64,000 nucleotides of DNA, taken from NCBI RefSeq assembly GCF_025947185.1, contig NZ_CP110001.1, forward strand, positions 992,001 through 1,056,000. The letters are read 5' to 3'. The position numbers and the translations under genes were made by a program. A model generated the notes under the pieces. That model made no database searches and had not been told where the DNA came from. It saw only the letters and a program-made list of their open reading frames with translations. Below are positions 1-64,000 of this stretch, one piece after another; position 1 is the first letter of the stretch; each line of letters opens with the position of its first letter. The stretch comes from Flavobacterium sp. N2038 (lineage in GTDB: Bacteria > Bacteroidota > Bacteroidia > Flavobacteriales > Flavobacteriaceae).

Positions 1-2334
1 TTATTTCTTGTTTCTAGTGTTGTCTTACTTTCGGTTTCCGGAATAATATATGCATGCGCAGATGGAGATTGGGATTATTTCGGAGCCTATAATTCAAATT
101 TTACTCCGGAAACTTTTGCAGATAAATCATATTCCCCACTTTTTTTATCCGGAGGCATTTTCTACGGAATTGGATTTGATACGCAACACAATTCACGTTT
201 TAATGAAAATATAAAATCAGACTGGTCGACTTATTTAAAAGGAAAAGTAGATACTACAACTGTTAATTATTTTTTAATTGGAAAAGAAAGTACAAGGTAT
301 TATTCTGATGATAAAGATGTTATAAGAAATAAAGAAGAGATTGCAGATCTTCATGTTTATTACAAGACAAAAAAGAATAATGCTTCGTCTTTAAAATGGG
401 GAAAGAAGATAAATCTGAAAGAAGAAAAAGTAAAAAGCTTTATTGAGTTTTTGTATTTGGCACAGAAGATTGAAACAGTTTCGATTAATAAAGATTATTG
501 GAGCTATGAGCCGGTAGTGGCGAAGACTTTTAATGATCCAAAAATGATTCAGTCAATTGAGAACGTATACAATATGACTTCAGATTCATTTTTAAAAAAC
601 AGATATTGGTTTCTGACAATGAAGGCTCGTTTTTATAGTAATAATAAACAAAAAGCGATTGAGTTTTTTAATAAAACAGAGAGTTCAGTGCCGAAAAATG
701 TTTTGTATTACAGAGCGCTTGCTTATGTTGCAGGAATCAATTATCAGCAGAAAAAATATGCCACTTCAAATTATTTGTATGCGAAGGTTTTTGATAAATG
801 TCCTGAATTACGAGTTGTGACGGCTTATAGTTTTAAGCCAAAAAACGAAACTGACTGGAATAAAGCACTGACCATGGCTAAAGATAATAAAGAAAAAGCC
901 GCACTTTGGGCTATTCACGGATATTATAAAGATGAAAAACAAGCCATTGAGAAAATTTATGAATTAGATCCAAAAAGTGAGCATTTAAATTATCTGGCGA
1001 CACGATTGGTTAATGGACTTGAGCAGTCTCTTAATAATTCATTTCAGCAAGATGGTGGAGAAGATCAGCCGAGAAAAAAACTGACCGTAGTAGAAAGCAA
1101 AGCAGAAAATCAAATTAAAGTTGATAAAAAAGCACTAGACCTAATTGCTAAAATTTCGGCTGCAGGAAATACAGACAGGCCATATCTATGGGATTTGTCT
1201 CTAGGTTATTTGCAAACTTTAAAAGAAGATTATGCCAGTGCGGATAAGAATTTTGATAAAGCGGTAAAAACGCTTCCGAAAACAGATTTAGCAGGGATGC
1301 AGCTTCGTTTGTTGCGTTTTGTAAATAACTTAAGTAAAATTGATAAACTTACAGATAAAAACGAAAAAACAATTCTGGCTGATTTGAATTGGTTGTACTA
1401 TGAGCTTCCGAAAAATTATAAAGGAGAGGAATTTCGTTATCAAAATGCTTCTTCATGGAGTAGAAGCTATTTGTCGACTCTTTATAGAGAAAAAGGAAAT
1501 GCGGTAATGGCTGAAATATTTGGAGAATCTAGATATAGTTATTGGAATGATGGAAATTCGTTTTACGATGACGAAAAAAATCTATCGGGTATAAAAACGT
1601 TTTTGTCTAAACAGGATAAAAGTGAAATCGAAAAAATTGGAGCAGGAATTTATAGTTTAAAATTAAAAGATATTAATAATTTCCAGGCAGTTCAGGCAAC
1701 ATTTAAAAATAAAATCCCTGAAGCAATTGTTTTTATGCAACAAACAGATTCTGTTCAGTATTCTAAATTTTTGGGAAATCCTTTTAACGGAAATATAAAA
1801 GATTGTCATGATTGCGATCATGCTGCATATCAGAAGAAAAAATATACACAGCTGGATTTTCTAAATACAATTAAAGCAATGCAGGATAAACTGGCTCAAA
1901 AAGAAGATGTTTATACAAATAGTTTGTTGCTTGGAAATGCTTTTTATAATATCACACATTTTGGAAATGGAAGAACATTTTATGAGATCAGCATTATAGG
2001 TTATGGTTCAAGTCCGTATTCTTTTAGAGATTCAATGAAAAAAATGATTACCAATTGTGACTTGCCAAAAATGTATTACCAAAAAGCTTTTGAAGCAGCC
2101 AGTACAAAAGAGCAAAAGGCAAAATGTATTTATTTGATATCAAAATGTGAACGAAATGAATATTATAATAATAAATATAATAATGTTAAGAATTGGTGGA
2201 CTGCTGAAGATGATAAAATAAATTTTATTGCCTGGAACGGTTTTAAAATATTAAAAAAAGAGTACGCAGATACTAAGTATTATCAGGATGTAATTGCTGA
2301 GTGTGGTTACTTTAATACTTACATTAATCGATAA
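1..2334 (+). CDS. Large lipoprotein of unknown function, 5' end outside the window
   Basis: The frame is open from base 1 to the stop at 2334, giving 777 visible residues. The first residues are a hydrophobic stretch ending in YAC followed by ADGDWDYFG, which reads as a lipoprotein signal with its lipidated cysteine, so only a few codons are probably missing. The body is rich in Lys, Asn and Tyr and has helical stretches that resemble tetratricopeptide repeats (for example around YLQTLKEDYASADKNFDKA). A CHDC motif lies near position 1803. It is 11 bases upstream of the epimerase gene and may be cotranscribed with it. I do not recognise a function; an envelope location is inferred from the signal. 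Confidence 0.8.
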   Translation, partial: LFLVSSVVLLSVSGIIYACADGDWDYFGAYNSNFTPETFADKSYSPLFLSGGIFYGIGFDTQHNSRFNENIKSDWSTYLKGKVDTTTVNYFLIGKESTRYYSDDKDVIRNKEEIADLHVYYKTKKNNASSLKWGKKINLKEEKVKSFIEFLYLAQKIETVSINKDYWSYEPVVAKTFNDPKMIQSIENVYNMTSDSFLKNRYWFLTMKARFYSNNKQKAIEFFNKTESSVPKNVLYYRALAYVAGINYQQKKYATSNYLYAKVFDKCPELRVVTAYSFKPKNETDWNKALTMAKDNKEKAALWAIHGYYKDEKQAIEKIYELDPKSEHLNYLATRLVNGLEQSLNNSFQQDGGEDQPRKKLTVVESKAENQIKVDKKALDLIAKISAAGNTDRPYLWDLSLGYLQTLKEDYASADKNFDKAVKTLPKTDLAGMQLRLLRFVNNLSKIDKLTDKNEKTILADLNWLYYELPKNYKGEEFRYQNASSWSRSYLSTLYREKGNAVMAEIFGESRYSYWNDGNSFYDDEKNLSGIKTFLSKQDKSEIEKIGAGIYSLKLKDINNFQAVQATFKNKIPEAIVFMQQTDSVQYSKFLGNPFNGNIKDCHDCDHAAYQKKKYTQLDFLNTIKAMQDKLAQKEDVYTNSLLLGNAFYNITHFGNGRTFYEISIIGYGSSPYSFRDSMKKMITNCDLPKMYYQKAFEAASTKEQKAKCIYLISKCERNEYYNNKYNNVKNWWTAEDDKINFIAWNGFKILKKEYADTKYYQDVIAECGYFNTYINR

Positions 2335-2345
2335 ATTCAGATAAA

Positions 2346-2774
2346 ATGGTTAATAAAATTGAACACATTGGGATTGCAGTAAATAACATGGCTGATGCTA
2401 ATGTTTTGTTTGAAAAATTATTAGGTGTTTCTTCTTATAAAATGGAAGAAGTAGAAAGTGAAGGGGTTTTGACTTCGTTTTTTCAAACCGGTGAAAGTAA
2501 AATAGAACTTTTAATGGCTACGAAGCCGGAAAGCCCAATTGCAAAGTTTTTAGAAAAAAAAGGAGAAGGTATTCATCATATTGCTTTTGATGTTGAAGAT
2601 ATTCACGCAGAGATTTCGCGCTTAAAAGAAGAGGGTTTTGTCTTGATTAATGAAGTTCCGAAGAAAGGTGCAGATAATAAATTGGTGGTTTTTCTGCATC
2701 CAAAAAACACAAATGGGGTTTTGGTTGAGCTTTGTCAGGAAATTAAGCAAAAAAATATCAATTTTAGTTTTTGA
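2346..2774 (+). CDS. mce: Methylmalonyl-CoA epimerase
   Basis: This 142-residue vicinal-oxygen-chelate protein interconverts (R)- and (S)-methylmalonyl-CoA in the propionyl-CoA pathway in the cytoplasm. It opens with KIEHIGIAV, carries the central GIHHIAFDV motif (His77-His78) and ends with GVLVELCQ, so the metal-ligand positions His7, His77/78 and Glu128 are all present. The length matches the usual 130-150 residues of the family. It follows the lipoprotein gene after 11 bases, with an A-rich stretch as ribosome binding site, and is followed by a tRNA gene. Other VOC enzymes share the fold, but the paired HIGIAV and HHIAFDV motifs are typical of the epimerase. Confidence 0.93.
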   Translation: MVNKIEHIGIAVNNMADANVLFEKLLGVSSYKMEEVESEGVLTSFFQTGESKIELLMATKPESPIAKFLEKKGEGIHHIAFDVEDIHAEISRLKEEGFVLINEVPKKGADNKLVVFLHPKNTNGVLVELCQEIKQKNINFSF

Positions 2775-2897
2775 ATAATCGCCTGAAAATCAATATTAAT
2801 ATTGAAATCATTGACATTGAATTGGAATAAAATGTAAATCATGTCCCAAAATATTTGGAGTGAATGAAAAATAGTAGTAATATTGCATCCTCAAACC

Positions 2898-2971
2898 GGT
2901 CCTATAGCTCAGCTGGTTAGAGCACCTGACTCATAATCAGGTGGTCCCTGGTTCGAGCCCAGGTGGGACCA
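2898..2971 (+). tRNA. tRNA with CAU anticodon, probably tRNA-Ile2 (lysidine type)
   Basis: All four arms fold. The acceptor GGTCCTA pairs with TGGGACC, the anticodon stem is CCTGA/TCAGG around loop CTCATAA (anticodon CAT), and the T arm is CCTGG-TTCGAGC-CCAGG. CAT can mean Met or lysidine-modified Ile. The C4-G69 and C5-G68 acceptor pairs and the GACTCATAATC context resemble E. coli ileX, so Ile2 is preferred over elongator Met. The 3' CCA is not encoded. Confidence 0.93.
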
Positions 2972-2972
2972 C

Positions 2973-3006
2973 AAAAAAGCTTCATATTTTTATGAAGCTT
3001 TTTTTT
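2973..3006 (+). terminator. Rho-independent terminator after the tRNA
   Basis: AAAAAAGCTTCATA, a TTTT loop and TATGAAGCTTTTTTTT form a perfect stem with a T tract two bases after the tRNA. Confidence 0.88.
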
Positions 3007-3142
3007 ATTTTTAAGTTGTATTTCTGCAAAAATCTTATACATTTGTCGAGCAAACCCTTTGCGAGAAAGGATTTTGTGCGAAATTTCCATAAGGACCCCA
3101 AGTCTAATTTAAAATTGTGCTTGCTTAGGCAGGTTTAAAGTT

Positions 3143-3391
3143 ATGAAGATAATTAAAGCTATTTTTCCCGTACTTTTTTTAACTATAATAAGTGTTTCCA
3201 GTGTTTTTGCAGGTACCACTCCACCAGCACAGATGCCTCCGCCGGCAAGAAGGGGAGTGCAGCCACAAGGGGGTCAGCCACTTCCGGGTATGCCAATTGA
3301 TCAGAATTTAATATTTTTAGTGGTGGGAGGGATTCTGTTAGGTGCTGTTTATATATATAAAGATGAAATCAAAAAAAAGCTTCAATTTTAA
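3143..3391 (+). CDS. Small secreted or membrane-anchored proline-rich protein
   Basis: This 82-residue protein has three visible parts. A signal peptide (MKIIKAIFPVLFL to SVFAG) is followed by a Pro/Gly/Gln-rich linker of about 28 residues, then a hydrophobic segment (LIFLVVGGILLGAVYIY) with a basic tail KDEIKKKLQF. If the signal is cleaved, the protein would sit in the inner membrane by its C-terminal helix with a short periplasmic arm. Its stop codon lies inside the hairpin of a terminator, so it is probably monocistronic. I do not recognise a function. Length, start and terminator make it a credible real gene. Confidence 0.75.
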   Translation: MKIIKAIFPVLFLTIISVSSVFAGTTPPAQMPPPARRGVQPQGGQPLPGMPIDQNLIFLVVGGILLGAVYIYKDEIKKKLQF

Positions 3392-3406
3392 TTGAAGCTT
3401 TTTTTT
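3373..3406 (+). terminator. Terminator overlapping the stop of the small membrane protein gene
   Basis: AAAAAAGCTTCAATT and AATTGAAGCTTTTTT form a 15-base stem with a two-base loop and T run. The mirrored A tract upstream could also stop ribE transcription from the other strand. Confidence 0.85.
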
Positions 3407-3423
3407 GTAATTGCATTTTGAGT

Positions 3424-4014
3424 TTATTTATTAATAGAATATAATCTCGAAATGTATTTGCCTACAACATCAAATTCTAAATTTATTTTGGTTCCAACTG
3501 CAAAGTTTTTAAAGTTGGTGTTCTCAAATGTATAAGGGATAATTGAAACACTAAATTCATTTGTTTTAGAATTTACAACTGTTAAGCTTACACCATTTAC
3601 TGTAATTGAGCCTTTTTCGATTGTTATATTGTTTAGGTTGCTGTCGTACTCAAAAGTATAATTCCAGCTTCCGTTTGCTTCTTCAATTTTAATGCAGGTT
3701 CCGGTTTGATCCACATGGCCTTGTACAATATGTCCGTCAAGACGGTCTCCAAGTTTCATTCCTCTTTCCAGGTTTACAATATCGCCCTCTTTCCACTCGC
3801 CTATGTTGGTCTTTAAAATCGTTTCGTCTATTGCGGTAACGGTGTAAAAAGTGTCTTTAATAGCCACAACTGTAAGGCATATTCCATTATGTGAAACGCT
3901 TTGGTCTATTTTTAATTCGTTAGTGATTGATGAGTCAACTGTTATGTGAAGATTGTTTTGATCTTTTTGGATTTCATGAATCCTTCCAAGTGTTTCTATA
4001 ATTCCTGTAAACAT
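3424..4014 (-). CDS. ribE: Riboflavin synthase, alpha subunit
   Basis: This enzyme dismutates two 6,7-dimethyl-8-ribityllumazine molecules to riboflavin. The 196 residues begin with the diagnostic MFTGIIETLG and hold two lumazine-binding repeats, each with an ICLTVV/VSLTVV core (SHNGICLTVV in the first, ITVNGVSLTVV in the second) and the GHIVQGHVDQTG linker motif. The length is normal for the family. It is divergent from pdxA, with 57 bases between the start codons, and each side has a Bacteroidota -7 element. No FMN riboswitch is possible in so short a leader. Its 3' end faces a likely bidirectional terminator. Confidence 0.96.
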   Translation of the reverse strand: MFTGIIETLGRIHEIQKDQNNLHITVDSSITNELKIDQSVSHNGICLTVVAIKDTFYTVTAIDETILKTNIGEWKEGDIVNLERGMKLGDRLDGHIVQGHVDQTGTCIKIEEANGSWNYTFEYDSNLNNITIEKGSITVNGVSLTVVNSKTNEFSVSIIPYTFENTNFKNFAVGTKINLEFDVVGKYISRLYSINK

Positions 4015-4030
4015 TGTAGTTTTATTTTAC

Positions 4031-4038
4031 TAAATTTG
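4031..4038 (+). promoter_or_regulatory. -7 promoter element for pdxA
   Basis: TAAATTTG matches the Bacteroidota -7 consensus TAnnTTTG, 34 bases before the pdxA start. A TTG at 4014 is closer than the usual 17-23 bases, so the -33 element is not certain. Confidence 0.55.
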
Positions 4039-4043
4039 CACAT

Positions 4044-4051
4044 CAAAATTA
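4044..4051 (-). promoter_or_regulatory. -7 promoter element for ribE
   Basis: Reading the minus strand, TAATTTTG fits TAnnTTTG and lies 30 bases before the ribE start. The two divergent -7 elements are only five bases apart, so the promoters must overlap. Confidence 0.5.
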
Positions 4052-4071
4052 GTAATAAATAAGCTGAGCTC

Positions 4072-5121
4072 ATGAATAAAAAAGCAGAAAATATAATTGT
4101 TGGAATTTCAGTAGGGGATTTAAACGGTATTGGAAGCGAGGTTATATTGAAAACATTTGAGGATTCAAGAATGTTAGAAATGTGTACGCCGGTTATTTTT
4201 GCAAATGCTAAGATACTTTCATTTGTTAAAAAAAGTTTTACTTCGACTGTTCAGTTTCATGGAGTTGACAAGTTAGATCAGGTTCTTCCGGGAAAAGTTA
4301 ATGTTTTGAACTTATGGAAAGAAGGTATTGATATTAATTTTGGTAAGAATGATGAGAAAATTGGAGAATACGCTATTAAGTCATTCGTTGCGGCAACCAA
4401 AGCTTTGAAAGAAGGTTTGATAGATGTTCTGGTTACGGCTCCAATAAATAAATACAATATTCAGTCAGAAGAATTTAAATTTCCGGGACACACCGATTAT
4501 CTTGATCAGGAATTAGAAGGGAATGCCCTGATGATGATGGTGCAGGATAATTTGAGAGTAGGTTTGTTGACAGATCATGTACCTTTAAATGAAGTTTCTT
4601 CTCATTTGACAGAAGAATTAATTGCAAGAAAAATTGAAACAATAAGAAAATCATTGATTCAGGACTTTAGTATTGTAAAACCAAAAATTGCTGTATTGGG
4701 GTTAAATCCACATAGTGGAGATGGTGGTGTAATAGGAAAAGAAGAAGATTTGATTTTAAAGCCGGCATTAAAAAAAATATTTGATGCAGGAACGATGGTT
4801 TTTGGTCCATTTTCTGCAGATGGCTTTTTTGGAAGTAGTCAGTATGAAAAATATGATGCTATTGTGGCAACGTATCACGATCAGGGATTGATTCCTTTTA
4901 AAACATTGTCTTTTGGTAAAGGAGTCAATTATACTGCAGGTTTAGATCGAGTAAGAACCTCGCCGGACCATGGTACAGCTTATGATATTGCTGGAAAAGA
5001 TATGGCAGATTTCAATTCGTTTAAAGAAGCAGTGTATCTCGCGATTGATATTTTTCGTTCGCGTAATCAGTATGAGGAGATTAGCCAAAAACCTCTTAAA
5101 ATAAAAGAAAAACAGTTATAA
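4072..5121 (+). CDS. pdxA: 4-hydroxythreonine-4-phosphate dehydrogenase
   Basis: PdxA oxidises 4-phosphohydroxy-threonine with NAD in pyridoxal phosphate synthesis. The 349 residues contain the family landmarks in order: VGDLNGIGSEV near the N-terminus, VTAPINK, FPGHTDYL, LLTDHVPL, LGLNPHSGDGG, TYHDQGLIPFK, and RTSPDHGTAYDIAGK. The three histidines in TDH, YHDQG and SPDHG are the metal ligands. The start ATG has an appropriate promoter upstream. It is followed 48 bases later by a -7 element that drives the DUF177-rpmF genes, so the two units are separate although close. Confidence 0.96.
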   Translation: MNKKAENIIVGISVGDLNGIGSEVILKTFEDSRMLEMCTPVIFANAKILSFVKKSFTSTVQFHGVDKLDQVLPGKVNVLNLWKEGIDINFGKNDEKIGEYAIKSFVAATKALKEGLIDVLVTAPINKYNIQSEEFKFPGHTDYLDQELEGNALMMMVQDNLRVGLLTDHVPLNEVSSHLTEELIARKIETIRKSLIQDFSIVKPKIAVLGLNPHSGDGGVIGKEEDLILKPALKKIFDAGTMVFGPFSADGFFGSSQYEKYDAIVATYHDQGLIPFKTLSFGKGVNYTAGLDRVRTSPDHGTAYDIAGKDMADFNSFKEAVYLAIDIFRSRNQYEEISQKPLKIKEKQL

Positions 5122-5164
5122 ACAAAAAAAGGTGAATAAGATTATTAGATTTGTAATAATTTTA

Positions 5165-5172
5165 TATCTTTG
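5165..5172 (+). promoter_or_regulatory. -7 promoter element for the DUF177-rpmF unit
   Basis: TATCTTTG matches TAnnTTTG exactly. It contains the TTG at 5170 that could be read as an early start codon, so that start is excluded and translation must begin downstream. Confidence 0.6.
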
Positions 5173-5226
5173 CACCCCAATTCAGATGTCTGTTTACAGA
5201 TGAGGATTGTTCAAATTGATGTTGAA

Positions 5227-5769
5227 ATGAGCAAAACAAAAGAATTTTTAATTCCTTTCGTAGGATTAAAACTAGGAAAACACCATTTTGAGTATCAGGT
5301 AAATAACAAGTTCTTTGAGAACTTTGAGTATAACGAATTTCAAAGTTCGGATATCAAAGTAAGTTTGGTTTTAGATAAGAAAAGCACCATGCTTGAGTTA
5401 GATTTTAAACATAAAGGGACGGTTAATGTGCCTTGTGATCTGACAAGCGAAGATTTTGATTTGCCTCTAAAAGGTAAAATGAAATTGATTGTTCGTTTTG
5501 GAGATGAGTTTAATAATGATAACGAAGAGTTGTTGATTTTACCACATGGAGAGTTTGAAATAGATGTAGCACAATACATTTATGAAATGATTGCTCTCTC
5601 GGTACCTCTAAAACGAGTTCATCCAGGAGTTAAAGACGGAAGTTTACAGACAGAAGCTTTAAATAAACTGAATGAATTAAGAGTCAAAGAAGAAAAAGTT
5701 GAGAATAAACAAGAAGAAGATATTGACCCGCGTTGGGAAAAATTAAAGAAACTATTAACGGATAAATAA
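5227..5769 (+). CDS. DUF177 (YceD-like) protein
   Basis: This 180-residue protein belongs to the YceD/DUF177 family, which in most bacteria sits directly before rpmF and, in plants and bacteria, is linked to 23S rRNA accumulation. The pattern FEYNEF, then LDFKHKGTVNVPCDLTSEDF and LVRFGDE is typical; the C(D)LTSEDFDLPL segment is the conserved core. The C-terminus is acidic/basic (KEEKVENKQEEDIDPRWEKLKKLL). The ATG at 5227 (MSKTKEF) is chosen because longer options begin inside or next to the promoter. rpmF starts nine bases after the stop. Confidence 0.85.
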   Translation: MSKTKEFLIPFVGLKLGKHHFEYQVNNKFFENFEYNEFQSSDIKVSLVLDKKSTMLELDFKHKGTVNVPCDLTSEDFDLPLKGKMKLIVRFGDEFNNDNEELLILPHGEFEIDVAQYIYEMIALSVPLKRVHPGVKDGSLQTEALNKLNELRVKEEKVENKQEEDIDPRWEKLKKLLTDK

Positions 5770-5778
5770 TATAGTAAA

Positions 5779-5973
5779 ATGGCACATCCTAAGAGAAAAA
5801 CCTCGAAAACAAGAAGAGATAAAAGAAGAACACATTATAAAGCTACTGTAGCTCAAATCGCTACATGTCCAATTACTGGAGAAGCACATTTATACCACAG
5901 AGCTTACTGGCATGAAGGTAAAATGTATTACAGAGGGCAAGTTGTTATCGATAAATCTGAAGCGGTTGCTTAA
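5779..5973 (+). CDS. rpmF: 50S ribosomal protein L32
   Basis: This 64-residue basic protein starts [17 protein letters not shown], the classic L32 N-terminus, and continues with [15 protein letters not shown]. Only one cysteine remains of the zinc-type CxxC found in some L32 proteins, so it is the non-zinc form. It is the second gene of the DUF177-rpmF-fabH-accB-accC cluster and is followed by a strong terminator at 5997, which suggests that most transcripts end before fabH. Confidence 0.97.
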
Positions 5974-5996
5974 TACGTTTTTGTAAATTATACTGG

Positions 5997-6023
5997 AACT
6001 CTCACATAGTGAGAGTTTTTTTT
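5997..6023 (+). terminator. Terminator after rpmF
   Basis: AACTCTCAC, loop ATA and GTGAGAGTT form a perfect nine-pair stem followed by a T run. Confidence 0.9.
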
Positions 6024-6145
6024 GTTGGTTATAATTTTCTTTTTTTAAGAAATTATCTACAGATTAATTTCTTTTTTTTTTGTAATTTTCAGGTCTTTTA
6101 AAAATTTTTCAAATAGCAGTATTTGGAAGGAAATAATAGAATATA

Positions 6146-7144
6146 ATGAATACAATCACAGCCGCAATTACCGCTGTTGGAGCTTATGTTCCAGACTTTG
6201 TGCTTTCTAACAAAGTATTGGAAACCATGGTAGATACCAATGACGAATGGATTACCACTCGTACCGGAATTAAAGAGAGAAGAATTCTTAAAGATGCTGA
6301 TAAAGGAACTTCGTTTCTTGCTATAAAAGCAGCACAGAATTTAATTGAAAAAGCAAATATTGATCCTTTAGAGATTGATATGATTATAATGGCAACAGCT
6401 ACAGCAGATATGCCGGTAGCCTCTACAGGAGTTTATGTTGCAACAGAAATTGGGGCTACCAATGCATTTGCATACGATTTGCAGGCAGCGTGCTCAAGTT
6501 TTTTATACGGAATGTCAACTGCTGCAGCTTATATTCAGTCAGGACGTTACAAAAAAGTATTATTAATTGGTGCCGATAAAATGTCATCAATTGTGGATTA
6601 CACAGACAGATCTACTTGTATTATTTTTGGAGATGGAGCAGGTGCTGTTCTATTCGAACCAAATCATGAAGGTTTAGGTTTGCAGGATGAATACTTAAGA
6701 AGTGATGGTGTAGGACGCGATTTTCTTAAAATTTCTGCCGGAGGTTCTCTAATCCCAACTACAGAAGAGACAGTTAAAAACAGGCAGCACAATATTATTC
6801 AGGACGGGAAAACCGTTTTTAAATATGCTGTAACTAATATGGCCGATGCAAGCGAATTGATTTTGCAAAGAAACAATTTGTCAAATCAGGATGTTAACTG
6901 GTTAGTGCCACATCAGGCTAACAAGCGTATTATTGATGCTACGGCAGGAAGAATGAATCTTGAAGATTCAAAAGTATTAATGAATATCGAAAGATATGGT
7001 AATACAACTTCAGCAACATTGCCATTAGTATTGGCTGACTTTGAGCAAAAGCTTAAAAAAGGAGATAATATTATTTTTGCCGCTTTTGGTGGTGGATTCA
7101 CTTGGGGATCTATTTACTTAAAATGGGCTTACGATACAAAATAA
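6146..7144 (+). CDS. fabH: 3-oxoacyl-ACP synthase III
   Basis: FabH condenses an acyl-CoA primer with malonyl-ACP and begins fatty acid synthesis; in this phylum branched primers are expected, but the substrate is not visible from sequence. The 332 residues include TNDEWITTRTGIKERR, the catalytic cysteine at 116 in LQAACSSFLYG, the catalytic His in VPHQANKRI and the C-terminal GGGFTWGS. It lies 172 bases after rpmF, with a terminator between them, and 23 bases before accB. A 119-base AT-rich gap upstream gives no clear -7 match. Confidence 0.97.
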   Translation: MNTITAAITAVGAYVPDFVLSNKVLETMVDTNDEWITTRTGIKERRILKDADKGTSFLAIKAAQNLIEKANIDPLEIDMIIMATATADMPVASTGVYVATEIGATNAFAYDLQAACSSFLYGMSTAAAYIQSGRYKKVLLIGADKMSSIVDYTDRSTCIIFGDGAGAVLFEPNHEGLGLQDEYLRSDGVGRDFLKISAGGSLIPTTEETVKNRQHNIIQDGKTVFKYAVTNMADASELILQRNNLSNQDVNWLVPHQANKRIIDATAGRMNLEDSKVLMNIERYGNTTSATLPLVLADFEQKLKKGDNIIFAAFGGGFTWGSIYLKWAYDTK

Positions 7145-7167
7145 ATCAAAACTAAAAACGAATCATT

Positions 7168-7653
7168 ATGGATTTAAAAGAAATTCAAAACCTAATCAAA
7201 TTTGTAGCAAATTCGGGAGTTGCAGAAGTAAAGTTAGAAATGGATGATGTAAAAATCACGATCAGAACAACTTTAGAAACAAATGTAACTGAGGCTACTT
7301 ATGTACAGCAATTGCCAGCTCAGGCTGCATTACCGCAAACTACTGCTCCTCAACAAACTGCTCCGGTTGTTGTAAATGTAGCACCAGAGGCTCCAGCTGC
7401 TAACGATTCTAAATTCATAACTATAAAATCTCCAATTATTGGAACATTCTATAGAAAACCATCTCCGGATAAACCAGTTTTTACTGAGGTAGGAAGTACT
7501 ATTGCAAAAGGAGATGTTCTTTGTGTAATTGAAGCAATGAAATTATTCAACGAAATTGAATCAGAAGTTTCAGGTAAAATTGTAAAAATTCTTGTTGACG
7601 ATATGTCTCCGGTAGAATTTGATCAACCATTATTCTTAGTAGATCCATCATAA
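7168..7653 (+). CDS. accB: Biotin carboxyl carrier protein of acetyl-CoA carboxylase
   Basis: This 161-residue BCCP shuttles carboxyl groups in malonyl-CoA formation. An N-terminal helical part is followed by an Ala/Pro/Gln-rich linker (about 45-80) and the biotinyl domain, with the biotin acceptor Lys125 in the [13 protein letters not shown] motif. [14 protein letters not shown] is the usual thumb region before it. It is 23 bases from fabH and 107 bases from accC; that second gap carries an unusual short-period repeat described separately. Confidence 0.97.
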
Positions 7654-7658
7654 AAATT

Positions 7659-7750
7659 TAGATTTTAGATTTTAGATTTTAGAACGATTTGCAAGAAAGT
7701 TTTGTTAATCATCTAAAATTATCTAATTATCAAATTGTCTAATTATCTAA
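7659..7750 (+). repeat. Heptamer and octamer repeat arms in the accC leader
   Basis: The left arm repeats TTTAGAT with a seven-base period (7659-7683). The right arm has four octamers, TTATCTAA, TTATCAAA, TTGTCTAA and TTATCTAA, at exactly 7719-7750. The TTAGAT and ATCTAA cores are complementary, so the arms can fold back on each other ten bases before the accC start codon. Confidence 0.75.
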
Positions 7751-7760
7751 TTAAAATAAG

Positions 7761-9107
7761 ATGTTTAAAAAAATATTAATTGCAAATAGAGGAGAAATTG
7801 CACTTCGTGTAATTCGTACATGCAAGGAAATGGGAATTAAAACTGTAGCAGTTTACTCTACAGCCGATGCAGAAAGCCTTCATGTTAAGTTTGCTGATGA
7901 AGCGGTTTGTATTGGTCCCCCTCCAAGTAACTTATCGTATTTAAAAATGTCAAATATTATTGCTGCTGCAGAAATTACAAATGCAGATGCAATACACCCA
8001 GGATACGGATTTCTTTCTGAGAATGCTAAATTCTCTAAAATTTGTCAGGAACACGGTATCAAATTTATTGGTGCTGCTCCTGAAATGATCGACAGAATGG
8101 GAGATAAAGCTTCTGCTAAAGCTACAATGAAAGCAGCAGGAGTTCCTTGTGTACCAGGTTCAGACGGATTATTAGAATCTTATGAGCATGCACAAAAAGT
8201 AGCTAAAGAAATTGGTTATCCAGTTATGATGAAAGCTACTGCTGGTGGTGGTGGAAAAGGAATGCGTGCGATCTGGAAAGAAGATGAGCTTTTAAAAGCT
8301 TGGGAAAGTGCACGTCAGGAAGCTGCTGCAGCTTTTGGTAATGACGGAATGTACATGGAGAAACTTATCGAAGAACCACGTCATATCGAAATTCAGGTTG
8401 TTGGAGATTCTTACGGTAAAGCATGTCACCTTTCTGAAAGAGATTGTTCTGTTCAGCGTCGTCACCAAAAACTTACTGAAGAAACACCTTCGCCTTTCAT
8501 GACAGATGAACTTCGTGCAAAAATGGGAGAGGCTGCTGTAAAAGCTGCTGAATTCATTAAATATGAAGGAGCCGGAACTGTAGAGTTTTTGGTTGATAAA
8601 CACAGAAACTTCTACTTCATGGAAATGAATACTCGTATTCAGGTAGAGCACCCAATTACAGAACAAGTTATTGATTATGATTTGATCCGTGAGCAAATTA
8701 TGGTAGCAGCCGGAATTCCAATTTCAGGAAAAAACTATTTACCACAATTACACGCTATCGAATGTCGTATTAATGCCGAAGATCCATATAACGATTTTCG
8801 TCCTTCACCAGGAAAAATTACTACACTTCATATGCCAGGAGGACATGGAGTTCGTTTAGATACTCACGTTTATTCAGGTTATAGTATTCCGCCAAATTAC
8901 GATTCAATGATTGCTAAGTTAATTACAACAGCACAATCACGTGAAGAAGCTATTAGCAAAATGCGCAGAGCTTTGGATGAATTTGTTATTGAAGGTATAA
9001 AAACTACAATCCCTTTTCACAGACAATTAATGGATGATCCAAGATATATTGCAGGAGATTATACTACTGCATTTATGGATACATTTAAAATGAATAGTCC
9101 AGAATAA
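7761..9107 (+). CDS. accC: Biotin carboxylase subunit of acetyl-CoA carboxylase
   Basis: AccC carboxylates the biotin on AccB using ATP and bicarbonate. The 448 residues have the expected order: [17 protein letters not shown] at the N-terminus, [11 protein letters not shown], the glycine-rich ATP loop [19 protein letters not shown], and [14 protein letters not shown], which holds the catalytic and metal residues. The length is normal for a single-function biotin carboxylase. It is the last gene of the fatty-acid cluster, and a terminator follows five bases after its stop. The leader contains tandem octamers that could influence its expression. Confidence 0.97.
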
Positions 9108-9111
9108 ATTT

Positions 9112-9137
9112 AAGACCGTCAATTGACGGTCTTTTTT
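9112..9137 (+). terminator. Terminator after accC
   Basis: AAGACCGTCAATTGACGGTCTT is a perfect palindrome followed by a T run. Confidence 0.9.
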
Positions 9138-9154
9138 ATTTAATACAATTTTTG

Positions 9155-9189
9155 AGCCTGATAGATTTTAAAGTCTGTCGGGCTTTTTC
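9155..9189. repeat. Degenerate AGCC(T/C)GA(T/C)AGA palindrome
   Basis: AGCCTGATAGA and TCTGTCGGGCT pair with two G-T wobbles and are followed by five Ts. Similar hairpins occur at 38569-38600 and 38759-38785, so this belongs to a dispersed palindrome family that may also act as a terminator. Confidence 0.6.
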
Positions 9190-9225
9190 TGTTTTGATTT
9201 TGTTTTGAATTACAGAAGTAAACAC

Positions 9226-9270
9226 AAATAGTGTATACTTTTTACACACTATTTAGTTGGTTTACACACT
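9226..9270. promoter_or_regulatory. Inverted and direct repeats upstream of the PepSY-like array
   Basis: AAATAGTGT (9226-9234) and ACACTATTT (9246-9254) are a perfect inverted repeat. Overlapping it, TTTACACACT occurs twice, at 9241-9250 and 9261-9270, exactly 20 bases apart, which places the copies on the same face of the helix. This is the arrangement expected of an operator for a dimeric response regulator. No sigma-54 -24/-12 pair (GG, ten bases, GC) was found between here and 9421, and which protein binds is unknown. Confidence 0.45.
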
Positions 9271-9420
9271 TTTATGACTGTTCGGGAATTTCTGGTTTTT
9301 ACTTCAATGTCTTTAAGAATAAGGGGTTTAGCGGCTTTTGAAGGTGATATTGGATTTGCGGCACAATTGTTTCATTATCTAAAGCGTAGACAACTATTAA
9401 AAACTAAAAAATATACTACT

Positions 9421-9717
9421 ATGAAAAGATTATTTATATCAGCCGCTCTTGTTTTGGGAAGTTTAACTTCATTTGCTTCAACTTCGCCAATTACAAATTC
9501 TATCGTAAAATCAATTTCAGTTCAGGATGAATATACCGAAATTAAATTAGAAGAATTACCGGCTCCAATCACTGAATCATTAAAAAAATCATTTCCAAAT
9601 GCAGTGCTTACTAAAGCATATAAAAATGCAGCTTCTCAATATAAACTAGATGTTACTGTTGGTGAAAAAACAGGAAATCTTTTTGCGAACGCTGACGGAA
9701 CCTGGATTCAGAAATAA
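9421..9717 (+). CDS. Secreted PepSY-like protein, copy 1 of 6
   Basis: This 98-residue protein has a signal peptide (MKRLFISAALVLGSLTSFAS), the motif QDEYTEI, then a PepSY-like (DUF2874-type) core: LPAPITESLKKSFPNAVL followed by YKLDVTVGEKTGNLFANADGTW. It is expected in the periplasm. The frame stays open for 49 codons upstream, but the ATG at 9421 is chosen because it aligns exactly with the other five copies and has a leader like theirs. It is closest to copies 2 and 3 (shared STSPI and NADGTW). Confidence 0.85.
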   Translation: MKRLFISAALVLGSLTSFASTSPITNSIVKSISVQDEYTEIKLEELPAPITESLKKSFPNAVLTKAYKNAASQYKLDVTVGEKTGNLFANADGTWIQK

Positions 9718-9761
9718 TCCAAATTAACTTTTAATCAAATTAACTATTAAATATACACATT

Positions 9762-10058
9762 ATGAAAAATTTATTTTTATCAGCCGCAATCGTTTTGGGA
9801 GGTTTAACGTCATTTGCTTCAACTTCACCAATCGCAACTACAATCGTAAAAACAATTTCTATTCAGGACGAATACACAGAAATTAAATTAGAGGAAGTGC
9901 CTTCTGCAGTAACAGTTGCTCTTAAAAAAGCATATCCAGATGCAGTACTTTCTAAAGCATTTAAAAATACAGCTTCTCAATATAAATTAGACGTAACTGT
10001 AGGGGATAAAGTTGGATCTCTTTATGCTAATGCAGATGGAACCTGGATTAAAAAATAA
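9762..10058 (+). CDS. Secreted PepSY-like protein, copy 2 of 6
   Basis: A 98-residue protein that differs little from copy 3: the first 60 residues are nearly identical. The signal peptide MKNLFLSAAIVLGGLTSFAS is followed by ISIQDEYTEIKLEEVPSAVTVALKKAYPDAV and the C-terminal VGSLYANADGTWIKK. The start is preceded by a conserved leader (AAATATACACATT) also found before copy 3. No cysteines or obvious catalytic residues occur, so a binding or inhibitory role is more likely than an enzymatic one. It is 44 bases after copy 1. Confidence 0.87.
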   Translation: MKNLFLSAAIVLGGLTSFASTSPIATTIVKTISIQDEYTEIKLEEVPSAVTVALKKAYPDAVLSKAFKNTASQYKLDVTVGDKVGSLYANADGTWIKK

Positions 10059-10102
10059 TCCCTTTTTGTTCCAAATAAATTAATTTTAAATATACACACA
10101 TT

Positions 10103-10399
10103 ATGAAAAATCTATTTTTATCAGCCGCAATCGTTTTGGGAGGTTTAACATTATTTGCTTCAACTTCTCCAATCACAACTACAATCGTAAAAACAATTTC
10201 TATTCAGGACGAATACACAGAAATTAAAAATGAAGAAGTTCCTTCTGCAGTGACAGATGCGCTTAAAAAAGCTTATCCAACTGCAGTTCTTAATAAAGCC
10301 TATAAAAATACAGCTTCTCAATACAAGCTTGAAATTACAGTAGGTGACAAAGTTGGTTCGTTGTATGCAAATGCTGACGGATCTTGGGTAAAAAAATAA
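10103..10399 (+). CDS. Secreted PepSY-like protein, copy 3 of 6
   Basis: Almost a duplicate of copy 2 at the N-terminus, with the difference LTLFAS in the signal peptide and KNEEVPSAVTDALKKAYPTAV in the core. It ends GSLYANADGSWVKK. The short, near-identical leader (AAATATACACACATT) and equal 44-base spacing to copy 2 suggest a recent tandem duplication of a gene plus leader unit. A periplasmic location is inferred from the signal peptide. I assign no molecular function. Confidence 0.87.
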   Translation: MKNLFLSAAIVLGGLTLFASTSPITTTIVKTISIQDEYTEIKNEEVPSAVTDALKKAYPTAVLNKAYKNTASQYKLEITVGDKVGSLYANADGSWVKK

Positions 10400-10426
10400 T
10401 TAGTTTAACACTAAAATAATATCATT

Positions 10427-10717
10427 ATGAAAAAGTTAATCTTATCGGCAGCGATCCTTTTAGGAGGGTTGTCATCACAAGCAGCAACTATTGAAGTTAC
10501 AAATACAGTAGCTCCGTTAGTAAAGTTTCAGGATGAGTATAAAGAAGTTGATGCTGTTCCGGCGGCAATTAAAACAGCTTTGGATAATGCTTATCCAGGT
10601 GTAAAATTAGAAAAAGCGTATGTAAACGATAAAAAAGAATATAAAATCGAAATTATCGTTAGAGAGACAAAATCAATTGTTTACACAGACGCGCAAGGAA
10701 ACATTCTTAAAAAATAA
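10427..10717 (+). CDS. Secreted PepSY-like protein, copy 4 of 6
   Basis: This 96-residue copy starts the second subgroup: the signal peptide is MKKLILSAAILLGGLSSQAA and the core reads VPAAIKTALDNAYPGVKLEKAYVNDKKEYKIEI. It is two residues shorter than its neighbours at the loop after QDEYKEV and lacks the C-terminal Trp, ending in DAQGNILKK. It is the only copy with an Arg-Glu-Thr insertion in the fourth strand (VRETKSIVY), so the binding surface may differ. It starts 27 bases after copy 3. Confidence 0.86.
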   Translation: MKKLILSAAILLGGLSSQAATIEVTNTVAPLVKFQDEYKEVDAVPAAIKTALDNAYPGVKLEKAYVNDKKEYKIEIIVRETKSIVYTDAQGNILKK

Positions 10718-10735
10718 CTATAAAACCAATCCACT

Positions 10736-11032
10736 ATGAAAAAGTTAATTCTATCGGCAGCTATCGTTTTAGGAAGCTTGTCAATGCATGCAACAACTGC
10801 AACACTAAAATCTGAAAATGTGCAATCTGTAAATATCCAGGACGGTTATACAGAGATAACTGCCGATGAAGTACCTGCGGCTGTTAAGTCTACTATCGAA
10901 AAATCTTTTGCAGGTACAAAACTTGAAAAAGCGTATAAAAACGATAAAGGGGAGTATAAACTTGTGATTTCTAGTGGAGAGAAAAAGTATACTTTCTTTA
11001 CAGATGCTTCAGGAAATATTCTTAAAAAATAA
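10736..11032 (+). CDS. Secreted PepSY-like protein, copy 5 of 6
   Basis: A 98-residue copy with signal peptide MKKLILSAAIVLGSLSMHAT. The conserved block is IQDGYTEITADEVPAAVKSTIEKSFAGTKLEKAYKNDKGEYKL, and the end is DASGNILKK, like copy 4. QDGY replaces the QDEY motif. Only 18 bases separate it from copy 4, so copies 4-6 are probably one transcript with 1-3. Periplasmic; function unassigned. Confidence 0.86.
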   Translation: MKKLILSAAIVLGSLSMHATTATLKSENVQSVNIQDGYTEITADEVPAAVKSTIEKSFAGTKLEKAYKNDKGEYKLVISSGEKKYTFFTDASGNILKK

Positions 11033-11051
11033 TTTATAAAAAAAGAGCATT

Positions 11052-11348
11052 ATGAAAAAGCTAGCCCTGGCAATTGCTATTGTTTTAGGAACTATGTCTA
11101 TTTCTGCAACAGCAGAGACTACTCCAAATAAAGTTAAAATGTCCATTTCTGCACAAACAGAATATACAGAAGTAACTACAGATGCTGTTCCGGCCGCTGT
11201 AAAAACTGCTCTTCAGACTGCTTATCCTGGTGCTAAACTGGATAAAGCATTTGTAAATGAAAAAAAGGAATATAAATTAGAAATATCAGTTAAGGATCAA
11301 AAGGCTACTGTTTACTCAGATGTCAATGGCAATTGGCTGAAGATATAA
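11052..11348 (+). CDS. Secreted PepSY-like protein, copy 6 of 6
   Basis: The last and most divergent copy, 98 residues. The signal peptide MKKLALAIAIVLGTMSISAT is followed by AQTEYTEVTTDAVPAAVKTALQTAYPGAKLDKAFVNEKKEYKLEISV. It ends DVNGNWLKI, regaining the Trp of copies 1-3 and lacking the KK end of the others. It closes the array and is followed by a strong terminator at 11401. Family membership is seen from the shared core; the role is unknown. Confidence 0.86.
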   Translation: MKKLALAIAIVLGTMSISATAETTPNKVKMSISAQTEYTEVTTDAVPAAVKTALQTAYPGAKLDKAFVNEKKEYKLEISVKDQKATVYSDVNGNWLKI

Positions 11349-11400
11349 TAAATATATTATAAATATAATTAGGTGAAATTAGATTTATGTTTTTGGTGAA

Positions 11401-11433
11401 AAAGAGATTGCTGTAAGCAATCTCTTTTTTTTT
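11401..11433 (+). terminator. Terminator closing the PepSY-like array
   Basis: AAAGAGATTGCT, loop GTA and AGCAATCTCTTT make a perfect 12-pair stem with a T run. It separates the array from the response regulator gene. Confidence 0.92.
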
Positions 11434-11497
11434 GCATAAATTTGTGATAATACAAGTTTAATAGTGTTATTTTAGCAAATAAAGTCCCTAAAAACAA

Positions 11498-12847
11498 ATG
11501 TCAAAGATATTATTGATAGAAGATGATATCTCGTTTTGCAAATTATTAGAAAAGTTTTTAATAAAAAAAGCATACGAAGTATCTATCGCATTCTCTGCAG
11601 CAGAAGCCAGATTAGCAATTAAAAACGAATCTTTCGATTTGATTTTAACAGATTTGCGTTTGCCTGATTCTGACGGAATTGGTTTAATGTCTGAAATCAA
11701 GAATTCACATCCTCACATTCCGGTTGTTCTTATGACTGGTTACTCTGATGTAAATACTGCTGTAAAAGCAATAAAAAATGGTGCCGCAGATTATATCTCG
11801 AAGCCATTTAATCCTGATGAAGTTTTATTGGTAATTACAAATGCATTACAGAATCCTGAACCGGAACAAGCTCCTGCAAAAGAGAAGAAAGCTTTAAAAA
11901 AACAAGTTTCAACGGAAAACGAATTTGTAAAGGGTATTTCTATTGCTTCAAGGAAACTGTTAGACCACATTCAATTGGTAAGTCCAACAGATATGTCTGT
12001 GCTGATTATTGGCGAAAGTGGAACAGGAAAAGAAATTATTGCCAAAAGTATTCACCAGCAAAGTAATCGAAAAAACAATAATTTTATTGCGGTTGATTGC
12101 GGGGCAATTCCAAAAGAATTGGCAGCAAGCGAATTTTTCGGACATTTAAAAGGATCCTTTACAGGTGCGATTAGCGATAAAATGGGTTATTTTGAAGCTG
12201 CAAATGGAGGAACTTTATTTCTGGACGAAATAGGAAATCTTTCTTACGAAAATCAAATACAGTTATTAAGAGCACTTCAGGAACGAAAAATTAAGCCTGT
12301 TGGGAGTAACAAAGAAATAAACGTCGATATCCGCATTATAACTGCTACCAATGAAGATTTGCGTGAAGCAGTAAAAAACGGTGATTTTAGGGAAGATTTA
12401 TACCATAGAATCAATGAGTTTTCTATTCTTTCTCCATCGCTAAAAGACAGAGAAGAAGACTTAATGGTTTTTGCCGATTATTTTCTCGAAAAAGCCAATC
12501 AGCAACTAAATAAAGAAATTATAGGGTTTTCTCCCGAGGTTGTTTCTATTTTTCAAAAATACAACTGGCCCGGAAATTTACGTGAACTTCAAAATTGTGT
12601 AAAACGTGCTACACTTTTGTCTCAGGGTGAATATATTGAAAGTGATGTTTTACCTGCAGAGTTCTTTCAGGTTCAGAAACAAAATCCGGCAGAAACGACA
12701 ACTAGTTTCTCATTATCTGAAAATGAAAAAGAAACTATTATTCATGCTTTATCAAAAACACAAAATAATAAGTCTGAGGCGGCAAAATTGCTCAAAATTA
12801 CCAGAAAGACACTTTATAATAAATTAAAGCAATACAATATCGATTAA
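11498..12847 (+). CDS. Sigma-54-dependent response regulator (NtrC/AtoC family)
   Basis: The 449 residues form three domains. A receiver (1-118) has acidic pocket EDD, phosphoacceptor Asp52 and Lys104. The AAA+ sigma-54 activator has Walker A GESGTGKE (173-180), GSFTGA at 220-225 in place of GAFTGA, and Walker B GGTLFLDEI (238-246). A Fis-type helix-turn-helix ends NNKSEAAKLLKITRKTLYNKLKQY. It drives RpoN (38.8 kb in this window) at distant promoters. It converges with the hybrid kinase, whose stop overlaps its own stop, and follows the PepSY array, so the three are plausibly one signalling unit. Confidence 0.96.
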   Translation: MSKILLIEDDISFCKLLEKFLIKKAYEVSIAFSAAEARLAIKNESFDLILTDLRLPDSDGIGLMSEIKNSHPHIPVVLMTGYSDVNTAVKAIKNGAADYISKPFNPDEVLLVITNALQNPEPEQAPAKEKKALKKQVSTENEFVKGISIASRKLLDHIQLVSPTDMSVLIIGESGTGKEIIAKSIHQQSNRKNNNFIAVDCGAIPKELAASEFFGHLKGSFTGAISDKMGYFEAANGGTLFLDEIGNLSYENQIQLLRALQERKIKPVGSNKEINVDIRIITATNEDLREAVKNGDFREDLYHRINEFSILSPSLKDREEDLMVFADYFLEKANQQLNKEIIGFSPEVVSIFQKYNWPGNLRELQNCVKRATLLSQGEYIESDVLPAEFFQVQKQNPAETTTSFSLSENEKETIIHALSKTQNNKSEAAKLLKITRKTLYNKLKQYNID

Positions 12848-15279
12848 ACGATTTCTTTTTCTAAGGATTCAAAAAGAGAATCAATCTGTTTTTTTAAATC
12901 TTTATAAATGACTTTTGCTTCAGAAAGTTCAAAATCAGTACTTTCTAATGTTTTTAAAATTTCGCCAATTTTACGCGCTTCAATTTGTTTAAACATTGGA
13001 GTAATGCGATGTGCAATGGCTTTTATTTCGATTATGTTTTTTTCTGAAATAGCATTTTCTAATGCAGCTAAATTTTCGTTGCTGCTCTCAACAAACGATT
13101 TTAAAACATCTTTTAATGCTGTGGTATCATTTCCAAGAAATTCTTTTAGAGTATTTAGAGAATATAATTGCGATGAAATATTTTCTTTAGCATCATATAT
13201 TTCGGTCTGAGGTAAAGTATCATTTTCTAAGATAATGCGAATAGTATCCAGTAAGATTTTTGGCGAGTAAGGCTTCTTCACGACGGTTATAAAGCCGGCA
13301 TCTGCATAAACAGAAGCTTCTAAATCTGTTCGTCCTGTTAAGGCAATTACAGGCTGACTACTATAAGCAGCACTGTTTTTTAGATTTTGCAGAAACATAA
13401 AACCATCCATTTCCGGCATTTGAATATCAGTAATCACAAAGTCGAAGTTGGTTTTCTGAATTGCTTCCAACGCTTTTGTGGCACTGTTAAAAGATAAAAC
13501 CTGATGTTTTTCTTGTCTCAATACACCACTTGTTAAGTTGAGAAGATTAATGTCATCATCAATCACAATAAAAGTTTGAGCCTTTGTATTTTGCAGGATT
13601 GGTCTTTTGGTCTCGTTAATTAAATTTGAGCTGGTATCAAATAACAACGGAAGCTGAATTTCAAAAGTACTGCCTTTCCCAAAAGTGCTTTCAAGCTGTA
13701 AAGTTCCGCCCAGAATCGAAATTATTTTTTGACAAATAGATAAGCCCAGACCAGTTCCTCCGTATTTTTTTTCGATGCCTTCGTTTGCCTGAGCAAATTC
13801 TTCAAATACAAGTTTCTGATTTCCTTTTTCGATTCCAATTCCGGTATCTTGAATTGTAATTATGAAAAATTGATTATTTTCAGAAGGATAAGCGCTGATT
13901 TTTATAAAACCTTCATCCGTAAATTTATAGGCATTCCCAATAATATTACTCAAAATTTGTTTGAGTCGAAACCGATCTCCCACAATTTTTGCATTCAGTT
14001 TTTCATTAACATGAATAATTAAATCAATGTTTTTTTGGTTGTATACCGTCTGGATACTTTTGGCAACTTCCTCAATAACTTCAGAAAGTAAAAAAGGAAC
14101 TTTTTCAATTGTAATTTTTCCCGCTTCAATTTTTGAAAAATCCAGCAAGTCCTGAACCAGTTGCGTAATATATTCTGAAGAGTTTTTAATGTTTTTAATG
14201 AAATAAGACTGCTTGGTGTTGACTTCAGAATTGTCCAGAAGTTCAGAATAACCCACGATTGTGCTCAAAGGTGTTTTTAAATCATGACTTACAGTCGAGA
14301 TTAATTGTTCCCGGCTTTTAAGGAGGTTCTTTGTTTTGAAATTCGCAATTTCGAGCTGCTTTTTATACAATTGAGATTTAGAATAATCACTGACAATTAA
14401 AATAGAAAAGAAGATTGTAAGTACTAAACCAATAATGGCAGAAGCAGTCACAATTTCATTAACTTTTCGAAGTGATTTTTCCTTTAGAGAATTATTTTTT
14501 ATAGAGTTGATAATGATTTCGCGCTCAATTATTCGAAGTACTTTTCTAAGCTGTTCAGAGATTGCAATTTCATTTTTAAGTAATTTATTTTCCTCAAAAT
14601 TCAGGGATTCTTTTTTCTTTTCTGCCCGCATTTTTACAGAACTCAAAAGTTTTTTAGAATTTGCCAAAATCGAATCAGAGGCTTGTTTGCTCAATGTATT
14701 TGTACTGTCATCGGGAATATTCTGATTGAGATAATCAACATATTTTTGAAGTACATTTTTTTGATAACTTCCAAGCTGATTAGGGTTTTTGGTAAAATCC
14801 TGAAGTTCCAGTTTTCGAAGTTTAAACTCCATTTTGGTAATTTCATCGATTGCCGTATTTACCGATACTTCATCATCGGCTTTGTTTTTTATTGTTTTTA
14901 ATTGCTGAATGTTTTTGGTTTTTTCAGACAATAGATAAGTAACACTATCCAGTAAAATTTTTTGGTAATCGGTAGTAACAATTTGTTTTAAAGTATCGAT
15001 TCGGGCACGCAAAGAATCCGTTTCGATAACATAACTTTTAAAGTCTTTATCAGAGTTCGTCTGAATTGTTTTTCGGGCTAAACTTTCGGTTTTATAAACA
15101 TTAGAAAAAAGTTTACTAACTCTTAAAATCTTTGTTTTCTCAAAAGCAATTTTGTCTTCCAGTTTATTATACACTACATTTTCAGAATATAGAAACCATC
15201 CAACGGTAACAACGAGAGCCAATAGTGCTACGTAGCTAAAGAGCACTTTAATAGCGGTGTAACTTTTTTTGCTCTCCAT
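12844..15279 (-). CDS. Hybrid sensor histidine kinase with receiver and Hpt domains
   Basis: An 811-residue membrane kinase. TM1 is at about 11-31, a largely helical periplasmic region of about 245 residues follows, and TM2 is at 277-297. The HisKA phospho-acceptor His332 is in SHDLKTPLS. The ATPase domain shows N and G boxes (NIIGNAYKF, DTGIGI, GTGLGLSI). A receiver has DIQMPEMDG, and an Hpt domain carries the AHRITP motif. It is a phosphorelay able to end on the neighbouring sigma-54 regulator. Its gene is convergent and overlaps the regulator's stop by four bases. The stimulus is unknown; the long periplasmic part suits sensing of envelope or secreted proteins. Confidence 0.95.
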   Translation of the reverse strand: MESKKSYTAIKVLFSYVALLALVVTVGWFLYSENVVYNKLEDKIAFEKTKILRVSKLFSNVYKTESLARKTIQTNSDKDFKSYVIETDSLRARIDTLKQIVTTDYQKILLDSVTYLLSEKTKNIQQLKTIKNKADDEVSVNTAIDEITKMEFKLRKLELQDFTKNPNQLGSYQKNVLQKYVDYLNQNIPDDSTNTLSKQASDSILANSKKLLSSVKMRAEKKKESLNFEENKLLKNEIAISEQLRKVLRIIEREIIINSIKNNSLKEKSLRKVNEIVTASAIIGLVLTIFFSILIVSDYSKSQLYKKQLEIANFKTKNLLKSREQLISTVSHDLKTPLSTIVGYSELLDNSEVNTKQSYFIKNIKNSSEYITQLVQDLLDFSKIEAGKITIEKVPFLLSEVIEEVAKSIQTVYNQKNIDLIIHVNEKLNAKIVGDRFRLKQILSNIIGNAYKFTDEGFIKISAYPSENNQFFIITIQDTGIGIEKGNQKLVFEEFAQANEGIEKKYGGTGLGLSICQKIISILGGTLQLESTFGKGSTFEIQLPLLFDTSSNLINETKRPILQNTKAQTFIVIDDDINLLNLTSGVLRQEKHQVLSFNSATKALEAIQKTNFDFVITDIQMPEMDGFMFLQNLKNSAAYSSQPVIALTGRTDLEASVYADAGFITVVKKPYSPKILLDTIRIILENDTLPQTEIYDAKENISSQLYSLNTLKEFLGNDTTALKDVLKSFVESSNENLAALENAISEKNIIEIKAIAHRITPMFKQIEARKIGEILKTLESTDFELSEAKVIYKDLKKQIDSLFESLEKEIV

Positions 15280-15404
15280 AGATTGTTATTGTTGGGATTG
15301 GGAAGTTTTTAGATTTCGAATTCACTGCAATTTATTTAAAAAAATCTGTTTTAAAAAGAGAATGAAGCCTAAAGTATTACATAATTCAAAGGTCTGGGAA
15401 ACAA

Positions 15405-15439
15405 AATAGCCGTAGATTATGTAAAAATCTACGGCTATT
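15405..15439 (-). terminator. Terminator after the S9 peptidase
   Basis: AATAGCCGTAGATT and AATCTACGGCTATT form a perfect 14-pair stem. On the minus strand it is followed by TTTTGTTT, so it ends the peptidase transcript. Confidence 0.88.
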
Positions 15440-15460
15440 AATTGGTCTTAAAACCTTATA

Positions 15461-17362
15461 TTATAGTGTTTCGTTCAACCATTTAAAGAATTCACCTTGC
15501 CATACCTGAGCATTTTGTGGTTTAAGAACCCAGTGATTTTCTTCTGGAAAATAAACAAATCTACTTTTTATGCCTCTTAATTGAGCGGCCTGAAAAGCTT
15601 CCTGTCCTTGTCCGATTGGTACACGGAAATCTTTTCCTCCCTGAAAAATCAAGATTGGTTTATTCCATTTTTCAACCATAGTTGCAGGGTTAAAAATAGT
15701 GTATGCTTTTTGAGCAACAGCATTGTCTTTTTCCCAGTAAGGACCACCAAAATCCCAATTGTTAAAGAAAACTTCCTCTGTAGTTCCCAACATACTTACT
15801 GTATTGAAAACCCCATCATGTGCGATAAAAGTTTTGAAACGGTTGTTGTGAATTCCGGCTAAGTAAAATACCGAATATCCTCCGTAACTTGCACCAACAC
15901 ATCCTAAACGGCTTTTGTCAACATAGCTTTCTTTAGCTACATCATCAATTGCAGAAAGGTAATCGTTCATAACCTGTCCGCCCCAGTCTTTACTAATTTG
16001 TTCGTTCCATTCAACACCATGTCCTGGCATTCCGCGACGATTTGGTGCTACAACTACATAACCTTTAGCAGCCATTAAAGAAAAATTCCAACGGAAAGAA
16101 TACGATTGTGTCAATGCGCTTTGTGGACCACCCTGACAGAATAATAAAGTTGGGTATTTTTTTGTAGCATCAAAATTTGGAGGTAAGATTACCCAAACCA
16201 ACATTTTTTTTCCGTCAGTCGTTGTAACATAACGCTTTTCAGTTTTGCTTAAAGCTAATGTTTTATAAGTATCTGTATTTACATTAGAAAGTTGTTTCCA
16301 GATATTTTTCTTCAAATTAAAAGAATAAATCTCCGGAGCATGATTCATATCGTTTCTTGTTACAATGATGTCATCGCCAACAAAACCTACTAAATCATTT
16401 ACATCAAAATCTCCGTTTGTAATCTGACGAACCTGAATTGCGATTTTTGTCAAACCTGGAAAATTCACTACAAAAAGCTGTTTTGTACCATCTACCGGTG
16501 CTACAAAATAGACATTTTTGCCATCTTTGCTCCAGATAAAATTATCTACAGTTCCGTCCCAGTTTGCTGTCAAGTTAGTTTTGATCCCTTTAAATTCTAC
16601 AATAATGTCGTTTTTATCAGCTTCATAACCATCACGTTTCATTTGCAGCCAGGTCAAATTTCCTGTTGGAGAAAATTGCGGAGCCGTATCGTAACCCAAA
16701 TTGCCTTCGGTTCTGTTAGTTGTTTTTTGAGTTTCTAAATTGTACTCATAAATATCTGTATTTGTTGAAATCGCGTATTGAGTTCCCGATTTTTTCTTGC
16801 ACACATACAAGATGCTTTTTCCGTCTGGTGACCAGATATAATCTTCATCTCCGCCAAATGGTTTTTGTGGAGAATCAAAAGTTTCACCTTTCAAAATGTC
16901 AATTCCCGCAGCGCCATCTTTGTTTTCTTTATAAAAAACGTGGTTAAATTTTCCTTCATTCCAAGTGTCCCAGTGGCGATAATCTAAACCATCATAAATT
17001 TGAGCATCAGATTTTTCAAGACTTGGATAAAAATCTTTTCCTAAAACTTTGTCGATTTTTACTTCTTCATTATAAACTAAAAATTTTCCGTCAGGCGAAA
17101 CATTTTTGTCTTTCAAAAGGTCTTTAGTGTCTTTAACTTCAGTTGCATTTCCTCCGTTTACAGGAATAGTGTAAAATTTAGAGTGCGATTTGTTTTCTTC
17201 TACAGAAGGTGTAGAAACCTTAAAAACGACATTCTTTTCGTCTTTTGAAAGTCCGAGTGCGCTTACTCTTCCTAGTTTCCATAATAATTCCGGAGACATT
17301 ACATTTTGTCCGATAGCGTTTAAACTCATCATTATTAATGTTGTTACTACTACTTTTTTCAT
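15461..17362 (-). CDS. Secreted S9-family (prolyl oligopeptidase-type) peptidase
   Basis: The 633-residue protein has a signal peptide MKKVVVTTLIMMSLNAIGQ, then a beta-propeller part with repeated Asp-Gly-Lys blades (YIWSPDGKSILYV, FIWSKDGKNVYFV) and a C-terminal alpha/beta-hydrolase domain. The catalytic Ser is in GASYGGYS, the Asp is probably in GGKDFRVP and the His in ENHWV. It would hydrolyse peptides, dipeptides or acyl-amino acids in the periplasm. The longer reading start at 17458 adds 32 unlikely residues, so the Met at 17362 before the signal peptide is preferred. It is close to the dipeptidyl- and acyl-aminoacyl-peptidases; exact specificity cannot be told. Confidence 0.93.
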   Translation of the reverse strand: MKKVVVTTLIMMSLNAIGQNVMSPELLWKLGRVSALGLSKDEKNVVFKVSTPSVEENKSHSKFYTIPVNGGNATEVKDTKDLLKDKNVSPDGKFLVYNEEVKIDKVLGKDFYPSLEKSDAQIYDGLDYRHWDTWNEGKFNHVFYKENKDGAAGIDILKGETFDSPQKPFGGDEDYIWSPDGKSILYVCKKKSGTQYAISTNTDIYEYNLETQKTTNRTEGNLGYDTAPQFSPTGNLTWLQMKRDGYEADKNDIIVEFKGIKTNLTANWDGTVDNFIWSKDGKNVYFVAPVDGTKQLFVVNFPGLTKIAIQVRQITNGDFDVNDLVGFVGDDIIVTRNDMNHAPEIYSFNLKKNIWKQLSNVNTDTYKTLALSKTEKRYVTTTDGKKMLVWVILPPNFDATKKYPTLLFCQGGPQSALTQSYSFRWNFSLMAAKGYVVVAPNRRGMPGHGVEWNEQISKDWGGQVMNDYLSAIDDVAKESYVDKSRLGCVGASYGGYSVFYLAGIHNNRFKTFIAHDGVFNTVSMLGTTEEVFFNNWDFGGPYWEKDNAVAQKAYTIFNPATMVEKWNKPILIFQGGKDFRVPIGQGQEAFQAAQLRGIKSRFVYFPEENHWVLKPQNAQVWQGEFFKWLNETL

Positions 17363-17433
17363 AATAAAAATTCTAATTTTTTGTGCGCTAAAAATACGAA
17401 TATAATTTTGCAACAAAATGTTAAAAAGGGTTA

Positions 17434-17611
17434 AACCATATAAGTAATGTAAGTTCATTTAAACATTATCAATATTTTTTCTTTTTTACCATTAAGAGAT
17501 TAAGTGAATTAAGAAAGCAGAACTTAATATAACTTAATCTCTTAATGGTTGGTTTAAAAATTAAATTGTTTTAAAACTAAATTTAAATGAACTTACATTA
17601 CTTATATGGTT
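17434..17611. repeat. Long nested palindrome (outer 30-base, inner 18-base arms)
   Basis: The outer arms at 17434-17463 and 17582-17611 are perfect 30-base inverted copies, reading AACCATATAAGTAATG onward. Inner arms ACCATTAAGAGATTAAGT (17488-17505) and its complement (17532-17549) are perfect over 18 bases. The outer arm is related to sequences at 38797-38822 and 30681-30705, so it is a dispersed element rather than a terminator alone. It occupies most of the 283-base gap between the peptidase and the oxidoreductase and has no ORF. Confidence 0.9.
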
Positions 17612-17645
17612 CAAAAAAATCATTATTTTTATAAAAATTTGATCG

Positions 17646-18758
17646 ATGGAATTAAGTTATTGGGAATTAAAAAACTGGTTCACAAATGTTGATTATACTA
17701 TTGTGGGCAGCGGTATTGTTGGTCTGCATACAGCATTACGCTTACGCGAAAGATTTCCGACTACAAAAATTCTGGTTCTCGAAAGAGGAATGCTGCCGCA
17801 AGGTGCGAGTACAAAAAATGCCGGTTTTGCCTGTTTTGGAAGTATCTCGGAAATTCTGGAAGATTTAAAAACCCATTCAGAAGATGATGTAGTGAATCTG
17901 GTCGAAAAACGCTGGAAAGGTCTGCAATTACTCCGAAAAAGATTAGGTGACGCTGCAATTGATTTTAAACCACACGGTGGGTATGAATTGTTTCTGAAAG
18001 AGGAGGAATCCGGATTTGGCGAGTGTATTGCTAAGATTCCTTTTATAAACGAAGTTTTAAAACCGTTGTTTAAAGCTGATGTTTTTTCTAAAGAAGTAGA
18101 TCGTTTTGGTTTTGCAAATATTCAGGAATATTTAGTTTTTAATCCGTTTGAAGCGCAGATCGACACCGGAAATATGATGCAGGAATTATTGAAACAAGCT
18201 ATTTCTGCAAATATTTTAATTCTAAATCAGCAAACCGTGACTTCTTATTCTGATGCCGGAAACCATGTTGAAGTGGTGCTGAATGATTTAAGTTTTAAAA
18301 CAAATAAATTGCTTTTTGCAACCAATGGTTTTGCCAATGCTTTAACCAATGGTGCTGTAAAACCGGCAAGAGCGCAAGTTTTAATTACAGAACCTATAAA
18401 AGATCTGGATATAAAAGGAACTTTTCATCTGGATCGCGGATACTATTATTTTAGAAATATCGGTGATCGGATTTTATTAGGAGGGGGAAGAAACCTTGAT
18501 TTTGAAGGAGAAACCACGACAGAATTTGGGCAAACGAAAATTATACAAAATAAATTGGAGGAGTTGCTGAAAAATGTAATTTTACCAAATCAGGATTTCC
18601 AGATAGCGCATCGTTGGAGCGGTATTATGGGAATTGGGAATAGTAAGAATCCTGTCGTGTCTCAACTTTCTGACAACGTGTTCTGTGGAGTACGTTTAGG
18701 CGGAATGGGGGTCGCAATTGGCAGTTTAATAGGAACAGAATTAGCAGATTTAATATAA
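17646..18758 (+). CDS. FAD-dependent amino acid (DAO-family) oxidoreductase
   Basis: This 370-residue protein has an N-terminal Rossmann motif VGSGIVGLHTALRLRERF with LERGML as the adenosine-binding acid, and a DadA/ThiO-type C-terminal GGGRNLDF and GVRLGGMGVAIGSL. It probably oxidises an amino acid or amine with FAD; the substrate is not visible. The C-terminal GGMGV(A)IG is the usual DAO signature. It overlaps the mtgA start by one base, so the two are cotranscribed, and the preceding gap is filled by the nested palindrome. Confidence 0.88.
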   Translation: MELSYWELKNWFTNVDYTIVGSGIVGLHTALRLRERFPTTKILVLERGMLPQGASTKNAGFACFGSISEILEDLKTHSEDDVVNLVEKRWKGLQLLRKRLGDAAIDFKPHGGYELFLKEEESGFGECIAKIPFINEVLKPLFKADVFSKEVDRFGFANIQEYLVFNPFEAQIDTGNMMQELLKQAISANILILNQQTVTSYSDAGNHVEVVLNDLSFKTNKLLFATNGFANALTNGAVKPARAQVLITEPIKDLDIKGTFHLDRGYYYFRNIGDRILLGGGRNLDFEGETTTEFGQTKIIQNKLEELLKNVILPNQDFQIAHRWSGIMGIGNSKNPVVSQLSDNVFCGVRLGGMGVAIGSLIGTELADLI

Positions 18759-19534
18759 TGGCAGTAACCAAAAAACCGGCACCAAAAAAAACTACAGCAA
18801 CAACAAAACCTAAGCCAACAGCAAAGAAAAAGACCAGCCGTACTTTTGGCGAAAAAGTAAAATGGTTTTTTATTAAGCTCTCTTTATGGTTTTTTGGATT
18901 GTCAATCGGGTCGGTTATTATTTTTAAATACATACCGGTGCCTTTTACACCTTTAATGCTTATTCGTGCTATCGAAAATAAAATGGCTGGCAAAGAAGTT
19001 TACTTTGATCACGACTGGGAACCAATTGAGAAGATTTCCAATAATCTTCAAAAAGCGGTAATCGCCAGCGAAGACGGAACTTTTTTAACGCACAATGGTT
19101 TTGATTTTAAAGCGCTTCAAAAAGCATATAAAAGCAATGAACGCGGACGCCGAATTCGTGGCGGAAGTACCATTTCGCAGCAAACAGCAAAAAATGTCTT
19201 TTTATGGCAGGGAAAAAGTTATTTCCGTAAAGGTCTTGAAGCTTATTTTACCGTTTTAATCGAAATTATCTGGGGCAAAGAAAGAATTATGGAAGTTTAC
19301 TTAAACAGTATCGAAATGGGAGATGGTGTTTATGGTGCTTATGCCGCAACAGAACACTGGTATCGTCGTGATGCCTCGAGTTTAACACCGATGCAGGCTG
19401 CCGGGATTGCAGCAATTCTTCCTAATCCGAGAAAATTTAAAGCTACCGGTTCTTCAAGTTATATTAACCGAAGAAAAGAACGAATTGTTCGCGAGATGCG
19501 AGCCGTTGGAAAAATAAATTATAATGGAAAATAG
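18758..19534 (+). CDS. mtgA: Monofunctional biosynthetic peptidoglycan transglycosylase
   Basis: MtgA polymerises lipid II into glycan strands. The 258 residues begin with a basic cytoplasmic tail (KKTTATTKPKPTAKKKTSR), one TM segment (about 29-50), and the GT51 domain with the catalytic EDG in VIASEDGTFLTHNG, RGGSTISQQTAKN and YLNSIEMGDGVYG. The C-terminal transpeptidase domain of bifunctional PBPs is absent, so it is the monofunctional form. It overlaps its upstream neighbour by one base and the LpxR-like gene by 11 bases. Confidence 0.94.
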   Translation: MAVTKKPAPKKTTATTKPKPTAKKKTSRTFGEKVKWFFIKLSLWFFGLSIGSVIIFKYIPVPFTPLMLIRAIENKMAGKEVYFDHDWEPIEKISNNLQKAVIASEDGTFLTHNGFDFKALQKAYKSNERGRRIRGGSTISQQTAKNVFLWQGKSYFRKGLEAYFTVLIEIIWGKERIMEVYLNSIEMGDGVYGAYAATEHWYRRDASSLTPMQAAGIAAILPNPRKFKATGSSSYINRRKERIVREMRAVGKINYNGK

Positions 19535-20483
19535 AAATGCCTTTTTTGCGGTCTTTCTATTGGCAACAACGTTAGTTTTTGGGCAGGCAAAAACAAAAGA
19601 AATCGGAATTATTTCTGATAATGATTTATACACTTCGTCCAAAAACGATATGTATTACACCAACGGTTTAGAGTTTTTCTTTCGGTTTTTATCTAAGAAC
19701 GAAAACCCAAAAATCAATAAAAAAATTACCGAGTTTCGTATTGGTCAATATATCTATAATCCAAGATTTATAAACAAAGAAGCCGTTTATGTAAACGATC
19801 GTCCTTTTACAGCCTATCTTTTTGCCGAAGCCGGACGCAGTTTTTTTTACCAAAGTGAATCGGTTTTAAAAACAGATTTCCAATTGGGTTTTATGGGACC
19901 AAATGCGTTGGGAAGAGAAACACAGGAAAGTTTTCATCACCTTATTGGATATAAAAATGTATACGGTTGGGAAAATCAGCTTCATAATGCTTTTGGTATT
20001 CAGGCACATGTTTTATATTCTAAGAAGTTATTTCCTGCTAAACACAATGATTTTGTGGATCTTCACTTTCAATCCGAAGCCAATCTTGGAACTATATTTA
20101 CAGGAGTTTCTACAGGTCTTTTAACCCGAATTGGGTTTAAAAAGTTATTACCGGTTTACGATTCAAATTTGCACGATGCATCTGTAAATACTCAACCGCA
20201 ATATAATATTCGTGAGTTTTATTTCTATGCCATGCCAAGTGTCAATTACCAGTTTTATGATGCTACTATTCAAGGCAGTATGTTTAATGATACCAGTCCG
20301 TTGACTTTTGATATAGTTCCGTGGCGCTTCAATGCCGAATTTGGTTTAAAATACCGCCATAATAACTGGAACTTATCCTACTCCTTTTTATACCGTGGCC
20401 GTGAGGCTGAACCCAATTTTATTACCAATACAAACACGGGTTATTTTTATGGATCTATCAGACTGGGGTATTTGTTGAATTAG
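19524..20483 (+). CDS. LpxR-like outer-membrane lipid A deacylase family protein
   Basis: This 319-residue protein has a signal peptide (NAFFAVFLLATTLVFGQA) and an outer-membrane barrel pattern. GIISDNDLYTSSKNDMYYTNG closely fits the LpxR motif with the Asp/Asn and YTNG metal- and lipid-binding residues. The last residues NTGYFYGSIRLGYLLN have the aromatic C-terminus of a barrel. LpxR removes the 3'-acyl chain of lipid A in other Gram-negatives; whether this protein retains that activity is inferred only. Start and mtgA overlap by 11 bases. Confidence 0.83.
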   Translation: MENRNAFFAVFLLATTLVFGQAKTKEIGIISDNDLYTSSKNDMYYTNGLEFFFRFLSKNENPKINKKITEFRIGQYIYNPRFINKEAVYVNDRPFTAYLFAEAGRSFFYQSESVLKTDFQLGFMGPNALGRETQESFHHLIGYKNVYGWENQLHNAFGIQAHVLYSKKLFPAKHNDFVDLHFQSEANLGTIFTGVSTGLLTRIGFKKLLPVYDSNLHDASVNTQPQYNIREFYFYAMPSVNYQFYDATIQGSMFNDTSPLTFDIVPWRFNAEFGLKYRHNNWNLSYSFLYRGREAEPNFITNTNTGYFYGSIRLGYLLN

Positions 20484-20575
20484 GTTTTGCTGAGAAGACG
20501 TTAAAATACAAAGGTTTTTAGTTTTAAAATTCTGACTTTTAGGTTATAAATAATGAAAAACGGAATTAATCAATA

Positions 20576-21787
20576 ATGCCCAATATGATAAAAAAAATAA
20601 ATCGATTAGCGCATCCTGTTTTTCTTGTTTCGTTATTTATTCTTCTTTTAAATGATTTAATATTAAAGACAACCTTTCATAATTATCTCACCGGAAAGTT
20701 ATCTGATTTCGCAGGACTTCTTGCTTTTCCGTTTTTTTGGAGTGTTCTTTTTCCAAAAAGAATCAAAGAAATTCATATTGCGGTTGTTTTATTTTTTTGT
20801 TTCTGGAAAAGCCCTTTTTCAGAAACTTTTGTGAATTTGTTTGGTTTTTATCGTATTGTAGATTTTTCAGATTATATCGCTTTAGTGAGTGTTTTTATTT
20901 CGTTTCTGCTGCTAAAAAAAGAATTTGTCCTATACAAAGTTCAGCCAGTTTTTCTAAAATTTATTTTTCTTCTTTCTTGTTTTTCTTTTGTAGCTACTAC
21001 GCAACCACCAGAACCGGAAACATATGAAGATGGTTTTTTATATCTGTATCTGACAAATGAAAGCGATAAAAAAATAATTGCTCTGGTAAATTTTAAATTT
21101 TCTGAAAATGAAATTGCATTATTTAAAAAGCAGCAAATTAAAATTCGTTTAGATCAGTATGAAAAATTTGTTAGTGAAGAAGGAAAAGAACATGGATTAG
21201 TTTATAAATCATCTGATTCACTACGAATTGTAAACGAAGTCAATGAGGAATGGCTGTTACGACAAAAAACACACGTTATAGACTCGATTGTATTAGATAA
21301 AGGGGCTGAAAAATATCTTGTCTTGCCTTTGCATGGTAACGATACATTAATTGGTTTTCCTAAAAATTTTAAAATTTCAATTTTAGATGCTAATAGGAAA
21401 GTGCTAAAAAGCTATGACAAAAAAGCATTTTTTAATACAATAGGCAACAAAGGATTGAACGAATTCTCAAGAAGAGACATGTTTAAATTAACTTTTGGAA
21501 AGAAAAAAGAACCGTTAAAGATTTCTGATTGTTACGGTAAATGGGAATCTCGCGAAAAAAACGATTTGAATAAAATAGAAATCAATTCTCAATTTTGCAT
21601 AAATGACAGTAACGACGAAGTTTATGACTGTAATTATAAAAATGATACCATTTTAGTACATTCTCCTAATAAAATATATCTGGGAATCATTAAAAAAGTA
21701 ACAAATGATCTTCTCATAATTTCCTGGGACAGCAAACCTGATTTGATTTATGTTAAATCTAAAAAGCCTACGGTTTTGGCTCGTTAA
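20576..21787 (+). CDS. Uncharacterised protein with N-terminal membrane helices
   Basis: The 403-residue protein has an N-terminal block with four probable TM segments (LAHPVFLVSLFILLL, LLAFPFFWSVLFP, IHIAVVLFFCFW, ALVSVFISFLLL) and the sequence LTGKLSDFAGL. The remaining 250 residues are soluble, Lys- and Asp-rich, and contain a small C-terminal domain with two cysteines (NSQFCINDSNDEVYDC). The start could be 20576 or the ATG at 20585. I do not recognise it. It is separated from the neighbours by 92 and 187 bases. Confidence 0.7.
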   Translation: MPNMIKKINRLAHPVFLVSLFILLLNDLILKTTFHNYLTGKLSDFAGLLAFPFFWSVLFPKRIKEIHIAVVLFFCFWKSPFSETFVNLFGFYRIVDFSDYIALVSVFISFLLLKKEFVLYKVQPVFLKFIFLLSCFSFVATTQPPEPETYEDGFLYLYLTNESDKKIIALVNFKFSENEIALFKKQQIKIRLDQYEKFVSEEGKEHGLVYKSSDSLRIVNEVNEEWLLRQKTHVIDSIVLDKGAEKYLVLPLHGNDTLIGFPKNFKISILDANRKVLKSYDKKAFFNTIGNKGLNEFSRRDMFKLTFGKKKEPLKISDCYGKWESREKNDLNKIEINSQFCINDSNDEVYDCNYKNDTILVHSPNKIYLGIIKKVTNDLLIISWDSKPDLIYVKSKKPTVLAR

Positions 21788-21974
21788 TTTTTTATAGGAT
21801 GATTTGATTTGATGCAATAATTGTTTCTCTTTTTATGTATAAATTCTAAATCTATACTATCTGTCAAAGAATATTGTTGTTTTTTATTTTAATATTAAAA
21901 AGACAGATTGTTTTTTTTGTAAGAATTTTTTGCTTATTTTTAATTCTTATTGATTGTAAGGTAATATAAAAAAC

Positions 21975-22724
21975 ATGAAAATACTTATTGATACCAACAT
22001 ATTTTTAGATTTTTATCGCTCGAATAGTGCGTCGATACATATTTTTAGCACGCTAATTGAAAACATTGATAAATTCATTTTAACTGATCAGATAATTCAG
22101 GAATTTGAAAGAAGTAGGGAAGGCGTCATAAAAAGTGTTCAGGAAAGGTTTCAAATAGAATCTAAATTAGATAATTTTTCAAGTTCATATCTTCAGAACT
22201 TGCCAGAATTTAAGACGCTAGTAGATATCCAAAAGCAATATAGTGCCCAACAAAAGATTGTCAGTTCAAGTATTTCTGATATCTTAAAAGATTCTGCTAA
22301 AGACCCTATTGCAAATTATTTTAAGGAATTTGTAAATGAATCTTTAAAAGAAGATAAAGTCTATTTTACTACTGATGAAATAGTAAGTAAGGCTGTGAAA
22401 AGAAAAAATATAGGGAATCCTCCAACTTCTAGTAAATTTTCCCTAGGAGATGAAATTAATTGGGAAATTATCTTAGCAAATATTCAAGAAGATATAATTT
22501 TAGTTGGACGAGATAATACTTATGTGAATAATCTTTCATTTTTGCAGAAGGATTATCATAAACAAACGGGTTATGATATCATAGATTTGACAGATAGAAT
22601 ATCTTTTGCTTTAGATATAGCAGGAATTAAAATATCGGAGGCCTTAATAAAAGAAGAAAATAAAGTTATTGAAGATTTAAAACATTATGATGAGTTTTGG
22701 AGATATAAAGCTCGAGAAGAATAA
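21975..22724 (+). CDS. PIN-domain protein (DUF4935-like)
   Basis: The 249 residues start MKILIDTNIFLDFYRSN, with the first acidic residue of a PIN nuclease (ILIDTN). The central part is helical (LIENIDKFILTDQIIQEFERS), and later acids include EIND-type GDEINWEIILANI and DIILVGRDNTYVNN, which together supply the four-acid active site. PIN proteins cut RNA and often act as toxins or in RNA turnover. No antitoxin is fused or directly adjacent; the YegP-like gene starts 49 bases later. The function is therefore inferred. Confidence 0.75.
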   Translation: MKILIDTNIFLDFYRSNSASIHIFSTLIENIDKFILTDQIIQEFERSREGVIKSVQERFQIESKLDNFSSSYLQNLPEFKTLVDIQKQYSAQQKIVSSSISDILKDSAKDPIANYFKEFVNESLKEDKVYFTTDEIVSKAVKRKNIGNPPTSSKFSLGDEINWEIILANIQEDIILVGRDNTYVNNLSFLQKDYHKQTGYDIIDLTDRISFALDIAGIKISEALIKEENKVIEDLKHYDEFWRYKAREE

Positions 22725-22773
22725 TTATCTTTGAAATCAAAACTTTAATAAAATAATTATTAGCTATATAAAA

Positions 22774-23103
22774 ATGGGAAAATTTGTTATTACAAAAAGA
22801 GTTAATGGTGAATTCCAATTTAATCTTAAGGCTGGAAATGGTCAGACGATCCTAACAAGTGAAGGTTATACCACCAAGGCGGCTTGTTTGAATGGAATAG
22901 AATCTGTTAAGACAAATTCGCAAGATGATAATAGATTTGATAGAAGAGAATCTTCAAACGGAAAACCTTATTTTAATTTGAGAGCATCAAATGGTCAAAT
23001 TATTGGATCAAGCGAGATGTATGAAAGTGTTGCGGCTAGAGAGAATGGTGTTGAATCTGTAAAGAAAAATGCTCCAGACTCATTAATTGAAGATCAGGAA
23101 TAA
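22774..23103 (+). CDS. YegP-like protein with two DUF1508 repeats
   Basis: The 109 residues are two copies of one unit: FVITKRVNGEFQFNLKAGNGQTILTSEGY and RFDRRESSNGKPYFNLRASNGQIIGSSEMY, each ending in ...NGIESVK/NGVESVK. This is the tandem DUF1508 (YegP) fold, which dimerises and occurs in many bacteria without a settled role; DUF1508 repeats have been linked to DNA or stress roles. A terminator follows. The stop of the PIN gene is 49 bases upstream, so they may be cotranscribed. Confidence 0.88.
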   Translation: MGKFVITKRVNGEFQFNLKAGNGQTILTSEGYTTKAACLNGIESVKTNSQDDNRFDRRESSNGKPYFNLRASNGQIIGSSEMYESVAARENGVESVKKNAPDSLIEDQE

Positions 23104-23126
23104 TTGAATGAATTAATAAGACATAA

Positions 23127-23162
23127 AAAAAGCCGTTCTAAAAGTTTAGAATGGCTTTATTA
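23127..23162 (+). terminator. Terminator after the YegP-like gene
   Basis: AAAGCCGTTCTAAA, loop AGT and TTTAGAATGGCTTT pair over 14 bases with one G-T wobble. A short T-rich run follows. It also faces the XRE gene on the other strand. Confidence 0.75.
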
Positions 23163-23182
23163 ATTTATAATGATTAAAAGGA

Positions 23183-23575
23183 TTATTTCTCCTTCAATAT
23201 TTTTTCTAAATACTCTACTTTATCTTTTTCAGCCTGAACCAAACGCTCATAAAGTTCAACCACTTTATCTAGAGGATTGAAATTGCAACTGTTATTTCCG
23301 AAATTCCCAAAGTTTCCTTGACTATCGTTGAAAGTATTAAAATAATTAATCATATTTTCCTCTGAAAAACTTTTTATAGCTTCAGCAGTAACACCAAGTG
23401 CTTTTGCTATTTCGATTAATTTTTCTTCTTCTATAGTTTCGCTGTTTTCTATTGCAGATACAGTTTGCTGGCTCATGCCTAAAGCTTGTGCCAAAGCTTC
23501 TTGTTTCATATCACGAAGCTCACGAATACGGCTTATTTTACGGCCTATGTGATTTGGTTTTGTTGCTGTGCTCAT
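23183..23575 (-). CDS. XRE-family helix-turn-helix regulator
   Basis: The 130-residue protein has a Cro/C1-type HTH at about 8-65: GRKISRIRELRDMKQEALAQALGMSQQTVSAIENSE, and LIEIAKALGVTAEAIKSF. A Asn/Phe/Gly-rich middle (NTFNDSQGNFGNFGNNSCNF) and a C-terminal coiled coil (DKVVELYERLVQAEKDKVEYLEKILKEK) suggest dimerisation. It is a DNA-binding transcription factor. The -7 element ends four bases before the start codon, and two direct repeats overlap it, so self-repression and a nearly leaderless transcript are likely (see findings). Confidence 0.9.
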   Translation of the reverse strand: MSTATKPNHIGRKISRIRELRDMKQEALAQALGMSQQTVSAIENSETIEEEKLIEIAKALGVTAEAIKSFSEENMINYFNTFNDSQGNFGNFGNNSCNFNPLDKVVELYERLVQAEKDKVEYLEKILKEK

Positions 23576-23579
23576 AATT

Positions 23580-23614
23580 CAAAGGTATTTAAAAATCATT
23601 TACAAAATCATTTA
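23580..23614 (-). promoter_or_regulatory. Promoter and candidate operator of the XRE gene
   Basis: On the minus strand TACCTTTG (23580-23587) fits TAnnTTTG. AAATCATTTA occurs twice on the plus strand (23593-23602 and 23605-23614), 12 bases apart, upstream of the -7 and in the -33 zone. Direct repeats at this spot are the usual site of an XRE autorepressor. Confidence 0.5.
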
Positions 23615-23748
23615 TCAGTAAAAAACAGAGTCGTTTCTGTAAAATACGCTTTAGGGTTTGAAAGAAGAAAATAAACAAATAAATTTATTTGTTTTGGTTT
23701 TGTAGTCTGGCAATAAATTACGTTCCTGAAATTCTGACAGAAAAGATT

Positions 23749-24180
23749 TTATCCGGAATGATCGACATACAAATACCAGACATCTTTTATTTTTCGCATT
23801 ATTCCGGAAAACTGCCCGGAACTGTTTTTACCATTCGGAGCTTCTACACTAAATTTGGCATTTACAAAAGCATCTTTTTTTGAAAGTGGTTCAATAACAA
23901 AATCGGTCATAGTCAGTTTTCCCATTCTTTCTTTCGGCCAGTATTTTTTATAGAAATCTGTGATATTGTTTTTTCCGTAAACTACACCGCCGCTGTAGAT
24001 CATACGAACAGAATCTACGGGAGCATAAAAGTTGAGGTAGCCTTCGAGATCGCCGTTATTCCAGCAGGTTTGCTGTGCTTTTAAACGTTCGAGTACTTGT
24101 TGTGAAATTTTATCCTGACAAATGCCTTTAAAGGAAAGCATAAGCAAAAAAACGAGAAATAAAGATTTTAAGTGACGCAT
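23749..24180 (-). CDS. Secreted DUF4440/SnoaL-like (NTF2-fold) protein
   Basis: The 143-residue protein starts with a signal peptide MRHLKSLFLVFLLMLSFKGICQ; a longer reading adds ten residues before it, which looks wrong. The body (LKAQQTCWNNGDLEGYLNFYAPVDSVRMIYSGGVVYGKNNI) is the helical-plus-sheet cone of NTF2-like DUF4440 proteins, and KKYWPKERMGKLT is a family signature. No catalytic residue can be assigned. It ends a three-gene group on this strand after two small membrane proteins. Confidence 0.85.
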   Translation of the reverse strand: MRHLKSLFLVFLLMLSFKGICQDKISQQVLERLKAQQTCWNNGDLEGYLNFYAPVDSVRMIYSGGVVYGKNNITDFYKKYWPKERMGKLTMTDFVIEPLSKKDAFVNAKFSVEAPNGKNSSGQFSGIMRKIKDVWYLYVDHSG

Positions 24181-24206
24181 AAGTTTTATAAATAAAGTTA
24201 AATTAC

Positions 24207-24797
24207 TCAATTGTGTTGTATTGCAATAATCTTCCCGCTATTTTTATCAAAAGTGATAGTTTTATTAGGGAGGCCGTAAAAGAGCGTTAAAGTTATCGTA
24301 TTATCGGTTTCATTTTTAAAAAGAATATCTTTTGCCGTTCTGATTTTGATATTCATATTATCATCCATAAGCTGATAGTCAGTACATTTTAAAATTCGTT
24401 TTTCAAACACCCCTTTTTTTTCAATGACTTCAAGCCACGGATGCCCCATCGGACTGTAACTTACAATTTGTGCTCTATAATTTTCATTGAGATCTTTGTT
24501 TTGGTATAAACCTAAAGATGTACTTGAAAGCAATAAAGTAAAAAATGGAAGCATCATGGCAATAATACTAAGTCCAAAAGTTACGACTATTGCTGCCAAA
24601 AGAAGTTTTGCCATGAGATTTTTCCAAAAAACGATTATAATTACAAAATTGCTTATGAGCCAGAGCCATGATAAAACCACATCGCTGTAATAACCGCGAA
24701 GACTAATTTCTTTAAAGTAGTACAAAAGACAGTCAAGCACAAAAAGAGTGCAGATAATGAAGTAGATTCGTAAAAGTATTTTGTGGTCTGAACTCAT
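24207..24797 (-). CDS. Uncharacterised four-helix membrane protein
   Basis: The 196 residues have four hydrophobic segments: ILLRIYFIICTLFVLDCLLYY, VVLSWLWLISNFVIIIVFW, LLLAAIVVTFGLSIIAMML and an adjoining LPFFTLLLSSTSL. The C-terminal half is soluble and rich in charged residues. The gene overlaps the upstream membrane-protein gene by four bases (ATGA) and is 26 bases before the DUF4440 gene, so they form an operon. No function is recognised. Confidence 0.75.
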   Translation of the reverse strand: MSSDHKILLRIYFIICTLFVLDCLLYYFKEISLRGYYSDVVLSWLWLISNFVIIIVFWKNLMAKLLLAAIVVTFGLSIIAMMLPFFTLLLSSTSLGLYQNKDLNENYRAQIVSYSPMGHPWLEVIEKKGVFEKRILKCTDYQLMDDNMNIKIRTAKDILFKNETDNTITLTLFYGLPNKTITFDKNSGKIIAIQHN

Positions 24798-25237
24798 AAT
24801 TTTCCTGTGATATAATGTAAAGCAAATATTGTAACAGTTGATAAAACCAAAATAGGGAAGGAAGAAACGGTCAAAGTATAAAGTATTTCTTCTTTAAAAA
24901 GATAAGTACTCCATGAAGATTCACGATCAACAAAAATGGTGTAATTCCAGAAAAACCAAATAAAAATTAGACAGTTGAGTTCAAAGCCTATTTTTAGATA
25001 TTTATTTTTTATGAAAGTAAACAGGAGAAATGCAATTGTCAGGAAACCAGTTGTAAGTACAGATATTAAATAAGCATCATCAAAAAAGCTACTGTCTGGA
25101 TTTCCGCTGGATATTTTATTAGAAAAACTTCCCATTGCCCAATAGATTTCTATAAAAGTAAAAACAAAAAGTAACAACGCAATTATAACGAGTTTCTTTA
25201 AGAATGAGAATGTTTTGTTTTTTAAGTTTTGATTCAT
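24794..25237 (-). CDS. Uncharacterised small membrane protein
   Basis: The 147 residues are mostly four TM segments (LVIIALLLFVFTFIEIYW, LISVLTTGFLTIAFLLFTF, FELNCLIFIWFFWNYTIF, TVSSFPILVLSTVTIFAL). It is the first gene of the minus-strand group and overlaps the next gene by four bases. A frame runs further upstream to 25373 in another register but it has no membrane logic. Unrecognised; the coupling with the next gene suggests the two act together. Confidence 0.72.
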   Translation of the reverse strand: MNQNLKNKTFSFLKKLVIIALLLFVFTFIEIYWAMGSFSNKISSGNPDSSFFDDAYLISVLTTGFLTIAFLLFTFIKNKYLKIGFELNCLIFIWFFWNYTIFVDRESSWSTYLFKEEILYTLTVSSFPILVLSTVTIFALHYITGKL

Positions 25238-25435
25238 TTTGAAACATTTGGTAACTAAAAATAATTTCTTCTTTCGAATATTTTGGACTTACAAAAGTAT
25301 GAAACTGTTTTAAAGAATTATCTTTCAAAAGCTTTAGTTGTGTCAGAATAAGTTTTGTCTGGAAATTGAACACTTAACTTTTTGATAATACAGTATTTAG
25401 TTATAGTTTCTTACTTTTAAGTAAAAATTAAAGTT

Positions 25436-25612
25436 ATGGAAATTAATTGGGGCATAATAGCGATTGTTGCAGTACTGGTAATTATTCTAGTTGTATTAAC
25501 AATCAGAAGAAATCTGAAGGAAAAAAAGAAATTAGAAAATCTGTTGAATAACGATTTCAAAAAAGCAGAAAAAAAGAGAGTAGATGCCGAAGATTCGGCA
25601 AATGAGAAATAG
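25436..25612 (+). CDS. Small single-helix membrane protein
   Basis: A 58-residue protein: MEINWGIIAIVAVLVIILVVLT is one TM helix, followed by a charged tail of Lys, Glu and Asp ending DAEDSANEK. The ATG has an AAAATTAAAGTT stretch before it that fits a Bacteroidota ribosome binding site, and a terminator follows at 25673. Small single-helix proteins of this type are common in the phylum. No function is assigned. Confidence 0.6.
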   Translation: MEINWGIIAIVAVLVIILVVLTIRRNLKEKKKLENLLNNDFKKAEKKRVDAEDSANEK

Positions 25613-25672
25613 ATAGTTTTGTCATAGAAATCGAAATGACAAGATTAAGTACAATAAATATTCATAAAAACA

Positions 25673-25706
25673 AAAAACCTTGTAAAACTAAATTTACAAG
25701 GTTTTT
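25673..25706. terminator. Bidirectional terminator between the small membrane gene and tRNA-Ala
   Basis: AAAAACCTTGTAAA and TTTACAAGGTTTTT pair perfectly over 14 bases around a six-base loop. T runs follow on both strands, so it can end both the plus-strand gene and the minus-strand tRNA. Confidence 0.85.
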
Positions 25707-25715
25707 GGTTTTTTG

Positions 25716-25789
25716 TGGAGAATACCGGATTCGAACCGGTCACCCCTTGCCTGCCAGGCAAGTACTCTAGCCAAATGAGCTAATCCCCC
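25716..25789 (-). tRNA. tRNA-Ala (GGC)
   Basis: On the minus strand the acceptor GGGGGAT pairs with ATTCTCC with the G3-U70 wobble pair that identifies tRNA-Ala. The anticodon stem is CTTGC/GCAAG with loop CTGGCAG (anticodon GGC), and the T arm is ACCGG-TTCGAAT-CCGGT. The 3' CCA is not encoded. Confidence 0.94.
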
Positions 25790-25800
25790 TAGCATTAATT

Positions 25801-25872
25801 TGGGTTATAGATTCGAACTGTCGCCTTCCCGATTTTTCATCGGGATACTCTAGCCAAATGAGCTAATCCCCC
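25801..25872 (-). pseudogene. Decayed tRNA copy beside tRNA-Ala
   Basis: The first 27 bases (minus strand from 25872) are identical to the adjacent tRNA-Ala, through the D arm. Then the anticodon arm is replaced by TCCCGAT-GAAAA-ATCGGGA, a seven-pair stem with a five-base loop, and the T arm and acceptor 3' side no longer pair well. It cannot act as a normal tRNA. It is a tandem duplicate that has decayed or been overwritten by a short palindrome. Confidence 0.8.
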
Positions 25873-25976
25873 AAAGCGTTAGCAAATAAAGTCAATTAAT
25901 TGTCAAAAAACAAATTTTGGGGAGTTTCAGGTTAATTATTTTTCAAAAGCGTAACTTTACCTTTAAATCTATTTTT

Positions 25977-26741
25977 ATGAGTTCAGAAAATGCAAAAGGG
26001 AGTTTAGAAACTTCTTTTCAAAATACTATTGCAACCGTTGAGTTTGGTCATCCTGCGAGTAATTCTTTTCCGCGTCAGTTATTAGATCGCCTTACAGCAG
26101 AAATTAATTTGTTGAGCCGAAATGAAAATGTTTCGGTAATTATATTAAAAAGTGAAGGAGTCAGAGCCTTTTGTTCCGGTGCCTCTTTTGATGAACTTTT
26201 AGAAGTTGAAAATGTGGAGCAGGGAACAGAATTTTTCTCTGGTTTTGCTCATTTGCTCAATGCGATGCGCAATTGCAATAAATTGATTATTGGCCGTGTT
26301 CAGGGAAAAGCGGTTGGCGGCGGCGTTGGTATTATTGCTGCTTGCGATTATGTTTTTGCAACTCCCGAAAGCGATGTGAAATTGTCTGAACTGGCAATTG
26401 GGATTGGACCTTTTGTTATCGAACCTGCAGTTTCCCGAAAAATTGGTAAAACAGCAATGACCGAAATGACGCTTGCTGCGCATGAATGGAAATCGGCAGA
26501 ATGGGCTTTTCAAAAAGGACTTTTCTCGGTAGTTTGTGAATCTTTTAGTCTGGATCTTAAAATAGATAATTTCGCTCAAAAGTTAAGTTCGTATAATCCG
26601 GAAGCTTTGCTGGAAATGAAAAAGATTATTTGGGAGAATACTGAAAATTGGGAATCATTGCTTTTTGAGCGCGCTGCAATTACAGGAAAATTGGTTCTGT
26701 CTGACTTTAGCAGAAATGCATTAAAACAATTTAAAAAATAA
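25977..26741 (+). CDS. Enoyl-CoA hydratase/isomerase family protein
   Basis: The 254-residue protein has a crotonase fold. AFCSGASFDEL (oxyanion-hole loop) and VQGKAVGGGVGIIAACDYVFA are the conserved segments, and SELAIGIGPFVIEPAVSRKIG follows the fold. The ATG at 25977 (MSSENAKG) is preferred to a TTG 60 bases upstream that lies in a promoter-like region. Substrate is not evident; related proteins serve fatty-acid or amino-acid catabolism. It is followed by a dispersed AATTCC-type repeat and a small membrane gene. Confidence 0.92.
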   Translation: MSSENAKGSLETSFQNTIATVEFGHPASNSFPRQLLDRLTAEINLLSRNENVSVIILKSEGVRAFCSGASFDELLEVENVEQGTEFFSGFAHLLNAMRNCNKLIIGRVQGKAVGGGVGIIAACDYVFATPESDVKLSELAIGIGPFVIEPAVSRKIGKTAMTEMTLAAHEWKSAEWAFQKGLFSVVCESFSLDLKIDNFAQKLSSYNPEALLEMKKIIWENTENWESLLFERAAITGKLVLSDFSRNALKQFKK

Positions 26742-26745
26742 ACCA

Positions 26746-26860
26746 AAAGAAATTCCAAATAAAAAAATCAAAATTCCAATGGAGGACCAAATTATATTGG
26801 AATTTGGGATTTATCCCGAAGCCTCGGGATTGGAATTTACTTTCTAACAGTAAATTTCTG
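26746..26860. repeat. AATTCCAAAT-type inverted repeat region
   Basis: AAATTCCAAATAAAA, AAATTCCAATGG and its complement TTGGAATTTGGG occur on both sides of a CCCGAAGCCTCGGG hairpin. Similar sequences recur at 27545, 48815-48890 and 61460-61720, so this is a dispersed family of AT-rich palindromes. Confidence 0.6.
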
Positions 26861-26882
26861 TGTTAATTTAAATTTAGTAAAC

Positions 26883-27059
26883 ATGTATATCATTTCATTA
26901 CTACAAAAAGTCGATGTTGCCGAAAAACTTAAAAATGCGCCGGACAGCGGATATCAGATTGGTGTTGTCATTGGTTCTTTTATTCCTTTTGTCATTTTAG
27001 TAGGAATTGCCTACTGGATGTATAACCGTGCTAAAAAAAGAGATGAAAACGGTTATTAA
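26883..27059 (+). CDS. Small single-helix membrane protein
   Basis: A 58-residue protein, MYIISLLQKVDVAEKLKNAPDSGY followed by one TM (VVIGSFIPFVILVGIAYWMY) and a short tail NRAKKRDENGY. The amphipathic N-terminus and single helix resemble small accessory proteins of cytochrome or transport complexes, but no partner is visible. It lies 33 bases upstream of queD. The start codon is the only reasonable ATG. Confidence 0.6.
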   Translation: MYIISLLQKVDVAEKLKNAPDSGYQIGVVIGSFIPFVILVGIAYWMYNRAKKRDENGY

Positions 27060-27063
27060 TTTG

Positions 27064-27071
27064 TAAATTTG
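27064..27071 (+). promoter_or_regulatory. -7 promoter element for queD
   Basis: TAAATTTG fits TAnnTTTG and lies 21 bases before the start codon of queD, inside the gap after the small membrane gene. Confidence 0.5.
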
Positions 27072-27092
27072 CAAGCTTAAAATTAAGAATCG

Positions 27093-27545
27093 ATGAGTAA
27101 TATCAGAATTACAAAACAATTTAGTTTCGAAACCGGACATGCTTTGTACGGTTATGACGGAAAATGCAAGAATGTTCACGGCCACAGTTATAAATTGTCG
27201 GTAACCGTTATTGGTTCGCCAATTACTGACCGATCGAATGTGAAGTTTGGAATGGTAATTGACTTTTCTGACCTAAAGAAAATTGTAAAAGAAGAAATCG
27301 TCGATCAGTTTGATCATGCTACTGTTTTTAATCAGACAACACCGCATATTGAACTGGCAAATGAATTGAAAAATCGTGGCCATCATGTAATTTTGGTAGA
27401 TTATCAGCCAACAAGTGAAAATATGGTGGTAGATTTTGCAGAAAGAATTATTGGAAGACTTCCGGCTGGAATTTCTCTTTTTTCCCTTAAACTTCAGGAA
27501 ACAGAATCTTCATTTGCAGAATGGTACGCATCGGATAATATCTAA
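27093..27545 (+). CDS. queD: 6-carboxytetrahydropterin synthase (QueD/PTPS family)
   Basis: The 150-residue protein converts dihydroneopterin triphosphate to 6-carboxy-tetrahydropterin in queuosine synthesis. The zinc histidines are seen in FETGHALYG and VHGHSYKL, with the catalytic Cys in GKCKNVHGH. FDHATVFN and PTSENMVVDFAERI are the other family blocks. QueD is favoured over eukaryotic-type PTPS because of the bacterial context. It is followed by lpxH 88 bases later, across a leader with repeats. Confidence 0.92.
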   Translation: MSNIRITKQFSFETGHALYGYDGKCKNVHGHSYKLSVTVIGSPITDRSNVKFGMVIDFSDLKKIVKEEIVDQFDHATVFNQTTPHIELANELKNRGHHVILVDYQPTSENMVVDFAERIIGRLPAGISLFSLKLQETESSFAEWYASDNI

Positions 27546-27604
27546 AACTCCAATTTTTAAATTCCAAATCCCAAATTTTTGACTTCGCTCAGAGAGACAA
27601 AAGT

Positions 27605-27633
27605 CTAAAATTCTTAGAAATCTAAAACTCTAA
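27605..27633 (+). repeat. Short octamer-like array in the lpxH leader
   Basis: GTCTAAAA, TTCTTAGA, AATCTAAA and ACTCTAAA follow each other with an eight-base period and end at the lpxH start codon. It resembles the accC and uppP leader arrays but is shorter. Confidence 0.5.
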
Positions 27634-28377
27634 ATGAAAAAAATATATTTTGCTTCAGATCAGCATTTTGGTGCACCGACTCCAGAATTGAGTCTTCCGC
27701 GTGAGAAAAAATTCGTGGCCTGGTTAGATGAGGTTAAAGAAGATGCCGAAGCAATTTTTCTGTTGGGTGATTTATTTGATTTTTGGTTCGAATATAAAAC
27801 AGTTGTGCCAAAAGGTTTCGTACGTATTTTGGGCAAATTAGCAGAAATTCGCGATAGCGGAATTCCGATTTATTTTTTCGTTGGAAATCATGATTTATGG
27901 ATGAACGATTACTTTGAAACCGAATTGAATATTCCGGTTTATCATGATAATAAAGAATTTACTTTTAACGGAAAAACTTTTTTAATAGGTCATGGTGACG
28001 GAAAAGGCCCCGGCGATAAAGGGTATAAAAGAATGAAAAAGGTATTTACAAATCCTTTTTCAAAATGGCTTTTCCGTTGGCTTCATCCGGATGTTGGAGT
28101 AAGTTTAGCACAATATTTATCGGTCAAAAACAAACTGATTTCCGGAGACGAAGATGTTAAGTTTCTTGGAGAAGAAAATGAGTGGCTGGTTTTGTACGCC
28201 AAACGAAAACTGGAGACCAAGCATTACAATTATTTCATTTTTGGACACCGTCATTTACCAATGATTATTCCTGTGGGTGAAGATTCTAACTATGTGAATC
28301 TTGGCGATTGGATAGGTTATTTTACCTACGGTGTTTTTGATGGTGAAAAATTTGAACTTAAGAAATTCGAAAAATAA
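27634..28377 (+). CDS. lpxH: UDP-2,3-diacylglucosamine diphosphatase (LpxH family)
   Basis: The 247-residue metallophosphoesterase makes lipid X from UDP-2,3-diacylglucosamine in lipid A synthesis. Metal ligands and active-site motifs are visible: SDQHFG, GDLFDFW, GNHDLW, GHGDGKGPGDKGYKRMKK and GHRHLP. The DQH in place of the usual DxH is acceptable. Its stop at 28377 touches the stop end of the cytochrome gene on the other strand, with no bases between them. Confidence 0.94.
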   Translation: MKKIYFASDQHFGAPTPELSLPREKKFVAWLDEVKEDAEAIFLLGDLFDFWFEYKTVVPKGFVRILGKLAEIRDSGIPIYFFVGNHDLWMNDYFETELNIPVYHDNKEFTFNGKTFLIGHGDGKGPGDKGYKRMKKVFTNPFSKWLFRWLHPDVGVSLAQYLSVKNKLISGDEDVKFLGEENEWLVLYAKRKLETKHYNYFIFGHRHLPMIIPVGEDSNYVNLGDWIGYFTYGVFDGEKFELKKFEK

Positions 28378-29592
28378 TTACTTCTTTTTAGTATTCGCAT
28401 AGATCCCAATTTTATGCGTTCGCAGAGAATAACTTGTTACCGCCGCAGTATTTGATTGCTGAAAGTGTATAGCTTTCGAGTCTTGTTTTGGCATATGGCA
28501 TTCTACACAATTATTAGCCAACATTGATTTTGAAATTGTTTTTAGTGTTGTCGGAGTATGTTTGGCCGTCTGATGACAGCTCATGCAAATTTTAGAATAA
28601 GCAGCCATGTTTTGCGATGAATCCTGATGTGGATTATGGCAAGATGTACAATCCATAGTTTGACTTTGTTTAAAACATTTACTCTGAGAAAGTAATCCTA
28701 ATTGATTACCATGCACATCAAAATTCAGACTGTCTTTGGTGCCGGGATAGGCTCTAAAATAAGAGTTGAGACTTTCTCCTGGTTTGTACTGAAATCTTGA
28801 TTTTAATTTTGCCTGATCATTACCAGAATGACACAAAGCGCACGCATCTAGTTTTTGTTGTCTGTTTAGGTTTTTAAAGCCAATGATATTTTGAGCCTGT
28901 TTTAAATCAGGAAATTTTAAATGAGTCTGAACATGTTTTTTTGCCGGTCCGTGGCAACGCTCACAATCAATTCCGTAAACTAAAGTTTTCTTGTTCATAA
29001 AGTCTTCGACATCCATGGTTAGGAATGTAATACTGTCTGAACTTGTGGTAATAAATCTGCTGCCAATATTTGAACTATGGCAGGCAAAACATTCTTTATC
29101 TATTTTTCGTTCAAAATTTGGAATAGTAGCAGAATATCCGGGACTTGTTGCCCAACTGTGTATCGATTTGTAGTATGAAATTGGCAATTCGTATGGATAG
29201 TGGTTTTTCCAATAAGCACTGGTTTGCGCATGTTTAGTTCCAAAAATAACGTCAAACGGGTAAGCTTCAACTTCTTTTCCATTTTTATACAAAACCTGAT
29301 AAAGCGAATCATTACGCTCTTCCATTACTATTTTGATATCCTTGCCGTAAACAAAAGTATTTTTTCCATTTGTAAAATGACCTAAAATGTTCTCTTTTGT
29401 TGGTGGAGACGTGGCTTTAAAATGTGAAGTATGTAAAGTCGATTCGTATTGTTGTTGGTGACACTGAATGCAACTTTCAGAACCGGCATAATCGGTTCCG
29501 CGTGGATCAATGTATTCATCAGATTTGTTACTGCAATTGGTTAGGGAAATTGCGAGTACAAAAAGTGCAAGAATGAGGCAGCATTTTTTCAT
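28378..29592 (-). CDS. Seven-haem c-type cytochrome lipoprotein
   Basis: The 404-residue protein starts with a lipoprotein signal (MKKCCLILALFVLAISLTNC). Seven CxxCH haem sites are seen: CIQCH, CFACH, CERCH, CALCH, CTSCH, CMSCH and CVECH. It is expected on the periplasmic face, passing electrons. The arrangement resembles cytochrome c554- and tetrathionate-reductase-type modules, but no catalytic site is clear. It converges directly on lpxH with no gap. The gene stands alone, so the donor and acceptor are not visible in this window. Confidence 0.93.
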   Translation of the reverse strand: MKKCCLILALFVLAISLTNCSNKSDEYIDPRGTDYAGSESCIQCHQQQYESTLHTSHFKATSPPTKENILGHFTNGKNTFVYGKDIKIVMEERNDSLYQVLYKNGKEVEAYPFDVIFGTKHAQTSAYWKNHYPYELPISYYKSIHSWATSPGYSATIPNFERKIDKECFACHSSNIGSRFITTSSDSITFLTMDVEDFMNKKTLVYGIDCERCHGPAKKHVQTHLKFPDLKQAQNIIGFKNLNRQQKLDACALCHSGNDQAKLKSRFQYKPGESLNSYFRAYPGTKDSLNFDVHGNQLGLLSQSKCFKQSQTMDCTSCHNPHQDSSQNMAAYSKICMSCHQTAKHTPTTLKTISKSMLANNCVECHMPKQDSKAIHFQQSNTAAVTSYSLRTHKIGIYANTKKK

Positions 29593-29674
29593 TGCCGTAA
29601 ATATACTTTTTTTTGATTTGAATCAAAATATATTTAAATAATGAAAGATTACTGTTAAAATGTTTCGGATATCT

Positions 29675-30031
29675 TTAGTTTAATCCGGGACCGTAAACAT
29701 ATTCGTCTAATTCGATTTTAAATAAAGAACCTTCAACTAAGTCTTTAATCGATTTTAATTCCGTCATGTTAACCGCTAAATCTATAGAGGAACAAGGTGT
29801 TTTTAATAAAAATTTGTGGCAGGAATATTTTAATTCGCAGGCTTCGCAACAATTGTTTTCGATTAAACTATCTTCAATCAAATCGCAAAACATATTCAAT
29901 TCAGAAATGGTAAAATAAAAGCCTGTTTCCTTAAAAACCAATTGTACTTTGTCCAGAATGGTTTGATTGTTTTGTTTCCAGTAAAAGGCTATTCCAAAAT
30001 TATTGTGGTATATCTGTTCTATTTCTCTCAT
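29675..30031 (-). CDS. DUF6686-like protein, cysteine-containing copy
   Basis: The 118-residue protein is a paralogue of the gene at 30187-30543: both start M(R/K)(E/D)IEQIY(H/R)N(N/D)FGI(A/S)FYWK and end in Y(V/I)YG(P/S)G(L/M)N. It has four closely spaced cysteines (CCEAC and YSC), followed by KFLLKTPC, which could bind a metal. A -7 element TATATTTG lies at 30052-30059. The family name is from motif resemblance only. No function can be given. Confidence 0.8.
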   Translation of the reverse strand: MREIEQIYHNNFGIAFYWKQNNQTILDKVQLVFKETGFYFTISELNMFCDLIEDSLIENNCCEACELKYSCHKFLLKTPCSSIDLAVNMTELKSIKDLVEGSLFKIELDEYVYGPGLN

Positions 30032-30051
30032 TATAAATCCTTTTATTTGAA

Positions 30052-30059
30052 CAAATATA
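30052..30059 (-). promoter_or_regulatory. -7 promoter element for the cysteine-containing DUF6686-like gene
   Basis: TATATTTG on the minus strand matches TAnnTTTG and is 21 bases before the start codon. Confidence 0.55.
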
Positions 30060-30186
30060 AATATTATTTATATTAATTCTAAATAAAAAAATCATAAAAG
30101 TTTGAAAAATGTTTTCATTGAGCTTACACCTCCAGATGTCAAAAAAAGTTTGGATTTGTTGTGTATGTAAGAGAGGTAGAAATATT

Positions 30187-30543
30187 CTAGTTCATGCCAG
30201 AACCATAAATGTATTCGTTTAGGTTAAGTCGAAACAATGAACCATCGACCAGGTCTTTTATAGAATTTAATTCAATCGGTGATATTTCCAGATCAATGGC
30301 AACATAAGGTGTTTTTAATAAAAATTTATCAAATACACGTTTTACGCCGCTTGTATCATAATCATTTTGGTCTGTTACACAGTCTTCAATTAAATCGTGA
30401 AATTCATTTAATTCCTGAACTGAAAAATAAAATCCCATTTGTTTAAAAAGCAACTGAATTTTATCTGCTATGATTTCGTTGCCTTCTTTCCAATAGAATG
30501 AAATTCCAAAATCGTTTCGGTAGATTTGCTCGATGTCTTTCAT
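30187..30543 (-). CDS. DUF6686-like protein, cysteine-less copy
   Basis: This 118-residue paralogue has the same length and framework as its neighbour, but the cysteine region is replaced by NDYDTSGVKRVFDKF. Only seven residues precede the ATG at 30543 in the longest reading, and they would fall in the promoter, whose -7 is TATCTTTG at 30562-30569, so that start is rejected. The pair is separated by 155 bases and each has its own promoter. The function is unknown. Confidence 0.8.
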   Translation of the reverse strand: MKDIEQIYRNDFGISFYWKEGNEIIADKIQLLFKQMGFYFSVQELNEFHDLIEDCVTDQNDYDTSGVKRVFDKFLLKTPYVAIDLEISPIELNSIKDLVDGSLFRLNLNEYIYGSGMN

Positions 30544-30561
30544 GGCAATTTTTTTAGGCCA

Positions 30562-30569
30562 CAAAGATA
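30562..30569 (-). promoter_or_regulatory. -7 promoter element for the cysteine-less DUF6686-like gene
   Basis: TATCTTTG fits TAnnTTTG 18 bases upstream of the ATG at 30543, so a leader of about 11 bases is expected. Confidence 0.55.
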
Positions 30570-30717
30570 CATACTCTTTGTATTAATACTTGATTAAGAA
30601 AAGCATAAAAAAATGCTAAAAAATCTTGTTAATAATTTGATTTTTAGTTGTTTGCTTTTCTTTTTAGAAGCTCAGTTTTTTAATGAACTTATATCCTTTA
30701 ATGTGGTCTGATAAAAA

Positions 30718-31632
30718 TTATTTCAGCCAATATTTTAGGTAGGAAAGAAATTTTTTCTGCTGGTCAACAAATAAATAATGCGAGCAATTGTCTAAAAAAG
30801 CAAAATGTTTTTCTCCTGTTATAGCTTTCATAGAATTAATTTGTGCTGATGAAAAAATGCCGTCATCTTTGCCGTAAATTCCAAAAATAGGAACTCCCGA
30901 AGCTTTAATCTGTTTTAAAACAGGTCGGGTATCGATGTTGTTTTGCTTTTCATTTTGATAGAAAAGTAATGGTGCATTTTTGTTTCGGATATTGGTTTTA
31001 AAAAAAACACCTGATTCGTAATTATTATAAAACTTTTTTGAGTCTTCGGTTGGTTTTGGCATTTTAAAAAAGCCGTTTTCTCCCGCAAGTTCAAAGCAGC
31101 CTTTTCTATATTCGGCAGTGTTTTTATTCAGATTTTCGACAGTATTTATTTTCTTTAATTGTTCAGCATCACTGCTGTATTTCTTCTTCAAAGTGTCTAG
31201 AATATGGTCGTAAGTTTCCTGTTGTGAAAATAAAGCTCCGGCTAATACCAAAGCACTTACATTTTTTGGATACTTATTGGTGTAAAGTGTAGCGACTAAA
31301 CCTCCGAAGCTATGACTAAGTAAAACAGCTTTTTTTAAATGATATGTTTTATAAATAGAATTTAAATCCCGAAAAGCTTCTTCATAGGTAAACTTCGCAT
31401 TAGGATCTGTAGATCTTCCTTCACCTCTTCGATCGTATGCAATGACATAAAAACCTTGATTAGCCAGATTTTGAGCCGTTGTTCCTTCAAATAAAGTTGC
31501 GTTGCCGCTTGGACCTCCGTGAATAAAAATTAGAGCTTTATTCTTTTCGTTTCCGTATGTTTTGATATAAAGGTTTTGTCCGTTTGTGAAAAAGGATACT
31601 GCAAGTAACAAAGTTGTGAATAAAAACTTCAT
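30718..31632 (-). CDS. Secreted alpha/beta hydrolase
   Basis: The 304-residue protein has a signal peptide (MKFLFTTLLLAVSFFTNG) and an alpha/beta-hydrolase fold: HGGPSGN (oxyanion strand), LSHSFGG (nucleophile Ser), and the late GKDDGIF and NCSHYLF segments for Asp and His. The HGGP and DRRGEGRS signatures resemble prolyl iminopeptidase-type or ester hydrolases. It starts exactly where the MFS gene ends (31632/31633), so transcription is coupled. The substrate is not known. Confidence 0.86.
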   Translation of the reverse strand: MKFLFTTLLLAVSFFTNGQNLYIKTYGNEKNKALIFIHGGPSGNATLFEGTTAQNLANQGFYVIAYDRRGEGRSTDPNAKFTYEEAFRDLNSIYKTYHLKKAVLLSHSFGGLVATLYTNKYPKNVSALVLAGALFSQQETYDHILDTLKKKYSSDAEQLKKINTVENLNKNTAEYRKGCFELAGENGFFKMPKPTEDSKKFYNNYESGVFFKTNIRNKNAPLLFYQNEKQNNIDTRPVLKQIKASGVPIFGIYGKDDGIFSSAQINSMKAITGEKHFAFLDNCSHYLFVDQQKKFLSYLKYWLK

Positions 31633-32913
31633 CTATTCCTGATTATGATGATCATCCATATCTTTTTTAAGATCTAAATTTCTAAACGTAGGAGATATAA
31701 AACCAAAGCCTAAAACGGTCAAAAGTGTAATGCTTCCTCCAAAAACAACAGAAGTGACTGTTCCCATTAATTTGGCAGTTGCACCGCTTTCAAAAGCACC
31801 TAATTCATTAGAAGATCCAACAAAAATAGAGTTTACAGCACCAACACGTCCACGCATATGATCGGGAGTTTTAAGCTGTAAAATAGTCTGGCGAATTACT
31901 ACAGAAATTCCGTCTGATAAGCCGCTCAGGAATAAAGCAAAAACAGAAAGCCAGAACGACGTAGAAAGACCGAACAAGATAATAGATAATCCAAAAACAA
32001 ATATGGCGACTAAGAGTTTCTTTCCTGCATTTTTATATAAAGGGACATAAGCAGAAACAAGCATCGTAATAAAAGATCCTACAGCAGGAGCAGCTCTTAA
32101 GATACCAAAGCCTTCAGAACCAACTTTTAAAATGTCTTGAGCAAAAACGGGCAATAATGCCACCGCGCCTCCAAAAAGTACAGCAATCATGTCAAGGGAT
32201 AAGGCACCTAAAACAATTTGATTTCTAAAAACAAAAGTTAAACCTTCTGTAAGACTGTCTTTTATAGATTCTCCAATTTTTGGGTTTATGATTGGCTTTT
32301 TGCTTATTTGTGACAAGGCAATTAAGGAAAGAAGAGAGAACCCGAAAACCAGACACATTGACCAGTGAACGCCAATCCAGTTGATGGAGAATCCAGCTAC
32401 TGCCGGGCCCATCACAGCTGCAATCTGCCAAACCGAACTACTCCAGGTAGCTGCATTTGGATATGCTTTTTTAGGGATAATCAGAGATAGAAGTGAGAAA
32501 ATAGTTGGTCCTAAAAAAGCTCTTACCAATCCGCCCAGAAAAACTAAAGCATAGATTGAATATAAAACTACAGTTGGGGATAAATCACCAACAACTTTTG
32601 GCCAGGTCAATAAAAACAATCCAAAACTAATTACCGAAAAACCTAGTATACATTTTACCAGTAATCCTTTTTTTTCTCGTTGATCGACAATATGTCCTGC
32701 AAAAAGAGCCATTGAAACGGCCGGTATAACTTCCATTAAACCGATAATCCCTAGCGAAAGCGGATTTTTGGTTAAACTGTAAACTTGCCACTCAATTACG
32801 ATAAACTGCATAGCCCAGGCAAAAACCATGCAGAAACGCAGTAATAAAAACACGTTGAATTCTCTATAACGAAGTGCCTGATACGGATCTGGCTTGTTTG
32901 ATTTAGTTGTCAT
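31633..32913 (-). CDS. MFS transporter (MFS_3/EntS-like)
   Basis: The 426-residue membrane protein has about 12 TM segments and opens FNVFLLLRFCMVFAWAMQFIVIEWQVYSLT, then GHIVDQREKKGLLVKCILG, the MFS loop 2 motif. It is closest to the exporters related to EntS. It overlaps recJ at 32903 (11 bases) and adjoins the hydrolase, so recJ, this gene and the hydrolase are one operon. The cargo is unknown; an exporter is inferred from family resemblance. Confidence 0.88.
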   Translation of the reverse strand: MTTKSNKPDPYQALRYREFNVFLLLRFCMVFAWAMQFIVIEWQVYSLTKNPLSLGIIGLMEVIPAVSMALFAGHIVDQREKKGLLVKCILGFSVISFGLFLLTWPKVVGDLSPTVVLYSIYALVFLGGLVRAFLGPTIFSLLSLIIPKKAYPNAATWSSSVWQIAAVMGPAVAGFSINWIGVHWSMCLVFGFSLLSLIALSQISKKPIINPKIGESIKDSLTEGLTFVFRNQIVLGALSLDMIAVLFGGAVALLPVFAQDILKVGSEGFGILRAAPAVGSFITMLVSAYVPLYKNAGKKLLVAIFVFGLSIILFGLSTSFWLSVFALFLSGLSDGISVVIRQTILQLKTPDHMRGRVGAVNSIFVGSSNELGAFESGATAKLMGTVTSVVFGGSITLLTVLGFGFISPTFRNLDLKKDMDDHHNQE

Positions 32914-34603
32914 TTGTTCTAATGTCTTTCAGCATAAGCTGTGTTGAAATGTTTCCGTTCCATTCATTTTCAGCTATTGTATAAGCGAGCTGAAATGTAT
33001 TTTGATTTTTTGTAAGATCTATTTTTTTTCCAAGGCCAAAGCCAATGGCAGCAATTCCTTCAGAATTAGTTTGTTTTGCAAATAGTCGTAAATGTTCTTC
33101 TTCTGCACCTAAGGTTTTGGCATAACCGGTATCTTTTATATTTGTAGTCATAAAAACCGGCGTCATATTCTGTGGGCCAAAAGGTTCAAATTGTTTTAAA
33201 ATCCGAATGAGTTTTGGTGTAATTTCCGAGAAGTTTATCTCGGCATCAATCTCGATTTCCGGAGTTCGCATTTCCGGTAGAATAGTGGTTTCAACCTGTT
33301 TTTCAAAAGCGGCTTTAAAAGTGGGATAATTTTCAGCTTTTAAAGTCATTCCCGCAGCGTACATATGTCCTCCAAATTGTTCCAGATGTTCAGAACAGGC
33401 ATCTAGTGCATTGTAAACATCAAACCCTTTTACCGATCGGGCAGAGGCGGCGTATTTATCACCACTTTTGGTAAAAACCAAAGTCGGACGATAATAGGTT
33501 TCGATTAATCTTGAAGCCACAATCCCAATAACGCCTTTATGCCAGTCTTCCTGAAAAACAACGGTAGAAAAACGTTCCTGTTCGTTGTTTTCCAAAATCT
33601 GCTGAAAAGCTTCTTTGGTTATTTTTTTATCCAGATCTTTTCTGTCCGCATTGTATTGTTCAATTTCTGATGCGAATTGCTGCGCTTGTTCAAAATCAAA
33701 TTCAGTTAATAATTCAACGGCATGATTACCATGTTTGATTCTTCCTGCTGCATTAATTCGGGGAGAAATGATAAAAACAACATCTGTGATGTCTAAAACT
33801 TTCTTTTTTACCTGATGAACCAACGCTTTAATTCCGGGTCTTGGTTCGCTGTTAATGACCTTTAATCCAAAATAAGCTAAAACTCGATTTTCACCCGTAA
33901 TCGGAACAATATCGGCCGCAATTGCAGTGGCAACTAAATCCAGATACGGAACTAAGTCCTCAATTGTTTCATTTCGATTTCGGCCCAAAGCCTGAATTAG
34001 TTTAAAACCAACGCCACAGCCACATAACTCATCATATGGGTAAAAGCAGTCATCTCTTTTTGGGTCTAAAATGGCAACTGCATTTGGAAGGGATTCTCCG
34101 GGTCTGTGGTGATCGCAAACAATAAAATCAATATTTTTTGATTTTGCATATGCGATATGTTCAATTGATTTGATGCCACAGTCAAGCGCGATAATTAATG
34201 AAAATCCATTATCGTCGGCAAAATCAATTCCTTTATAAGAGATTCCGTAACCTTCATCATAACGATCCGGAATATAAGTAGCAATGTTCGGATAATGTGA
34301 TTTTAAATAGGAAGAAACCAAAGAAACCGCTGTTGTTCCGTCGACATCGTAATCGCCAAAAACCAAAATATTTTCCTGATTTGCAATAGCCACTTCAATT
34401 CGGTCAACGGCTTTATGCATATCTTTCATCAAATACGGATCATGTAGATGTTCTAATGAAGGGCGAAAGAAATTTTTTGCCTGATCAAAGGTTTCAATTC
34501 CACGCTGAATCAAAAGTGTTGCTACAAAATCTTCTACATTTAAGGCTTGTGCCAAATGTTTGATTTTATCTTCAGAAGGTTTTGGTTTTATGGTCCAACG
34601 CAT
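32903..34603 (-). CDS. recJ: Single-stranded-DNA-specific exonuclease RecJ
   Basis: RecJ degrades single-stranded DNA 5' to 3' in recombination and mismatch repair. The 566 residues contain the DHH motifs DYDVDGTTA, IALDCGIKS and DHHRPGESLP, the DHHA1 block (GGHMYAAGMTL) and the OB-like C-terminus. The length is normal. The start overlaps no other gene but is preceded by a heptamer array. The MFS transporter and hydrolase are its downstream partners in the operon. Confidence 0.95.
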   Translation of the reverse strand: MRWTIKPKPSEDKIKHLAQALNVEDFVATLLIQRGIETFDQAKNFFRPSLEHLHDPYLMKDMHKAVDRIEVAIANQENILVFGDYDVDGTTAVSLVSSYLKSHYPNIATYIPDRYDEGYGISYKGIDFADDNGFSLIIALDCGIKSIEHIAYAKSKNIDFIVCDHHRPGESLPNAVAILDPKRDDCFYPYDELCGCGVGFKLIQALGRNRNETIEDLVPYLDLVATAIAADIVPITGENRVLAYFGLKVINSEPRPGIKALVHQVKKKVLDITDVVFIISPRINAAGRIKHGNHAVELLTEFDFEQAQQFASEIEQYNADRKDLDKKITKEAFQQILENNEQERFSTVVFQEDWHKGVIGIVASRLIETYYRPTLVFTKSGDKYAASARSVKGFDVYNALDACSEHLEQFGGHMYAAGMTLKAENYPTFKAAFEKQVETTILPEMRTPEIEIDAEINFSEITPKLIRILKQFEPFGPQNMTPVFMTTNIKDTGYAKTLGAEEEHLRLFAKQTNSEGIAAIGFGLGKKIDLTKNQNTFQLAYTIAENEWNGNISTQLMLKDIRTNDN

Positions 34604-34609
34604 GGGTTG

Positions 34610-34650
34610 ATTTTAGATTTTAGAGTATAGATTTTAGATTGTAGAAATCG
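34610..34650. repeat. Heptamer array in the recJ leader
   Basis: ATTTTAG, ATTTTAG, AGTATAG, ATTTTAG and ATTGTAG run with a seven-base period directly upstream of the recJ start (minus strand). Confidence 0.6.
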
Positions 34651-34680
34651 GAAATCGTTTAATTTGATTGGTAATTTTTT

Positions 34681-34842
34681 TTGCCACAGATTAAAAAGAT
34701 TATAATGATTATTTTTTTGCCACGAATTGCACCAATTTCCACTAATTAAATTCGTGCTAATTTGTGCAATTCGTGGCAATCTTCATATTAATCTGCGTAA
34801 TCCTCTTAATCTGTGAATCCCGAAGCTATCGGGAGTGGCAGA
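34681..34842. repeat. Nested palindrome of the GCCACAGATTAA / GCCACGAATT family
   Basis: Outer GCCACAGATTAAAAAGATT pairs imperfectly with CTTAATCTGTG near 34805 and GGCA at 34836. Inner arms GCCACGAATTGCAC (34719-34732) and GTGCAATTCGTGGC (34764-34777) pair perfectly. A CCCGAAGCTATCGGG hairpin is inserted near the end. No gene is in this gap. Confidence 0.8.
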
Positions 34843-34852
34843 ATATTTTGTT

Positions 34853-35197
34853 TTATTTCGCTTCTAAAGCATTTCCTTCAAACTGAATTCCGTCCCAACC
34901 TAAGTTGATGAAATTTCTAATGTTTTGATGATTTGCTCCATTTGGATCTCCTAAAACTTCTTCAAAATAAAATGCTCCAAAACACGATAAAGTTTCTTCT
35001 TTGCTTAAGTTTTGCAATTTCGCGAACGAAAATAATTTACAAGAACCTGAATTTTCTCCGGCTGCATTATGTTGCGTTCCGTTTTGAAAAGCTGTTGGAG
35101 TAAAATTGTAGTTTTCCTCAATTACTGCAATAGTTTCTGGAAATGTTATTTGTGTCGGAGTTTGTTTTACTTTTTCTAAAAAGGCTTGTATGCTCAT
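34853..35197 (-). CDS. HopJ-family protein
   Basis: The 114-residue protein matches the HopJ family (named from a Pseudomonas type III effector but widespread in bacteria without such systems): it begins SIQAFLEKVKQTPTQITFPETIAVIEENY, then NFTPTAFQNG and GENSGSCKLFSFAKLQNLS, and ends LGDPNGANHQNIRNFINLGWDGIQFEG. It has no signal peptide. Its role is unknown, and no secretion system is nearby, so an effector function should not be assumed. It stands alone between two palindromic repeats. Confidence 0.88.
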   Translation of the reverse strand: MSIQAFLEKVKQTPTQITFPETIAVIEENYNFTPTAFQNGTQHNAAGENSGSCKLFSFAKLQNLSKEETLSCFGAFYFEEVLGDPNGANHQNIRNFINLGWDGIQFEGNALEAK

Positions 35198-35235
35198 GAT
35201 ATGTATTGTTTTTCTACTTTGTAGTTTAGGTTTTC

Positions 35236-35395
35236 TGCCACAGATTAAAATGATTAAAATGATTTTTTGCCACTAATTGCACGAATTTCCACTAATTAAA
35301 TTCGTGATAATTGGTGAAATTGCTTCGCCTGTTCGCTGTCGCTCGAGTCGTGGCGAAACTTTTTTAATCTGTAATAATGATTTTAATCTGTGGCA
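35236..35395. repeat. Nested palindrome of the GCCACAGATTAA family, second copy
   Basis: The outer arms TGCCACAGATTAAAAT (35236-35251) and ATTTTAATCTGTGGCA (35380-35395) are perfect. An inner AATTTCCACTAATT region and a GC-rich insert (35322-35347) are included. It is the mirror partner of the copy at 34681 around the HopJ gene. Confidence 0.85.
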
Positions 35396-35403
35396 TAAAT
35401 AAT

Positions 35404-36126
35404 TTAATCCTCTTCTTCATCCTTAGAATACTTACTTTTCTTGGCTTCTTTTTCTATTGTTTTTCCTGCGACGACAACGACGATTTCGCCTCGTGGTGCG
35501 GTTTTTTCAAAATGTGCTAAAACTTCTTTTGCCGTTCCACGCACGTTTTCTTCGTGCAATTTTGATAATTCTCTTGAAACGCAAACTTGTCGGTCTTCTC
35601 CAAAATACTGAACAAATTCGGCTAAAGTTTTAACGAGTTTATGCGGAGAAACGTATAAAATCATCGTTCGGGTTTCTTCGGCTAAAGTCAAAAAACGAGT
35701 TTGACGCCCTTTTTTATCAGGAAGAAAACCTTCAAAGACAAATTTATCATTTGGTAATCCGCTGTTTACAAGAGCCGGAACAAAAGCTGTTGCGCCTGGA
35801 AGACATTCTACTTCAATTTTATTTTCGACACAAGCGCGAGTCAATAAAAATCCTGGATCTGAAATTGCCGGAGTTCCGGCGTCAGAAATCAAAGCAATGT
35901 TTTCGCCAGCTTTCAAACGTGCAATTAGATTTTCGGTTGTTTTGTGCTCGTTGTGCATATGATGGCTGTGCATGTGCGTGCCAATTTCAAAATGCTTCAG
36001 TAATTTTCCGCTTGTTCGGGTATCTTCCGCCAAAATCAAATCGACTTCTTTCAAAACCCGAATGGCTCTGAAAGTCATATCTTCAAGATTGCCAATTGGC
36101 GTTGGAACGATGTATAATTTTGACAT
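35404..36126 (-). CDS. rsmI: 16S rRNA 2'-O-methyltransferase (cytidine 1402)
   Basis: RsmI methylates C1402 of 16S rRNA with SAM. The 240 residues have the usual features: LYIVPTPIGNLEDMTFRAIRVLKEVDLILAEDTRTS, ISDAGTPAISDPG (SAM-binding region) and GATAFVPAL. The ending is a Lys/Asp tail. It is flanked by palindromic repeats on both sides and no partner gene is adjacent. Confidence 0.95.
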   Translation of the reverse strand: MSKLYIVPTPIGNLEDMTFRAIRVLKEVDLILAEDTRTSGKLLKHFEIGTHMHSHHMHNEHKTTENLIARLKAGENIALISDAGTPAISDPGFLLTRACVENKIEVECLPGATAFVPALVNSGLPNDKFVFEGFLPDKKGRQTRFLTLAEETRTMILYVSPHKLVKTLAEFVQYFGEDRQVCVSRELSKLHEENVRGTAKEVLAHFEKTAPRGEIVVVVAGKTIEKEAKKSKYSKDEEED

Positions 36127-36143
36127 AATTTATTTTAATATTT

Positions 36144-36235
36144 AAACACGAATTACACTAATTAAGACAAATTTTTAATACTTGTAAAATTTCACGAAGC
36201 AAATGAATTCGTGTTAATTAGTGTAATTTGTGTTT
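36144..36235. repeat. AAACACGAATTACACTAATTAA inverted repeat
   Basis: Arms at 36144-36165 and 36214-36235 pair over 22 bases with one G-T wobble. The motif shares ATTACACTAATT with the other nested palindromes but lacks the GCCA ends. Confidence 0.8.
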
Positions 36236-36241
36236 GTTTTT

Positions 36242-37249
36242 TTAAGCGAATTTTTTCTCGATAATGCCTAGAAAACGTTCTGCATAATCATCTTTTCCTT
36301 CCCAATTGTTATAATCTGGTTTTACCATGTTTTCGATAAATTCCTGTGCTTCTCCATAAGTGTCAAAAGTCAGTAACTGATTTAAAACACGACTGTAATC
36401 TTCAGTGCTGTTTCCAAAAAGATTTTTAGTAAAAGCAATTCGGTCATTCAAATCGATATGAAAACCTTTAGCCAGTTTTTCGTTCAGTGTGGCAGTTTTT
36501 GTTGCAGCAGGAGTTTCAAGAATGGCAGTTTCAATGCTTTTCTTTTCTGTAAATTCATTGATTGAAGGTGTTGGAGTAGGAGTAACGGCTTCAAAACTAT
36601 CTACTTTTACAAATTGTGCATCGGCATAGTTAATTCCAAAATCTTCAAATAAAATCGTTGGTTTTGCTGAAGTTTCAATTTTTGGTTCTTCTTTAATTTC
36701 GTCTGTAATTTCAGCTTCTTTTTCTAATTCAAAAGCCGGTTTGAAGTCCGGAATTGGGTTTGCGTGATTTACTGTAGTAAAGGAAAGTTCTCCAATGTTG
36801 TTTGCAGGTTCTTCTTCTTTTTCAATTTCTTGCTCTGCTTCAGGTTCAATAATCTCATTGACAATTGGAAATATTGTTTGTTCTGCTGTAGGTTCTTCTT
36901 TTTCCTCAACAATTGGTTCTGTGATTTCTTCTGGTGTTTCTTCTGAAATTTCCGGTTCATTATTTTCTTCAACCGCAATTACTTCTTCATTAACTGGAGT
37001 TTCAGTTTCAATTACAGCAGGAGCTATTTCTTCTTCTTTACTAAAAATGGTTTCCAGTTCAGCATTAATTTCGTTATGTCCAATAGTTGGTTTTATAGTG
37101 TCGAAATTTTCTTCTACAAACTTTAAAACAGCTAATTTTTCATATAATTTCTGTGTTTCTGCATATAATTGATTGATATCGGATTTGTTTTTAAGCTTTA
37201 AAATTCGATGTGCAATGCTGATTAAATCGGCTTCCAATTTTTTTTTCAT
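36242..37249 (-). CDS. Acidic, coiled-coil protein of unknown function
   Basis: The 335-residue protein has a coiled-coil N-terminus (about 1-55), a long linker rich in Glu, Pro and Thr (about 60-235), and a small C-terminal domain (about 265-335) with FHIDLNDRIAFTKNLFG and YGEAQEFIENMVKPDYNNWEGKDDYAERFL. No signal or TM is seen. The acid linker suggests a scaffold or flexible tether. It has no close neighbour on the same strand. I assign no function. Confidence 0.8.
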   Translation of the reverse strand: MKKKLEADLISIAHRILKLKNKSDINQLYAETQKLYEKLAVLKFVEENFDTIKPTIGHNEINAELETIFSKEEEIAPAVIETETPVNEEVIAVEENNEPEISEETPEEITEPIVEEKEEPTAEQTIFPIVNEIIEPEAEQEIEKEEEPANNIGELSFTTVNHANPIPDFKPAFELEKEAEITDEIKEEPKIETSAKPTILFEDFGINYADAQFVKVDSFEAVTPTPTPSINEFTEKKSIETAILETPAATKTATLNEKLAKGFHIDLNDRIAFTKNLFGNSTEDYSRVLNQLLTFDTYGEAQEFIENMVKPDYNNWEGKDDYAERFLGIIEKKFA

Positions 37250-37386
37250 AACTGTTGAAATTATAGTGAATAAGGTATTTTAGTGTATTTAATGTCTGAA
37301 TGTCTTTAATCTGAAAGAAATCCAAAAGATATTTTTTTATTTCTGTTAATAAGCGTTTGCTAAACCCTGATTTGATAAAAATTTTC

Positions 37387-37394
37387 TACTTTTG
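37387..37394 (+). promoter_or_regulatory. -7 promoter element for tdk
   Basis: TACTTTTG matches TAnnTTTG. A possible TTG start at 37392 lies inside it, so translation must begin at the ATG at 37485. Confidence 0.5.
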
Positions 37395-37484
37395 AAAAAA
37401 TGTAAAATAGCACATTTTTACGTCGATTTATTACCAGTACAAAGTAATAAAAACTATTCATTTTTAAAGGCAGAAAAATACAAA

Positions 37485-38075
37485 ATGTTTCTCGAAAATA
37501 CAGTAAATCACAAAGAACAATTTGGTTGGATTGAAGTTATTTGTGGATCAATGTTTTCGGGTAAAACCGAAGAGCTGATCCGTAGATTAAAACGCGCTCA
37601 ATTTGCTAAACAAAGAGTCGAAATTTTTAAACCCGCTATTGATACCCGTTATCATGACGAAATGGTAGTGTCTCATGATGCCAACGAAATTCGTTCAACA
37701 CCGGTTCCTGCTGCGGCTAATATATTAATTTTGGCACAAGGCTGCGATGTAATTGGTATTGATGAAGCGCAGTTTTTTGATGATGAAATTGTAACAGTTT
37801 GCAATGATTTGGCCAATCAGGGAATTCGTGTAATTGTTGCAGGACTGGATATGGATTTTAAAGGAAACCCTTTTGGACCAATGCCGGCCCTTATGGCAAC
37901 AGCCGAATATGTTACTAAAGTACATGCTGTTTGTACCAGAACAGGGAATTTAGCCAATTACAGTTTTAGAAAAACAGATAATGACAAATTGGTAATGCTT
38001 GGTGAAACCGAGGAATATGAGCCACTGAGTCGTGCAGCATATTTTAATGCAATGAAGAAAATTCAGGAAAAATAG
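37485..38075 (+). CDS. tdk: Thymidine kinase
   Basis: The 196-residue type II kinase phosphorylates thymidine in pyrimidine salvage. The P-loop is in [19 protein letters not shown], the DEAQ motif in [10 protein letters not shown], and the lid region [16 protein letters not shown]. The zinc motif seen in many homologues is mostly absent: VCTRTG keeps one cysteine and LSRAAYF replaces CRxHY. The start at 37485 is preferred because earlier in-frame codons fall in the promoter. The stop precedes a small membrane gene by 30 bases. Confidence 0.94.
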
Positions 38076-38105
38076 ATATTAATTTTTATTTCAATCTTAA
38101 ATAAA

Positions 38106-38543
38106 ATGGAAGAAAAGCAAAGCAGAAAAAAACAGAATATTTTATTGTTAGCTGTTATTGGAATTGCAGTTGTTTTAGCTGTTTTTTTTCAATTTTATCT
38201 TTCTAAAAATAAAGAGGCGGTAAATACAGAAATTGTTGAATTAGTTGGGAAATACAATAAAAATTGTCCACTAATAATTCAGGAAGGAATTCGTTTGGAC
38301 AGTGTAAGCTTGCACGAAGAACAAGTTGTTCAATACAATTTGACTTTGTTGAATGTTGAAAATACAACTGCAGATGTAAACCTGATTCAGGATGAAATCG
38401 AAAAAAGTCTCTTAAGTACAGCTAAAGCAAATCCCGGTCTTCAGGTTTTTAGAGATAATGATTATACTTTGATCTATAGTTATAGCGATAAAAAGAAGGT
38501 GTTTTTGTTTACGGTTAAAATATTACCGGATCAATATAAATAA
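38106..38543 (+). CDS. Membrane-anchored protein of unknown function
   Basis: The 145-residue protein has a basic N-terminus followed by one TM (NILLLAVIGIAVVLAVFFQFYL) and a mixed alpha/beta domain of about 100 residues containing a single Cys (KNCPLIIQEG). The topology, with a cytoplasmic basic start, puts the domain outside the membrane. It is 30 bases after tdk and may be cotranscribed with it. I recognise no family. Confidence 0.75.
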   Translation: MEEKQSRKKQNILLLAVIGIAVVLAVFFQFYLSKNKEAVNTEIVELVGKYNKNCPLIIQEGIRLDSVSLHEEQVVQYNLTLLNVENTTADVNLIQDEIEKSLLSTAKANPGLQVFRDNDYTLIYSYSDKKKVFLFTVKILPDQYK

Positions 38544-38568
38544 TTAAAAAAATAAACGTTGGTAAACC

Positions 38569-38600
38569 CGACAGGTTTTTAAAACCTGTCGATTTTTTTT
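38569..38600 (+). terminator. Terminator-like palindrome CGACAGGTTTT/AAAACCTGTCG
   Basis: A ten- to eleven-pair stem followed by A and a T run. It belongs to the same palindrome family as 9155-9189 and 38759-38785. Confidence 0.75.
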
Positions 38601-38628
38601 TGATTTAAATCAAAATGCCAACGTAAAA

Positions 38629-38725
38629 CTGGACTGAAGTCCAGCTCTACAATATAATTTGTTCCTTCGGAACTATAAATGAGCCAGAGGCTCGATCCAT
38701 ATTGTAGAGCCGGATTTTAATCCGG
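38629..38725. repeat. REP-like element of five palindromes
   Basis: CTGGACTGAAGTCCAG (38629-38644) leads. Outer arms GCTCTACAATAT (38644-38655) and ATATTGTAGAGC (38699-38710) enclose GTTCCTTCGGAAC (38661) and GAGCCAGAGGCTC (38681). CCGGATTTTAATCCGG (38710-38725) ends it. This folds into a multi-arm structure and has no ORF; such elements are usually moved by RAYT transposases, none of which is in the window. Confidence 0.8.
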
Positions 38726-38758
38726 TTTGACATGCAATGATTATGTGGAAAAAACAAA

Positions 38759-38785
38759 GTCCGATAGATTTTAAATCTGTCGGAC
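38759..38785. terminator. Palindrome with T tract, terminator of rpoN on the minus strand
   Basis: GTCCGATAGATTTTAAATCTGTCGGAC with one wobble pair. On the minus strand it is followed by TTTGTTTTTT, 47 bases after the rpoN stop; a T run is present on the plus strand too. Confidence 0.7.
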
Positions 38786-38796
38786 TTTGTTTTTTA

Positions 38797-38822
38797 AAAT
38801 GAACTTATATTTCTTATATGGT
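38797..38822. repeat. Single arm related to the 17.4-kb palindrome
   Basis: AATGAACTTATATTTCTTATATGG resembles the outer arm at 17582-17611. Here it is a single copy without its partner. Confidence 0.6.
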
Positions 38823-38831
38823 TAAAAAAAA

Positions 38832-40292
38832 CTAAATCTTTTTTCTCATTCGAGCAACCGGAATATCTAATTGCTCACGATATTTTGCAATAGTTCTTCT
38901 TGCAATTGGATATCCTTTTTCTTTTAAGATTTCTGCCAATTGATCATCTGGAAGCGGTTTCTTTTTGTCCTCTTCTTCAATCGTATTTTTAAGAATCTTT
39001 TTGATTTCTAAAGTTGAGACATCTTCACCCTGATCATTTTTCATGGCTTCAGAGAAGAATTCTTTAATCAGTTTAGTACCATAAGGAGTTTCAACATATT
39101 TACTGTTGGCAACTCTTGAAATCGTCGAGATATCTAAACCAACCATATCGGCAATGTCTTTTAAGATCATTGGTTTTAGCTTGGTTTCGTCGCCGTCTAA
39201 GAAATAATCTTCCTGATAATGCATAATCGCATTCATGGTTACAAAAAGAGTTTCCTGACGTTGTCTAATCGCATCGATAAACCATTTAGCCGAATCCAGT
39301 TTTTGTTTGATAAACTGAACCGCATCTTTTTGAGCAGTCGATTTATCACGAGAATCTTTATACGTCTGCATCATTTCCTGATAATCTTTAGAAACGTGCA
39401 GGGAAGGAGCATTTCTTCCGTTTAGCGTCAATTCCAGTTCACCGTCAACAATTCTGATGGCAAAATCCGGAACCACATTTTCTGTTACTTTGTTGTTTCC
39501 GGTGTAAGATCCTCCTGGTTTTGGGTTTAATCTTTCAATTTCATTAATTGCTTTTTTAAGCTGTTCATTCGAAACACCATATTTCTGAAGTAATTTGTCG
39601 TAATGTTTCTTCGTAAATGCATCAAACTGATTTTCGATAATGTCAATTGCCAAATCAACATATTCAGTTGGCGTTTTATGCTTCAGCTGAAGCAATAAGC
39701 ATTCCTGTAAATCTCGCGCACCAACTCCTGAAGGTTCCAGTTCGTGGATTACGGTCATCATTTTTTCGACCATTGCTTCATCAGTATAAATTCCCTGAGT
39801 AAAAGCCATATCGTCTACAATGTCCGGAACACTTCTGCGGATGTAACCCATATCATCAATACTTCCAACAAGGAATTCGGCGATTTCGCGTTCTTCGTCA
39901 TTCAAAATAAAAGTATTCAGCTGATTGATTAAATCCTGATGAAAACTAATTGGCGAAGCAAAAGGTGTTTCGCGTTCTTCATCTTCACTGTAATTGTTAA
40001 CCTGAGTTTTGTAATCAGGTGTATCGTCGTCGCTTAAGTATTCATCAATGTTAATATCATCTGCTTCGATTCTGTCAGATTCTGCATCATCATAATCGTC
40101 GTAGTCTTCATTGGCAAATTCATCGGCTTCGTATTCTTCTTCTTTTCCAGCTTCAAGAGCCGGATTTTCGTTCATTTCTTCCAATAAACGTTGTTCAAAA
40201 GCTTGCGTAGGCAATTGAATTAACTTCATCAGCTGTATTTGCTGTGGAGATAATTTTTGGGATAATTTTAAATTTAAAAATTGCTTTAGCAT
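38832..40292 (-). CDS. rpoN: RNA polymerase sigma-54 factor
   Basis: The 486-residue protein has region I (LKLSQKLSPQQIQLMKLIQLPTQAFEQRLLEEMNENPALE), an acidic region II (long Asp/Glu stretch), the core-binding domain and the C-terminal HTH, with the RpoN box ARRTIAKYREQLDIP near the end. It recruits core polymerase to -24/-12 promoters activated by NtrC-type regulators such as the one at 11.5 kb. A 12-residue longer start is unlikely because MLKQFLNLKLSQKLS is the standard N-terminus. Its leader holds paired octamer arrays. Confidence 0.97.
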   Translation of the reverse strand: MLKQFLNLKLSQKLSPQQIQLMKLIQLPTQAFEQRLLEEMNENPALEAGKEEEYEADEFANEDYDDYDDAESDRIEADDINIDEYLSDDDTPDYKTQVNNYSEDEERETPFASPISFHQDLINQLNTFILNDEEREIAEFLVGSIDDMGYIRRSVPDIVDDMAFTQGIYTDEAMVEKMMTVIHELEPSGVGARDLQECLLLQLKHKTPTEYVDLAIDIIENQFDAFTKKHYDKLLQKYGVSNEQLKKAINEIERLNPKPGGSYTGNNKVTENVVPDFAIRIVDGELELTLNGRNAPSLHVSKDYQEMMQTYKDSRDKSTAQKDAVQFIKQKLDSAKWFIDAIRQRQETLFVTMNAIMHYQEDYFLDGDETKLKPMILKDIADMVGLDISTISRVANSKYVETPYGTKLIKEFFSEAMKNDQGEDVSTLEIKKILKNTIEEEDKKKPLPDDQLAEILKEKGYPIARRTIAKYREQLDIPVARMRKKI

Positions 40293-40302
40293 ATAAAAAG
40301 TT

Positions 40303-40427
40303 GCTAAGGTACTAAGGCACTGAGGCACTGAGTATCTTATGTTGACGAATTAAATTCGCGATTGAATTATTTTATTTATATTTTAAAAACTTAGAACCTT
40401 AGTATCTCAGTACCTTAGAACCTCAGA
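40303..40427. repeat. Paired octamer arrays in the rpoN leader
   Basis: The arm near rpoN is CTAAGGTA, CTAAGGCA, CTGAGGCA, CTGAGTAT (40305-40336). The other arm, directly after asnS, is CTTAGAAC, CTTAGTAT, CTCAGTAC, CTTAGAAC, CTCAGATT (40390-40429). The period is eight bases in both and the CTAAG and CTTAG cores are complementary. The arms flank 53 bases of AT-rich sequence between asnS and rpoN. Confidence 0.8.
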
Positions 40428-41873
40428 TTAAAACTCTGCACTTCCTGGAGTTCTTGGGAAAGGAATTACGTCTCTAATGTTTGTCATACCAGTAACAAAC
40501 AATACCAAACGCTCAAATCCTAAACCGAAACCTGCGTGAGTTGCAGAACCAAATCTTCTGGTGTCTAAATACCAGTATAATTCTTCTTCATCAATTTCCA
40601 GAGCTTTCATTTTCTCAACCAAAACATCGTAACGCTCTTCTCTTTCAGAACCTCCGACAATTTCTCCAATTCCAGGGAAAAGGATATCCATTGCACGAAC
40701 TGTTTCTCTGCCTGGTTCTGTGTTGTCGTTCAAACGCATGTAAAACGCTTTAATATTTGCTGGGTAATCAAATAAAATTACCGGACATTTAAAGTGTTTT
40801 TCAACCAAGTAACGCTCATGTTCTGATTGTAAATCAGCTCCCCATTCGTTGATGATATATTGAAATTTTTTCTTTTTATTTGGAGTTGAATCTCTCAAAA
40901 TGTCGATTGCTTCTGTATAAGAAACACGTTTGAAGTTGTTTTCTAAAACGAAGTTCAATTTCTCTAACAAAGCCATTTCGCTTCTGTCTGCCTGTGGTTT
41001 TGATTTTTCTTCTTCTAAAAGTCTTCCTTCTAAAAACTTCAAATCATCCTGACAATTGTCCAAAGCATATTTAATTACATACTGAATAAAATCTTCAGCC
41101 AAATCCATGTTGTCATCAAGATCGTTGAAAGCAACTTCTGGCTCGATCATCCAGAATTCTGCCAGGTGACGAGAAGTGTTTGAATTCTCAGCTCTAAAAG
41201 TTGGTCCAAAAGTATAAATCTGACCCAAAGCCATAGCAAAAGTTTCACCTTCTAACTGCCCAGAAACCGTTAAGTTCGTATGTTTTCCAAAGAAATCTTT
41301 TTTGAAATCAATGTTTCCTTCTTCATTTTTTGGAAGATTATCCAAAGGCAATGAAGTTACCTGAAACATTTCTCCTGCACCTTCAGCATCAGCTCCAGTG
41401 ATAATTGGCGTGTTTACATATACAAAACCTTTATCCTGAAAGTATTTATGAACTGCATAAGACAATACCGAACGCACACGCATAATTGCACCAAAAGCAT
41501 TTGTACGTACACGCAAGTGAGCATTTTCACGTAAAAATTCTAAAGAGTGTTTTTTAGGCTGCATTGGGAATTTCTCCGCATCAGAATCTCCAAGGATTTC
41601 AAGTTTGTTTACCTGAATTTCGTATTTCTGACCTGCACCTTTACTTTCAACCAAAGTTCCAATTACAGAAACTGCAGCTCCCGTTGTGATTCTTTTTAGA
41701 GTCTCTTCCGGTGTATTTTCAAAATCAACAACACATTGTATATTATTAATGGTAGAACCGTCATTAAGTGCGATGAACTGATTATTTCTAAAAGTTCTCA
41801 CCCATCCTTTTGCATTAACCTCCTGAAGCGTCGTAGTACTGTTTAATAAGTCTTTAACCTTTGTGTGTCTCAT
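40428..41873 (-). CDS. asnS: Asparaginyl-tRNA synthetase
   Basis: The 481-residue class II synthetase charges tRNA-Asn. The N-terminal OB domain ([21 protein letters not shown]) is followed by the class II catalytic domain, with motif 1 around [29 protein letters not shown], motif 2 [21 protein letters not shown] and motif 3 [14 protein letters not shown]. The C-terminus [11 protein letters not shown] is typical of AsnRS rather than AspRS. It is upstream of rpoN on the same strand, separated by the octamer arrays. Confidence 0.97.
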
Positions 41874-41918
41874 TTTTATATATAATTGATATTAAATAAT
41901 ATTCGTTTTGAACAACTG

Positions 41919-41926
41919 CAAATATA
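41919..41926 (-). promoter_or_regulatory. -7 promoter element for asnS
   Basis: TATATTTG on the minus strand, 46 bases before the start codon. Confidence 0.5.
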
Positions 41927-41973
41927 ATCGATAATAATTAATTTTTGTAGCTGTTTCCCGCTCTTCGCTGTAT

Positions 41974-42002
41974 CTTTCTATTTTTAAAGGAAAAATAGAA
42001 AG
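41974..42002. repeat. CTTTCTATTTTT palindrome with adjacent GC-rich segment
   Basis: Perfect 12-base arms around AAAGG. Flanking bases (CTGTTTCCCGCTCTTCGCTG before and GATGCCGCTTCGATCAGGGC after) are more GC-rich than the surroundings and resemble dispersed Flavobacterium intergenic elements. Confidence 0.6.
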
Positions 42003-42062
42003 GATGCCGCTTCGATCAGGGCTAGGGCACTCGTTTTCATGAGAACCAATCGTTTTTTTGTT

Positions 42063-42166
42063 TTTGTCATTCCGAGGAACGAGGAATCACACTAGTAATT
42101 CCGCAAAGAAAATCGCCAATCGTTGTCGAGTTTCGAGTGTGATTCCTCGTTCCTCGGAATGACAAA
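42063..42166. repeat. 30-base perfect inverted repeat (GTCATTCCGAGGAACGAGG type)
   Basis: Arms 42063-42092 and 42137-42166 are perfect 30-base complements around a 44-base loop. The core is the GTCATTCCGAGGAACGAGG element, known as a widely dispersed palindrome in many bacteria. A second 12-base inverted repeat (TAAATCTTTGTC) follows at 42174-42212. Confidence 0.9.
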
Positions 42167-42248
42167 CTTTGTGTAAATCTTTGTCAAAGTTCTAAACTTC
42201 GACAAAGATTTATATTTTTAATTCGTGCTAATTCGTGAAATTAGTGTT

Positions 42249-44615
42249 TTACTTATCCAAATTCTCTAATTCCTCTTTCTTGGTTTTCTTCTTCTCAAAA
42301 GTCAAAACCAGCGAAGGTAATACAACCAAGTTCGCAAACATCGCAAAAGCCAAAGTACAAGAGATTAATCCTCCAAGAGCAATAGTTCCGCTAAAGCTTG
42401 ATAATGTAAAAGTTGCAAAACCTAAAATTAAAACTACAGATGTATAAAAAGTACTGATTCCAGTTTCTCTTAAAGCACTGAATACAGATCTTTTAACTTT
42501 TCCGTTGCTTTGCATCAAGTCATGTTTGTATTTTGCCATAAACTGAATTGCATTGTCTACCGAAATTCCAAACGCAATACTAAACACAAGAATAGTTGAT
42601 GGTTTTAATGGAATTCCGAAATAACCCATTAATCCTGATGTAATGCAAAGTGGTAAGATATTCGTAATCACCGATGCAAAAACCATTTTGAATGATCTGA
42701 ATAAATACAGCATCAATATAGCGATAACAACAATTGCAAAAATTAGAGATTCAATTAGGTTGTCAACCAAATACGATGTTCCTTTCTGAAAAACCAGTGC
42801 TTTTCCGGTAACGGTTACTTCATAACGGTCTTTTGGGAAAATTTCAGCAATTTTATTGTTTAGTTTTTTCTCCACTTTTGCCATTTCATCAGTTCCAATA
42901 TCTTTCATAAAAGTAGTGATTCGGGCATATTGTCCAGTCGAATCAACGTAAGCTTTCATTAAATTTTCTTTACTGTTTTTGGTCGCATTTTTAGCGTAAC
43001 TCAAAATAAAAGCCTGTTCCTGAGAAGTCGGTAATTGATAATATTCAGGATTTCCGTTGTAGAAGGCCTGCTTAGAATATTTAACCAAATTAACTATTGA
43101 AACCGGTTTTGCCAATTCAGGAATTTCTGCAATTGTATTCTGTAATTCATCCATTTTACGAATGGTCGAAGCCTTCATAACACCTTTTTTCTTTTTGGTG
43201 TCAATCATGATTTCAAGCGGCATTACACCATTAAATTCTTTTTCGTAGAATAAAATATCTTTAAAGAAAGAAGCGCTTTTTGGCATTTCGCCAATCAAAC
43301 TTCCTGAAACTTTCATTTGCGAAACTCCAATTACACTGAAAACCAAAAATAACCCGTAAACAATATATACGTATCTGCGTTTTGTTTTAACTAAATCTTC
43401 AACGACATTTAATAAAGTCGAAATGTAAGTTTTAGTCAAATGATATAAATGCTTTTCTTTTGGTAATGGCATAAAACTGTATACAATTGGCACGATTAAA
43501 AGTGTCAATAAATACACAGAAATTACGTTGATAGAAGTTACCAGACCAAATTCAAAAAGTAAATCATTTCCAGTAATCATAAACGTTGCAAAACCTATTG
43601 CAGTGGTTAAATTGGTCATTAAAGTCGAAACTCCAATTTTTGAAATAACGCGCTGTAAAGCTTTTGCCTGATTGTTGTGTAATTTGATTTCCTGTTGGTA
43701 TTTATTGATCAGGAAAATACAATTCGTGATTCCGATTACGATAATTAAAGGTGGAATAATAGCTGTTAAAATCGTGATTTTATAATGAAATAATCCTAAC
43801 GTACCAAAAGACCAGATCACCCCGACAATCAATATACAGATTGAAATGAATGTGGCTCTGAACGAGCGGAAAAAGAAAAAGAAAATCAGTGAAACCGTCA
43901 GTAAAGCCGCTCCAATAAAAAGACCGATTTCGCCTTTCATATTATCTGCGTTGATTGTTCTGATGTAGGGCATTCCCGAAACACGAAGATCAATTCCGGT
44001 TGTTTTTTCGAATTTATCGATTTTCGGAACCAGATTTTCAAGAATAAACGTTTTTCTTTCAGGAGTATTTACAAGTGCTTTATTAATATAAATTGCTGAG
44101 CGGATACTGCCACTTTCTTTATTAAACAGTAAGCCTTCATAAAAGGGTAAATTGTGAAATAAATCGTATTGTACTTTCTTTAAATATTCAGGATCAAGTG
44201 CCTTTTTTTGTTCTATAAACGGAGAGAGTACGAATTTTTCATTTACAGTATCTTTCTCCAGTTTCTTTAAGTCGTTTAGAGAAACGACCAAATCAACTTC
44301 TTTAGATTTTTTTAAACCTGTCATCAATTCATTCCAGGCTGCATAGTTTTTTGGTGTGAAAAACTTTGGGTCCTGAAAACCAATTACAACCAGATTTCCT
44401 TCTTCTCCAAATTTATCCAGGAATTTTTGGTAATCTTTGTTTGCGATATGGTTTTTAGGCAGTAAATTAGCTTCGGTATAGGTCATAGAAAGATTCTTCC
44501 ATTGGTAACCAAGGAAAATTGTTAATGCTGCGACAATAACCAAAAGCGTAATTCGGTTTTTAAGTATAATTCGGGCCAATTTTTCCCAAAAACCAACTTG
44601 AATAGTGTTTTTCAT
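42249..44615 (-). CDS. RND/MMPL-family exporter
   Basis: The 788-residue protein has about 12 TM segments in two halves, with two large extracytoplasmic loops after TM1 and TM7. The N-terminal half has the MMPL pattern (LLPKNHIANKDYQKFLDKF) and the second half repeats it (IVFSIAFGISVDNAIQFMAKYKHDL), with GISVDNAI as the proton-relay motif. It probably exports lipids or hydrophobic compounds, but HAE-3-type proteins with no clear substrate share this plan. It stands alone; a -7 TACATTTG is upstream. Confidence 0.9.
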   Translation of the reverse strand: MKNTIQVGFWEKLARIILKNRITLLVIVAALTIFLGYQWKNLSMTYTEANLLPKNHIANKDYQKFLDKFGEEGNLVVIGFQDPKFFTPKNYAAWNELMTGLKKSKEVDLVVSLNDLKKLEKDTVNEKFVLSPFIEQKKALDPEYLKKVQYDLFHNLPFYEGLLFNKESGSIRSAIYINKALVNTPERKTFILENLVPKIDKFEKTTGIDLRVSGMPYIRTINADNMKGEIGLFIGAALLTVSLIFFFFFRSFRATFISICILIVGVIWSFGTLGLFHYKITILTAIIPPLIIVIGITNCIFLINKYQQEIKLHNNQAKALQRVISKIGVSTLMTNLTTAIGFATFMITGNDLLFEFGLVTSINVISVYLLTLLIVPIVYSFMPLPKEKHLYHLTKTYISTLLNVVEDLVKTKRRYVYIVYGLFLVFSVIGVSQMKVSGSLIGEMPKSASFFKDILFYEKEFNGVMPLEIMIDTKKKKGVMKASTIRKMDELQNTIAEIPELAKPVSIVNLVKYSKQAFYNGNPEYYQLPTSQEQAFILSYAKNATKNSKENLMKAYVDSTGQYARITTFMKDIGTDEMAKVEKKLNNKIAEIFPKDRYEVTVTGKALVFQKGTSYLVDNLIESLIFAIVVIAILMLYLFRSFKMVFASVITNILPLCITSGLMGYFGIPLKPSTILVFSIAFGISVDNAIQFMAKYKHDLMQSNGKVKRSVFSALRETGISTFYTSVVLILGFATFTLSSFSGTIALGGLISCTLAFAMFANLVVLPSLVLTFEKKKTKKEELENLDK

Positions 44616-44635
44616 AAAATCTTTAAAAATGGTTG

Positions 44636-44643
44636 CAAATGTA
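44636..44643 (-). promoter_or_regulatory. -7 promoter element for the MMPL exporter
   Basis: TACATTTG on the minus strand, 20 bases before the start. A TTG lies 24 bases further upstream, one base beyond the usual spacing. Confidence 0.5.
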
Positions 44644-44889
44644 GTGAAAAGTGCTCAAAATCATAAACAATCGATTGTATTTTACTTTATGTTAACACTA
44701 AACTGAAAGCTTTCCTAATGTGATAATTTTCTTGTTTTTGATTATAGAATCAGTAGCTTTTCTCATATTTGCAGTTAATTTTAGAATGAAATAAAAGAAT
44801 TAGGTTATAAAATGTTGATCAAAATTTTCAGTTTAAAAATAGATTTTCGATTTTAGAATTTAATTTGTTTCCTTTAATAAAAAAATATA

Positions 44890-44951
44890 GACCACAGACT
44901 AAAATGATTATTGGGATTTTAATCTGCAATAATCTCTGAAATCTCTGGCAG
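44890..44951. repeat. Relic of the GCCACAGATTAA family
   Basis: ACCACAGACTAAAATGATTA and TAATCTCTGAAATCTCTGGCA are recognisable but imperfect arms. The rest of the 350-base gap before the kinase gene (44616-44965) is AT-rich; no gene was seen. Confidence 0.5.
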
Positions 44952-44965
44952 AAAAAATTGACACT

Positions 44966-45727
44966 ATGCAGGAAAACAATACTACAACTTTCATTTTTTT
45001 AACCATTCTTTTGTTACTTGTTGTTATAATAGGCTTTATGGTTTATTTGCTAATGCAGGCCAGAAAAGCAAAAGATGATGCCGAGAAAAGTTTTTATGCA
45101 CTTGAAGTAAAAGTTAATGATTTACAGTTAGAGAATTTAGAATCTAAACTCAATCCACATTTATTTAAGAATATTTTAAATTCGATTCAGTCACATGCTT
45201 ATCAAACTTATTTTGCTTTAGATAAACTGGCCAATGTTCTGGATTATATTTTATACGAAAGCAAAAAGAAATTTGTCACCGCCAAAGAAGAAATTGATTT
45301 TGCTTTGAATTTAATCGAAATCAATAAAATTAAAATCAGTCCGCTTTTTGAGCTTAAGATCAAAACAAATATAAACCAGGAAGATAAATTGTACGATCAG
45401 CCTTTACTGGCACCATTGATTTCGATTGATTTAATCGAGAATGCATTTAAACACGCCGATCTTCAGAGTGCCGATGCTTTTATCTCGGTCGTTTTTGAAT
45501 TTAAAGACAATGCCTTTTTTATGACGGTTTCGAATAAAATATCAGATAAAAAAGTTTTAAAAAAGGAACGCAGCGGTTTTGGTCATGCTACTCTTGAGCA
45601 TCGACTGCGCATCATTTACAAGAATAATTTTAAACTTGATAAGTTTATAGAAAACGATGTTTATATTGCTCATCTAAAAATTGATCTCCTTGAATACAAA
45701 ACTGAAATGCTTGCTTCTGGACGATGA
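44966..45727 (+). CDS. LytS-type sensor histidine kinase
   Basis: The 253-residue kinase has one N-terminal TM (FIFLTILLLLVVIIGFMVYLL), a short coiled coil and the HisKA-internal motif NPHLFKNILNSIQ with His65. The ATPase domain has LIENAFKHADL (N box) and GFGHATLEHRL (G box). It lacks an extra sensor domain, so the TM region or an unknown partner must sense the stimulus. Its last 47 bases overlap the LytTR regulator gene in a different frame, which couples translation of the pair. Confidence 0.94.
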   Translation: MQENNTTTFIFLTILLLLVVIIGFMVYLLMQARKAKDDAEKSFYALEVKVNDLQLENLESKLNPHLFKNILNSIQSHAYQTYFALDKLANVLDYILYESKKKFVTAKEEIDFALNLIEINKIKISPLFELKIKTNINQEDKLYDQPLLAPLISIDLIENAFKHADLQSADAFISVVFEFKDNAFFMTVSNKISDKKVLKKERSGFGHATLEHRLRIIYKNNFKLDKFIENDVYIAHLKIDLLEYKTEMLASGR

Positions 45728-46409
45728 GCTTCCGGGATTAACTTACCTGAAAATGCTTTGTGAACAAATTCCTGAATTGGAAATTGTAAAAACATATAAC
45801 AATCCTGAGAAACTTTTGCAGGACATTCCGATATTGGATTTTGATCTGTTAATTTCGGATATCGAAATGCCAGGAATTGACGGACTTCATTTGGCCGAAA
45901 CATTACAAGGTAAACTTGTTGTTTTTTGTACGGCTTACAAAGAATATGCTGCCGAGGCTTTTAATATAGATGCGGTAGATTATATTACAAAACCGGTAAA
46001 ACTGGAACGTTTGCAAAAAGCCATTTCTAAAGCAGTTGAGCGGTTTGAAAAGCCGGATGCAGCTAAAAAGTTTATGCAGTTAAACACAGATAAAGGCAAA
46101 ACGTTATTGTATTTTAATAAGATTCAATACATAAAAACGGCTATAAGTGACAGTCGCGATAAGTCTGTTTTGCTTGTAGACGGGAGTTTCCTAAACTTGA
46201 AAAACGTTAAGTTTGATACCCTTTTAAAAGAACTTCCGGAAGCTGATTTTTGTCGTATAAATAAAAAAGAAATCATTTCGGTAAAAGCAATTAAGTTCTT
46301 TAATCACAACGAAATTGTATTGCATCATACAGAAGAAAATGCCAAAAATGTGACTTTAATTTTAAGTGAAACCTATCGTTCTGACTTTTTGAAAAAGGTG
46401 AAATTATAA
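45681..46409 (+). CDS. LytTR-type response regulator
   Basis: The 242-residue regulator has a receiver (phosphoacceptor Asp in LISDIEMPGIDG) and a LytTR DNA-binding domain (LLYFNKIQYIKTAISDSRDKSVLLVDG and RINKKEIISVKAIKFF). LytTR proteins bind direct repeats. No ATG lies in a suitable place; the start is TTG at 45681 or, more likely, TTG at 45690, which would begin MNTKLKCLLLDDE. Both lie inside the kinase gene. Translation by coupling is expected. The targets are not known from sequence. Confidence 0.94.
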   Translation: MISLNTKLKCLLLDDELPGLTYLKMLCEQIPELEIVKTYNNPEKLLQDIPILDFDLLISDIEMPGIDGLHLAETLQGKLVVFCTAYKEYAAEAFNIDAVDYITKPVKLERLQKAISKAVERFEKPDAAKKFMQLNTDKGKTLLYFNKIQYIKTAISDSRDKSVLLVDGSFLNLKNVKFDTLLKELPEADFCRINKKEIISVKAIKFFNHNEIVLHHTEENAKNVTLILSETYRSDFLKKVKL

Positions 46410-46522
46410 CTTATTACAAAGTTTTTCCGACTTGTTACATAGATTGAAAATTAGCAGGAAATTTACTTTTTCACTTAAATCTCAGTTCTGATATTTGTGC
46501 CAATAAATCAAAAGAACGAGTT

Positions 46523-48793
46523 ATGAATAATCTTAAAAACTCTTTATTTTACGTAACAATTATTGGTGGCTTTACGGCGCTGATATATTGGGTAATTTCA
46601 AAAGGTGCTGCATTAGAAGTAGGACGTAATATTGTTAAGAAACAAATAGAAACCAATCATTGGAATGATTTTCTTCATTCGATGGTTGAAAATTTACAGC
46701 ATCCGTTGGCTATTTTATTAGCGCAAATTGTGACTATTATTCTGGTAGCTCGTTTGTTTGGATGGTTTTTTAGAAAGATAGGACAACCATCTGTAATTGG
46801 TGAAATGATTGCCGGTATTGTTTTAGGGCCTTCTTTAGTGGGGATGTATTTTCCGGAATTCTCTGCGGCTTTATTTCCAAAAGAATCTTTAGGGAATTTG
46901 CAATTTTTAAGTCAGATTGGTTTGATTCTTTTCATGTTTGTGATTGGAATGGAGCTGGATCTGAAAGTGCTAAAAAATAAAGCGCACGATGCCGTTGTTA
47001 TTAGTCACGCCAGTATAGTTATTCCGTTTGCTTTGGGATTAACATTGGCTTATTTCATTTATCATACTTTCGCACCAATTGGTGTAGAATTTTCTTCTTT
47101 CGGTTTGTTTATGGGAATTGCCATGAGTATAACTGCATTTCCGGTTTTGGCCAGAATTGTTCAGGAAAGAGGAATGCAAAAAACAAAATTGGGAACTATT
47201 GCCATAACTTGTGCGGCGGCAGATGATATTACTGCATGGTGTATTCTGGCGGTTGTAATTGCAATTGTAAAAGCAGGATCGTTTACAAGTTCGTTGTATG
47301 TTATTGGTCTGGCCATTTTGTATGTAATCATCATGCTAAAAATTGTTCGTCCGTTCCTGAAACGTGTCGGAGATTTAAATTCTACAAGAGAAAGTTTAAA
47401 TAAACCCGTAGTAGCCATTTTCTTTATTACACTTTTGGTTTCGGCATATGCAGCTGAATTAATCGGTATTCACGCTTTGTTTGGTGCTTTCTTAGCAGGA
47501 GCAATTATGCCGGAAAACAATAAATTCAGAAATATATTTATCGAAAAAGTTGAAGATGTTTCTATAATTGTATTGCTTCCTTTATTCTTTGTTTTTACTG
47601 GTTTGCGTACACAAATTGGTTTACTGAATGATCCTTATTTATGGAAAATTACAGGATTAATAATTGCTGTTGCAGTTGCAGGTAAATTCTTTGGTAGTGC
47701 ACTGGCAGCTAAATTTGTTGGTCAAAGCTGGAAAGATAGCTTGGCGATTGGAGCTTTGATGAATACAAGAGGCTTAATGGAGCTTGTTGTCTTGAATATT
47801 GGGTATGATCTGGGTGTTTTGTCTACAGAGATTTTTACTATGATGGTAATTATGGCTCTAATTACTACGTTTATGACAGGTCCGGCTTTAGATTTTATTG
47901 GTTATATTTTTAAAGATAAAGTAACAGAAGTACCACAGGAAATAGGGAATAAAAGCAAATTTAAAATTCTGCTTTCGTTTGCTACTCCTGAGCGAGGAAA
48001 AAAACTGCTTAAAATCGCCAATAGCCTGGTTAAAAAGCAAGGAGATAACTCGATTGTAACAGCGATGCATTTATCTTTAAGTACAGAAATACATTCATTT
48101 GATGTAAAAGATCACGAACGTAAAATGTTAGTGCCGGTAATTGAGGAATCGCATCGTTTAAATCAAAACATGTTAAGTATTTTTAAGGTTACAACTGATA
48201 TTGATACAGAAATTATTGATTCGGCAAATCAGGGAGAATATGATCTGTTATTAGTTGGTTTAGGGCAATCTATTTTTGACGGAACGTTACTTGGAAAGAT
48301 TCTGGGATTTACCACCCGAATCGTTAATCCGGATCGTTTAATTGATAAGTTTACGGGGAAAGAAGGTTTGTTTGAGAATTCCCCTTTTGATGAAAGAACA
48401 CGTCATATTATAGCAAAAGCAAAAATGCCGGTTGGGATTTTTATCGATAAAGACTTAGAAGAAGTAAATCAGATTTTCATGCCTGTTTTTAGTAAAGAAG
48501 ATGCTTTTTTAATTGAATATGCCAAGAAGTTAATTAATAATAATGGTTCGCAGATTACAGTTCTGGATGCAAGCGGAGAAGTGAAGAATACACGTGATAT
48601 TCAGGAAACTATTCGCTCAATTGAGCAGATTGCACCAAATCATATTATGATTATGCATGACAGAACAATTAAAAAAGAATTCTTAGAAAACCAGAATCTT
48701 ATGATTATTAGTTTGGAGAGCTGGAAGAAACTAATAGAATCTCAAAGTACATGGCTGAATAATACGCCATCGGTTTTGATTTTGAAACCATAG
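46523..48793 (+). CDS. Cation:proton antiporter (CPA2) with stress-protein-like C-terminus
   Basis: The 756-residue protein has a large membrane part of about 12 TM helices (about 90-470), typical of CPA2 Na+ or K+/H+ antiporters; TAFPVLARI and the acid pair in AADDITAW are family signatures. The C-terminal 270 residues form two domains with universal-stress-protein character. N-terminal residues include one extra TM helix and a periplasmic stretch. It starts 113 bases after the LytTR gene, so the regulator could control it, but that is only inferred. Confidence 0.92.
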
Positions 48794-48814
48794 TTTTTTA
48801 GAAATCTCAATATT

Positions 48815-48890
48815 TTAAATTCCAAATTCCAATTTTCTAATGATTGGAGTTTGGGATTTTTTTATTGGAATTTAATTTATGGAATTTAAA
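48815..48890. repeat. AATTCCAAATTCC repeat with palindrome
   Basis: AAATTCCAAATTCCAAT and its complement TTGGAGTTTGGGATTTT lie within this gap between the antiporter and the DUF5686 gene. Confidence 0.6.
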
Positions 48891-48892
48891 TT

Positions 48893-51388
48893 TTAAAGCC
48901 CCAAATCCAGAACATAAGAGATTTTAACAGCAATGTTATCTTCAAATTTCATTAACTGATTGGGTCCATAACGATAAAATCCGCCCAGACCAAAACCTTT
49001 AAAGATCTTATTTAGTTCAACTCCCGATTCAAAAAAACCTTTGTCTAAGGTTTTATAATCCGGACCAACATGTTGTTCGGGATTTTCCATATTTCCCCAG
49101 GCCATTCTGGTAACTAGAACCAATGATGGACGTACCTTTCTCATGATTTTAATTCGGTCAAATCCATGTTTAATCTGGAAAAATACATATTGACTAGAGA
49201 AGAACTCATTAAAAAACATGGTTTCAAAACTGTTTCTTCCGGCAAAAGTAATACGCTGAATAACGGTTTCTTTATTTAAGTTATTTGGCATAGTGTTATA
49301 CAAATGGGTAATTGGTACATCGCCCATTGCGTAACCACCCTGCAATAGTAAACTTGTTTTTTGACCGTTTAGATATTTTTTTTCATATTCAGTTTTGAAA
49401 TCTATTTTGCTGAAGGTGAAGTCATTTCCTAAAACATTGGGCAGCGATTGTGTATATTGAAAAGTAAATCTTGGAAATCTTTTATCTGTTTCAGTTCTTC
49501 CGGTCGGTGTTTGCATAAAATTGCTAAATGGCGCCCAAACAATTGAAGCCATTGCTGTTGTCATAACATAACTCGAATACAATTGCCCGTTGTAATTAAA
49601 AAGATAATCAAATTTTGGTTCTACATATGTCCTTGCCAGTTCGAATACAGCTTCGGTTTTCGGAATAATTTTAGTCTGCACATTCGCTTTCCAGCCAATA
49701 TATTTATAGAATGTACTAATGTTGATTGGGCGCGGATCATAAATTTTAAAAACACGTTTGTCAACCGCAAATAAAGTACTTGCAATCTCCCGAACATCAT
49801 CTGTATAAGAAGCGTTCAGCCAGGTGTTGGAGTTTTTATTTAGTAAAACCCCGGAGCCAAAATTGTATTTAAATGCACCGTCTTTTGTTCCGTAAGCTCC
49901 ATACCCTTCCAGACGGAAGTATTTGGAAAAGCGGTCATTTGTAATGCCACCAAGACCTAATCGAAAACCTTCGTAATTATTATAACTGATTATTTTTTTT
50001 AGATCTAGATCAACCGGCCCAAGCGGAAGGTATCCGTTTATAATTTTTCGGCCCAAACCTAAACGTTTTTCAATTCTTTTGCTCAAAGACAAGCTGTCTA
50101 TTAATTGATATGTTTTTTGACCTTTAAGGTCTAAACTGTCTTTTCTGTACTGATTCCAGAAGCTCTCCGGTTTTTTACTGGCATCGTCTTTAATTTCAAT
50201 ATAAAGCGATGGGTTTTTTATAATTGGATTTGTGTTGTAATGAATGTCAAAATTATTACTCTCTGAAAGTAAATAGGTGAAATCTGAAGCTACTTTTTTT
50301 CTGGGTTCATAATCTGCTTCTACATCTCCATCAAACTGAATCGTTCCACCTAAAATTTTTATATCATCATCATTTTTTCCTTTTACAATTTTAAAAGTAG
50401 TATTGCTTTGAAACCATATTTTTTCTTCGGGAACATAATTAAATTCATGAATACCACTGATGTCCAAAACACCTTTGATACGCATGACAGCTTTGGCAAC
50501 TGCAAAGTTTTCCTGATCGATATACAAAACACCTTCAAGACCATTTGATTTTCTTCTGTTTTTGTTTTTAAAGTAAATCATATAAGTATCGCGGCCTTTG
50601 ATCGATACAGTGTCAAGAAGTTTATAACTGTAATCGGCTGGGGCATTATTGGCAATAGGGCTTTGGTGTTTGGTTTCCAGCAGTTCGTATTTTGCATCAT
50701 AAACCGAGATAGATTGCAGGTTAAACGCAATAATTTCATAGACGGGTTGTTTGAATCCCGCCATTTTGGTGCCCAGAATGGTTTCTTTTAGTTTGTTGTT
50801 TCCAAATTGGTATTGAGAAACTTTTTCGGTTTGAAATAAATGCTGTTTACTGATTATTTCTTTAAACTTATAATCAGATGAATCAATATTGATTTGTCTT
50901 TTGTTGAAGTCTTTATAAGCTGCAGATGAGTCAATTCTGCCATCGATTGAGTCAGGATTGGCGGTTACAATAAGTTTATTGTACGTTTTGTATTCAAAAC
51001 TATTTAGTTTTTTTTGCGGATTGTTTTTGTTTTTAGCTGCTATAACTTTTTTTATAATCGTTAATGCCGGATTTTCATTAGAAACAACAACCTCTTTAAG
51101 GTCGTCTGTTTTTTGAGAAAGAGAAATAGCGTAAAATTTTTTATTCTCAGTTGTTGTAATGATTTTGGTTTGAAACCCAATATAAGAAACGGCAAAAGTT
51201 ATGGCTTTTGATGACGCTTGGAAAACGAATTTTCCATCTACATCAGTAATAGTATTATTACTGTCTGAAGTAGTTATGGTAGCAAAAGGCAGTGGTTTGT
51301 TATTTGGATCGGTCACGATTCCGTTTATTTGAAATTGCGCCTGAATACTAAGCGTAAAAAACAAAGTCAATAAACAAAATAGCTTCAT
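48893..51388 (-). CDS. DUF5686 outer-membrane protein with carboxypeptidase-regulatory-like domain
   Basis: The 831-residue protein has a signal peptide (MKLFCLLTLFFTLSIQAQ), a CarboxypepD-reg-like beta-sandwich at about 20-110 (INGIVTDPNNKPLPFATITTSDSNNTITD), and the long DUF5686 part that ends as a barrel with an aromatic C-terminus (KISYVLDLGL). Such proteins are found in TonB-related outer-membrane systems of Bacteroidota, but the cargo is unknown. A 30-residue longer start is rejected because it would put the signal peptide inside the protein. Confidence 0.9.
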   Translation of the reverse strand: MKLFCLLTLFFTLSIQAQFQINGIVTDPNNKPLPFATITTSDSNNTITDVDGKFVFQASSKAITFAVSYIGFQTKIITTTENKKFYAISLSQKTDDLKEVVVSNENPALTIIKKVIAAKNKNNPQKKLNSFEYKTYNKLIVTANPDSIDGRIDSSAAYKDFNKRQINIDSSDYKFKEIISKQHLFQTEKVSQYQFGNNKLKETILGTKMAGFKQPVYEIIAFNLQSISVYDAKYELLETKHQSPIANNAPADYSYKLLDTVSIKGRDTYMIYFKNKNRRKSNGLEGVLYIDQENFAVAKAVMRIKGVLDISGIHEFNYVPEEKIWFQSNTTFKIVKGKNDDDIKILGGTIQFDGDVEADYEPRKKVASDFTYLLSESNNFDIHYNTNPIIKNPSLYIEIKDDASKKPESFWNQYRKDSLDLKGQKTYQLIDSLSLSKRIEKRLGLGRKIINGYLPLGPVDLDLKKIISYNNYEGFRLGLGGITNDRFSKYFRLEGYGAYGTKDGAFKYNFGSGVLLNKNSNTWLNASYTDDVREIASTLFAVDKRVFKIYDPRPINISTFYKYIGWKANVQTKIIPKTEAVFELARTYVEPKFDYLFNYNGQLYSSYVMTTAMASIVWAPFSNFMQTPTGRTETDKRFPRFTFQYTQSLPNVLGNDFTFSKIDFKTEYEKKYLNGQKTSLLLQGGYAMGDVPITHLYNTMPNNLNKETVIQRITFAGRNSFETMFFNEFFSSQYVFFQIKHGFDRIKIMRKVRPSLVLVTRMAWGNMENPEQHVGPDYKTLDKGFFESGVELNKIFKGFGLGGFYRYGPNQLMKFEDNIAVKISYVLDLGL

Positions 51389-51450
51389 ACAGAAAGATAT
51401 AATTTCAAAACGAAAAGTACATGATTTTCGTATGGCAAAAATAAGAATAA

Positions 51451-51490
51451 AAAAATCCGTCTGGTACAATTTAACCAAACGGATTGTTAT
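51451..51490 (-). terminator. Terminator of frr
   Basis: AATCCGTTTGGT and ACCAGACGGATT (minus strand) pair with one mismatch and are followed by seven Ts. Confidence 0.75.
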
Positions 51491-51506
51491 TTTATGTTAC
51501 AAATAA

Positions 51507-52070
51507 TTATACTTTCATGATTTCGGCTTCTTTTGCAGCCAATAATTCATCAATTTTTTTGATATAAGCATTTGTAAGGTTCTGAACTTCTTCTTCTGCA
51601 GATTTGCAAATGTCTTCAGAAGTTCCTTCTTTTTCTAGTTTCTTAATATCAGTATTAGCGTCTTTACGTGAGTTACGAATACCGATTTTAGCATCTTCAG
51701 CTTCAGATTTTGCTTGTTTTGCCAAATCACGACGACGCTCTTCTGTTAATGGTGGCACGCTAATGATAATAACGTCTCCGTTGTTCATTGGGTTAAAACC
51801 AATATTGGCAACCATAATTGCTTTTTCGATTACAGACAACATGTTTTTTTCAAACGGTTGCAAAGTAATTGTTCTGGCATCAGGTACACTAATTTTAGAA
51901 ACCTGAGAAAGAGGTGTTGCAGATCCGTAGTAATCAACAAAAACACTTCCAAGCATTGCTGGAGAAGCTTTTCCTGCACGAATATTTAGAAATTCTTTCT
52001 CTAAATGCGCAATCGAACCATTCATTGATTCTTCAGTACTTTCTAATATGAAATCTATTTCTTCAGTCAT
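51507..52070 (-). CDS. frr: Ribosome recycling factor
   Basis: The 187 residues form the family's L-shaped two-domain protein, with the typical hinge motifs: NIRAGKASPAML, PFEKNMLSVIEKAI, IISVPPLTEERRRDLAKQAK and IRNSRKDANTDIKKLEKE. It releases ribosomes after termination with EF-G. It is downstream of pyrH on the same strand, as in many bacteria, but the 148-base gap carries octamer arrays. A terminator follows. Confidence 0.97.
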   Translation of the reverse strand: MTEEIDFILESTEESMNGSIAHLEKEFLNIRAGKASPAMLGSVFVDYYGSATPLSQVSKISVPDARTITLQPFEKNMLSVIEKAIMVANIGFNPMNNGDVIIISVPPLTEERRRDLAKQAKSEAEDAKIGIRNSRKDANTDIKKLEKEGTSEDICKSAEEEVQNLTNAYIKKIDELLAAKEAEIMKV

Positions 52071-52075
52071 TTTGT

Positions 52076-52221
52076 TTAGATTTTTAGATTTTTAGAAGAT
52101 TGATTTTTTAAATTTTAAAAAGGGAATCTTCTAATTTACTAACTAATATAATTTTATTTTTTAAGATTATTGAAATTTAGAGCGTCTAATTGTCTAAGAG
52201 TCTAATAATCTACGCAGTCTA
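52076..52221. repeat. Paired octamer arrays between pyrH and frr
   Basis: Near frr: TTAGATTT, TTAGATTT, TTAGAAGA (52076-52099). Near pyrH: GCGTCTAA, TTGTCTAA, GAGTCTAA, TAATCTAC, GCAGTCTA (52182-52221), eight bases apart. The arms carry complementary TTAGA and TCTAA cores, and the second arm overlaps the pyrH stop codon. Confidence 0.8.
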
Positions 52222-52926
52222 GATATTTACGACAGTTCCAATGTTTTCGCCATCACAAATTTTCAAAAGATTTCCGATTTTATTCATATCAAAAACTACG
52301 ATTGGTAATTTGTTTTCCTGACTCAATGTAAAAGCAGTTGTATCCATAACATTTAATCCTTTTTTTAGAACATCATCAAAAGAGATGAAATCGAATTTTA
52401 CTGCCGAAGCATTTTTTTCAGGATCAGAATCATAAACACCATCAACTCTTGTTCCTTTCAGGATAACATCAGCATTGATTTCGATTCCTCTTAAAACTGC
52501 TGCAGTGTCAGTTGTAAAATATGGATTTCCGGTTCCGGCACCAAAAATTACAATTCTTCCTTTTTCAAGATGACGATCTGCTCTTCTTTTAATATAAGGT
52601 TCTGCAATAGATTCCATTTTTAGCGCTGTTTGAAGACGTGTTTTCATTCCTTTATCTTCAAGAGCGCCCTGTAATGCCATTCCGTTAATTACAGTTGCAA
52701 GCATTCCCATATAATCACCCTGAACTCTGTCCATTCCGGCACTTGCACCAGCAACGCCTCTAAATATATTTCCTCCTCCAATTACAATGGCAATTTCTAC
52801 TCCTTTACTGTGAATTTGCTTAATTTCATCTGCATATTCGGCTAATCTCTTTGGGTCAATACCATATTGTAAATCACCCATTAGGGCTTCGCCACTAAGT
52901 TTTAGAAGAATTCTTTTATATTTCAT
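52219..52926 (-). CDS. pyrH: UMP kinase
   Basis: The 235-residue kinase makes UDP from [14 protein letters not shown], the glycine loop [10 protein letters not shown], and [19 protein letters not shown] with DGVYDSDPE are the standard motifs; the protein works as a hexamer. It precedes frr on this strand. Its own -7 is TATATTTG at 52949. It begins at the only credible ATG. Confidence 0.97.
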
Positions 52927-52948
52927 GTGTGTGTTGCGTTAATTTGTG

Positions 52949-52956
52949 CAAATATA
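52949..52956 (-). promoter_or_regulatory. -7 promoter element for pyrH
   Basis: TATATTTG on the minus strand, 22 bases before the start codon. Confidence 0.5.
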
Positions 52957-53086
52957 GACATATTCTGATTTTTTAAAATAGTGTTTACGAAAAATTAATT
53001 TGACATTGAAATTAATTTTCGACAGAATTTTAGCAGGTTTTCATTCAAATGTGATAAAAGTCATAATCACGTCATCTAAAAATGAT

Positions 53087-53094
53087 TAAATTTG
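53087..53094 (+). promoter_or_regulatory. -7 promoter element for the thioredoxin-like gene
   Basis: TAAATTTG fits TAnnTTTG 22 bases before the start codon at 53117. Confidence 0.5.
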
Positions 53095-53116
53095 ATAGTA
53101 CCAAAAAGTAACAAAT

Positions 53117-53734
53117 ATGAAAAGCATCGTAGCCAAAGCATTGTTTAATAGTCATTCTTATACTGAATATAGAAAATTAGTAACCGATTTATTGTTAGAA
53201 GGAAAATCTACCGGAAATGAACAATCGGAAAGCCTGACAAATTATTCGAAATTAAACGAAACCCGAATGAATCGTTTAGAAAAAACGATAACCATTTCTG
53301 AAACTGTAATTTCAAAACTTCAAAATTTAGACAATCATTATATTTGGCTGGTTATTTCTGAAGGCTGGTGCGGAGATGCTGCGCAAATTCTTCCAATTTT
53401 AAATAAAATGGCTTTGGCTTCTGATAAAAAAGTTGATCTTCGAATTGTACTTCGTGATGAAAATGAGGAGTTAATGAGTCATTATCTGACTAATGGCGGA
53501 AGAGCAATTCCAAAAGTAATTGTAATTTGTAAAGAAGCCGGAATCGTGCGGGCAGATTGGGGACCAAGACCTAAAGGTGCAACCGAATTAATGGAAAAGC
53601 ATAAAAGAGAAATTGGTCCTATCGATGAAAAAATCAAAACCGATTTGCAATTATGGTATCTTGCTGATAAAGGAATTTCGGTTCAGGAAGAGTTAGTTGA
53701 GATAATGGAAAATATTCAATACAACAGATTATAG
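53117..53734 (+). CDS. Thioredoxin-fold protein with one active-site cysteine
   Basis: The 205-residue protein has a thioredoxin fold: WLVISEGWCGDAAQILPILNK aligns with the redox site, and GGRAIPKVIV carries the cis-proline. The second active-site Cys of CxxC is Ala (CGDA), so ordinary disulfide exchange is not expected; a monothiol or binding role fits better. No signal peptide is seen. The C-terminus is helical. The gene is monocistronic and followed by the tiny ORF region at 53.9 kb. Confidence 0.85.
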   Translation: MKSIVAKALFNSHSYTEYRKLVTDLLLEGKSTGNEQSESLTNYSKLNETRMNRLEKTITISETVISKLQNLDNHYIWLVISEGWCGDAAQILPILNKMALASDKKVDLRIVLRDENEELMSHYLTNGGRAIPKVIVICKEAGIVRADWGPRPKGATELMEKHKREIGPIDEKIKTDLQLWYLADKGISVQEELVEIMENIQYNRL

Positions 53735-53941
53735 TGCCATTTTTGTACTAAATGTCTGAAATGAGTTGTTGATAACGTGTTGATAATTAGTAAAATGATG
53801 TCTTAAAAAATAGGGCTAAAATTTTTTGCTATAACAAAATTTTGTATCTTAGTAAAAGAATCCCACTTCTATTATTAACTTTCTGATTTACTCTTTTTAT
53901 TGGTGTCTATTTAATGTTTAACAATTAAAAAATACACTATT

Positions 53942-54019
53942 ATGAAAAAGTTATTCGAAAGATTCTATGATTTCTTTTCTACATTTTTATTTGGAGGGAA
54001 AAATGTGCCTCACTACTAA
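53942..54019 (+). CDS. Possible 25-residue peptide
   Basis: The peptide, MKKLFERFYDFF then STFLFGGKNVPHY, is amphipathic and aromatic. It has an A-rich ribosome binding site (AACAATTAAAAAATACACTATT) and sits between a possible promoter (TTTTGTATCTTAG near 53845) and a strong terminator. The ATG-to-stop ORF is short, so it may be a leader peptide or a small RNA instead. Conservation has not been checked. Confidence 0.35.
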   Translation: MKKLFERFYDFFSTFLFGGKNVPHY

Positions 54020-54062
54020 CTCAGGATAAGTATGGAATAATTCTACTTTGATTTACGAGCCA

Positions 54063-54095
54063 GGCACATTACTTTCATTTGTAATGTGCTTTTTT
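54063..54095 (+). terminator. Terminator after the tiny ORF
   Basis: GCACATTAC and GTAATGTGC pair perfectly around an eight-base loop, followed by eight Ts; it also lies next to the truB stop. Confidence 0.85.
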
Positions 54096-54785
54096 TTATT
54101 TTAAACTTTCTTCAAATAAAGTAATATCAATTGCATTTTTAACATCATATTCGCCAATCTTAGTTCGGCGTAAAACGGTTAAATGTGAGCCGGTATTCAT
54201 TGCTTTTCCAAAATCAAAAGCAAGGGAACGAATGTATGTTCCTTTAGAACAAACTACTCTAAAATCGACCTCAGGTAATGCTATTCGGGTAATTTCAAAT
54301 TCGTGAATGGTTGTTTTTCTGCTTGCAATTTCTACAGTTTCTCCTGCACGGGCATGCTCATACAAACGAACACCATCTTTTTTGATTGCAGAGAAAATAG
54401 GTGGTTTTTGATCGATTTCGCCTAAAAATTGTTTCACAGTTTCGTGAATCAGAGCTTCGTTGATATGTTCTGTTGGGAATGTTTGATCGATTTCGGTTTC
54501 CAGATCATACGATGGAGTAGTAGCTCCAATATAAAATGTTCCGGTATATTCTTTTGCCTGTCCCTGAAGTTCAGAAATTCTTTTAGTAAATTTCCCTGTG
54601 CAGATTAATAATAGACCAGTTGCTAAAGGATCTAAAGTTCCTGCATGACCAATTTTGAACTTTTTTGGAAGCCCAACTTTATTAATTAAAAGGTATTTTA
54701 ATTTATTGACAGCCTGAAACGAACTCCATTTTAAAGGTTTGTCAATCAGTAAAACTTGTCCGTTTAAATATTCTTCGGGAGTCAT
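54096..54785 (-). CDS. truB: tRNA pseudouridine(55) synthase
   Basis: The 229-residue TruB makes pseudouridine at tRNA position 55. The catalytic Asp is in GHAGTLDPLATGLL; the PLKWSSFQAVNKLK N-terminus and CSKGTYIRSLAFDFG are family motifs. It is the last gene of a minus-strand group with uppP upstream; the start at 54785 overlaps the uppP stop by one base. The length is close to the short bacterial form without a PUA domain. Confidence 0.96.
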   Translation of the reverse strand: MTPEEYLNGQVLLIDKPLKWSSFQAVNKLKYLLINKVGLPKKFKIGHAGTLDPLATGLLLICTGKFTKRISELQGQAKEYTGTFYIGATTPSYDLETEIDQTFPTEHINEALIHETVKQFLGEIDQKPPIFSAIKKDGVRLYEHARAGETVEIASRKTTIHEFEITRIALPEVDFRVVCSKGTYIRSLAFDFGKAMNTGSHLTVLRRTKIGEYDVKNAIDITLFEESLK

Positions 54786-55582
54786 TATATAATGGTAAGC
54801 GGGTGAATGAAAAAGTGGATCAACAATAAGATGATTCCGGCAAGAATTCGGTAATAGCCAAAAACTTTAAAACCATTTTTAGTTAAAAAGCCAATAAAAG
54901 TTTTGATAGCCAAAAGTGCTACAATAAAAGCTACTATATTTCCAATAATTAATATATTAACTTGATCGTGAGATAGCTCAAATCCTGCTTTATAATAATC
55001 ATAACATTTTTTTACGGTAGCGCCAAGCATAGTTGGAACTGCAAGAAAAAATGAGAACTCTGCGGCGGTTGTTCTTGATAGTTTTTGAGACATTCCTCCC
55101 ACAATACTTGCCCCGCTTCGTGAAACTCCGGGAATCATGGCGATACATTGAAATAAACCAATTTTAAAAGCTTGTAAATAGGTGATTTCCTGAGAGTTTT
55201 CGGTTGTATTTGGATTGTTGAACCATTCATCAACTTTTAATAAAATCAAACCTCCAATTAAAAGTGAAACAGCAACAGTAACTGGGTTTTCTAATAAACC
55301 ATCGATAAAATCGCTCAATAATAATCCTAAAACTACAGCTGGAATAAAGGCAACTAGAAGTTTAAAGTAAAAATCAAGCGTTTGAAAGAAACGTTTAAAA
55401 TATAAAACAACAACCGAAAGTATCGCACCAAGCTGAATAACAATGGTGAAAAGTTTGGTAAAATCTTCGTGCGCAATTCCGAAGAATGAAGAGGCAATGA
55501 TCATGTGTCCAGTTGAAGAAACAGGTAAAAATTCTGTGATTCCTTCAATAATGGCAAGAACGATAGCTTGTAATGTATTCAT
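54785..55582 (-). CDS. uppP: Undecaprenyl-diphosphate phosphatase
   Basis: The 265-residue membrane protein recycles undecaprenyl carriers for peptidoglycan synthesis. The two active-site motifs are [15 protein letters not shown] and [13 protein letters not shown]; about eight TM helices are visible. Its stop overlaps the truB start by one base and its leader carries paired octamer arrays. DUF3098 is upstream on the same strand. Confidence 0.96.
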
Positions 55583-55589
55583 TAAATTT

Positions 55590-55684
55590 AGATTGTTAGA
55601 TTATTAGACTTCTTAGATGTCAGACTTTTTAAAGCGATTAATCTAATAATCTAAAGATCTAAGTTGTCTAAGCAGTCTAAAGAA
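55590..55684. repeat. Paired octamer arrays in the uppP leader
   Basis: The left arm TAGATTGT, TAGATTAT, TAGACTTC, then TTAGATGT with a one-base slip. The right arm has five perfect eight-base units ATCTAATA, ATCTAAAG, ATCTAAGT, TGTCTAAG, CAGTCTAA. The arms are complementary at TAGA and TCTA cores. They lie between the DUF3098 stop and the uppP start. Confidence 0.85.
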
Positions 55685-55685
55685 T

Positions 55686-55931
55686 TTACTTAGATTTTTT
55701 AAAAATAGAATAAATCGTAATTCCAAAACCAATTAAAACAGTGGTAGGAGCTAAACGAATACGTCTAAAACTAAAAACATCTTCATTAAATACATTTGGA
55801 TCATTACTTCCTCCGCCAGACATTAAAATAAATCCTAATGCAATAACAACAATACCAATCAATAAGATTTTGTAATTGATGCTGTCAAAAAGAAATTCGT
55901 GTTTGTCTTGTAGTTCGTTATTATTTTTCAT
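55686..55931 (-). CDS. DUF3098 family membrane protein
   Basis: The 81-residue protein has two TM helices (YKILLIGIVVIALGFILMSGG and TVLIGFGITIYSIF) separated by a loop with PNVFNEDVFSFRRIRLAP. It is a small family found between ftsX and uppP in Bacteroidota, and the same order is seen here. Its role is not known; a link to the FtsX or cell envelope is inferred from context. Confidence 0.9.
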   Translation of the reverse strand: MKNNNELQDKHEFLFDSINYKILLIGIVVIALGFILMSGGGSNDPNVFNEDVFSFRRIRLAPTTVLIGFGITIYSIFKKSK

Positions 55932-56029
55932 TGTTATTTTTTTATCTTCCTGATAAAGATCAAGTGTTGTTTTTATTTGTGTGCCTGAGCGAAGTCAAAG
56001 CTTTTTAGTCTAAAATCAGCAATCTGAAA

Positions 56030-56905
56030 TTAATACAAATCGTCTGTTCTTAAATTAAGGAAACGTTGTGTTGCAAAATGTGTGCTTACCCAGGTAATTA
56101 AAACTCCTAATGCAAAAACAGCTAATAAAACCAATCCAATCAAGACTTTGTCTTCCAGGATTCCTAAGCCAGGGAAATTAGTTTCTACATAAAGTAAAAG
56201 TGCAATTAATGCAATAATTGCTAATACGGCACCTAACATTCCAAGTTTTATACTACGAGTAACAAAAGGTTTACGAATAAACGATTTTGTAGCACCAACC
56301 ATTTGCATGGTTTTGATGATAAAACGATTGGAGTGAATTGATAAACGTAGTGAACTATTAATTAATAAAACTGCAATTACAGCCAGAAAACCACTGATGA
56401 TTAAAATCCACATACTTACTTTTTTGATGTTGTCGTTTACCAGATTTACCAATTGTTTGTCATAAACAATATCTTCAATCATAGTATTCTGACGTAAGTT
56501 GCTTTCAATTTTAGAAATACTGTCTCTTTCAACATAATCAGCCTTTAAGTGTATGTCGTACGAATTCAGTAATGGGTTTTCACCAAGAAAAGTCAGGAAA
56601 TCTTCACCAATGATATCAGTGTGTTCTTTTGCTGCTCTTTCTTTAGAAACATAAACATAAGATTTTGCAAAAGGCGCCCTTTTTAATTCGGTATTAAACG
56701 CTTTGATAACACTATCATTAGCCTCATTTTTAAAGAAAACCGTCATTGCGATTTTTTCTTTAAAATCGTTAGCTAGTTTTTTAGAATTAATAATGAATAA
56801 TCCTAGTACTCCCAATAGGAATAAAACCAGGAAAACACTTAATACTACCGAAAAATAAGAGGAAATTAACCTGCGCTTTTGAAATTTATCAAAGTTAGAA
56901 CTCAT
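56030..56905 (-). CDS. ftsX: Cell division protein FtsX-like ABC permease
   Basis: The 291-residue FtsX has an N-terminal TM (YFSVVLSVFLVLFLLGVLGL), a large periplasmic domain (about 45-165), and three C-terminal TM helices. GATKSFIRKPFV is the typical cytoplasmic loop. With FtsE it activates peptidoglycan hydrolases at the septum; ftsE is not in this window. It is followed by DUF3098, uppP and truB in order. Confidence 0.94.
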   Translation of the reverse strand: MSSNFDKFQKRRLISSYFSVVLSVFLVLFLLGVLGLFIINSKKLANDFKEKIAMTVFFKNEANDSVIKAFNTELKRAPFAKSYVYVSKERAAKEHTDIIGEDFLTFLGENPLLNSYDIHLKADYVERDSISKIESNLRQNTMIEDIVYDKQLVNLVNDNIKKVSMWILIISGFLAVIAVLLINSSLRLSIHSNRFIIKTMQMVGATKSFIRKPFVTRSIKLGMLGAVLAIIALIALLLYVETNFPGLGILEDKVLIGLVLLAVFALGVLITWVSTHFATQRFLNLRTDDLY

Positions 56906-57064
56906 AGTCTGCTTAAATTATGTGGTAAAAATAATAAAGAATTTCTTTATTTAAAGTTATTAACGAACTTTTATAGCATAAAAGTACAATTCCGTATTGA
57001 ATATAAGATTTTTTTAAGCGTAAAGTATGTAAGGTTTTAAATAAAGTACATCGAGTAAAAAAAA

Positions 57065-57126
57065 TTGCCACAGATTAAAGGATTAAGATGATTTTAAATC
57101 GGTGCAAATCCTTTAATTTGTGGCAA
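57065..57126. repeat. GCCACAGATTAA family palindrome
   Basis: TTGCCACAGATTAAAGGATT (57065-57084) and its near-complement (57107-57126) form a 20-base stem with one mismatch. Confidence 0.8.
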
Positions 57127-57168
57127 AAAACACAAAACTTTGCGTTTTGTACGTTTTGTATTTTAAAT

Positions 57169-57295
57169 ATAGCCCATGGTTTCAACCAAGGGTACACAAT
57201 CATTGTCATACATTATCGCAATCCATATTCCTGTAATTCAATCGTAGGATGCAAAATATATTAATACGTTTCCCGTGGTTGAAACCACGGGCTAT
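57169..57295. repeat. REP-like element ATAGCCCGTGGTTTCAACC
   Basis: The arms at 57169-57192 and 57272-57295 match with two mismatches, and each arm is itself a hairpin (CCGTGGTT/AACCACGG). The 529-base gap between ftsX and the molybdopterin-fold gene is otherwise AT-rich with no gene. Confidence 0.85.
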
Positions 57296-57381
57296 GCTCA
57301 ACAAGAAAATAAAACTATATTGTAAGTTTTAAAATAGATTGAAGAAAAACTTTGCGACTCTGCGACTTTGCGAGCAAAATA

Positions 57382-57414
57382 AAAGCTGCAAAGACTTTGA
57401 ATCTTTGCAGCTTT
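57382..57414 (-). terminator. Terminator of the molybdopterin-fold lipoprotein
   Basis: AAAGCTGCAAAGA and TCTTTGCAGCTTT pair perfectly and are followed by TATTTT on the minus strand. Confidence 0.85.
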
Positions 57415-57434
57415 GTTCCTTTGAACCTTAAAAG

Positions 57435-58031
57435 TTATTTCACCTTATAAACTTCAATACTTTTTAACCAATAAACATGTCTTGGCCCGGTTCTGATATC
57501 ATTTTTACAAATGGCAATCATTTCGCCATTTTTTAAGGGTACTCCATTTTCTTCAAATAAAACATACGCATTATCTCCTGTTGGATTATTGAAAATTTCT
57601 GCCCACGAGAAAGTCGCTTTATAACCATCTGAAGCTCTTTCTACGATATAAAAATTTCTATCTTTATGATCTTCTTGCCTGATTTTAGCTTTTTCCAGAA
57701 TATCTTTCAAAAGAACAGCTTTGCAAGTTCTGATTTCTCTTTTGATTTCTCCATTTTTACCGGTGATTTTCAGGTTATCGATAGTAATTACTTTCATTTT
57801 TTTGAGCGAATCGACTGTTAGTTGCAACGGAAATTCGACCTCACCTTTTACTTCGATTTGGTGATTGACTAATTTTAGACTATCGTTGCCTGAAAGAGTT
57901 TCATGTTGATGTTTTTCTGTTTTTGATGTCTTTTCTTTCGGGACAATTTCTTCTTTGTCTTTCTTAGAAGAGTTGCACATTGTAGATGAAAATGCAATCA
58001 ATAAAATGAGGATGTAATTTTGTGTTTTCAT
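57435..58031 (-). CDS. Lipoprotein with an oxidoreductase molybdopterin-binding fold
   Basis: The 198-residue protein has a lipoprotein signal (MKTQNYILILLIAFSSTMC) and a sulfite-oxidase-type molybdopterin-binding domain: FPLQLTVDSLKKMKVITI, AVLLKDILEKAKI, then YIVERASDGYKATFSWAEIF and GPRHVYWLKSIEV. The cysteine ligand of the Mo centre of the full enzymes is not seen at its usual place, so catalytic activity is doubtful. The upstream extension to 58115 runs through the pseudogene in another frame and is rejected. Confidence 0.85.
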   Translation of the reverse strand: MKTQNYILILLIAFSSTMCNSSKKDKEEIVPKEKTSKTEKHQHETLSGNDSLKLVNHQIEVKGEVEFPLQLTVDSLKKMKVITIDNLKITGKNGEIKREIRTCKAVLLKDILEKAKIRQEDHKDRNFYIVERASDGYKATFSWAEIFNNPTGDNAYVLFEENGVPLKNGEMIAICKNDIRTGPRHVYWLKSIEVYKVK

Positions 58032-58065
58032 ATAAAGAGAATTAAAGAGATTTTTTAATTGTCGA

Positions 58066-58395
58066 TTAAATTTTACCGGTTTCCCAAACCAGCGAAAAAT
58101 AATACAATCCGCCAATTGATGTTCCCCTCAGGATTGAAATATCAAGGGTTGTTTAAAATATTTGTTCCTCTTAGTTTGGCCGAAGTTCCTTTTTTTGAAA
58201 CGCTAATTTACCTGAGTATTCATTGAGTAACAAGCAGGAACAGTTCCGCTGACAAAGAAAGAAACATAATCAAAGTTATTTTGATAACGAGTTGTAACAC
58301 TGGTGTCAATGTTTTTCTAATTCCCGGAAAAGCGCTTTAGGTTTCTTCAATCCAAACGCGTACTTCAATATTATATTTCTTATTTTCTGCCATTT
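58066..58395 (-). pseudogene. Remnant of a TonB-dependent receptor C-terminus
   Basis: Reading the minus strand, fragments of a receptor barrel are seen in different frames: FDYVSFFVSGTVPACYSMNTQ, then TSAKLRGTNILNN, and a terminal SIGGLYYFSLVWETGKI followed by a stop at 58066. These match the end of Bacteroidota TonB-dependent receptors (GGTNIFNN, GGPSIGGLYY, terminal aromatic). Stops and at least two frame changes interrupt it. No signal or plug remains. Confidence 0.75.
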
Positions 58396-58431
58396 ATCTT
58401 CGGATAAATAAGTATTAGAGTCTTGCAATAA

Positions 58432-58462
58432 TACGTATTTTTACTTAATTGTAAATACGTAA
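58432..58462. repeat. TACGTATTT palindrome
   Basis: TACGTATTT and AAATACGTA around a 12-base loop in the leader region of leuS; possibly the 5' end of the leuS control region. The rest of 58032-58590 is the relic described above plus AT-rich sequence. Confidence 0.55.
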
Positions 58463-58495
58463 AATGTTATTTTATTTGTTTGTCAGTGAAATAGC

Positions 58496-58526
58496 TTTGG
58501 TACAATGCGCAATAAATGTAAATTTG
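58496..58526 (+). promoter_or_regulatory. Complete promoter of leuS
   Basis: TTTG (58496-58499), 19 bases, then TAAATTTG (58519-58526) is the full Bacteroidota promoter with normal spacing. It lies 65 bases before the leuS start. Confidence 0.75.
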
Positions 58527-58552
58527 CGTCCATAATTAATTTAGTGAAAAGC

Positions 58553-58592
58553 CTTAGAACCTTAGTCACTTAGAATCTTAGTCACTTAAAAT
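58553..58592 (+). repeat. Octamer array in the leuS leader
   Basis: CTTAGAAC, CTTAGTCA, CTTAGAAT, CTTAGTCA and CTTAAAAT follow one another with a strict eight-base period, and the last unit touches the leuS ATG. No complementary arm is visible here. Confidence 0.8.
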
Positions 58593-61454
58593 GAAATACA
58601 ATCCAAACGAAATAGACGCCAAATGGCAGAAATATTGGGCAGAGAATCAAACTTTTGCTGCAAAAAACAATTCTGAAAAACCAAAGCATTATGTTTTAGA
58701 CATGTTTCCTTATCCGTCTGGAGCAGGACTGCATGTTGGGCATCCGCTAGGGTATATTGCTTCAGATGTTTATTCTCGTTTCAAGAGACATCAGGGATTC
58801 AATGTTTTGCACCCAATGGGTTATGATAGTTTTGGATTGCCAGCTGAGCAATATGCAATTCAGACAGGGCAACGTCCGGAAGATACAACGCGTGTAAATA
58901 TTGACGGTGGAGTAGATAAAGAAGGAAAGCAAATTGCAGGATACAGAAAACAATTAGATAAAATTGGATTTTCATTTGACTGGGCGCGTGAAGTGCGTAC
59001 GTCAAATCCTGATTATTATAAGCATACACAATGGATTTTTATCCAATTATTTAATTCCTGGTACAATAAAAACACAGACAGAGCTGAAGATGTTTCGACT
59101 TTGACTGCCATTTTTGAGAAAGAAGGAAATGCAAACGTAAATGCAGTTTCTGATGATAATATTATTGCTTTTTCGTCAAGTGAATGGAATTCTTTTTCGT
59201 CAGATCAACAACAAAAAATCCTTTTGCAATACAGATTGACGTATTTAGCAGAAACCGAGGTAAACTGGTGTCCAGGTTTAGGAACTGTTTTGGCAAATGA
59301 CGAAATTGTAAACGGAGTTTCTGAGCGTGGAGGCTTTCCTGTTATAAGAAAAAAAATGACACAATGGAGTATGCGAATTTCTGCTTATGCCGAACGCTTG
59401 CTTCAAGGTTTAAATGACATTGACTGGAGTGAGTCTATAAAAGAATCTCAAAGAAACTGGATTGGAAAATCAGTTGGTGCAATGGTTACTTTTAATGTGA
59501 AAAACCATGACGAAGTAATTGATGTATTTACAACAAGACCTGATACAATCTTTGGAGTTACTTTTATGACTTTGGCGCCAGAACATGATTTGGTGGCTAA
59601 AATTACAACTCCAGAGCAAAAAGAAGCTGTTGAAGCTTATATCGAAAAAACGTCAAAACGTTCTGAACGTGAGCGTATGGCCGATGTAAAAACTATATCT
59701 GGTGTATTTACAGGAGCTTATGCTGAACATCCTTTTACAAAAGAAGCTATTCCGGTTTGGATTGGAGATTATGTTTTAGCAGGTTATGGTACAGGAGCGG
59801 TTATGGCAGTTCCTTGCGGAGACGAAAGAGATTATGCTTTTGCTAATTTCTTTAAAGGTCAGAACGGAATGCAGGAAATAAAAAATATTTTCGCAAATGT
59901 CGATATTTCTGAAGCGGCTTATGGATCAAAAGACAATGTTGAAATTGCAAATTCTGATTTCTTAAACGGATTAAATTATAAAGAAGCGACTAAAAAAGCA
60001 ATTGCTGAATTAGAAAAATTAGGTCAGGGAAAAGGAAGAACAAATTATCGTTTACGTGATGCTGTTTTCTCCCGTCAACGTTATTGGGGTGAACCATTTC
60101 CTGTTTATTATGTGAATGGACTTCCTAAAATGATTGATGCACAACACTTGCCAATTATTTTGCCAGAAGTAGAGAAATATTTACCAACAGAAGACGGTCT
60201 TCCACCATTAGGAAACGCAGCTGTTTGGGCCTGGGATACAAAACAAAATAAAGTTGTTAATACTGATTTGGTAGACAATGTTTCGATTTTTCCGCTTGAA
60301 TTGAATACGATGCCAGGATGGGCGGGAAGTTCATGGTATTGGATGCGTTATATGGATGCGCACAATGAAAATGAAATGGCCAGCACAGAGGCGTTGAAAT
60401 ATTGGGAAAGTGTAGATTTATATATTGGAGGAAGCGAACATGCAACAGGACATTTATTGTATTCTCGTTTCTGGAATAAATTCTTAAAAGACAAAGGTTT
60501 TGCTCCAACCGAAGAACCATTCAAAAAACTGATTAATCAGGGAATGATTTTAGGAACAACGGCTTATGTTTACAGATTGGAAGGAACAAACACTTTTGTG
60601 TCTAAAAATAAATTGAAGGTCAAAATGTACAGCCAATTCGCGTAGATGTTCATTTTGTTAATTCATCGGATGAATTAAATATCGAAAAGTTCAAAGCCTG
60701 GAGAGAAGATTTCAATACAGCAGAGTTTATTTTTGATGAAAACGGAAAATACATTGTTGGCCGTGAAGTTGAAAAAATGTCCAAATCATATTACAATGTG
60801 GTAACGCCGGATGATATTTGTAATGAATTTGGTGCTGATACATTACGTTTGTATGAAATGTTTTTAGGGCCATTAGAGCAGGCAAAACCTTGGAATACTG
60901 CCGGAATTTCGGGAGTTTTTGGTTTCTTGAAAAAATTATGGAGATTGTATTTTGATGACAATGGTTTAATCGTAAACAACGACGAACCAACAAAAGACAA
61001 CTTAAAATCATTGCATAAAACCATCAAAAAAGTAGCAGAAGATATCGAGAATTTCTCTTTCAATACTTCGGTTTCTCAGTTTATGATTTGTGTTAATGAA
61101 TTGTCTTCTCAAAATTGTCATTCAAGAGCAATTTTAGAACCGTTAGCAATTTTAGTTTCACCATATGCACCTCATATTGCAGAAGAATTATGGTCGCAGT
61201 TAGGACACACAACTTCTATTTCAGAAGTGGCTTTCCCAATTTTTGAGGCAAGTCATTTAGTAGAGACTAATAAAGAATATCCAGTCTCGTTTAATGGAAA
61301 AATGCGTTTCACAATCGAATTGCCTTTGGATTTAACCAAAGAACAAATTGAGGAAATTATTATGAAAGACGAAAGAACACAAAAACAATTAGATGGCAGA
61401 ACGCCAAATAAAGTGATTATTGTTCCTGGGAAAATCATCAACCTTGTAGGGTAA
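58591..61454 (+). CDS. leuS: Leucyl-tRNA synthetase, interrupted by a one-base frameshift
   Basis: Class I LeuRS of about 954 residues if repaired. The first frame gives 683 residues with HVGH (PYPSGAGLHVGHPLGY) and the CP1 editing domain. It then reads out of frame at 60610 into a stop at 60645. A second frame opens at 60612 with IEGQNVQPIRVDVHF and continues through EKMSKSYYN (KMSKS) to the stop at 61454. One A is missing in AAATAAATTG. A sequencing error at a short A run is more likely than a real defect, because LeuRS is essential and no second copy is seen in the window. Confidence 0.93.
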
Positions 61455-61463
61455 TAATTTTAA

Positions 61464-61720
61464 AATTTCAATATAAAAATTCCAAATTCCAATTTTACGA
61501 TTGGGGTTTGGGATTTTTTTTGCAGTTTTTTCCGCCACGAATTCACGAATTATTTTTGACAATCTTTGAGAATAAAAATTCGTGAATTGCTTCGCCTGTT
61601 CGCTATCGCTCGAGTCGTGGCAGAAAATTACCCGAATCAGTTTGGAATTTGGAATTTTTATATTGGAATTTCCCAAGTAAACATTGGAATTTGGAATTTT
61701 TTTATTGAAATTTTCATTTT
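61464..61720. repeat. AATTCCAAATTCC repeats and GCCACGAATTCACG palindrome
   Basis: The region holds AATTCCAAATTCCAAT at 61478, GCCACGA with inner arms AATTCACGAATT (61540-61551) and AATTCGTGAATT (61577-61588), a GC-rich insert 61589-61614, TCGTGGC (61615), then TTTGGAATTTGGAATTT at 61640-61700. No gene is in 61455-61820. Confidence 0.8.
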
Positions 61721-61820
61721 CGTTGTAACATTTTAATAGTTGCCGTATCAAAAGCATGGATCCGATTTAATTAACAAAATTTATTGCTATTAGAATTTTA
61801 ACAACTTAAAACTATTAAAA

Positions 61821-62669
61821 ATGAAAAAGTATATCATCTTAATTATCGCATTCTTATTCTCGGCATTATGTTTAAATGTTTTTGCACAAACAAAATCATA
61901 TCCTTTCGAAGTACTTAAAACCGGAAAAGGAAAACAGTCCATAATTTTTATTCCCGGATTTGCTTCTTCCGGAGAGGTCTGGAATGAAACAAAAACCGCA
62001 TTCGAAAAAGATTATAGTTGTTACACTCTTACAATGGCAGGTTTCGCCGGAGTAAAGCCACAACCAAATCCATCATTTGAAAATTGGAAAACAGAAATCG
62101 CCAATTATATCAAAGAAAATAAAATAGAAAAGCCAATTCTTATCGGTCACAGTATGGGTGGGGGATTGGCGCTTGCTATTGCGGCCGATTATCCGGAATT
62201 AATTAAGAAAATTGTGGTGGTAGATGCACTTCCATGCCTGGCTGCGTTAATGGATCCGTCTTTCAAGTCAAAAGAAAATAATGACTGTACTGCAATGACG
62301 GATCAGATGACTGGTATGACAGATGCTCAGTTTCTTGAAATGCAGAAAAAAACAATGCCAAGACTTTTAGCAGATGTCTCAAAAATGGATATGGTTGTTG
62401 ATTGGAGTGTAAAATCAGATAGAAAGACATTTGGTGAAATGTATTGTGATTTTTCAAATACAGATTTGAGAAATAAAATTACAGGTATAAAATGCCCATC
62501 ATTAATTTTATTAGAATCTTATTTTATAAATTTAAAACCATCAATCGAAGGACAATATAAGAATCTGAAAACAGCAAATTTTCAATATGCAGATAAAGGA
62601 TTACATTTTATAATGTACGACGATACAGCTTGGTATTTGGCACAGTTAAACACTTTTGTAAAATCGTAA
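61821..62669 (+). CDS. Secreted alpha/beta hydrolase
   Basis: The 282-residue protein has a signal peptide (MKKYIILIIAFLFSALCLNVFAQ) and an alpha/beta-hydrolase domain with FIPGFASSGEVW, nucleophile Ser in IGHSMGGGLALA, and a late YADKGLHFIMYD His. The short VVDALPC and cap region are typical of esterase-like enzymes. It is followed two bases later by the ECF sigma gene, which begins right after its stop, so the three genes from here form an operon. The substrate is not identifiable. Confidence 0.86.
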   Translation: MKKYIILIIAFLFSALCLNVFAQTKSYPFEVLKTGKGKQSIIFIPGFASSGEVWNETKTAFEKDYSCYTLTMAGFAGVKPQPNPSFENWKTEIANYIKENKIEKPILIGHSMGGGLALAIAADYPELIKKIVVVDALPCLAALMDPSFKSKENNDCTAMTDQMTGMTDAQFLEMQKKTMPRLLADVSKMDMVVDWSVKSDRKTFGEMYCDFSNTDLRNKITGIKCPSLILLESYFINLKPSIEGQYKNLKTANFQYADKGLHFIMYDDTAWYLAQLNTFVKS

Positions 62670-62671
62670 GA

Positions 62672-63145
62672 ATGGAATTTGAAGAAATCTATAAGACTTA
62701 TTGGGACAGAATATTCAGGCTTTGCATGGGATTTGTAAACGATTATGATGCCGCACAGGATTTGGCTCAGGAAACTTTTATAATTGTATGGCAAAAGCTG
62801 GAAACTTTTAGAAACGAATCGGCTATTGGAACCTGGATTTTTAGAATTGCCTCCAATAACTGTCTGAGGCAGATTGAAAAGCAAAAACGCTTTCCAAAAT
62901 CAGATTTACCAATTCATCTTTTTGAAGAAAAACAACAATCAATAGAGCCACAGATTCAGTTTTTGTATAAATGCATTGCAGAATTGCCTGAAACAGAGCG
63001 TATCATTATTTCATTAGAATTAGAAGATGTAAAGCAGGCAGAAATAGCCAGGATTATTGGGCTTTCTGAAGCGAATGTAAGGGTAAAAATTCACAGAATT
63101 AAAGAAAAACTGACTCAAAAATTTAAAGAAAATGGACAACGATAA
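62672..63145 (+). CDS. ECF-family RNA polymerase sigma factor
   Basis: The 157-residue protein has sigma region 2 (YKTYWDRIFRLCMGFVNDYDAAQDLAQETFIIVWQKLETF) and region 4 with HTH (ELPETERIIISLELEDVKQAEIARIIGLSEANVRVKIHRIKEKL). It lacks region 3, as is usual for ECF factors. The ATG at 62672 comes directly after the hydrolase stop and is preferred to a start 42 bases earlier inside the hydrolase gene. It overlaps the membrane-protein gene by 14 bases; that neighbour is the likely anti-sigma factor. Confidence 0.95.
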   Translation: MEFEEIYKTYWDRIFRLCMGFVNDYDAAQDLAQETFIIVWQKLETFRNESAIGTWIFRIASNNCLRQIEKQKRFPKSDLPIHLFEEKQQSIEPQIQFLYKCIAELPETERIIISLELEDVKQAEIARIIGLSEANVRVKIHRIKEKLTQKFKENGQR

Positions 63146-63725
63146 CAATATAGATTTTAAAGATTTATGGAAAAGACAATCTGTAAGTCAGCCAGACATG
63201 AAAGATTTATTATCAAGAGTAAGTGCGTTTAAAAAAGCAAGTTTAAGAAGTTTGTGGACAGCCAATATTTTACTGTTTTTTACAAGCGTATTTATTATTT
63301 TTATTTGGATATACTATCAACCAGAATTTGTTTCGACTAAAATTGGAATTGTATTAACGATTCTGGCAATGGTAATTTATTTGTTTGTTTATAATAAATT
63401 ATTGATTCCTTACAAAAATATTGATGCAACACAAACCAATCAGGAATATTTGCAGAAACTGATTTTAATTAAAAAGAAACAGCAGCTTATGCAGACCAAA
63501 ATGATGAGTTTGTATTTTCTGCTACTTGCAACTGGAATTTGTTTGTATATGTATGAATATGCAAGTAGAATGAGTGCTTTGGGAGCAAGTTTGTGTTACG
63601 GAATAACATTGACGTGGATGGCTTTTAATTGGTTTTATATCCGCCCAAAGCAAATCAAAAAACAGCAATCTAAACTAGATGCATTAATTGGGAAGTTTAA
63701 AGAAGTAAACGATCAATTGTTGTAG
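63132..63725 (+). CDS. Putative membrane anti-sigma partner
   Basis: The 197-residue protein has a cytoplasmic N-terminus of about 40 residues (FKDLWKRQSVSQPDMKDLLSRV) and four TM helices (ILLFFTSVFIIFIWIYY, IGIVLTILAMVIYLFVY, MSLYFLLLATGICLYM and LGASLCYGITLTWMAFNWFY). No zinc-finger anti-sigma motif is seen. Overlap with the ECF gene by 14 bases and the membrane topology support an anti-sigma role, but that is inference only. Confidence 0.75.
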   Translation: MDNDNNIDFKDLWKRQSVSQPDMKDLLSRVSAFKKASLRSLWTANILLFFTSVFIIFIWIYYQPEFVSTKIGIVLTILAMVIYLFVYNKLLIPYKNIDATQTNQEYLQKLILIKKKQQLMQTKMMSLYFLLLATGICLYMYEYASRMSALGASLCYGITLTWMAFNWFYIRPKQIKKQQSKLDALIGKFKEVNDQLL

Positions 63726-63745
63726 AAAACTTTGTTAAGTATTTA

Positions 63746-63773
63746 GACAGGCGCACTTTGATGCGTCTTTTTT
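63746..63773 (+). terminator. Terminator after the ECF operon
   Basis: GGCGCA and TGCGTC pair over six bases with one wobble, followed by a T run. Confidence 0.7.
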
Positions 63774-63900
63774 ATTTTGAACGGATTCTGTTTTGCTGTC
63801 TTAATTGCTGTTTTTGGTGTCAAAATGTCATTTTTTGAGTTTGGTTCAGAAATTGCGGTTTGTTTTGTGAATTTAAAAATCAATCTAAAAACATTTAAAT

Positions 63901-64000
63901 ATGGGAAGTGGATATTTAATAATTGCCGGAGCTATAATGTTGTTTAGCTGGCTGGTAAGTTCAAAACTAAAAAGTAAATTCGAATTATATTCTAAACTGC
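63901..64000 (+). CDS. Zinc metallopeptidase (YugP family), 3' end outside the window
   Basis: The visible 33 residues, MGSGYLIIAGAIMLFSWLV then SSKLKSKFELYSKL, match the N-terminal membrane helix of the YugP-type neutral zinc metallopeptidases. The HExxH motif would lie further downstream, beyond the window. It follows an AT-rich gap of 175 bases that contains the ECF operon terminator. Assignment rests on the N-terminus only. Confidence 0.65.
   Translation, partial: MGSGYLIIAGAIMLFSWLVSSKLKSKFELYSKL

Follow-up and report, generated by a model that had tools for sequence, protein, structure and literature searches.

Six tandem genes for small secreted proteins, together with the genes for an NtrC-type response regulator (RR) and a hybrid histidine kinase (HK) beside them, form a module that, judging from sequence comparisons, is conserved and larger than first reported. 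On balance, and with modest confidence, we favour reading it as an autoregulated envelope-signalling module, a Bacteroidota counterpart of the Vibrio DbfQRS system, in which the secreted proteins would damp the HK; sequence evidence and analogy both enter into this reading. The module thereby joins a class of two-component systems whose description dates from late 2025, and it receives a concrete predicted circuit comprising an activator site, a sigma-54 promoter, the array and a second target. A literature search, with subscription journals mostly outside its coverage, found no paper on the array/RR/HK module.

Six secreted proteins are encoded beside a sigma-54 two-component system

The window (the whole stretch of DNA analysed, 64,000 nt) holds an array of six tandem open reading frames (ORFs) of 96–98 codons each, spanning 9421–11348, as the sequence-only reading had described. 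The features of the locus are as follows.

9231..9247, no strand assigned: palindrome GTGTATACTTTTTACAC, putative RR binding site (upstream activator site), from conservation against shuffles
9360..9376, + strand: sigma-54-type promoter GGCACAATTGTTTCATT with −24/−12 spacing and TTTC instead of TTGC, from alignment and shuffles
9421..9717, + strand: copy 1, secreted DUF2874-type protein, 98 aa, from ORF and alignment
9762..10058, + strand: copy 2, 98 aa, from ORF and alignment
10103..10399, + strand: copy 3, 98 aa, from ORF and alignment
10427..10717, + strand: copy 4, 96 aa, from ORF and alignment
10736..11032, + strand: copy 5, 98 aa, from ORF and alignment
11052..11348, + strand: copy 6, 98 aa, the RR-adjacent type, one clade over 28 genomes, from ORF, tree and structure
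11359..11428, + strand: 3′ region of the array with a terminator-like hairpin at about 11400–11428, fold z −4.2
11498..12847, + strand: NtrC-type RR with receiver, sigma-54 AAA+ and Fis HTH domains, from domain search
12844..15279, − strand: hybrid HK with HisKA, HATPase, receiver and Hpt domains, from domain search

The mechanical ORF call sets the start of copy 1 further upstream, at 9274. Signal-peptide-like N-terminal stretches, which had also been claimed, are present in all six copies as judged by eye, and the gaps between copies measure 44, 44, 27, 18 and 19 bases, within the range of 18–44 given before. Cysteine is absent from all six copies, which are therefore not lipoproteins. All six copies agree in 18 of 98 columns, and the proposed division into copies 1–3 and copies 4–6 is borne out by identity to copy 1 (73% for copy 2 and 69% for copy 3; 38, 44 and 33% for copies 4–6).

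The family assignment is remote. All six copies fall below the Pfam gathering score for PF11396 (PepSY_like, or DUF2874), the best scoring 23.7 against 28.3 bits; copy 2 has no PF11396 match listed at all in the Pfam scan, and a precomputed PF11396 assignment exists for 5 of 120 listed relatives. Membership in PF11396/DUF2874 comes instead from profile similarity to solved members and from the shared fold, the best solved matches in a fold search with copy 6 being 3u1w, 4k61, 4hbr and 4fr9. The earlier PepSY-like label thus stands at the level of profile and fold, but as a distant relationship in which the six copies miss the Pfam cut-off. Cystatin, monellin and DsbG also appeared in the fold search and were put down to common arrangements.

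The hairpin lies between the array and the RR gene, which begins 149 bases after the array ends. All three RR domains score above cut-off (receiver 97.3, sigma-54 AAA+ 226.6 and Fis HTH 52.1 bits) and the genome has a sigma-54 gene, as befits an NtrC-type sigma-54 RR. That gene, rpoN, is the sole match in the genome and lies at 38832–40328 on the − strand, about 23 kb from the HK gene. Regulator and kinase had both been placed directly downstream of the array; both are indeed beside it, but the kinase is on the opposite strand, convergent with the RR gene, the two gene ends overlapping by 4 bases. The HK Hpt domain scores just under cut-off, and a low-confidence model (mean pLDDT 61.7) gives the HK a helical periplasmic region at about residues 31–275. 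In loci chosen by their RR, this sensor is 90% conserved among close loci and 61% among those of the next group, compared with 77 and 54% for the receiver, 59 and 46% for Hpt, and 95 and 80% for HisKA. Sensor conservation is above that of the receiver and Hpt and below that of HisKA, and we claim no special constraint; an earlier figure of 94% was biased because the kinases had been found by their sensor.

The array and the kinase–regulator pair are conserved together

We surveyed 121 Flavobacterium genomes, drawn from a larger group in which the close loci are near kin. In 59 of them the RR was found at E ≤ 1e-100, and we examined each of these 59 loci, that of the window among them. At 46 of the 59, copies precede the RR on its own strand: in 28/28 close loci (RR identity 83% or more; 4–6 copies each), in 13/13 mid-distance loci (73–79%; 1–3 each) and in 5/18 distant loci (52–60%; one each). 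A search with the copies themselves found 51 of the 121 genomes, namely the 46 RR loci and five RR-less genomes with weak matches (E 3.7e-7 to 9e-5); a strong copy was absent from all 62 RR-less genus genomes. Named RR carriers include F. johnsoniae CI04, F. denitrificans and F. hibernum, and the nearest named record is F. branchiicola, with an RR 98% identical.

At the family level the RR was found at E ≤ 1e-130 in 94 of 299 genomes and 72 of 236 genera. Among 60 loci fetched from 92 RR genomes of other genera, mainly the best-scoring, 56 have one to four copies and 58 a convergent HK; the copies lie 90–882 bases before the RR, beyond 350 bases in 6 of the 56. The HK is convergent in all 102 loci with copies (46 genus and 56 other-genus loci). 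A class-level sample of 26 loci outside the genus, taken from 44 places with 1500-base flanks, contains a copy in eight loci, seven of which have a convergent HK. The array and the kinase–regulator pair, for which the sequence-only reading had proposed a check of synteny, are thus kept together, not apart, in most of the loci examined in genus and family. Over 146 loci, a convergent HK was seen in 110 of the 111 that have a copy and in 7 of the 35 that do not, although correction for kinship leaves five independent pairs only, so that the coupling cannot be confirmed.

Orthologous copies of equal length have a median dN/dS of 0.13–0.18, and we conclude from this sequence measure that the copies are under purifying selection, which together with synteny across genera rules out chance duplication. 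In a tree of 167 copies, the RR-adjacent type of 28 genomes forms a single clade (support 0.76); copies of the next type, 28 in number, group with four third-position copies (support 0.95). Six copies have been reached by two routes in the eight genomes that have them: a third 5′-type copy in four, the window included, and an extra second-type copy in the other four. With numbers from one to six in related genomes, the array offers a natural dosage series for how accessory proteins tune a sensor kinase. Remnants resembling decayed copies were seen by eye between the last copy and the RR in L092, L036, L040 and L041.

A conserved promoter and palindrome precede the array

The loci share a motif, GGYAY-N5-TTTC, before the first copy, strict forms lying 45–76 bases before the start. 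It occurs in 27/28 close loci (0.65 in dinucleotide shuffles), 8/12 of the next group (0.1), 8/18 distant loci (0.08) and 41/60 loci of other genera (0.6), and is absent from 34 of the 118 loci scanned, L252–L254 being scanned from the first aligned base. The form of the motif was fixed after inspection of the sequences: a strict TGG form was present in 48 of 99 loci and missed the close group of the window, which has CGG, and the motif was relaxed before the shuffle test. The array promoter is a conserved GG-N10-TC, compared with the sigma-54 consensus GG-N10-GC at −24/−12; a canonical GG-N10-GC promoter before copy 1 was rejected, having no consistent match where the conserved element has TC. 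A longer promoter pattern with at most one mismatch gave three genome matches and none with the reversed control. A promoter-like match at window position 54063 lies within a hairpin before a T-run and was read as a terminator.

Upstream of the promoter motif is the palindrome GTGTD-N7-HACAC, which at no more than one mismatch was found in 27/27 (shuffles 1.45), 10/12 (0.72) and 8/18 (0.78) genus loci and in 36/58 loci of other genera (4.07); promoter and palindrome both stand far above shuffles in four groups of loci. The exact form GTGTA-N7-TACAC occurs at three places in the genome and the reversed pattern at five, and therefore the genome count alone is at chance. No promoter was seen at the third exact palindrome (G000:C1:2865049), and the matches in the distant-group loci L055 and L057 look spurious, the real site probably being another. 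The inner bases vary with RR distance in L046, L050 and L051 (TACTTTT or AAAATTA versus GAATTTC), as if palindrome and regulator were changing together.

One of the two palindromes outside the array lies 72 bases before the sigma-54 promoter of another gene, far from the array in the genome:

L129:3622-5067 (G000:C1:2843621-2845063): NodC/PgaC-like GT2 membrane glycosyltransferase gene, with palindrome and canonical sigma-54 promoter

Orthologues of this gene occur in 19 of the 24 genomes with the RR and in none of the 8 without it, although these 32 genomes were hand-chosen and those without the RR are more distant, so that kinship may explain part of the difference. A canonical or near-canonical TTG[CT] sigma-54 promoter precedes 18 of the 19 orthologues (shuffles 0.36), and 14 of the 19 also have the palindrome (shuffles 1.0), 68–73 bases before the promoter. 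The strongest argument for assigning the palindrome to this RR is its presence at an unrelated gene that has a sigma-54 promoter, and the glycosyltransferase is predicted to be the second target of the RR. A gene for a 147-aa PF11396 protein (L129:2875-3318; also L236–L239) that scores 70.5 bits, above cut-off, adjoins the glycosyltransferase in 4 of 19 loci with 1500-base flanks.

Because promoter and palindrome are conserved and the palindrome is shared with the glycosyltransferase promoter, the RR probably drives both the array and a polysaccharide synthase, and array expression is predicted to change when the RR is absent. Sigma-54 promoters in F. psychrophilum precede chaperone, envelope-stress and gliding genes according to passages of PMC9723704, in whose available text the word 'PepSY' does not occur.

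Some loci lack a protein copy and may encode an RNA

Ten loci have no protein copy and a non-coding stretch before the RR: eight are distant genus loci (L048, L049, L053–L057 and L061) and two are from outside the genus (L217 and L226). The exact promoter motif is retained in five of the ten (L055, L056, L057, L217 and L226); four others have promoter variants by eye, and L061 has none. All eight genus loci hold an element, TAGTAAGGTGA, before two hairpins. Within 480 bases of the RR, 11 of the 59 genus loci, including three that have a protein copy, contain the word AGTAAGGTGA, followed by two hairpins in which 6 of 13 pairs are changed on both sides; the aligned rows were chosen for having this 10-base word, and its invariance reflects that choice. 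The word was not seen before the RR in the 60 other-genus loci.

An RNA model of the element finds the 11 loci strongly and, in the 121 genomes, nothing else better than E 0.046. In 23 other sources, the window included, 7 of 11 weak matches lie in the 3′ region before the RR, where the terminator stem raises the scores; the 3′ region of the window (11359..11428) matches model R1 weakly, at 12.6 bits and E 5.6. An Rfam scan of 9100–11520 gave nothing near gathering score. Flavo-1 RNAs (RF01705) lie near the module at L049:11899-11977 (−), just upstream of the HK gene and on its strand, and at L056:9683-9763 (+); as an explanation of the protein-less stretch they were rejected, being outside it. 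The element before the hairpins is a possible small RNA, a lead and not a result.

A proposed feedback circuit and its alternatives

In the mechanism that we propose, the RR, presumably when phosphorylated, would bind the palindrome at 9231–9247 and activate sigma-54 polymerase at 9360–9376, a step in line with the sequence conservation there. The transcript would encode the six secreted proteins and stop at the terminator before the RR gene, and the same RR would turn on the distant NodC/PgaC-like polysaccharide synthase gene, as the shared sites suggest. By analogy, the exported DUF2874 proteins may dock on the HK periplasmic domain and tip the kinase towards phosphatase activity, a damping that would close a negative feedback loop; having several copies might set the strength of the brake or answer different envelope cues. 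The regulatory half of this scheme is well supported by sequence comparison, and that the copies bind the HK sensor we infer by analogy. Perhaps one copy type alone does so, the conserved RR-adjacent type suggesting itself. Seven loci have a convergent HK yet no copy, and a copy is therefore not always needed.

Induction by the RR is as compatible with an effector as with a feedback protein. It is possible, if on the unlikely side, that the copies are periplasmic protective proteins that bind metal, peptides or misfolded proteins under envelope stress without acting on the HK, more copies meaning more dose: the array is predicted to be an RR target and to be transcribed separately from RR and HK, its copy number varies from one to six as dosage genes do, and certain solved DUF2874 relatives carry titles such as calcium-binding or calcium-regulated. 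Adjacency to the RR and HK, kept in 102 of 119 genus and family loci, is however more than a mere target needs, and the other predicted target, the glycosyltransferase, sits far away. Predicted co-regulation with that synthase could also mean that the copies act with its polysaccharide, whether they belong to the secreted matrix or the cell surface or inhibit enzymes attacking envelope or matrix, and passages of PMC2954215 place DUF2874 in a superfamily that includes inhibitor proteins; we hold this improbable, as 5 of 24 RR genomes (G111, G051, G007, G045 and G030) have the array but no orthologue of the glycosyltransferase.

The ten protein-less loci, and the hairpins with paired changes after AGTAAGGTGA in 11 of 59 genus loci, would suit a locus that serves chiefly to make a regulatory RNA at its 3′ end, with secondary, dispensable proteins. 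We consider this very improbable given proteins under purifying selection, rows whose invariance is by construction and an element that is barely matched in the window and unseen in the other-genus loci. A broader version of the feedback module, which we regard as doubtful, would make the array a periplasmic rheostat in which diverged DUF2874 proteins compete for one HK sensor, the number and type of copies setting gain and cue specificity, while a small RNA from the 3′ end of the same transcript would serve as a cytoplasmic second arm, certain lineages having lost the proteins and relying on the RNA. The reading that we favour remains the autoregulated feedback module; where the sequence-only reading left the choice between sensing, buffering and decoy roles, we thus lean, by analogy with DbfQ, towards feedback on the kinase sensor.

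Comparison with known systems

In the ZraPSR system of enterobacteria, a periplasmic protein induced by a sigma-54 RR feeds back on its kinase; that protein, ZraP, is a single zinc-binding protein unrelated to the array copies. ZraR is the best NCBIfam match of the RR described here, at 401.8 bits, under the cut-off of 760.

Closer in family are proteins of Bacteroidota. BVU2987 and other DUF2874 proteins of Bacteroides share fold and family with the copies, but BVU2987 has two repeats and the array copies one each; passages of PMC2954215 make no mention of a two-component neighbour. In the HaeRS system of Porphyromonas gingivalis, as set out in passages of PMC3764172, PG0717 carries four DUF2874 domains in one chain and is encoded beside the kinase, so that several DUF2874 repeats adjoin a two-component system there as well. 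HaeRS differs in being a classical pair, with kinase and regulator of 50 and 25 kDa and a hemin regulon, whereas the module here has a sigma-54 RR and a hybrid HK.

The nearest functional parallel is the DbfQRS pathway of V. cholerae. According to passages of PMC12714742, the gene for DbfQ, a periplasmic PepSY protein, adjoins those of its two-component system; DbfQ binds the sensor of DbfS and thereby turns this kinase towards phosphatase activity, and the pathway responds to outer-membrane damage and controls biofilm. The same source predicts that only one of two PepSY proteins of P. aeruginosa binds its kinase. Its survey relied on IPR025711 only, an entry unlikely to gather PF11396 proteins; the string 'Bacteroid' is absent from its main text. 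As in DbfQRS, the gene for a small secreted PepSY-superfamily protein immediately precedes a two-component system and lies no more than four genes from HK or RR, though the protein is of PF11396 rather than IPR025711, and the output is, here by prediction, under the control of its own system, with biofilm or exopolysaccharide genes among the outputs. The differences from the DbfQRS described in PMC12714742 are clear: single-repeat PF11396 proteins in up to six copies in place of the PF03413/IPR025711 kind, an NtrC-type sigma-54 RR, a hybrid HK on the opposite strand, and an array with its own promoter and terminator. Co-transcription of the array with RR and HK, as in DbfQRS, is not found, with a terminator hairpin before the RR and the HK on the other strand. 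Taking sequence and analogy together, this sigma-54 module, whose array encodes periplasmic DUF2874 proteins and whose second predicted target is a polysaccharide synthase, would best be explained as a variant of the DbfQRS-like kind.
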